Position numbers and translations under genes: made by a program. A DNA stretch of 28,249 bases from a virus, in the IMG/VR virus record IMGVR_UViG_3300030388_001346, positions 1 through 28,249 of that record; one strand, written 5' to 3'. Shown piece by piece: positions 1-28,249 of this stretch; the stretch's first letter is position 1, and the number at the start of each line of letters is the position of its first letter. The notes beneath the pieces are model-generated. The model worked only from the letters and a program-made list of their open reading frames with translations, had not been told where the DNA came from and ran no database searches.

Positions 1-537
1 GATAGAAACTTAGCTATGCAATTAGGGCAAATACAAGCTACAGGTAGTCAAGATGCATATAAGAATGCTCAAGCTCAATTTCAAGCTGACCAAGCAAGAC
101 AAATGCAAGCTAATCAAGCTAACTTACAAGCTGATGTAGCAGGTAGACAACTCACTCAACAAGGTGAACAGTTTGGTGCTGGCCTACAAAAAGATTTAGG
201 TTTAGCGGGAATGCAATATGGACTAGCAGGTGCAGCACAACAAGGTGCTTTAGGTACAGCAGACCAAAAATCTCAATTAGAATTGCTACAAGCTCAAGCA
301 GCCTCTGGTGCAGAACAACAAGCGTTACAACAAGAAATAGATAACTTAGCTTATCAAGAGTTTATGGAAGCTGAAGACTATAAGAAAAAACAACTAGAAT
401 ATCAATCAAACATACTGCGTGGTACCGCAGGTGCATTAGGTTCAACACAAACACAATACGCAGCCGCTCCAAGTTTAGCTTCTCAAATTACAGGTATGGG
501 TGTAGCAGGCTTAGGTTTATATAACGCATTAAAATAG
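1..537 (+). CDS. Gln/Ala-rich virion-associated protein, 5' end cut by the window edge
   Basis: The frame is open from base 1, and the first ATG (16) is preceded in frame by five sense codons, so the gene very likely begins outside the window. The visible 178 residues are strongly enriched in Gln and Ala (runs such as QAQFQADQARQMQANQ). They look like a long alpha-helical or coiled-coil segment, followed by a short glycine-rich hydrophobic tail (GMGVAGLGLYNALK). I recognise no catalytic motif. Position just upstream of a GGIIGYAPGG-type protein and a giant internal virion protein suggests a structural or ejected protein of the capsid or tail. That role is inferred from context and composition, not from a domain match. 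Confidence 0.8.
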   Translation, partial: DRNLAMQLGQIQATGSQDAYKNAQAQFQADQARQMQANQANLQADVAGRQLTQQGEQFGAGLQKDLGLAGMQYGLAGAAQQGALGTADQKSQLELLQAQAASGAEQQALQQEIDNLAYQEFMEAEDYKKKQLEYQSNILRGTAGALGSTQTQYAAAPSLASQITGMGVAGLGLYNALK

Positions 538-546
538 GGTTAAATT

Positions 547-2352
547 ATGGAAGAGCAAATACAAGAAACGGAAGTAGTTAAAGAAGGTCTGGGTTCATTA
601 GCGCCTAGTGGTGGTAATGCTATGACATCTATTGAAAATGCAGCTAATCCAGGAGCTCCTGTAGTAGGTAATATTCTTGACCAACAAGAAAAAGCTCGTA
701 ATTTAAGTGAAGTCCAGTTAATAGAGTATGCTAAATCTCCTAATCCTTCTGTTATTCCTTCTTATTTAGTTACAGCTGAATTAATGCGTCGTAAATCAAA
801 TAAAGATAAAGAAGCTAAAGCACCTGACTTTACTGTAGCTCAAGAAGTAGTTGCGGAAGCAGAACAAGGTATTATGAGTCAAATGCAAAGACAAGCACCT
901 AAAATGCCTCCAGGTGGTTTTGTACCTCCAATGCAACAAAGAGCTCCACAACCACAACAAAGAAGACCACAAATGAATCCTCCTGGTATTATGGGACAAA
1001 TGCGACCACAAGTTCCACAACGTCCTGGAGGAGTAACTAATACACAACCTCAACAACAGATGACTAGAGAACAAATTATGGCACGAGGAGTTCCTACCCT
1101 TCCTAACCCAGGTAATGCAATGGGTCAAAGAGGTATGGCACAAGGTGGTATTATAGGATATGCACCAGGTGGACCAACTGCAGAGTATTCACGACAAGGT
1201 CTTTATTTTCCCGGTCAATATAACAAAGAAGGAGAATTTTCAGGATATAACCCTTATATAAAATCTAATATAACTCCAAGTAACCCTCAAGGGTTATACC
1301 AAAACTTAAAACCAGAGATGATTGATGAGCGTATTGAAACACTTACTGAAACCTTAAAACCAGGATATGAAAGGGGTCAATTTGAAATGTCTGAAGAAGA
1401 TACTCAAAGAAATATAGCTGAACTACGAGAACAACAAGAATTTGGATTAGAAGGTAGGTCTGATGCTCAAATTAGTGAATCATTTCAATCAACTGACGAA
1501 ATAATAGATGACCCACAATCACTAGGAAGATACGCTCCTTACCCTGATAGTACCTCAGATTTTAAACTACCTGAAGTATCTGAAAGACTTACAACAGATG
1601 AATATATGGATAAAGTTAATAAATCTAATACAGCTTTTGGAGTTCAAAGTTCAGAAGATTTTTATGCTCCTAGAATGGCAAGAATTGCGGAAGAAAAAGC
1701 AGAACTTTTAAAAGACGAACAAGATGATTTAAATCTAAACCTTATGCAAACAGGATTGGGAATAATAGAGTCAGGAAATATTGCTGGTGGTGCTAAAGAA
1801 GGAGTTGGAAGATATATTGCAAGTAAAAAAGAAACTAAGAAAATGAATAAACTTGTTGAGGCAGAATTAAGAGCTGAAGAAAGAATGCAAAGAACCGAAG
1901 ATAGAGGCGATGCTAAAGGATACATGACAGCAACTAAAGACAGAGAAGCACTTCAATTTAAACAAGTAGAATTAAACATAAAAATAAAGGGCGAAGAATT
2001 AAAAGCTAATGCTGCTAAAGGTAGTAGGTGGGCAAAACTAAAAAGCGATGCTTATAGAGATGCTGTAACTGCGATGGACAAAAAATATGGTGCTGGAGCA
2101 GCTTGGATGAAATTTAAATCTCCTTCTGATTATGAAGCAGAATTAAATGAGTTAACTGATAGAAATGTAGCAGTCTATAGTAATAAGATAGCATCTTTTA
2201 GTAAAAATGCAGTAGCTTCTAGAATGGATGGGCAAGGAAAAGGAACTGAAAGTAATCCTTTGCCATGGAAAAAAGGTGATGCAATACCTCCTCCTGGTAC
2301 TGTTGTTATAGATGAAAATGGTGATATAAGTAAAATACCATACCGTAGTTAA
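547..2352 (+). CDS. Pro/Gln-rich structural protein with GGIIGYAPGG motif
   Basis: The 601-aa product follows the preceding gene by 9 bases, with only a weak AGGG upstream of the ATG. Residues about 110-195 are Pro, Gln and Met rich (low complexity, probably disordered). They run into MAQGGIIGYAPGGP at residues 197-210. Glycine motifs of this GGII-Y-GG kind recur in structural proteins of marine phages, but I know of no assigned function. The C-terminal half (about residues 370-500) is charged and probably helical or coiled coil (for example EEKAELLKDEQDDLNLN). No enzyme motif is visible. Between two other virion-type genes, it is most likely a minor structural or internal virion protein. The assignment rests on context and composition. 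Confidence 0.8.
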   Translation: MEEQIQETEVVKEGLGSLAPSGGNAMTSIENAANPGAPVVGNILDQQEKARNLSEVQLIEYAKSPNPSVIPSYLVTAELMRRKSNKDKEAKAPDFTVAQEVVAEAEQGIMSQMQRQAPKMPPGGFVPPMQQRAPQPQQRRPQMNPPGIMGQMRPQVPQRPGGVTNTQPQQQMTREQIMARGVPTLPNPGNAMGQRGMAQGGIIGYAPGGPTAEYSRQGLYFPGQYNKEGEFSGYNPYIKSNITPSNPQGLYQNLKPEMIDERIETLTETLKPGYERGQFEMSEEDTQRNIAELREQQEFGLEGRSDAQISESFQSTDEIIDDPQSLGRYAPYPDSTSDFKLPEVSERLTTDEYMDKVNKSNTAFGVQSSEDFYAPRMARIAEEKAELLKDEQDDLNLNLMQTGLGIIESGNIAGGAKEGVGRYIASKKETKKMNKLVEAELRAEERMQRTEDRGDAKGYMTATKDREALQFKQVELNIKIKGEELKANAAKGSRWAKLKSDAYRDAVTAMDKKYGAGAAWMKFKSPSDYEAELNELTDRNVAVYSNKIASFSKNAVASRMDGQGKGTESNPLPWKKGDAIPPPGTVVIDENGDISKIPYRS

Positions 2353-2354
2353 TT

Positions 2355-5300
2355 ATGGCTGATAAAAACCCTCAAACATGGCTACCAGAAGAGCTTAATG
2401 AATTAGGTCTTCCTATTGCTGGCTATGAAACTGATGATGAAGAATCTCAAGAATGGCTACCAGAAGAGCTTAATGAATTAGGTCTTCCTATTGCTGGCTA
2501 TGAAACTAAAGAAGAATTTGATGGTTCTTTGCACGAAGAAATTATTAAACCCGCTGTAGATAAAATAAAAAATGTTTCAGGTTATAGAGAACTTGTAGAT
2601 AAAAAAGAAGAATCTCAAGAATGGCTACCAGAAGAGCTTAATGAATTAGGTCTTCCTATTGCTGGCTATGACACACCTATCCCAAAAGTTACTGAACTAC
2701 CTCCCGAAAATGTTGCTGAACTATCAACAAAGTCAGCAGAATACTATAATCAATATCTTGAAGACACAGCCGAAGGAATAACAAACCCTTTAACAGGTGA
2801 AACATATCAATTTAAAAAACCATTAACAGAAGCCGAAGAAGAAAAAGAAGCTAGACGAAAAGAAGAAAGATTAAAAAATCTTGAAGAAAAAGATAAATTT
2901 ACTCCTGGACAAAGAATAAAAGCTGCAGTAGTGGAAGGCGTGAAACAAGTAAAAGAAGTACCTGAAGGTTTTAAATTAGGTATAGCAGATTTTAAAACTG
3001 ACAAAGGACCTGAAGGAGAGATAAATCAAGAGAAAGTAGGTAAGCTTGTAGCAATTCGCCAATTTTCAAACAGACTTGAAGCACTGACTGACAATGGAGC
3101 TAAAAGACTTACTTCACGAGATATTCAAGCTGAGTTTGAAAGAAGTGGTCTTATAACAGCAGGTACAAGAGTTCCTGAATGGGTAATAGGGGTTATTGCA
3201 GCATCTGGTCCTCGAATGGCTATACCTATAATAGCAACTTATTTGGGAACTATAGGTTCGGTACCAGTAGCTGGGTTTTATGCTCCACTTGTAGGGTTAG
3301 CATCGGGTTTAACAACTTATGGAGTAATGACTTTTGCTGATTTTATGTTAACACAGGCAGACTATGCTACAAAAGTTGAAGATATAAACTCGGGTAGAGC
3401 ATTACAATATGCGATTCCTTCTACACTGGTAGGTTATTTTACTGATAGAACAGTATTTGGTGTAGGAAAATGGGGTAAACAAAAATTTACAGATGCAATT
3501 AAAAAAGTTTCACAAGAAGTTGAAAAAAATGGTATTGAATCGGCACTTAAAAGGTATGGTAAAAAAAGTGTAGAAGGGTTTGTAGTAGGAGGTTTTGCTG
3601 AAGGAGGTGCGGAAGTTTTTGAAACTTGGGCTGAATTATCACAAGCTGGTGTTGATATGTCTACAGAAGAAGCTCAAGACATGTTATGGCAATCCGGTAT
3701 TGAAGGTTTTGCTGCGGGGGCTTCAATAAATACAATAGTAAATGCAAAATTAGAATATAACCAAGCTAAAGAAAAAATAGCAAAAATACAAGATGATATA
3801 AATAAACCAGAAGAAAAAGATTCTAAAGAGATTAAAAAAGAAAGATGGGATAAACTAATAGCAAGTGGAGATACTCAAGCTTTAAATCAAGCTATTGATG
3901 ATTTAGAGTCTTCTGCTCCTAAAGTTATTACTGAAGAAACTTTAAAAAATTTAAAAATTAGCCCTAGAAGTTTATTACATAAAAATTTATTGGGACAAAA
4001 AACTACTACTAAAAGTGGTAAAATTAGAATAAAAGAAGCATTAGATAATGCAGGCAATACTAAAATAGATGAAACTGCTGCTAATGCTTTACTTAAATTA
4101 ATTGACGAACCAGCTTTACAAGAAAAACCCCCATCAAAAGGAAAGCCTCAATTTGCTAAACAAAAACCCCAAAGAATTGACGATACTCCAATTGGAGAGA
4201 GCCTTGAAATTTTTGAGCCAGTCGCCAGAACTGACATCGCCGATACCACCCGAATTGAAACTTCTGGACGAACTCCAGTGGGTGACAGTACAGGAGATAC
4301 TAGAAGAACTGGTGATGGAACAGTCGGTGTCAACAATACATTAGGAGGTTTACCTCCACCTGATTTACCACCACCTAGTAGATATCCTTTGCCGGATAAC
4401 TTCCCTACTTCAAAACTTCCAGAAAGCTCAAGAAATTATAGAAAAGAAACAGAGCTATATAAAGACCTTACTGACATAGATAATCGACTTGAAACTGCTA
4501 TTGGTAATTATGAAAATCAAATAGCTCAAGACAGAAGAGTAAAAGGAAAGCCTTCTCCTGCATATCTTAGACCAATAAAACAAATACAAGTTGAAAGAAA
4601 TCAAAAGATTAAAGAAATTATAGATAATGCAAATGTACAACCATCAGCTCCATCAGCTCCCCCTGAATTTAACCCTGCATTATTACCTCCTGAACAACAA
4701 GAACTTTTTGCAAAACAAAAGAAAGTAAAAAAAACTCAAATTACAAGCACAACACCAGAAACTCTTATTGAGTCTTGGAAAAATAAGTGGGGGAATAATG
4801 TAGAGTTAGCTATGAAACGAGGTATAGCTAATGTGGTTCCTACTTTTGATGCTTTACCTCCTGAAGTTAATAAAACAAACATACCTCCTAACGCTAAAGC
4901 TTTTATTGTTAATGGTAAAGCTTATTTTATTGCTGACCGTATTAAAGCATCAGAAGGACCTAATATGTTACTCCACGAAATTGGCGTGCATTATGGTTTA
5001 AAAGGTATGTTGGGAAAAGCAAACTATGACCGCGTAGTTAAATCACTTAACAATAAAAAGGATAGTGATAAAGATATTAAAGCTGCATTTAAACAGGTAG
5101 CTATATTTTATCCTGAACTTAATAAAAATTCTGATGAATTTATCCAAGAAGTTATTGCTGAAATAGGAGATAATTCTCCTAACAATTCTGTATTTCGTCA
5201 AGTTGTAGTCTATATTAAAAACTTTTTATCTAAACTTGGTATGGGGTGGAATGTAGACAATATTTCTGCAGCTGAAATACAAGTTATGATTCAAGAGTCA

Positions 5301-8300
5301 CTACGAGTTGCTTTAGCTCCAGAATCTTCTCAAGATGTTACCTCAGAAACTTTTGCTCTAGCAAGTAAAGACCCTAATGTACCAGCTCAACCATTCTATA
5401 GTCCTTTAAGAAAATTTATGGATGGCATAAAAATGACAAATATGCCAGCTAAACAATGGATATCATACTTTGAAAAAAATAGTAGTAAAGGAGTAAGAGA
5501 AGAATTACAAGTTACAGGTGTATTTGATTACTTAGATTTACGTGAAGATTTACGTACAAGCCCTGAACTAGATGATGCTCTTATAACAAATCGTGAAAGA
5601 CAATCTGAAATGGCTCCAATTATTAATGCAAAACGATTAGAAACTAGAAATAAAAATGTAACTAAAGATGATATTTTAGAAATGATGGAAATTAACAATA
5701 TAACGGTTGAAAGAAAATATTCAAGTACAACAGAAGAATATACTAAAGCTGAATTAAATACTATAGAGGGAGAGTATAGAAATAACTATTGGGGAGACCA
5801 AAGTACAACAAGAGAACAATCTATAAAAAACGCAGCAAATTCATTAATAGGTGATAAGTTTGTACAGATTAGAAACCTTAGCGACCGTAAAAAGATAGAG
5901 CAGAAAATAATAGATGAGGTTGGAGAATATTTTGCAGCTGAAAGGAGAATTGAGAACAGTGGGGCATCAAGTATTGATAGCTCTTTTTTAAAAAACGTTA
6001 TATATGAAGTTGCTTCACAAGAACAAAAACTAATAAAAGTATATATAAGCAAAGAAGCGTTAAGCACTACATTAATCAATGAGAAAAATAAAAAACAACT
6101 TAAAGAATACACAAATAACTTAAAGGACAAAGGGATACCAATAGAATACTATGACCCCATAGCTCCTCAATCTCTTACAGAGGGAGTCCCATCTTTAGAG
6201 GGCTTTAGTGAATTTATAAATGCCATAGAGGACTATGACAACTTCTATCCAGAAAATCTGCTTAATTCAACAATGAAAAAACTACAAACCGTATATAACC
6301 AACCTTTTTATACTCCTCAATTAGAAAAAGAAGCTACATTAGAAATTGAAAAAAGAGTAGACCTCGCTGTTGATGAACATTTAAATAGAATGATAGTAAA
6401 CAAAAAAGACGACAATTTAGGTGTGTGGGGAACTGCACAGTTTTTGTTAGGAGATTTTACAGATTTTGGAGAGTTAGTTCTTAAATTGGCTGAAAATGCT
6501 CCAAAATCATTTACTCCCGCCTTCATATCACAACATTGGGAAGATATAAAAAATGCATTGCTTCACATACGGTACAACATAAGACAAGACAGAGATGGAA
6601 ATAGAGTTTTATTTATTGAAGAGTTACAATCAGATTGGGGGGCCGATATAAAAAGCCCTTTAAGAAACGCTCAAGCTAGGTTAAAAACTACCCTAGATGA
6701 CATTCGAGCTCTTAATATGACTATGGAAAGAACCACATTTACAGGACCAGTCATATCAAGCGAACTTCAAAGTCTTGAAGCTAAAAAAAGAAGCCAAGCA
6801 AGACAAGTTGAAAGACAAAAAAACTTTATTAACAATACGCCCAATATATTACCCTTTGTAGAAAGCACAGACCTTTGGACTAAGATTGGCATTAAAGCGA
6901 TTATAAGGCAAGCGGCAGAATTAAATGTAGATAAGGTTGCTTTTTTAAATGCTACTCAAGCTCAAACACAACATAACTATAGCGAATTTACTACGAGAGC
7001 TCAAGTTGAACGAGTAAGACGGGGGGATTCAAAGAAAGAAATAGAAGACGGTATTAAAAATGCAAAAGCTTATTATGATGTAATACTTCCAACACAACTA
7101 AAAAAAGTATTAAAAGAATTAAAAGGTCCTCAAATAGAAGAAATATCATTTATAAAACAAAATGGAGAGCTTAATGGAATTAGAAGAACTACAGATGTAG
7201 TAAGTAATTATAAACTAATGTCAGCAAAGAAACTAAGAAAAGAAATTATAAAAAAAATGAAAGCTCTAGTAAAAGATAAAACTATATATACTTTTGATGA
7301 ATATGGGCAAACACCAAACGTACCTATAGATAAAGATAGTGTTGTAGAATCATATCTTAAAAATACACCTGGTGCTAAAAGAGTAACTCGAAATCGAGAG
7401 GAAGCTGGCAATCAATATGACGACGTTTTTGAACTATATAAAATATCTATGCAAGATGCTATTAATGAATCTTATGATGAGGATTTAAATCCAAACATTA
7501 AAAAAACATTAATAGATAATGGTTTATTGCGAGATGAAGTAGATATGGCGTTTTTAAGTAACAAGGGAGAAGGCGGATATACTAACCCTGTAGATAGCTC
7601 TGGTTTAAAAAGATTATTTGCAAATACTAAAGAGATGTATCAGCCAATGGCTATATATCCAACTATGAAGGTAATAAAAAATAAAGAATTATTAAATACT
7701 ATAGAAAAAGAAATGGACCAAAATGTAGTAGATTTAGATAATTTTCAAGATTTATTTATAGAATTACAACTAAATAATACAGAAATAACTAGTATAACTA
7801 ACAGGTTTCCTAGTCTTCAACCTACTGAAGAATATGCAAAAAGATGGCCTTCCGAACAGTTAGGGTTCACTATGACTCCGGAGTTAAAAGAAAAAGCTTT
7901 AGCAGGACAACCTATGTTTGCTAAACAAAGACCTAACCCTAAAAAAATGAAAGAAAATCTTAAAAAAACAGGGTATGACTCTAAAAAAACTAAGCTTGAG
8001 GATGGTAAAAATGTATTTAATATTCCAAAGCTAGATGAATTTCAAACGGAAGTATTTAATTGGGACACAGCTTTTAATAACTTTTTACAAAGAGCTATGA
8101 TAAATCAAAAAAAATTAACATGGGATGAAATAAGTAAAAAATTATTAGATATATCAGTATCACAAGCGGTTCACTTAGATACTATAGCTAACGTATTTTT
8201 AGAAAAAGGTAAGTTAATATGGGAAGAGGGTACTAGTAAATTTAAAGGAATTAGTGGAGAAGTTCCTTCGTTTGTTGAGTTACAAAAATTATTAAGAAAA

Positions 8301-10724
8301 AGTTTACCTTCTAATATGACAATGGAAGAGTACGAAAATATGGCTTCACAAGCTCTTATAGCAAAAAGAGAAACTGCATTATCTCCTATACAAAAAGCAT
8401 TAGACAAAAGAGTAAAGGCTTTAATAGCTCAAGGTAAAAAAGAAGAAGCAAGAAAAATTTTCGATGCAGAATCTATAATATTACGAATGACACCTGCAGA
8501 AAGAAAAGCAGGGTTAGAATTTATGAACAAGGATTCAGATGTATATTTAAATGGTATTGATGAAATCTATGATATGTGGTTAAAAATAAGAGATGAGGTA
8601 GTTGAGTTTGGTGTAGCACAAGAAACTTTAGGTAGAAATGAAGCAGATAAATGGTTAGATGTAATGGACTATGTGCCATTTTTTACAATGGACCAAGTAG
8701 CCAATGGAGTTCCTAGAGAATCAACTAAAGGAATATTAGCATATATATCAAACCCTAAATTTAAAGGTTCAACTAAACGTGTTAATAATATATTTGAAAA
8801 TATGCAAAGGTGGACAACTTATTCAGTAATGAGAGGAGTTCAAAATAAAATATCTATTAATAAAATAGATGCGGGTATGGAAATTGTGCCTGATTTATTT
8901 AAACGTTTAAAAGGAAATGAAAAAGGTTCTGGTAATGTAATTACGCTTATGAGAAAAACAGATAATGGTAATGTTGCCCCTGTAAAGTATGATGTAGCGG
9001 ACCCATTATTTCTAAAAGCATTTCAAGGTTTTGATAGTATTCTTTTACCTGGGTTAAATGGAATAATGAGTGTAGCGAGTGATGCTGCCGATTCATTGCG
9101 AACTACTGTTATTAGAAACCCTTTCTTTGCTTTAAGTCAAATTTTTCTTCAAGACCCTTACTCTGCTATGTTTACTAGTGGTACAAAAAATGGGGCGATG
9201 GTGCTTCTCCGTGCAATAAAAGAATTTCCTCTCACAATACTCGGCTGGAGCAAGGCTCATAAAGAAATGGAAAAGTATGGAGTAGTAGGAAGAGCCAGTA
9301 GTTTTACACAAAGTGCTCAGTTAAAACAAAGTTCTGATGCGTTACTTAGAGAAGCAGCAAAAGGAAAATTTAATATATTTAATGTTTTAAACAGGGCAGC
9401 GACAGGTATTATAGAAGTAGGAGGATTAATACCTACTAGAGTAATATTAGACCGAATTGCTATGTATGCAGATAATGCTGTTAGGCAAGCTACTTATGAA
9501 CAAGAAATGGCAGAAAGTGGGAATAAAGGAATAGCTTTAGAAAAAGGTTTTGAGGTGATTAACTTTAGAAGAGCTGGAGCTAGTTCAGGAATAACTACAG
9601 TAAGACAAATGTCACCATTTTTTGGTGCATATCTTCAAGCACTTTCAATACAAGGTAGAGTATTATCAGGGCGAGGCATTTCACCTCAAAAAAGAGCACA
9701 AGGGCTTAAAAGATTTTTATACACTGCTGCGATGGCAACTACTGCTAATTTAATATATAACATGTTAATATCTGACGAAGAAGATTATAAAAAAAGAGAC
9801 CCAGCACAAAGAGATTGGAGAATATATACAGGTAAAGATGGTATCTTCTTTAGAATAAGACCAGATATATTTGGGTGGATAACTAAAGTATTACCTGAAA
9901 GGTTCTACCAAAATATGATTGCGGAATCTGAAGATAATAGAAAAACTATGGACTCTATAATAAGAACATTAAAAGAAGCTACTATAATAGGTCCTACTCC
10001 GCTACAAGTATTAAGACCTATAATGGAAGTATTGATAAATCAACGAGTTAGAGGGGGATTCCCAATAGTACCTCAAAGGTTAGAAGGGGCTCCATCAGAA
10101 GACCAATTTACTAAAAACACATCAGAACTTATAAAAATGTTATCTGACCAAGCTAAAAAAATGGGAATAGAATTTTCACCTCTTAAAGCTACTTATCTAT
10201 TACAACAATATTTTTCATACGCAGCTGGTATTATATTTTTCTTAACTGATGAGCTGGTATCTGAACAATATTTTAATGTAGAAAGACCTGAAAAATCTGA
10301 CCAAAATAAAAAAAACCAATTGATGCCCTCTTTTGTAGATAAAGAAGAAGGAAATAGAAAAGAAGCTGACTTTTATGAGATGAAAAATGATTTTAAAAAA
10401 ATTATGAATGAAATTAACTATATGGAAAAAAACAATTGGGATAGAGAAAAAGTAGAAAAATATAAAAAAGAAAATAGAACAATAATAATTGCTGGTGGAG
10501 AGCTTGAGTTAATTCAACAACAACAATCTGATATTAGAAAACAACTACAAGATGTTCGAAACGCTCCTAAAGATAGATATAATGCTCAACAGAAAAGAGC
10601 TAAAATTGAACAACTTTTAAAAGACCAAGGTAACAATTTTAAAAGAATAAGACAAATGCGTGATGATATTTATGGGGTAAAAATGCAAGCTCCTACTTAT
10701 GATAAAACTCTTCCTGCTAATTAA
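2355..10724 (+). CDS. Giant polyvalent / internal virion protein (zincin-like domain, SDWG domain, LPD38-like region)
   Basis: The 2789-residue protein starts 2 bases after the previous stop. Seen in order: three copies of WLPEELNELGLPIAGY (residues 9-106); a hydrophobic stretch about 273-330 able to insert in a membrane; GGFAEGGAEVFE near 412; HEIGVHYG at H874-H879, like the zincin-like metallopeptidase domains of phage polyvalent proteins; a domain opening with PFYSPL at 1013 and containing QHW (H1394), FIEELQSDWG (about 1420) and ending GQPMF (about 1855); and an LPD38-like helical region with INFRRAG (2402) and SPFFGAYLQ (about 2420). The tail is highly charged and helical. Polyvalent proteins (Iyer and colleagues) are packaged in virions and delivered at infection, carrying effector domains. 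FAKQ linkers recur at 600, 785 and 1855. Last gene of the + block. The family call is by recognition of motifs; no homology search was run. Confidence 0.88.
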   Translation: MADKNPQTWLPEELNELGLPIAGYETDDEESQEWLPEELNELGLPIAGYETKEEFDGSLHEEIIKPAVDKIKNVSGYRELVDKKEESQEWLPEELNELGLPIAGYDTPIPKVTELPPENVAELSTKSAEYYNQYLEDTAEGITNPLTGETYQFKKPLTEAEEEKEARRKEERLKNLEEKDKFTPGQRIKAAVVEGVKQVKEVPEGFKLGIADFKTDKGPEGEINQEKVGKLVAIRQFSNRLEALTDNGAKRLTSRDIQAEFERSGLITAGTRVPEWVIGVIAASGPRMAIPIIATYLGTIGSVPVAGFYAPLVGLASGLTTYGVMTFADFMLTQADYATKVEDINSGRALQYAIPSTLVGYFTDRTVFGVGKWGKQKFTDAIKKVSQEVEKNGIESALKRYGKKSVEGFVVGGFAEGGAEVFETWAELSQAGVDMSTEEAQDMLWQSGIEGFAAGASINTIVNAKLEYNQAKEKIAKIQDDINKPEEKDSKEIKKERWDKLIASGDTQALNQAIDDLESSAPKVITEETLKNLKISPRSLLHKNLLGQKTTTKSGKIRIKEALDNAGNTKIDETAANALLKLIDEPALQEKPPSKGKPQFAKQKPQRIDDTPIGESLEIFEPVARTDIADTTRIETSGRTPVGDSTGDTRRTGDGTVGVNNTLGGLPPPDLPPPSRYPLPDNFPTSKLPESSRNYRKETELYKDLTDIDNRLETAIGNYENQIAQDRRVKGKPSPAYLRPIKQIQVERNQKIKEIIDNANVQPSAPSAPPEFNPALLPPEQQELFAKQKKVKKTQITSTTPETLIESWKNKWGNNVELAMKRGIANVVPTFDALPPEVNKTNIPPNAKAFIVNGKAYFIADRIKASEGPNMLLHEIGVHYGLKGMLGKANYDRVVKSLNNKKDSDKDIKAAFKQVAIFYPELNKNSDEFIQEVIAEIGDNSPNNSVFRQVVVYIKNFLSKLGMGWNVDNISAAEIQVMIQESLRVALAPESSQDVTSETFALASKDPNVPAQPFYSPLRKFMDGIKMTNMPAKQWISYFEKNSSKGVREELQVTGVFDYLDLREDLRTSPELDDALITNRERQSEMAPIINAKRLETRNKNVTKDDILEMMEINNITVERKYSSTTEEYTKAELNTIEGEYRNNYWGDQSTTREQSIKNAANSLIGDKFVQIRNLSDRKKIEQKIIDEVGEYFAAERRIENSGASSIDSSFLKNVIYEVASQEQKLIKVYISKEALSTTLINEKNKKQLKEYTNNLKDKGIPIEYYDPIAPQSLTEGVPSLEGFSEFINAIEDYDNFYPENLLNSTMKKLQTVYNQPFYTPQLEKEATLEIEKRVDLAVDEHLNRMIVNKKDDNLGVWGTAQFLLGDFTDFGELVLKLAENAPKSFTPAFISQHWEDIKNALLHIRYNIRQDRDGNRVLFIEELQSDWGADIKSPLRNAQARLKTTLDDIRALNMTMERTTFTGPVISSELQSLEAKKRSQARQVERQKNFINNTPNILPFVESTDLWTKIGIKAIIRQAAELNVDKVAFLNATQAQTQHNYSEFTTRAQVERVRRGDSKKEIEDGIKNAKAYYDVILPTQLKKVLKELKGPQIEEISFIKQNGELNGIRRTTDVVSNYKLMSAKKLRKEIIKKMKALVKDKTIYTFDEYGQTPNVPIDKDSVVESYLKNTPGAKRVTRNREEAGNQYDDVFELYKISMQDAINESYDEDLNPNIKKTLIDNGLLRDEVDMAFLSNKGEGGYTNPVDSSGLKRLFANTKEMYQPMAIYPTMKVIKNKELLNTIEKEMDQNVVDLDNFQDLFIELQLNNTEITSITNRFPSLQPTEEYAKRWPSEQLGFTMTPELKEKALAGQPMFAKQRPNPKKMKENLKKTGYDSKKTKLEDGKNVFNIPKLDEFQTEVFNWDTAFNNFLQRAMINQKKLTWDEISKKLLDISVSQAVHLDTIANVFLEKGKLIWEEGTSKFKGISGEVPSFVELQKLLRKSLPSNMTMEEYENMASQALIAKRETALSPIQKALDKRVKALIAQGKKEEARKIFDAESIILRMTPAERKAGLEFMNKDSDVYLNGIDEIYDMWLKIRDEVVEFGVAQETLGRNEADKWLDVMDYVPFFTMDQVANGVPRESTKGILAYISNPKFKGSTKRVNNIFENMQRWTTYSVMRGVQNKISINKIDAGMEIVPDLFKRLKGNEKGSGNVITLMRKTDNGNVAPVKYDVADPLFLKAFQGFDSILLPGLNGIMSVASDAADSLRTTVIRNPFFALSQIFLQDPYSAMFTSGTKNGAMVLLRAIKEFPLTILGWSKAHKEMEKYGVVGRASSFTQSAQLKQSSDALLREAAKGKFNIFNVLNRAATGIIEVGGLIPTRVILDRIAMYADNAVRQATYEQEMAESGNKGIALEKGFEVINFRRAGASSGITTVRQMSPFFGAYLQALSIQGRVLSGRGISPQKRAQGLKRFLYTAAMATTANLIYNMLISDEEDYKKRDPAQRDWRIYTGKDGIFFRIRPDIFGWITKVLPERFYQNMIAESEDNRKTMDSIIRTLKEATIIGPTPLQVLRPIMEVLINQRVRGGFPIVPQRLEGAPSEDQFTKNTSELIKMLSDQAKKMGIEFSPLKATYLLQQYFSYAAGIIFFLTDELVSEQYFNVERPEKSDQNKKNQLMPSFVDKEEGNRKEADFYEMKNDFKKIMNEINYMEKNNWDREKVEKYKKENRTIIIAGGELELIQQQQSDIRKQLQDVRNAPKDRYNAQQKRAKIEQLLKDQGNNFKRIRQMRDDIYGVKMQAPTYDKTLPAN
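2379..2671 (+). repeat. Three in-frame copies of a 50-nt repeat at the start of the giant virion gene
   Basis: Units begin at 2379, 2454 and 2622, and 50 bases of each are identical, encoding WLPEELNELGLPIAGY. Units 1 and 2 stay identical for 54 bases. Units 2 and 3 also share the 15 preceding bases (coding EESQE). Spacing is 75 and 168 bases, both multiples of three, so the frame is kept. Silent positions have not drifted, which points to recent duplication or ongoing homogenisation. Confidence 0.95.
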
Positions 10725-10923
10725 GTCGCCATACCCTTACACCAAAGTGATTTTCTTTAGTAGATACAAATACTTTAACTCTAATACCTGCCCTCTTAGC
10801 TCCTGATTCAATTGCATATATCATGTCAGAAGACTTAAGGGTAGGTATAAAAAAACTTTCTCCTATATCCATATTCTCAAAAGGAAATACCCATTCAGGC
10901 TCGTTATTTAATTGCAGGGTCAA
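10717..10923 (-). CDS. Small conserved phage protein with GESFFIP and GVRVWR motifs
   Basis: The 68-aa reading frame has the pattern WVFPFENMDIGESFFIP followed by an Ala/Arg-rich helix and a C-terminal FGVRVWRLN. I associate this arrangement with small uncharacterised phage proteins, and a function is not known to me. The start is uncertain. The frame opens with TTG at 10923, inside the 3' end of the primase gene (20-bp overlap), one base after an AAGGAG. The first ATG (10872) would remove the FPF segment, so I prefer the longer form. Its stop overlaps the stop region of the convergent giant virion gene by 8 bp. It is the last gene of the - strand block. Confidence 0.72.
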   Translation of the reverse strand: MTLQLNNEPEWVFPFENMDIGESFFIPTLKSSDMIYAIESGAKRAGIRVKVFVSTKENHFGVRVWRLN

Positions 10924-13750
10924 TCTCCTTTAGTATAGTTTTTTCTAAAGTATCAATATCAATAATATAAGCATCAACATTAAACTCATCTAACCCCGGC
11001 TTCCAATTAGATGCCATCTTCTTACGTTTCTCTACAATAGTAGTACCATTTTGTTTCATCTGATAAACAAATTGTTTAGGAGAGGTATTATTTTCTTCAA
11101 TTAAAAACTTACGGAAAGGTGACTTAGATAGGCACAGTTCTTTTTTATCCATATCTAATCTAATAAGAAGTGAATTTCTAGGCTCCATAATAACTTTACC
11201 CTCGTCAATTTCTAAAATAGAGTTAGTATTATTTTGGATAAACTCAGTAATTAAAGATTGGTAATTAACGTTGTTAGTTTTTACTACGTTCTCTCTGATG
11301 TCTATCATTTCTGAAACTATCTTATCATACACTCGGTCTAAATCTATGTGGACTATGTCTGCTTTACCTGCTATTTCTCCAGCTACCATAGTGACAGCTA
11401 CTAAGTTTTCATAAAACCTAAACGCAGTATCATCTCCAAAATCTTTTTTAAACTTATTAATCCAAACATCAATCCTTTGTTCTATATCATCATCAGAGTA
11501 TTTAAATAAAGCCTTAACAAACTCTGGTCCAGCCCACCCATGATTAGTAATAAAGGTGTTAAAGATAGCTCGCCCTTCACTAGGTTTATCCTCAATGAGC
11601 TTAGGTTTACGTATAAAGAATTCTATCAATCGTGCCACCTCTCCATTAGGGTCTTTCTTTAAAGCTGATAGTTTGTCGTATAGAGAGTGATTAGTTGTAA
11701 AGATAGCGATTAAAGCCGCCGATAGTTCATGGTCTCTCTCAGCATTGACCGAAGCTTGCATCCTAATCTTAGCTTTACCTTGAGAAACTTTATGTATTAA
11801 TTGAGATAAGACACGCCCGTGAGTATTACCTACCTCATCTAAACCAAAGGGGATATTATGAAGTCCTAAATACCGCCCTGTCATTCCGTTTTCGGTAGCA
11901 TCTAATACAGACATATCTTTAGGGTGTCCCCACATACTTAATGATGCATACAAAGCTCCTGTTTTACCTGCTCCTGTATCACCTGTAAGAGAAATAGTTA
12001 CACCTGATGTAGAAGTATAAGGCATTAATATAGAACTTAATCCAGTAAGCATGACAAAAGCATGGACTTCTAACCCATGAGTATTTAATTTATTTGCTGC
12101 CTCTTTCCATAACTTATAATCCCCAGACCTCATTAAGTGTTTAGCAATTCCTTTACAGAGAGGTGAAGTAGGACTACTTAATTCTTTACCTTTTTTATTT
12201 ATCTCGATATCTCCTACTACAAAGGCATCTCTCTCAGGAGTCCATCCCATTTGTGTTCGCATTACTTCAGCTGAACCTTGAGCCACTAAGTATTGACCCC
12301 ATTTAACTACATAGCTCATAATATATTTCCATTGGTTAGTGATGGGATTAAATAGTACCCCGTTGCGTGCTAGTGTTTTTCTTAATTCATTACCATCGTA
12401 AACTACACTAAAAGGTAATAAAAATTCTCGTGCCTTATCATTAGGTAAATCTGTTTTCATTAACATACAATCGCCATCCACTATACTAAAAATTCTTTTA
12501 AGTGGATACAAGTCATAGGTAGTAACAGTCTCTTCCTTCTGTTCAACCTTATCTCCATTTGCATCAAATACAGGGGCAGGCTTAAAAACAATACCTCCAT
12601 TAGTCCCTCGTTTAAATTCATTAAACTCTACAGGTAGCCCATGTAATCTAGTAGTTACCATAGGAACACCGTTTAAAGAAGCTTTTAATTCTGACTTAAG
12701 CGGAGTATCAGTAGAAGGAGAAGATATAAATACTTTTCCTAACGTTAATGGATTAGTAATTTTTCCTTGATGGCTACAACCACCGCATACTCCTGGATTA
12801 ATAGCATCAAAGCTAATACAAGAATGAGGCATATCCTGAGTTTGAGTAGCTTTACGTTCAGTAACTTCTTTATTGTATCCCGGATAATCTTGAGATAAAC
12901 CGTGAATGGCATCGTCTCTGTCTATACAATGTTGTGCAATAGATAGCCCTGCATACCATAGGGGCTCAGGTAAATTTTTTCTTTGTCTAATAATATAGGC
13001 TATTTGTGCACACCCTTCGTTGGGCTCATCATCTAAACTTTTATTAGCAATCTCACTAAACTTGTGTCCATAATTATTAAGCCCATTCATTTGTTTGGCT
13101 AAGGCAGTAATAGGTTTTTTAACAAGCTCTTCTAGTGATACTTCTATTTCCCCTAAAAATTCTTTACATCCTTGAAAACTACATACTGCATCATCCCAAA
13201 AAATAACCTTAGTGGGAGAAGGGGGATTAGTTTTATGATTAAATGTATCAGGGCTACGTAGTATACGAGCTAAGTCAGCACTTACGACTGGGTCGATATG
13301 TAGTCCATTGTTTAGACAAAAGTCTTTAAACTTAGTCGCGTAAGGCTTCCATTCTTTTGCTGGTACATCTTGGTCTAAAAACCAATAAGCATGTACTCCT
13401 GTTCCGGAGTCTATAGTAACAGGTATAGGGAACTGGTGAGTGTCTACAAACTCACTAAGCGAGTCTAAGGCTTCTTGTTTACTGTCATAACCTTTACCAT
13501 CACCTACGTCAAGGTCTACAAAAAAAGAACGAACATAAGAAGCTTTATCTGCTTTTCTACTGTACCCATCAAAACTACTCATTGCTACAAACACATTAGT
13601 ATTTTGTTTATTCTTATCTTCAATAGCTATAACTAAATCTTTTATATTCTCAACAAATTTATGGCGAGTCTGTTTAGTTAAAGGGTCTATATCCGCAACG
13701 CAATAAACTCCTTGACTTGGTAAAGCCCGTTTATAAAATTCCTCTATCAT
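10904..13750 (-). CDS. Primase-helicase (AEP-like primase plus P-loop helicase)
   Basis: The 948-aa protein likely primes and unwinds DNA at the phage fork. The N-terminal third looks like an archaeo-eukaryotic-type primase: FFVDLDVG with the acidic pair D79/D81, then SGTGVHAYW with H120, then DLARILRSPDTFNHK. A zinc-binding-like cysteine set follows (C311, C322, C325, in GVCGGCSHQG). The C-terminal half is a P-loop ATPase with Walker A GDTGAGKT (K596), Walker B FGLDEVGN (D638, E639) and a polar IFTTNHS strand resembling sensor 1. This arrangement is common to phage primase-helicases of the DUF927/D5-like groups; I cannot say which. ATG 13750 lies one base after the stop of the HTH gene. The 3' end overlaps the next small gene. 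Confidence 0.9.
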   Translation of the reverse strand: MIEEFYKRALPSQGVYCVADIDPLTKQTRHKFVENIKDLVIAIEDKNKQNTNVFVAMSSFDGYSRKADKASYVRSFFVDLDVGDGKGYDSKQEALDSLSEFVDTHQFPIPVTIDSGTGVHAYWFLDQDVPAKEWKPYATKFKDFCLNNGLHIDPVVSADLARILRSPDTFNHKTNPPSPTKVIFWDDAVCSFQGCKEFLGEIEVSLEELVKKPITALAKQMNGLNNYGHKFSEIANKSLDDEPNEGCAQIAYIIRQRKNLPEPLWYAGLSIAQHCIDRDDAIHGLSQDYPGYNKEVTERKATQTQDMPHSCISFDAINPGVCGGCSHQGKITNPLTLGKVFISSPSTDTPLKSELKASLNGVPMVTTRLHGLPVEFNEFKRGTNGGIVFKPAPVFDANGDKVEQKEETVTTYDLYPLKRIFSIVDGDCMLMKTDLPNDKAREFLLPFSVVYDGNELRKTLARNGVLFNPITNQWKYIMSYVVKWGQYLVAQGSAEVMRTQMGWTPERDAFVVGDIEINKKGKELSSPTSPLCKGIAKHLMRSGDYKLWKEAANKLNTHGLEVHAFVMLTGLSSILMPYTSTSGVTISLTGDTGAGKTGALYASLSMWGHPKDMSVLDATENGMTGRYLGLHNIPFGLDEVGNTHGRVLSQLIHKVSQGKAKIRMQASVNAERDHELSAALIAIFTTNHSLYDKLSALKKDPNGEVARLIEFFIRKPKLIEDKPSEGRAIFNTFITNHGWAGPEFVKALFKYSDDDIEQRIDVWINKFKKDFGDDTAFRFYENLVAVTMVAGEIAGKADIVHIDLDRVYDKIVSEMIDIRENVVKTNNVNYQSLITEFIQNNTNSILEIDEGKVIMEPRNSLLIRLDMDKKELCLSKSPFRKFLIEENNTSPKQFVYQMKQNGTTIVEKRKKMASNWKPGLDEFNVDAYIIDIDTLEKTILKEIDPAIK

Positions 13751-13751
13751 C

Positions 13752-14072
13752 TCAATTACTTTCTAATTTTATTTTAACGGCTGAGTCTAAATATTCTCTA
13801 GCTTCAGGAAAATTAATAGCAGGTAACACTCCGTCTGCTAACCCTTCTTCTATTAGATTAATAAACTTTTCAATCTTTTTAATATTTTTTTGGCGTATAT
13901 AGTTTCCTCTAAACCAATTATGTATTGACATTCTTGAGACATTAAAACTATCTGCCACATACATAGTAGGTAAATTAGATTTAACGCAAATTTTTGCTAA
14001 TTGAACACCTAAATTATTAGAGTCCGCGTGATTTAATCCTAATAAAAATTTATCGCTATAAGGTCTAGGCAT
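13752..14072 (-). CDS. Helix-turn-helix DNA-binding protein
   Basis: The 106-aa protein contains a typical HTH stretch, LPTMYVADSFNVSRMSIHNWFRG (split here as LPTMYVADSFNVSR and MSIHNWFRG), where an Ala-Asp turn is followed by a recognition-helix pattern ending in WFRG. Such small HTH proteins sit beside replication genes in many phages. A regulatory or origin-binding role is possible, but nothing here decides it. The ATG at 14072 overlaps the stop of the upstream 283-aa gene by 8 bp, and the stop is one base before the primase start, so the three are almost certainly translated from one message. Confidence 0.85.
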   Translation of the reverse strand: MPRPYSDKFLLGLNHADSNNLGVQLAKICVKSNLPTMYVADSFNVSRMSIHNWFRGNYIRQKNIKKIEKFINLIEEGLADGVLPAINFPEAREYLDSAVKIKLESN

Positions 14073-14916
14073 TTCTCTCTCCTTTTTTATATTTTTTTAT
14101 AATTATTAAAGGTTCTTTTTCTTTAATAGTAATTTCTTTTTTTTCTTTAGTGTCATCAAATACATCAAATTTAACAGGCTCTCTTTTTACATTATTCTCA
14201 GGTTGATATACAGTTAGCTTAATTGCTTGATTAGCAGCTACACTCTGTGCCTGTTCCTGTAAAATAGTTAACGTCTTTTCATCGATAGCTTCTACTGGTG
14301 AAAATAAAACTTTAGGTATTACTGCATCGCTATCAAATTGCATACGAGTAACTACCCTTCCAGCACTAACACTATTATTAGCTAACATTTGAATATAAGG
14401 TCTGAATGGCCACTTCCCTTCGTTTTCTTTCCCAAAACAAGATGTTGCAGGTAAAACTAATTGCATAACATCTCCCTGTGGGTCGTTAGGTAAAACAACA
14501 GCCAGTCTCCAAGATAATCTACATGCCATACCTCTACCCCTTGAGCCTGAACCTCTCACACTAAAAGGACACGTGTGACAAGATTCAGCTTGGGGAGTCT
14601 TAACTTCTTCATCAGGTGTTTTTGAATCGTTAGACCAACATGCGGGACTTACTTTTTTACCCTCTTCATATGAATCAGCATAGTAACTTCTCGATGCAGT
14701 GTGAGCCATCTTTACAATAACTACATTCATATAAGAATTTTCTACAGTGCTAACTTCCTTACCCCCTACTATTTTTCTAAACACCTTACCTTGAATTGAA
14801 ATACGTTTGGTTAGATTATTTAAATTACCATTCGCTACAGCGAGAGTGTCTTCATCTAATCCAGCACCGGCAAGGCTAGGGTTATTTTTTAATATAGACT
14901 TAAGGTTATCGGTCAT
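14065..14916 (-). CDS. Conserved phage protein of the replication block with a cysteine cluster
   Basis: The 283-aa protein has no function that I recognise. It shows a Ser/Tyr pattern (ASRSYYADSYEEGKK) and a cysteine series (SPACWSND, then SCHTCPF about 20 residues later, then MACRLSWR and TSCFGKE). The cysteines could bind zinc or another metal. The N-terminal segment GKVFRKIVGGKEVSTVENSYMNVVIV looks beta-rich. The tail is Lys/Glu rich and probably disordered. I recall proteins with the same CWS...CxxCP pattern beside single-strand-binding and primase genes in other phages. Here too it sits between the DUF2815-like SSB and the HTH/primase pair, 7 bases after the SSB stop. A role in replication or transcription is inferred from context only. 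Confidence 0.8.
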   Translation of the reverse strand: MTDNLKSILKNNPSLAGAGLDEDTLAVANGNLNNLTKRISIQGKVFRKIVGGKEVSTVENSYMNVVIVKMAHTASRSYYADSYEEGKKVSPACWSNDSKTPDEEVKTPQAESCHTCPFSVRGSGSRGRGMACRLSWRLAVVLPNDPQGDVMQLVLPATSCFGKENEGKWPFRPYIQMLANNSVSAGRVVTRMQFDSDAVIPKVLFSPVEAIDEKTLTILQEQAQSVAANQAIKLTVYQPENNVKREPVKFDVFDDTKEKKEITIKEKEPLIIIKKYKKGERNA

Positions 14917-14923
14917 AAGCTAT

Positions 14924-15616
14924 TTACGTTTTCGTGCCCCATTGAGCTACGATATCGGAAATATCTTTATCATTTTTACCTTCGTTATCAGCTGTAGTTG
15001 CTTTTTTTACTACTGGTTCAGGGATAGCTTCTACAACAGGGGTAGCTTCTACAACAGGCTCTTCAAAAGTAGGTTCTACTTTAGGTGCTTCTTGTACAAA
15101 ACCTGCTTCTTCTTCAAACCCAAATCTATCAGCACCTTGACTACCCTCTACATATTGGATAACTTGAACAGCACGTAGTCGTAAAGCTACGCCAGCCCCA
15201 ATCATACTTGTGTAGTAAGGAGCAATAGACCCATTAACTCTAACTTCAGAGCCGGCCCATATATTACTCTCTATCATAACGGTACCTTTTGAATCAAAGA
15301 TTGCAGGTTTATAAGCCGCTTTAGATTTAAACTTAATAATGATATTACCAGTAGGTTTACCTTCATCATCTAGTTCATCCATGTACGGAGGGTTAGCAGT
15401 TTTAATTTCTTTCCCTTTATTTTTCTTAGTTTCTTCTTTAACATTTTCTGCAAAGACTCCATTAATCTGTTCGATTATAGGTTTAGCGTCTTCTTTAGGT
15501 AGAATAAGATTAACTTTATACTCTCCCTCTTCAGAAAATTTTGTATCAGGTCTAGATAACCATGGATAAGCTGCTATCCCTTTCGGTGTTGTGAACGTTA
15601 TATTTGGCGTTGCCAT
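14924..15616 (-). CDS. DUF2815-like single-stranded DNA-binding protein
   Basis: The 230-aa protein is expected to coat single-stranded DNA during phage replication or recombination. The order PKGIAAYPWLSRPDTKF, GEYKVNLILPKEDA, AYKPAIFDSKG and GAGVALRLRAVQVIQY matches the OB-fold DUF2815/T7 gp2.5-like phage SSB family. Residues about 175-212 form a low-complexity linker of Val, Glu, Pro and Ala (EPVVEATPVVEAIPEPVV). The end is acidic before WGTKT, comparable to the acidic C-termini that SSBs use to contact partners, although the last residue here is not aromatic. A clear AAGGAGAGA precedes the ATG at 15616. DUF2815, family A polymerase, VRR-NUC, SNF2 helicase and a RecB-like nuclease commonly occur together in phages, and all are present here. 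Confidence 0.87.
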   Translation of the reverse strand: MATPNITFTTPKGIAAYPWLSRPDTKFSEEGEYKVNLILPKEDAKPIIEQINGVFAENVKEETKKNKGKEIKTANPPYMDELDDEGKPTGNIIIKFKSKAAYKPAIFDSKGTVMIESNIWAGSEVRVNGSIAPYYTSMIGAGVALRLRAVQVIQYVEGSQGADRFGFEEEAGFVQEAPKVEPTFEEPVVEATPVVEAIPEPVVKKATTADNEGKNDKDISDIVAQWGTKT

Positions 15617-15632
15617 TTTGTGTCTCTCCTTG

Positions 15633-16082
15633 TTATGATTTACTTGGTTTACGTACTACTATACTGAATTCCCTCATACTACTAATACCTGGAGGTAATC
15701 CTTCATCAGTGCGGTTAGATAAAAATTCTTTAAAGTTAGTTTGATGAATGCGTTGCTGAAATAATTCAACAGCCTGATTGTCTAAGACAAACTGTTTAAA
15801 GTTACCCCAATCACTACATACATAACTCTCTTTAAGAGATTTAATAATCGTTCCACTCCCTGTTCTAATACTATTAGCACTTACTTCATTACAAGAGTTA
15901 AGCATTACTTGTTCGAGCTGTTGTAAATCAGCTCTTAACTCTTGGTCTTTTAGCTGAAACTGCCTAGCTAAACTATCACGTTCATTACGAATAGTTAAAT
16001 AAGTTTGAACTAGCTCATCTAACTTAATCTTATCTGAATCGTCATTCGGTTCTACTACAGGTTCTTCAACGGTATCATTCAT
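15633..16082 (-). CDS. Coiled-coil phage protein of unknown function
   Basis: The 149-aa product has an acidic N-terminus, then a heptad-like helical segment about residues 20-70 (LVQTYLTIRNERDSLARQF and following). After it comes a compact C-terminal part with SDWGNFKQFVLDN, LFQQRIHQTNFKEFL and GLPPGISSMREFS. I recall this last pattern (DW..F..., then R, then LPPG) from uncharacterised proteins of marine podoviruses; no activity is known to me. Two starts are possible. The ATG at 16082 is preferred because it makes a 4-bp ATGA overlap with the upstream stop and lies six bases after AGGGGG. The ATG at 16088 touches that ribosome site directly. Confidence 0.8.
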   Translation of the reverse strand: MNDTVEEPVVEPNDDSDKIKLDELVQTYLTIRNERDSLARQFQLKDQELRADLQQLEQVMLNSCNEVSANSIRTGSGTIIKSLKESYVCSDWGNFKQFVLDNQAVELFQQRIHQTNFKEFLSNRTDEGLPPGISSMREFSIVVRKPSKS

Positions 16083-16264
16083 TTCCATCCCCCTACGCCT
16101 AGAGCGTCCTTAATTCTTGCTAGAGCACGTCCGTTATCAGTAGCATCAACTATGCCTACTCTTTTATCAAACTCTAAATCTGTTTCCTTTGCTTCGATTG
16201 TTATAATCGAATGTTCCGTTTCAATCTTGTAAATCAGCTTATCTTTTAGAGTAATTTTACGCAT
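16079..16264 (-). CDS. Small hypothetical protein (61 aa)
   Basis: The short product is beta-rich in the first half (KLIYKIETEHSIITIEA) and ends in a helix with RALARIKDALGVGGWK. No motif is recognised. It overlaps the upstream 77-aa gene by 8 bp and the downstream coiled-coil gene by 4 bp, so it is part of a tightly coupled helicase-to-SSB message. That packing is the main reason to accept it as a gene. Confidence 0.68.
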   Translation of the reverse strand: MRKITLKDKLIYKIETEHSIITIEAKETDLEFDKRVGIVDATDNGRALARIKDALGVGGWK

Positions 16265-16490
16265 CTATCCAATGCTCCCTTTTAATTAAAATTTCTTCAG
16301 CTATTTTAAATGACTCTTCTGCTATCTCCTCCGCAGTATAACCATCCCAATTACCCTCATGTTTGTAATTCCTTATAAACGCAGGTGCAATATGAGTTGC
16401 AATGTTAGTTATAAGCTCAATTAGTTCAGGGTCTTGATTATTCAATACCTCACCATCCATTGAGTACAGTGATACAATTTTTTTACTCAT
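16257..16490 (-). CDS. Small hypothetical protein (77 aa)
   Basis: The product has a short N-terminal strand region and a C-terminal helix, GYTAEEIAEESFKIAEEILIKRE, whose pattern (AEEIAEESFKIAEE) I have seen in small marine-phage proteins without a known role. Its ATG forms a 4-bp ATGA overlap with the SNF2 helicase stop. Its own stop overlaps the next gene by 8 bp. Translational coupling to the helicase is therefore likely. No catalytic residues or cysteines stand out. Confidence 0.72.
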   Translation of the reverse strand: MSKKIVSLYSMDGEVLNNQDPELIELITNIATHIAPAFIRNYKHEGNWDGYTAEEIAEESFKIAEEILIKREHWIDA

Positions 16491-18052
16491 AGTCCTATCT
16501 CCTCTCTATATAAATCAACTAACTTAGTATGCTGGTCTACTTTACCTTGTAGCATTGCATACATCCTTTTTTCAACCTCAGAACCTTGTAGATGAACAAC
16601 TGTCATTTTGTTTTTCTGTCCTACCCTATCTATCCTAGCAACACACTGTAAATAAACTTCTACACTCATGACGGGACTCCAAAATACTACAGTATCTGCT
16701 GCAGTCAACGTCACTCCGTGAGAAGCTGATTGTGGTTGTATTACTAAAACTCTAGGTTCGTCTGCGGTTTGAAACCTATTTATAATATCTGCTCTTTTTG
16801 TTGCCGGTACATCACCATTTATAATCTCATTAACAATATGGTTCTCTTCTAAGTGTCGAGATACTACTGTAATAGTATGACGGTAGGGAACAAAGATAAT
16901 AACTTTTTGGTCTGTCTCAAATATAACTTCATCTAATGCAGACAGCCGAGGTTTTATATCAAATTCTATAACTTCTTTTTTATCTGTATATACAGCACCA
17001 CCAGAGATTTGTAATAACTTATTAAGTCCTGCGGCAGCGTTAACTGCGGTTACTGATTCACCTGCAGCCTCAATTAACATCTGTGTTTTTAATTGCTTAT
17101 AATATTTTTCTGCTTGTTTAGTCAAAGCTATGATACGGGTTTGATACATTACGTCAGGTAAATCTAAACATTGGTCTTTAGCAAATCTAATAGCAGGTTG
17201 TAAAGCTTTAAACACATCATCTTTAGCAGTCGTTTTAGGTAGCCATCTAAATCTAGAAATTTGATACATTACCTTATCTCTCCATGTAGCAGAAAACTTA
17301 GGTATATTATCAGGGCATACCATCTTAGCTAACCCGTACGCATCTACTGGGGATTGAGAAGCAGGTGTTCCTGTCATCATCCATAACATAGTGTCGTCGG
17401 TAATTAATTTTTTTAAGGTTTTCCACCTAGAAGTGCTAGGAGATTTATATGCATTACACTCATCTACTACAATCAAATCAAACTTTTTATTCTTAATCTC
17501 TTCCTTAATGACTGCGACTCCGTCATAATTTATAATAATGAAATCGTAGTTGCCCTCTATTATCTTCTTACGCTTCACTGCACTACCATGACATACCGCA
17601 GAAGTTCTATGCATACAAGTATTAAAGACATCTCCCTGCCATGCAGAATACATAATAGATAATGGGCATATAATTAATACGCTTTTAATTTTACCTAAGT
17701 TCATTAAGTAATCAGCAGTCCATAAAACACTAGAGGTTTTACCGGTACCTGCTTCATTAAAACAAAAGGCTTTATTATTAATAGATAGAAATTCAGATGT
17801 AGCTTTTTGATGGTCGAAGGGAGTATATAGTCCTGGCCATTTATAGTCTCTAACCATAGGAGATGGTAAGTTGGATTTAAATTTAACTAACTTATTTAGC
17901 TGGGTCATTTCTTCAATACCCCAATATACTAATAAGTCTATTAGATTTTCTCTCGTATTTAGTATTTTACTTTTCTCTATACTATTTGTTATAGCCGAAG
18001 CTATATGGTCAGGCACTGTAATGCGTAGCGCACTATTATTTATTACTTCCAT
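16487..18052 (-). CDS. SNF2-type DEAD/DEAH-like helicase
   Basis: The 521-aa SF2 ATPase probably remodels or unwinds replication or recombination intermediates. Motif I is NEAGTGKTSS (K105), motif II is DECNAYK (D197, E198), motif III is MMTGTPASQ. The C-terminal RecA-like domain has VLVIQPQSASHGVTLT and motif VI QCVARIDRVGQ, close to residue 480. RxGQ in motif VI and the overall length fit phage SNF2-like helicases, which accompany family A polymerases and VRR-NUC nucleases in other phages. Codon 1 (ATG 18052) follows an AAGGA and lies about 48 bases after the -10 of a good promoter. It is the first gene of the second part of the - strand block, and its stop overlaps the next start by ATGA. 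Confidence 0.94.
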   Translation of the reverse strand: MEVINNSALRITVPDHIASAITNSIEKSKILNTRENLIDLLVYWGIEEMTQLNKLVKFKSNLPSPMVRDYKWPGLYTPFDHQKATSEFLSINNKAFCFNEAGTGKTSSVLWTADYLMNLGKIKSVLIICPLSIMYSAWQGDVFNTCMHRTSAVCHGSAVKRKKIIEGNYDFIIINYDGVAVIKEEIKNKKFDLIVVDECNAYKSPSTSRWKTLKKLITDDTMLWMMTGTPASQSPVDAYGLAKMVCPDNIPKFSATWRDKVMYQISRFRWLPKTTAKDDVFKALQPAIRFAKDQCLDLPDVMYQTRIIALTKQAEKYYKQLKTQMLIEAAGESVTAVNAAAGLNKLLQISGGAVYTDKKEVIEFDIKPRLSALDEVIFETDQKVIIFVPYRHTITVVSRHLEENHIVNEIINGDVPATKRADIINRFQTADEPRVLVIQPQSASHGVTLTAADTVVFWSPVMSVEVYLQCVARIDRVGQKNKMTVVHLQGSEVEKRMYAMLQGKVDQHTKLVDLYREEIGL

Positions 18053-18099
18053 TTACTATATCCTTAACTGTAGGACTACTCTCGGCAGTCGTGTTTCTC

Positions 18100-18129
18100 A
18101 CTATAACTTATGCTACTAACTTTAGTCAA
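18100..18129 (-). promoter_or_regulatory. Sigma70-type promoter for the SNF2-to-primase operon
   Basis: On the - strand, TTGACT (18129-18124) is followed by 18 bases and then TATAGT (18105-18100). Five of six bases match the consensus at each element. The site is in the 88-bp gap between the basic-protein stop and the SNF2 helicase start, one of the few real gaps in the block, and would give a leader of about 40 bases. It suggests that the host RNA polymerase transcribes this operon. This is a sequence match only, but its position supports it. Confidence 0.62.
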
Positions 18130-18140
18130 CTATTATTTTA

Positions 18141-18470
18141 CTATTTCTTTTTAGTCTTCTTTTTTTTACTTTCTCTTTTACTTTTTTCTGATACTAACTT
18201 ATGGTTAGAATCTCTTTTAAACGAACGGTTTTTAGATTTAGTTTGAATTATTAATCCATCCTTATTCTTCCCACCTTTGGATAATGCTTTTTTATGAGCA
18301 ATATCTTTTCCTTCTCGCTTATCTGCTTTACCATTTTTATTTTTATCAGGTAACTTTTTATCTAATAGTCTTCGAGCACGGGCACGAGTAGCCCTTGATT
18401 TTTTTTCACCACGGGCTTGTTCTTGTTCCCATTCTTTTTTATAGGGTCTAGGTTTATTTTTGTATGGCAT
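18141..18470 (-). CDS. Very basic small protein with HNH-like signature
   Basis: The 109-aa product is dominated by Lys and Arg (RATRARARRLLDKK; C-terminal KKKKTKKK) and surely binds nucleic acid if it folds in the cell. The middle segment GKDIAHKKALSKGGKNKDG and the following SKNRSFKRD resemble the conserved core of small basic phage proteins with DVHHKDGNP...SNRSFPR, a reduced HNH-like motif. Most catalytic residues of a true HNH enzyme are not evident, so DNA binding is safer than nuclease activity. Its start overlaps the HNH gene by 17 bp. It is the last gene before the internal promoter. Confidence 0.78.
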   Translation of the reverse strand: MPYKNKPRPYKKEWEQEQARGEKKSRATRARARRLLDKKLPDKNKNGKADKREGKDIAHKKALSKGGKNKDGLIIQTKSKNRSFKRDSNHKLVSEKSKRESKKKKTKKK

Positions 18471-18891
18471 TTTTTGCTACCTTCTTGCACCAATTGATAA
18501 AATCAGATACAGTTAAATTATGTCTAAATGAATTTACAGCACGACAAACTAGCTGTACGTTATCCACATTATACTCTCCTCCGGCATTAATTCTATCTAT
18601 ACTTGCGTTAGTTTTTGATACTTCTCCCCTTACCTTAGTACATGTAAGCTCTACTCCTGACAACGCACATTTATTATTTTGAGTATCTAACATTTTAATT
18701 AAGTCTAAAGGGGTAAGGCTACCCTGTTTCTTAGATAACAAGTGCTTAAAATATAAGTTCCAATCTCCAGATTCTTTTACGTATCTAGTGAGCACTTTGT
18801 TTATTTTTCCACACTGAGCAGAACAACACATATATTTAGGATGTACTGTTTCAAATTCTTTGTTACATATTTTGCAACTAATTTGGTACAT
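18454..18891 (-). CDS. HNH-type endonuclease with N-terminal zinc knuckle
   Basis: The 145-aa protein begins with a treble-clef-like cysteine set (SCKICNKEF, then CCSAQCGK). It ends with ASIDRINAGGEYNVDNVQLVCRAVN (in two parts ASIDRINAGGEY and NVDNVQLVCRAVN) and SFRHNL. This is the phage HNH pattern in which an SIDRI strand, a GYxxxNVQ turn and a later Asn/His form the metal site. The usual first His is replaced by Asp in SIDR, as in many members. It may be a free-standing homing nuclease or a working part of the replication block; the close packing (2 bases after the RecB-like gene, with AAGGAGA in front) argues for the latter. Confidence 0.82.
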   Translation of the reverse strand: MYQISCKICNKEFETVHPKYMCCSAQCGKINKVLTRYVKESGDWNLYFKHLLSKKQGSLTPLDLIKMLDTQNNKCALSGVELTCTKVRGEVSKTNASIDRINAGGEYNVDNVQLVCRAVNSFRHNLTVSDFINWCKKVAKNAIQK

Positions 18892-18893
18892 AA

Positions 18894-19556
18894 TTATCTC
18901 CTTGGTTTATGAAACTCACAGGTATTAACTGGGCACCACCCACATAAAGGCGTAGGGTTTGGTACCCATGTATCATAGTCATAGCTTGTTTCTAATCTTT
19001 TTAGTGGTTGTTCAAACATCTTCCACGATTTATCCATATCTTTTCTATGATATTCTTCATTTAAAAAACTATTTTTCATTACAAATAATAGTCCAGCTTT
19101 TATTTTTTGTACCTCGGGAAAGTGAGTAAACAGCATTAGTGACATAAGTCTTAACTGTTTAGGGTCAGGATATTTATTACTCCCTGTTTTATAATCTATA
19201 ATAAAAGCATAATCTTTGTCTACAATAACTAAATCAGCGATACCTCTTACCCACCTACCTTCACTTTTAAATTCACAAGGTTCTTTGTTATAAGTAAGAG
19301 CCATCTCATATTCAGGGTATTTATCGCCGGGGATAGCAATTAACTTATCTACCATAGCTTTAAAGCGTTGATAGTTCTTAGCAAGTTCTTTTCCATCTTT
19401 TACGTAGTCTTCTAATGCAGAGTGTACTTCTTTACCATACATCATAGCGTCATTTTCTTTGACAGTATAATTTTTTAATACTCTTAATTCTTGATATTGT
19501 TTAGGGCAGTTTTGATATTGCTTTAGTGATGAGTAACTCCATGTAAAATCAGCCAT
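18894..19556 (-). CDS. Cas4/RecB-like PD-(D/E)XK nuclease with probable Fe-S cysteines
   Basis: The 220-aa protein probably digests DNA ends for recombination or replication. The RecB-family nuclease residues are clear: GKEVHSALE (H45), RGIADLVIV (D108), FIIDYKTGS (D121, K123) and QLRLM (Q134). Four cysteines are placed as in Cas4 and AddB: C17 (YQNCPKQ) plus C205-x2-C208-x4-C213 (CGWCPVNTC) near the end, a likely 4Fe-4S cluster that staples the fold. Length agrees with Cas4-like phage exonucleases. The ATG overlaps the stop of the 46-aa upstream gene as TAATG. The family also includes DUF2800 proteins, which occur with DUF2815 SSBs in other phages. Confidence 0.9.
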   Translation of the reverse strand: MADFTWSYSSLKQYQNCPKQYQELRVLKNYTVKENDAMMYGKEVHSALEDYVKDGKELAKNYQRFKAMVDKLIAIPGDKYPEYEMALTYNKEPCEFKSEGRWVRGIADLVIVDKDYAFIIDYKTGSNKYPDPKQLRLMSLMLFTHFPEVQKIKAGLLFVMKNSFLNEEYHRKDMDKSWKMFEQPLKRLETSYDYDTWVPNPTPLCGWCPVNTCEFHKPRR

Positions 19557-19696
19557 TATCTTCCTTGTCCTCTGTATTTTTTGTATCCAGCTCTAAAGCT
19601 TTTGTTCATGGAAGAAGTCTTAGGTATCTTGCCACCTTGTTGTGTACGTTTGTGTGTTGGTTCATAGTTCTGTTCTGCTTGCTTAATCTTTGCCAT
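19556..19696 (-). CDS. Tiny basic protein (46 aa) ending KKYRGQGR
   Basis: The short gene runs from ATG 19696 to the TAA at 19558-19556 and is preceded by AAAGGAA. The product starts MAKIKQAEQNYEPTHKR and ends FRAGYKKYRGQGR. It is rich in Lys, Arg and Gln, and the C-terminal YRGQGR is reminiscent of tiny basic phage proteins of unknown role. It fills the space between the first 2OG oxygenase and the nuclease, and its stop overlaps the nuclease start as TAATG, which strongly supports translation. Confidence 0.75.
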   Translation of the reverse strand: MAKIKQAEQNYEPTHKRTQQGGKIPKTSSMNKSFRAGYKKYRGQGR

Positions 19697-19721
19697 TATT
19701 TATTCCTTTGTATTTTTTGTG

Positions 19722-20303
19722 TCATTGTATGGGTTTCCCTAAGAACCATGATACCATTGAATATCGTGTGCCTTCCTTTACGGGTGTTACCCTATGCATT
19801 ACCCATGATGGAAACATGATAATACTACCCTGCTTTACTTTGAATACATTATTCTTCAAATGAGAGCTATGGAATTGAAAGTCTCCCCCTTTGAAGTCCT
19901 CGTTCAACCACACTACCATTGATATCTTTCGTGTTTTACCATTCAACAATTTATTATTTGGTTCGTCAAAAGTTTCAGTCCCTAATCCATCCACATGCCA
20001 ATTGTAATGTCCGCCTGTAGAATATTGTCCTATCTGAAAACTCTCTGCAGCGTCTACCTGTAAGTTCCATCCACTCTTCTTGTTTGCACCCCGCATATAA
20101 TGAAATGCCATATCATACAAGTCTTGGTCATTGTTCCAATGAATGTTAGTCTTTCGGGTTTTATTGTTAATTCTACTCAAACTACCGCTACCTTCTTCTG
20201 TATTAATTTTTGCCTTTTCAAAATCACTCCCAGCTCTGTCAATGATGTCTTGGCACTTCTCTGGAGTTAATTCCTTCTCCCACATCCAATATAACCTACT
20301 CAC
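19722..20303 (-). CDS. 2-oxoglutarate/Fe(II)-dependent oxygenase (prolyl-4-hydroxylase-like)
   Basis: The 193-aa enzyme is expected to hydroxylate a protein, nucleic acid or small molecule using 2-oxoglutarate and oxygen. Iron ligands are H103 and D105 in GGHYNWHVDGLG and H170 in SWVMHRV. R180 in GTRYSMV is the expected 2-oxoglutarate anchor. Length and order fit the P4Hc/PKHD group carried by many marine phages; the substrate is unknown. I chose GTG 20303 (MSRLYWMWEKEL), which has AGGA just upstream and an 8-bp overlap with the previous stop, like other junctions here. The ATG at 20285 is possible but lacks a good site, and a longer GTG form from 20339 would overlap more. Confidence 0.9.
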   Translation of the reverse strand: MSRLYWMWEKELTPEKCQDIIDRAGSDFEKAKINTEEGSGSLSRINNKTRKTNIHWNNDQDLYDMAFHYMRGANKKSGWNLQVDAAESFQIGQYSTGGHYNWHVDGLGTETFDEPNNKLLNGKTRKISMVVWLNEDFKGGDFQFHSSHLKNNVFKVKQGSIIMFPSWVMHRVTPVKEGTRYSMVSWFLGKPIQ

Positions 20304-20577
20304 CTTCCTTGTCCTCAGTAAAAGTTCTTGTCTCGACACCTACGAATCCACAGCTCTGAACTTCTTTAATACTAAAAGAAAATGCATTGCGTGATACGTG
20401 GTCATCAGGTAGGTTAGCATACTTCTCTAAAATACAACTCGCCGCTTTGTGTTGTGAACAATGTTCTTCAAAGTATTGCATCGCCGAAATGCAATTAGGA
20501 AAGTTGCCCACGTACTTATTATCTGTATAGCTTCCTGATAAACTGACTACGAGAATAAAGATTCCCTCGCCAAGCAT
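20296..20577 (-). CDS. Small protein with hydrophobic N-terminus and cysteines
   Basis: The 93-aa product begins MLGEGIFILVVSLSGSY, a hydrophobic segment that could be a short signal or anchor, though it lacks a positive N-terminus. The rest holds cysteines at FPNCIS, EEHCSQ, ASCILEK and VQSCGF, which would suit disulphides if the protein is exported. No family is known to me. A GGGGGT lies seven bases before the ATG. Its 3' end overlaps the preferred GTG of the 2OG oxygenase by 8 bp. Export is an inference. Confidence 0.7.
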   Translation of the reverse strand: MLGEGIFILVVSLSGSYTDNKYVGNFPNCISAMQYFEEHCSQHKAASCILEKYANLPDDHVSRNAFSFSIKEVQSCGFVGVETRTFTEDKEGE

Positions 20578-20578
20578 A

Positions 20579-20758
20579 TCAGTACCCCCAATAAGTTTGA
20601 GTGTCTTTGCACTCGCAATTAGATTTATGACAGCTCATACATTTTTTAGTTAAACCCATCTTAATATTTTTATCATCTTCTGCTACGATTTCATCTTCCC
20701 ATTGTTGTTTTAGTTCATGTACCGATACAAACTTACTATGTTCTATCATGTTAGCCAT
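20579..20758 (-). CDS. Small cysteine-containing protein (59 aa)
   Basis: The product MANMIEHSKFVSVHELKQQW... ends with a tight cysteine group, KKCMSCHKSNCECKD, which could bind a metal. ATG 20758 is chosen because it forms TAATG with the stop of the second 2OG oxygenase; the frame can be extended by two codons to a TTG, but that is less likely. It is separated by one base from the 93-aa gene. No function is recognised. Confidence 0.72.
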   Translation of the reverse strand: MANMIEHSKFVSVHELKQQWEDEIVAEDDKNIKMGLTKKCMSCHKSNCECKDTQTYWGY

Positions 20759-21372
20759 TACCAAAATACCTCCATAGTTTTGTCACGTCTAATTAAATGT
20801 CCTTGTAGTGTAATGCGATACTCCCCAGGGGTATAGGCTTTCATTCCTGCTATCCTGTGTACATCTAAACCTGAATGTAAAACTACTTCTCTTTCCTTAT
20901 AAGGTATATGCTCCATAATTCCTCTATCATCTAACCAATCCATGCCCCCTCCTGATACAGGTAATTCAATTGGTAGAGTAAAAGCACATGGATTTTTGTC
21001 TCCAAGTTCAAGAGTTGTATGAGGAAAATCCATGTGCCACTTACCTGTTATGGTTAAAAACTTAGGGTCACTGGGAAATATATGAAAGCCGGGTATGGCT
21101 AAGTCATGTGCTAAATAAACAGGTTCTTCGTAAAAGTCACTTAGATACTCTATAACAATCTCATACATCTCAGAAAAATTACTTAGTAATATTTCATTTA
21201 ACCACGCAGAATCTTTATCGTATGCCCTAGTTTTACCATCAAGATAGGCAGATTTGCCTAAAGTATAAAAAGGATAATCTTTACTACGGGGTTCCCATAG
21301 TTCCCTATATTCTAATAGGTTAGATTTTATTTCATGGGTATCAATGTCTAATAGGTGTCTATCAAGTTTCAT
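20758..21372 (-). CDS. Second 2OG-Fe(II) oxygenase-like protein
   Basis: The 204-aa protein has a plausible double-stranded beta-helix iron site: H113 and D115 in TGKWHMDFPHTT, distal H172 in LDVHRIAG, and R186 in GEYRITLQGH as the 2-oxoglutarate contact. It is clearly divergent from the oxygenase encoded at 19722-20303 and resembles phytanoyl/asparaginyl-hydroxylase-like members more than the P4Hc group, but I cannot place it precisely. The substrate is unknown. Its stop forms TAATG with the next small gene. An AAGGAGA is present but 15 bases ahead of the ATG. Confidence 0.8.
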   Translation of the reverse strand: MKLDRHLLDIDTHEIKSNLLEYRELWEPRSKDYPFYTLGKSAYLDGKTRAYDKDSAWLNEILLSNFSEMYEIVIEYLSDFYEEPVYLAHDLAIPGFHIFPSDPKFLTITGKWHMDFPHTTLELGDKNPCAFTLPIELPVSGGGMDWLDDRGIMEHIPYKEREVVLHSGLDVHRIAGMKAYTPGEYRITLQGHLIRRDKTMEVFW

Positions 21373-21377
21373 AATTT

Positions 21378-21512
21378 TTAGTATGCATCTCCTTTATTGC
21401 ATACACCTTTTAAATCTTTTGTGTGACCACACCACCACTCTTTATAAAAGAACTTTGATGGGCTCCCACATTTGTGACATACCCTTTTCTGTTTTATTTT
21501 AGCAGTCGCCAT
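21378..21512 (-). CDS. Small zinc-ribbon protein (44 aa)
   Basis: The short gene begins at ATG 21512, 14 bp inside the 3' end of the DNA polymerase gene, and stops at 21378. The product has RVCHKCGSPSKFFYK then WWCGHTKDLKGVCNK: a CxxC pair, then Cys and His and a last Cys, consistent with a small zinc ribbon. Basic residues predominate. It fills the otherwise empty 126-bp space between the polymerase and the second oxygenase. Role unknown; DNA binding or a polymerase accessory role is only a guess. Confidence 0.72.
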   Translation of the reverse strand: MATAKIKQKRVCHKCGSPSKFFYKEWWCGHTKDLKGVCNKGDAY

Positions 21513-23370
21513 AGGTCTCTCCAAAACCTCCTTCACACGCAATGGGTAAAGTCTCTCCCCATTTAGGTGGTTGGGACATTTCTTTCATCATAAAATCTAA
21601 AGCCTCTTGACTTTTTTCTTTAGGTGCTATACATACTACGGCATCGTGCACAGTTAAGATAGGTCTATATTTCTTATTAATCTCAATCATCTGTTCCCCT
21701 ATCACAATTCTAGCTAATGCTTGAACTACGTTTTCTACTACAGAACCGCCCCAAATGTCAATTTTTCCTCGTCTTGAGTGATAAACGAACCCCGTACGAG
21801 GTCGTGACAGGTCTTTCTCAAGTCCGGGGTACCTCAGGTATAGGCTATTTGGTAGCTGAATTCCTTCAGAAGTAACTAATAAACATTTATGTTTACCTAT
21901 GTAATAAGGCTCTTTGCCTTTAGTCCATGACGCTAAGTCTTCTAATGCTCGGTCACAATCTTTCCATAAATCAATCACTTCATGGTTTAAATCTCTATAA
22001 ACTTTAACTAACCTCTTACACTCATCGTCCGAAAGTTTAGCACCGGGAGGTTGAGTCTCTAATGTGTGTTGTAGTTTACTCCACCCTGTCCCATAGCCTA
22101 AACCTAGGGTACAAGTCTTCCCTACAAAACGTTCTGTCTTATTTCTTTTATCTATCTTCTTGTTGTATACCTTTGATGCAAAGTTTGAATATACATCTTC
22201 ACCTTTTCTATATTGTTCTACCACATCTTCTTGACCTGCGAGCCACACTAGTATACGAGCCTCGATTTGTGATGAGTCAACATTAAGTATCACATGGTCA
22301 TCAGGAGGGAGGATAGCGTTCTTTAATGCTTTCTTTTTAACATCACGACTTGGTAAGTTTTGGAAGTTTACTTTATCTGACCCTGCCCATCGTCCAGTAT
22401 GAGCACCATAGTATTTAAGTGGGATAGGTAGTAAGCCTTTATTACGAGCCCCAATATCTATAAATCTTTCTATACGTGACTCTTCCATAGTTGATTTTGT
22501 GCCTAACCTTACTGCACATAACTCTTGAATAAAACCATCCTTATGTTCACATAGTTCTATAAAACCTAAATCGTTTTTAGCTAATGCATAAGTTTGTTTG
22601 CCTGTTGCCGGACTTTCTTTAAGAGGTACAACAATGTTTAACTCCTCTAATAGTTCAGCAAATTGTTTATTACTTGCTAACTTCTTACGTACATCCTCCT
22701 CACTATCACACCCAAGCTTTGATATTAACGCTCCTAATAGCTTTTTCTTTTCTTCTCTTACTTCATTTAATCTTTGAATTAAAAGTCCATCATCTACTTT
22801 AAGTAATGGTTGAGTAAACATTCTAATGGTGCAATCTATAAGTTGAAGCTCGCGGGCTGGAAACGTTTTCACTAAGATATTAAATAGCTTGTACGTTAAA
22901 ATTACATCGTTCTTACAATACTCACCATACCTATGTAACTCATGAGGTTGGAAGTCTTCGAGTCGTTTACCTTTAGCATCTAATACCTCTGTACCTTTTT
23001 CCCCTAGTTCATAGCGTTGGGCTAGGACTTTCAATGAACCACCAGCATTTGTCCCATGTAAAGCACGAGCCATACAAAGAGTATCTAGATAAATACTGGG
23101 AGTTATGTTGAATACTTGAGAGAGAATAAAGCCATCAAAGTGCATATTGTGGCAGAGTAGAGCTGAAGTGTCCCAGTCAAACGCATCTAATGTTTTTTGT
23201 AATTCGTCGTGTGTACCTGAATACCACTTAGTAGTACCGTCATTAATCTTTACTGCAAAGCCAATGACTTGAAATTGAGGGCTTTTGATATACTCTTCGG
23301 TAGTCAGGCGATTAAGCCCATAGCCTGTATCATAAAATGTTTCAAAGTCAATTGTTACTAAATCGGACAT
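21499..23370 (-). CDS. polA-like: Family A DNA polymerase with 3'-5' exonuclease domain
   Basis: The 623-aa replicative polymerase carries an N-terminal proofreading domain (Exo I VTIDFETF, Exo II CHNMHFDGF, Exo III YCKNDVILTYK) and a C-terminal palm/fingers domain. Polymerase signatures are GRWAGSDKVNFQNLPSRD (two parts: GRWAGSDKV and NFQNLPSRD), motif A NVDSSQIEARIL (D365), motif B RFVGKTCTLGLGYG, and motif C LTVHDAVVC (D576). Motif C reads HDA where Pol I and T7 have HDE. No 5'-3' exonuclease domain is present. I chose ATG 23370 (MSDLVTIDFETF), ten bases after the previous stop with AGAGAG in front; a 13-residue longer form from 23409 overlaps the neighbour and lacks support. The 3' end overlaps the zinc-ribbon gene. 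Confidence 0.97.
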   Translation of the reverse strand: MSDLVTIDFETFYDTGYGLNRLTTEEYIKSPQFQVIGFAVKINDGTTKWYSGTHDELQKTLDAFDWDTSALLCHNMHFDGFILSQVFNITPSIYLDTLCMARALHGTNAGGSLKVLAQRYELGEKGTEVLDAKGKRLEDFQPHELHRYGEYCKNDVILTYKLFNILVKTFPARELQLIDCTIRMFTQPLLKVDDGLLIQRLNEVREEKKKLLGALISKLGCDSEEDVRKKLASNKQFAELLEELNIVVPLKESPATGKQTYALAKNDLGFIELCEHKDGFIQELCAVRLGTKSTMEESRIERFIDIGARNKGLLPIPLKYYGAHTGRWAGSDKVNFQNLPSRDVKKKALKNAILPPDDHVILNVDSSQIEARILVWLAGQEDVVEQYRKGEDVYSNFASKVYNKKIDKRNKTERFVGKTCTLGLGYGTGWSKLQHTLETQPPGAKLSDDECKRLVKVYRDLNHEVIDLWKDCDRALEDLASWTKGKEPYYIGKHKCLLVTSEGIQLPNSLYLRYPGLEKDLSRPRTGFVYHSRRGKIDIWGGSVVENVVQALARIVIGEQMIEINKKYRPILTVHDAVVCIAPKEKSQEALDFMMKEMSQPPKWGETLPIACEGGFGETYGDC

Positions 23371-23380
23371 AAGCTCTCTC

Positions 23381-23572
23381 TTATATTTTATAGGTTGACA
23401 TGTGTTCATCTCTGCATTGAGCAGTACACCAACGCCTTTTATCTTTTATTTTTACTCCACACCAAATACATTTACCTGTCTCATTATTTTCAATTGAAGT
23501 GTTGACTGTATTAAGGGTAAACTTAAGTCGGGCTTCCACTTCAGCATTAGCTATGTCTATTTCGTCAGCCAA
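23381..23572 (-). CDS. DksA/TraR-type zinc-finger protein
   Basis: The 63-aa protein starts MADEIDIANAEVEARL, the helical N-terminus typical of phage DksA/TraR-like proteins. It ends with a zinc finger C35-x2-C38-x10-C49-x3-C53 (KCIWCGVKI, then RRWCTAQCRDEH). TraR-type proteins bind the secondary channel of host RNA polymerase, so a role in host transcription control is plausible. The start is TTG 23572, nine bases after GGAGG. An ATG nine codons upstream (23599) would add MEWWWRNER, which does not fit the family. It overlaps the previous gene by 16 bp and ends ten bases before the polymerase start. Confidence 0.8.
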   Translation of the reverse strand: MADEIDIANAEVEARLKFTLNTVNTSIENNETGKCIWCGVKIKDKRRWCTAQCRDEHMSTYKI

Positions 23573-23784
23573 TCTTTCATTCCTCCACCACCATTCCATG
23601 AAGTGCTATTATTTCTAGTAGGTCTTTTCGCCGGTAGCTTTATTAATCCTTGCTTATCAAAGTCAACTAAGGTAGCGTACGCTATCCCTGTTGCTTGAGA
23701 TAATTTGTGCCTACTAAAGTTAGGTCGTTTCTCTTGCCACTCTTTAATTAGTTTAACTGCGGTTTCTTTTTCTGCTTCTTTCAT
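23557..23784 (-). CDS. Small HTH-like protein
   Basis: The 75-aa product has a probable DNA-binding helix pair, NFSRHKLSQATGIAYATLVDF, followed by GLIKLPAKRPTR, the usual shape of small phage MerR/HTH-like proteins in which a wing follows the recognition helix. The tail is Gly/Asn rich. AAGGAAGG precedes ATG 23784. It is the first gene after the 83-bp gap containing several dyads, so it might act on those sites; that is inference. Its 3' end overlaps the TraR-like gene. Confidence 0.77.
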   Translation of the reverse strand: MKEAEKETAVKLIKEWQEKRPNFSRHKLSQATGIAYATLVDFDKQGLIKLPAKRPTRNNSTSWNGGGGMKDWLTK

Positions 23785-23867
23785 TACCTTCCTTTATATT
23801 TATTTAACTTTCGCTGATTAGCGAATTCCTAGTAGGTAGCCTACGCGGGAACTGGCGATGCGTAGCA
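23785..23867 (-). promoter_or_regulatory. 83-bp leader with three dyads upstream of the HTH/TraR/polymerase genes
   Basis: The gap contains the 16-bp palindrome at 23810-23825, the hairpin GATGC-GTA-GCATC at 23857-23869 that overlaps the DUF3310 stop, and a competing pair CTACGC (23841-23846)/GCGTAG (23860-23865). The last two share bases and cannot form together. There is no U-run, so a classical terminator is not supported. I see no convincing -35/-10 pair. It may control the polymerase genes at the RNA or DNA level. Confidence 0.5.
23810..23825. repeat. 16-bp palindrome, copy 1
   Basis: TTCGCTGATTAGCGAA: six-base perfect arms around a GATT centre. Identical copies, in the same orientation, lie at 24884-24899 and 27921-27936. 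This copy is 25 bases ahead of the HTH gene start, between DUF3310 and the HTH gene. Confidence 0.95.
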
Positions 23868-24206
23868 TCAATCTTCACAAGTACCTCCAACACAATACTT
23901 ACCATTCAGTATTTCATCAGCTACATCATCAAGTGCTTGATGGTGTGCATCCGTAGTGTCTTTTAGTTTGGGTTGAGTGTCTTCATAAAATTCTTTGAGT
24001 TTGTTTGCGAACCATGATAGTTTACCGGCATCATTTATTGCATCCTGTTCAGTGCCTTTTAATCCTATTCGTGTATCGTATTTCATTATCGTACCTTTAA
24101 GATATCCTCTGTACTCTTCGTCTGTTAGTTTAGCACGAATAATTTTTATTGTTTCAATACCTTGTGTGTAGTGGGGGGGATTGTTTACTAAATCATCCTC
24201 GTTCAT
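23868..24206 (-). CDS. DUF3310-family protein
   Basis: The 112-aa protein contains the DUF3310 signature. NNPPHYTQGIETIKII is followed by GYLKGTIMKYDTRIGLKG and DAGKLSWFANKLKE. The family is widespread in phages and is sometimes labelled a nucleotide kinase in databases, but no P-loop is present here and the function is not established. The C-terminus ends KYCVGGTCED. It lies 13 bases after the VRR-NUC gene, with AAGAGA in front. Its stop is within a hairpin of the following leader. Confidence 0.9.
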   Translation of the reverse strand: MNEDDLVNNPPHYTQGIETIKIIRAKLTDEEYRGYLKGTIMKYDTRIGLKGTEQDAINDAGKLSWFANKLKEFYEDTQPKLKDTTDAHHQALDDVADEILNGKYCVGGTCED

Positions 24207-24219
24207 TTAAAGTCTCTTA

Positions 24220-24549
24220 TTATAATTGGTCTAACAATGACTCTAGCATATCTATATTATGCTCGTCAATTATTATTGAGAATCCTTTAGCAGTCTGAAT
24301 GTCTTTGAGATGTTTTCTTTGAAGTGCGGTTGGTCTACCTCCATTGGCTTTGCACTCTATACCAACGAATAATCCTTTGTAACAAGCAATGATATCAGGT
24401 ACTCCATTAGCACCATAGCCTCCCGTTGCGGGCATACAATGATAAGCACCTAGCTTATCTAATATACTTTTTACTTTAGTCTTAACTTTCTTTTCCGGTG
24501 TCATATTAGTATCATAACATAAGGTGCAGGGCCCGGCAGCAAATTGCAT
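24220..24549 (-). CDS. VRR-NUC-domain nuclease
   Basis: The 109-aa PD-(D/E)XK enzyme has the VRR-NUC core: GGYGANGVPDIIACYKG (D52), FVGIECKANGG (E65, K67) and TALQRKH (Q77). Phage VRR-NUC proteins are stand-alone and thought to cut branched DNA, often beside DUF2815, polymerase A and SNF2 helicase genes, as here. The start is uncertain. ATG 24549 gives 15 extra residues including two Cys, and ATG 24504 (MTPEKKVK) gives a typical family length. Neither has a good ribosome site, and the 38-bp gap upstream is pure AT-rich sequence. Confidence 0.92.
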   Translation of the reverse strand: MQFAAGPCTLCYDTNMTPEKKVKTKVKSILDKLGAYHCMPATGGYGANGVPDIIACYKGLFVGIECKANGGRPTALQRKHLKDIQTAKGFSIIIDEHNIDMLESLLDQL

Positions 24550-24587
24550 TTTTAATAGCTAAAAAAATTATTTAACTATGTTAATCA

Positions 24588-24983
24588 TTATGGCGAGCTG
24601 CGTATCAAGCTATGTATTTCTTTTTTGTCAAGCACAATAACATACATATTTTCAGATGCTCTCCATCCTATATGTGAAAGTTCTGTATCTTTTAGGTTAT
24701 TGTTAGTGCTTAAATAGGTTACATACATATCTACTTCATGGAGTTTATCGTCAATAATATAAGTATCAGATTGTGGTGATACACGTATTATAGATAGGTG
24801 AGTTTTAATTATAGGTGGGAGGGTATCAGAAGTATATATCCTGACAAGGTTATCAAATAGATATAATCTATAAGATGGGACGATTCGCTGATTAGCGAAA
24901 CATTGCTCCAAAGCCACAAGATAATATTGTGGCAGTCTAGGATGTGGCATTGGAGACATTGTGATGGGTTTATTATTAAACAA
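24588..24983 (-). CDS. Hypothetical protein of the VWA/orphan block (131 aa)
   Basis: No family is recognised. The product begins MFNNKPITMSPMPHPRLPQYYLVALE. Its middle is beta-rich (YRLYLFDNLVRIYTSD, TYIIDDKLHEVDMYVTYLS) and the end reads MYVIVLDKKEIHSLIRSSP. The likely start is TTG 24983, six or seven bases after AGGGGAAG and overlapping the upstream 375-aa gene by 8 bp. The next ATG (24959) has no ribosome site. Unusually, the second copy of the 16-bp palindrome is inside this gene (24884-24899) and is translated as part of CFANQRIVP. Confidence 0.7.
   Translation of the reverse strand: MFNNKPITMSPMPHPRLPQYYLVALEQCFANQRIVPSYRLYLFDNLVRIYTSDTLPPIIKTHLSIIRVSPQSDTYIIDDKLHEVDMYVTYLSTNNNLKDTELSHIGWRASENMYVIVLDKKEIHSLIRSSP
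24884..24899. repeat. 16-bp palindrome, copy 2, inside a reading frame
   Basis: TTCGCTGATTAGCGAA, identical to copies 1 and 3, with the preceding base A shared with copy 3. On the coding strand it reads in frame as FANQR, part of CFANQRI in the 131-aa protein. Confidence 0.95.
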
Positions 24984-26103
24984 TAACTTCCCCTACATTA
25001 GGGATACCTAACCATATAGAAGTAAAATGTGGGTTAGTTTCCTGTTCAATAATATTTACCCCATTATTCTTTAGAAGTGTTTTCCGTAATGCTGAATCAC
25101 GATATTTACTAAAGGGGATAAAGCCATGAAGGTTTGATTTATCTTCCATAGCCATTTTCATCATAACAACTGTTGAAGCAAGAACATCAAAATATTTTGA
25201 GTCTTCAATTGTTTTAATATACTCTTGGTCTTTAATAATAAACATATACTTTAATGATGAATTCATACCCTCTTGCCAAGTTTCCATCTTTTTAAATGCA
25301 CCTTTAATGACAACTAAACTATCAGAATTACTAGCACCAATTAAATGTATATCAGACTCTAAAATGTTATGAGTAAAAGATTTATCTAACTGCTCTATAG
25401 CATTATTTACTTTGTCTATCTTTAGTGAAGCTTCATTTAATTCTTGGCTAACTTCATGGGATAGTGGTTCTTTCTTTGTAACATTAAGAAACATAGCCTT
25501 CACTTGTTTTTTATTAAAATGATAAGCATCATCGACCTGATACTCCCAGTCGTGTTTAGATAAACCCTCATGTAAAACTGTAAAGTCATTACGGGTAGGT
25601 GTGTATCTTTTAGGCATAGCATCTCTCTTCTTTATCCCCTTCATAATTTGAGCAACTTTAAAAGATTTAAGTGTTCGCTTATCGGTATCTGTTGTACCCC
25701 TTTCTTTAACATCTTTAGAAAGTCTAATACAAAATAATAAGTTATCACTTGTTAAAGAATGAGTACAATAAACTGCACCATAAGGTACACCATTGAATCC
25801 TAGCATAAAACAATCTTTAGATAATTCGGATTTGCTTGTTACATTATCTTCCTTATCATGTTGTTCTTGCTCTTCCAAATCCTTCCATTTACTTGAATTT
25901 GGATTATGAATCTTCTCATAATAATAGGCAGGTTTATCCTCATAGTTTCGTTCATCATATACAATCTGTAAACCCAATGGTCTCATTACCTCAACTCCAT
26001 AGAGATGGTGCAACTCGGCTATCAATGGTAAAGTTTTTGAGTCCTTTACCATCTTATTTAATTCTTTAGATTGCATACACTTACTAATATAATCTTTATT
26101 CAT
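24976..26103 (-). CDS. Orphan protein of the VWA block (375 aa)
   Basis: I do not recognise this protein. It is well formed and long for an orphan. It has a helical, charged N-terminal region (LNKMVKDSKTLPLIAELHHL), a mixed middle with CFMLGFNGVPYGAVYCTHS, a coiled-coil-like stretch (ASLKIDKVNNAIEQLDKS), and a C-terminal part with KYMFIIKDQEYIKTI and HFTSIWLGIPNVGEVIV. Neither a Walker motif nor a catalytic triad is obvious. It follows the 81-aa gene with a TAATG stop/start and GGAGAGG in front, and precedes the 131-aa gene. Because it is coupled to the VWA/MoxR genes it may be a partner or client of that pair; this is inference. Confidence 0.8.
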   Translation of the reverse strand: MNKDYISKCMQSKELNKMVKDSKTLPLIAELHHLYGVEVMRPLGLQIVYDERNYEDKPAYYYEKIHNPNSSKWKDLEEQEQHDKEDNVTSKSELSKDCFMLGFNGVPYGAVYCTHSLTSDNLLFCIRLSKDVKERGTTDTDKRTLKSFKVAQIMKGIKKRDAMPKRYTPTRNDFTVLHEGLSKHDWEYQVDDAYHFNKKQVKAMFLNVTKKEPLSHEVSQELNEASLKIDKVNNAIEQLDKSFTHNILESDIHLIGASNSDSLVVIKGAFKKMETWQEGMNSSLKYMFIIKDQEYIKTIEDSKYFDVLASTVVMMKMAMEDKSNLHGFIPFSKYRDSALRKTLLKNNGVNIIEQETNPHFTSIWLGIPNVGEVIV

Positions 26104-26348
26104 TAGTCCTCTCCTTCAAATTTAAAAGTAATAACATCTTCATCTAATACTTCTACTTCTTTACCCCCCATGATGTGTTTAGTGGCATCATCTATTAGTT
26201 CATCTATTGCTAGATTGCTCAACTCAATAGACTCAGCACTAACGGTTATATCAACACCATCATCTTTTTTCTTAACAACCATAAACTTTAAGTCACTTGT
26301 ATCTATATAAACATAATCTACATCTTCCGGCTTAAATTTAACTTTCAT
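26103..26348 (-). CDS. Small acidic hypothetical protein (81 aa)
   Basis: The product is acidic and mainly beta in appearance (VDYVYIDTSDLKFMVVKKKDDGVDITVSAESIEL) with a C-terminal helix and EVEVLDEDVITFKFEGED. No family is known to me. It overlaps the upstream acidic gene by 11 bp and the 375-aa gene as TAATG. Confidence 0.7.
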   Translation of the reverse strand: MKVKFKPEDVDYVYIDTSDLKFMVVKKKDDGVDITVSAESIELSNLAIDELIDDATKHIMGGKEVEVLDEDVITFKFEGED

Positions 26349-26466
26349 CTTGTTCTCTCTCCTCTTGTTCTTCTTGTTTTCTTAACCAATTATCATCATT
26401 GATGGCATCATAATCAGGCTCGTAACTATCTCTTGGTTCCGGTGGATTTACATCTCTTTCAGTCAT
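26338..26466 (-). CDS. Small highly acidic protein (42 aa)
   Basis: The frame from ATG 26466 to the TAA at 26340-26338 encodes a peptide starting MTERDVNPPEPRDSYEPDYD and ending LRKQEEQEEREQDES. It is Glu/Asp/Gln rich, with one Trp. The start forms TAATG with the stop of the upstream membrane gene, and the 3' end overlaps the 81-aa gene by 11 bp, so the frame continues the chain of couplings and fills a gap of more than 100 bases. Low complexity means no function can be given. Confidence 0.68.
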   Translation of the reverse strand: MTERDVNPPEPRDSYEPDYDAINDDNWLRKQEEQEEREQDES

Positions 26467-26693
26467 TACTCACCCCCTATAATAATATCTGTGTCAATAC
26501 ACTCGGTATCGGTTTTTAAATAGACACTTGCACCATAATTTGCTTGTTCAAATGCCCTACCTTTTTGGCACACCACCTCGCTAGGTGTGGTATTCGATTG
26601 CCATGTCTCAAAGATATGTAATAACCCCATGCCTACAAGACTACCTATAAATAATCCTGTTGCTAACCATGTTGCACTATTGTTTTTATTCAT
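26466..26693 (-). CDS. Small single-pass membrane protein
   Basis: The 75-aa product begins MNKNNSATWLATGLFIGSL followed by VGMGLLHIF, a clear single transmembrane helix after a short basic N-terminus. An outside domain of about 40 residues carries two Cys (EVVCQKGRAF and TDTECIDTD) that could form a disulphide. ATG 26693 is preferred: AGGAG stands ten bases upstream, and the hydrophobic helix begins at a normal distance. A longer form from 26735 would overlap the VWA gene by 14 bp. The role is unknown. Lysis-related function is possible for any small phage membrane protein but is not supported by a specific motif. Confidence 0.75.
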   Translation of the reverse strand: MNKNNSATWLATGLFIGSLVGMGLLHIFETWQSNTTPSEVVCQKGRAFEQANYGASVYLKTDTECIDTDIIIGGE

Positions 26694-26721
26694 GTTCACT
26701 CTACTCCTATGATTAAAAAGT

Positions 26722-27906
26722 TTAATTGTCTTCATACTTTACTACTTTGCCACTTGGTGCTTTGAAACTTCTACTCTCTGTTACCACCCACAATGTAGGG
26801 GAAGATATATCCCACTGAATCTTCGGCTCTACATATCCATCAGTGAAAACAATAACGGCATCTGCATTGATATTGTTCTCATTAATATATTTACTAACAC
26901 ATGAGACCTTAGTACCTCCACCCCCTTTAGGTTTAAGTACATGTGCAAGGTTGGTATAATCTTCAAGCACTTGTTCACCATGTACTTCATAGTCCCACCA
27001 TATAACTCTCACTCTATCCGGCGAGGTTACATCACATATAGATACCAACTCAGTAACAAATACTGATAGTTCTCTAGCACCTATCGAACCGGATGTATCA
27101 ATCGCTACCACCAACTCACCAATCGTTTCGTTCTCTAGGGATGGTAGGTAGAGATTGTTTGCCACCATACGCTTGTTAAACCTCCGCCATGTAAACTCAT
27201 CCGTACCCCTAATCGATGTTGATACAAAATCTCTTAACACATCTTGCCATCTAACTTTAGGCTCTAACATATCAGAAATAGCACGAGGTGTTTTACCCCC
27301 TAGCTTTCCGGCTAACATACTTCCTTCGCGTAAGGCAGCGTCTACTTTCTCAGTATGTTTTTTTACTTCCTGCGGTGTCATAGATTTAGTAAAGTCATGT
27401 TCATCAAGCGAACCCTTACCATGTTTCTTTTGAAACTCTTTAGGGTTTTCTTTCTGTTGCTTTTCCAAATCTTTAATAACATCATTCACACTCCAGTCGT
27501 GGTACTTCACATCATAAAATGCACCCTCCGGTAATGATACGGATTTAGTTTGGCTATCACTCTCATATATATCTAAGTGATTGATAATGTCATTCACCAC
27601 ATAGTCACATGCTATGTTAGTTAGTTCAGGGTTTTTCTTCATCTGACTTTTAAACCGTACCGGATGGTTCAATGCACAATGTTCTGTCTCGTGCATCACC
27701 AGTCCCCGCACCTCATACTTACTTAACCCCTCAATAAACTTTCTACCATAATACTTATTCACCCCATCCGTACATGCGGTTGGACAATCATCCACTACTT
27801 TGTTATCACCCATCAACATCACACCGGAATACAAAGCAGTTTCTTTTTGTCTCATAAGCCATATGGTAGCTTTCTTTACTGATACTTCTGCCGTTTCTAT
27901 ATTCAT
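26722..27906 (-). CDS. VWA protein with N-terminal zincin-like metallopeptidase domain (DUF2201-like)
   Basis: The 394-aa protein has two parts. The N-terminal half carries the zinc motif HETEH (H72, E73, H76) in GLVMHETEHCALNHP, as in the putative metallopeptidase half of DUF2201 proteins. The C-terminal half is a von Willebrand factor A-like domain with the MIDAS motif AIDTSGSIG (D270, S272, S274), plus GGGGTKV and VIVFTDGYVE as later metal-site segments. Such proteins pair with MoxR-type AAA+ ATPases, and a MoxR-like fragment lies directly upstream. The family is thought to remodel or mature other proteins, but the phage substrate is unknown. GGGGAGAG precedes ATG 27906, and the third palindrome copy lies 14 bases upstream. 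Confidence 0.9.
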   Translation of the reverse strand: MNIETAEVSVKKATIWLMRQKETALYSGVMLMGDNKVVDDCPTACTDGVNKYYGRKFIEGLSKYEVRGLVMHETEHCALNHPVRFKSQMKKNPELTNIACDYVVNDIINHLDIYESDSQTKSVSLPEGAFYDVKYHDWSVNDVIKDLEKQQKENPKEFQKKHGKGSLDEHDFTKSMTPQEVKKHTEKVDAALREGSMLAGKLGGKTPRAISDMLEPKVRWQDVLRDFVSTSIRGTDEFTWRRFNKRMVANNLYLPSLENETIGELVVAIDTSGSIGARELSVFVTELVSICDVTSPDRVRVIWWDYEVHGEQVLEDYTNLAHVLKPKGGGGTKVSCVSKYINENNINADAVIVFTDGYVEPKIQWDISSPTLWVVTESRSFKAPSGKVVKYEDN

Positions 27907-27920
27907 ATCTCTCCCCTCTA

Positions 27921-27936
27921 TTCGCTGATTAGCGAA
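27921..27936. repeat. 16-bp palindrome, copy 3
   Basis: TTCGCTGATTAGCGAA in the 33-bp gap between the MoxR-like gene stop and the VWA gene start, immediately before the ribosome site. Identical and equally oriented to copies 1 and 2. Confidence 0.95.
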
Positions 27937-27939
27937 TGA

Positions 27940-28249
27940 TTAAAATAACACATGGTTAGATGTACACCACTTGGCAACTTCTTGATTACCCCTTGCAAAC
28001 TTCTGACAAGTATGGTGTCTCATTATCATAGTGAAAAAGGTTGCTTGTATCTCTTCACTACCAATACGTTTTATATACTTCATAACCGCAGTCAAATCAG
28101 ATGGTGATTTAATTTTGTCACTTGCTTGAAACATAAGAAACAACTGAGCCGATATACTTTCCGGCACCGGTGTCGTATCCGGACTCTTCACTATCTCATC
28201 AAAGGTAGGTAGTTCTTTCTCTAGTCTCAAGAAAGCATCCATGTCTCTA
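27940..28249 (-). CDS. MoxR-like AAA+ ATPase, C-terminal fragment
   Basis: The frame is open to the window edge, and the first ATG (28242) is internal: the residues before it read RD, giving RDMDAFLRLEKELPTFDEIV. This is followed by VPESISAQLFLMFQASDKI, LTAVMKYIKRIGSEEIQATFF and a C-terminal EVAKWCTSNHVLF. The order fits the lid and C-terminal helices of MoxR-like AAA+ ATPases from phages, and the adjoining VWA gene is the normal partner. The Walker motifs would be beyond the right edge, so the assignment depends on the C-terminal pattern and the neighbour. Confidence 0.7.
   Translation of the reverse strand, partial: RDMDAFLRLEKELPTFDEIVKSPDTTPVPESISAQLFLMFQASDKIKSPSDLTAVMKYIKRIGSEEIQATFFTMIMRHHTCQKFARGNQEVAKWCTSNHVLF

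Follow-up and report, generated by a model that had tools for sequence, protein, structure and literature searches.

The CI/Cro-type operators of lambdoid phages are dyads of 14–18 bp, with half-sites around a weakly constrained centre and specificities that define immunity groups; they are few, and are placed around one switch. Cluster A mycobacteriophages carry stoperators—asymmetric 13-bp sites, oriented with transcription and numbering 20–30 per genome—at which the known immunity repressor blocks elongation (PMC6550527). The phage SPbeta contains SPBRE, a repeated 15-bp motif; about ten of the phage's genes have it in their promoter regions, and it was recognised in the sequence many years ahead of its regulator MrpR, a repressor with the tyrosine-recombinase fold (PMC10516654).

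The DNA analysed here (the window) is the whole 28,249-nucleotide stretch from IMG/VR record IMGVR_UViG_3300030388_001346, a 28-kb viral fragment, and is identical to record L006. It encodes polA, a Gp2.5-like SSB, a primase/helicase, a helicase, a MoxR-like ATPase and a VWA/DUF2201 protein. The nearest relatives of its polA form a large group of environmental contigs, and the nearest isolates are Rhizobium phage RHph_TM3_14A and Pseudomonas phage KPP25, at about 35%. The polA of contig L252 (JABAZY010000021.1) is 74% identical to that of the window, and the binning of this contig as an alphaproteobacterial MAG is a weak hint of an alphaproteobacterial host group. Two further repeats were seen in the window: three 75-bp direct repeats at 2360-2677, at the 5' end of a 2789-aa ORF, in which the peptide WLPEELNELGLPIAGYE is repeated, and a second small palindrome, GATGCGTAGCATC, at 23855-23867, roughly 30 bp away from copy 1 of the dyad. 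The features discussed below are as follows.

13752..14072, minus strand: conserved HTH_3-like protein, rejected as the specificity-varying regulator
23557..23784, minus strand: 75-aa gene with a weak MerR-like HTH, downstream of dyad copy 1, rejected as the cognate regulator
23810..23825, minus strand: dyad copy 1, in the leader of the 75-aa HTH-like gene
24588..24983, minus strand: 131-aa ORF containing dyad copy 2
24884..24899, minus strand: dyad copy 2, within ORF 24588-24983, with the look of an 18-bp in-frame insertion
26722..27906, minus strand: VWA/DUF2201 metallopeptidase-like gene, with a dyad in its leader in several lineages
27920..27937, minus strand: dyad copy 3 (18 bp including the outer pair), in the VWA/DUF2201 leader just 5' of the ribosome site
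27940..28242, minus strand: C-terminal part of the MoxR-like ATPase gene, whose L012 counterpart has an exact dyad copy in its leader

The original prediction was of one 16-mer at three places, and TTCGCTGATTAGCGAA is indeed found exactly at 23810-23825, 24884-24899 and 27921-27936. The repetition is beyond chance, as had been claimed: 0.20 sites are expected in the window at ≤3 mismatches, and at that threshold the window has no further site beyond the same three read in reverse. The window by itself suffices to make the dyad significant (log10 corrected p −5.3; 0 in shuffles). The window genes around the dyads run on the minus strand, and so the palindrome reads TTCGCTAATCAGCGAA in the sense direction. 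Two copies lie in leaders, again as predicted, copy 1 being 26 nt before the start of the 75-aa gene and copy 3 15 nt before the VWA gene. Copy 2 encodes FANQR within its predicted ORF; most homologues that align across it have a gap of about 4–6 residues at CFANQR, and in these alignments it looks like an 18-bp in-frame insertion. All three copies share one orientation, and every dyad centre in the window's lineage is A/G heterologous, a feature that no purely symmetric operator would need. The shared orientation, to which the original prediction gave weight, is, however, no rule: L004:33 and L007:938, which are orthologous places, have identical flanks and opposite centres (AATC and GATT), so the orientation of the dyad is free, and at L004:970 the dyad is reversed relative to the gene.

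A search of related genomes for the 16-mer, suggested with the original prediction, gave seven further copies in L012, L004 and L007/L010 (one orthologous pair counted twice): three in L004, two in the L007/L010 contig, and one exact copy plus one variant in L012. Those of L004 and L007/L010 surround a gene of 268–279 aa beside the terminase. The exact copy in L012, where the VWA protein is 98% identical, lies in the MoxR leader. The L012 site orthologous to window copy 3 reads TGTCGCTAATCAGCGACA, against ATTCGCTAATCAGCGAAT in the window; both outer pairs are changed symmetrically, and the flanks have 6 mismatches in 240 positions. Ten more single matches in viral_contigs (L005, L008, L009, L011 and L013–L018) are all on contigs with no detectable window genes; since their number is about the chance level, they were treated as chance rather than as sites of relatives. 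Four of them (L005, L009, L014 and L018) have one identical context near a helicase-like ORF of another phage and were taken as unrelated.

The statement that no feature class explains the palindrome is true of the window taken alone; with relatives in the comparison it fails. Most related phages with a sampled early region (terminase to DNA polymerase) have a 15–20 bp dyad of their own, present in 3 to about 40 copies per genome and different in sequence in each lineage. Repeated-palindrome entries number 44 in the real loci, some of these being overlapping loci or loci from the same contig, versus 2 in one shuffle of all loci; almost no such dyads turn up in Markov-2 shuffles or in ten other contigs, and a half-site scan with a variable centre extended the set of lineages having dyads. 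Examples are GCTGAGA-n2-TCTCAGC (nine copies), CCTGACA-n3-TGTCAGG (ten), TTTCGTAC-n-GTACGAAA (nine) and TTTCATAC-n-GTATGAAA (12). The isolated Rhizobium phage RHph_TM3_14A has 41 copies at ≤2 mismatches of GTTACCT-n4-AGGTAAC, given in full as GTTACCTTTCGAGGTAAC. A matrix of the 82 half-sites reads G T T A C C T Y, and neither A4 nor C5 ever varies. The dyads range over the terminase–polA interval in most lineages and over the whole genome in RHph_TM3_14A. L023 and L020, with polA 78–79% identical to that of the window, bear two copies and one copy, respectively, of other lineages' dyads, so operator type does not track polA. KPP25 and several of the contigs scanned have no repeated dyad, and G016 has a weak one only. 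Relatives with the same genes but without this palindrome had been named as the finding that would count against the original prediction; such relatives exist, but many bear a palindrome of their own instead.

At orthologous sites the flanks are kept and the dyad is changed. The operator GGGACTAAATAGTCCC of L023/L099 corresponds to AAGTATAAATATACAT in L180, with 8 of 16 operator positions changed and 4 of 236 in the flanks (Fisher 1.6e-8), and two more L180 sites are likewise changed. L180 and G001 are mostly 88–97% identical over 10 kb that include MoxR, VWA, a 306-aa gene and polA, so the specificity determinant is probably elsewhere. The dyads of L135 (GCTGAGATTTCTCAGC) and L141 (CGTGACATATGTCACG) differ at three clear orthologous places with the flanks kept, and half-sites have changed symmetrically at orthologous places from TTTCATAC in L183 to TTTCGTAC in L185/L186. 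Between L185 and L186 the centre base alone varies where the flanks are nearly identical. As judged from these comparisons, all copies within one genome appear to have changed together.

The dyads are placed mostly between genes (59 of 87 intergenic, versus 14.0 expected), and 42 of the 87 are ≤60 nt upstream of a start codon, mostly at 11–36 nt. The VWA leader has a dyad in the window, L012, L182, L183 and L185–L187, and the sequences differ. The RHph_TM3_14A loci (L237/L238) contain 44 dyads at ≤3 mismatches, often 2–6 nt before start codons, so that the ribosome site shares bases with the right arm AGGTAA. No excess of sigma-70 promoters was found near dyads (19 vs 19.9 in shuffles), which counts against operators, and no Rho-independent terminator (GC-rich stem and T run) was called at the three window sites. 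Several lineages also have in common, in the non-coding stretch after the first early gene, a motif translating as (M)FQCSNVP, which may be a conserved non-coding element.

(M)FQCSNVP-motif stretches: L099:6341-6511, L109:2411-2617, L141:1859-2083 and L102:4324-4590

What is observed directly is that the dyads are repeated, symmetric, specific to each lineage and placed upstream of starts, that the flanks stay while the operator changes, and that the changes are symmetric. On this comparative evidence, the palindrome is probably the operator of a dimeric, phage-encoded DNA-binding regulator of quickly changing specificity, whose sites are lineage-specific and change together. An operator for a phage regulator in leaders was among the candidates first put forward, and is the one best supported by the leader placement and the lineage series. 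We infer that a protein binds the dyad DNA and acts as a repressor or silencer. A dimeric regulator of this kind would bind dyads at several early-region leaders and a few other points from the terminase genes to polA; bound beside a transcription start or ribosome site, it would switch these genes together, and the operator sequence would be proper to each lineage through joint change of regulator and operators. Isolation of RHph_TM3_14A, with its 41 to 44 copies, makes this reading testable.

It is improbable that the sites are instead small mobile palindromes, elements of 16–18 bp that are copied to new places and of which each lineage has amplified its own. The apparent in-frame insertion at copy 2, absent from homologues, is what such an element would leave, as are the short-indel empty sites at L012:2465 (compared with L031/L035) and L186:8819 (compared with L185), and the asymmetric centre (AATC/GATT) is identical in all copies of the window's lineage. 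Against this, orthologous positions carry different palindromes in different lineages within conserved flanks, the centres of orthologous copies in L185 and L186 vary freely, leader placement is strong, and neither a transposase nor a target duplication was seen. The gap in homologues at copy 2 and the few empty leader sites suggest that new operators may arise via short insertions, and copying could be their source; the mobile candidate of the original prediction thus keeps a small probability. That the element is purely selfish is less likely, since lineages with differing sequences hold their dyads at orthologous positions.

Slightly less credible again is a role in RNA, as a hairpin close to the ribosome site that shields the mRNA 5' end or is the target of a phage RNA-binding protein. 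The dyads are just upstream of ribosome sites, the L012 outer pairs are compensatory, and the 16-mer folds at −5.5 kcal/mol, but for the L180 orthologue the figure is only −0.8 kcal/mol, centres in other lineages are 6–8 nt, and in the 41-copy set of RHph_TM3_14A the arms have 28 broken versus 15 wobble pairs, with wobble not preferred. Many dyads, moreover, are in coding DNA or away from leaders, and there is no Rfam match up to E 0.5. The folding energy and the lack of wobble preference weaken this candidate, and a DNA operator is the simpler reading. A promoter for a phage RNA polymerase, such as an N4-type hairpin read by a polymerase with a specificity of its own in each lineage, is very improbable: the early-region placement and short distance to start codons fit it, but dyads lie inside genes as well and point either way relative to them, the centre is unconstrained in several lineages, and the giant 2789-aa protein, considered as an N4-type polymerase, matched no polymerase structure.

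If the dyads are operators, their regulator is probably neither of the HTH proteins originally proposed for binding. The product of 23557-23784 has 96% and 95% identical copies in L022 and L044, which are without the window dyad, and the recognition helix of 13752-14072 is nearly invariant across lineages with different dyads. No known DNA-binding domain common to the early regions was found among the standard families searched; HTH_3, Sigma70_r4 and HTH_17 were rejected since the early regions do not share them, and the HTH_3 matches include g106 homologues, in which the helix is invariant, and scattered weak ones, none in early regions.

Next to the small terminase gene lies one for a hypervariable protein (10–28% identity in most pairs), often flanked by dyads. 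Similarity of this first early protein tracks the operator rather than the terminase. The first early proteins are clearly homologous in the same-operator pairs L004–L007, L150–G008, G003–L186, L112–L118 and L114–G011, the last sharing both at a TerL identity of 83%. Operator and first early protein both differ in L141–L150 (TerL 98%) and L004–L099 (TerL 96%), and in pairs with terminases 94–98% identical and different operators the first early proteins are mostly unrelated; L135 and L141, whose operators have a TGA-n-A core in common, have weakly related ones. The permutation p for the protein–operator association is 5e-5 with relatedness ignored, and more weight attaches to the contrast with TerL identity. 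Two cases are awkward: L109 has the CCTGACA half-site with different centres and an unrelated candidate protein, and L251 lacks a repeated dyad although its candidate is related to that of L099. Given these exceptions, we offer as a tentative hypothesis that the hypervariable early protein (L004:141-947 in the window lineage, outside the window) is the regulator. It has no recognised fold: the model of the L141 candidate, of moderate quality (pLDDT 73.3), gave no convincing structure match and no listed tyrosine-recombinase fold, and the L004 model is too poor (pLDDT 45.7). The lack of a match for a model of such quality is no evidence of a new fold.

Compared with the systems described above, the dyads are like lambdoid operators in their similar length, their half-sites and weakly constrained centre, and a specificity that would divide relatives into groups, and differ from them in being dispersed through the early region without a recognisable HTH repressor. 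Like stoperators they are many short dispersed sites per genome with a consensus that differs between relatives, and the series may be likened to the way the stoperator consensus tracks regulator divergence; unlike stoperators they are dyads of 15–20 bp, lie in either orientation and are mostly in the early region (genome-wide in RHph_TM3_14A). Like SPBRE, they are a repeated phage motif recognised from sequence ahead of any regulator, whereas SPBRE belongs to a single phage and has a known repressor. By analogy, the dyad system would work most like Cluster A stoperators (PMC6550527) or SPBRE (PMC10516654); we do not file it under either, because its symmetry and orientation are unlike those of stoperators and no homologous regulator was found. 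A prior description of such palindromes was not found in the literature searched, which covered few subscription journals.

More speculative, and on balance unlikely, is the larger proposal that the hypervariable protein of no recognised fold represents a new DNA-binding family that switches specificity as a set with dispersed operators in near-identical genomes, the operators being gained or rewritten by short-palindrome copying. Phages not known as temperate would then, in effect, have a system of immunity groups. If the interpretation offered here is true, a large and mostly uncultured group of marine phages would hold dozens of natural regulator–operator specificities, among them near-identical genomes that differ only in operators. 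These would form a ready data set on the joint change of a regulator and several dispersed sites, and would point to an unrecognised family of DNA-binding proteins.
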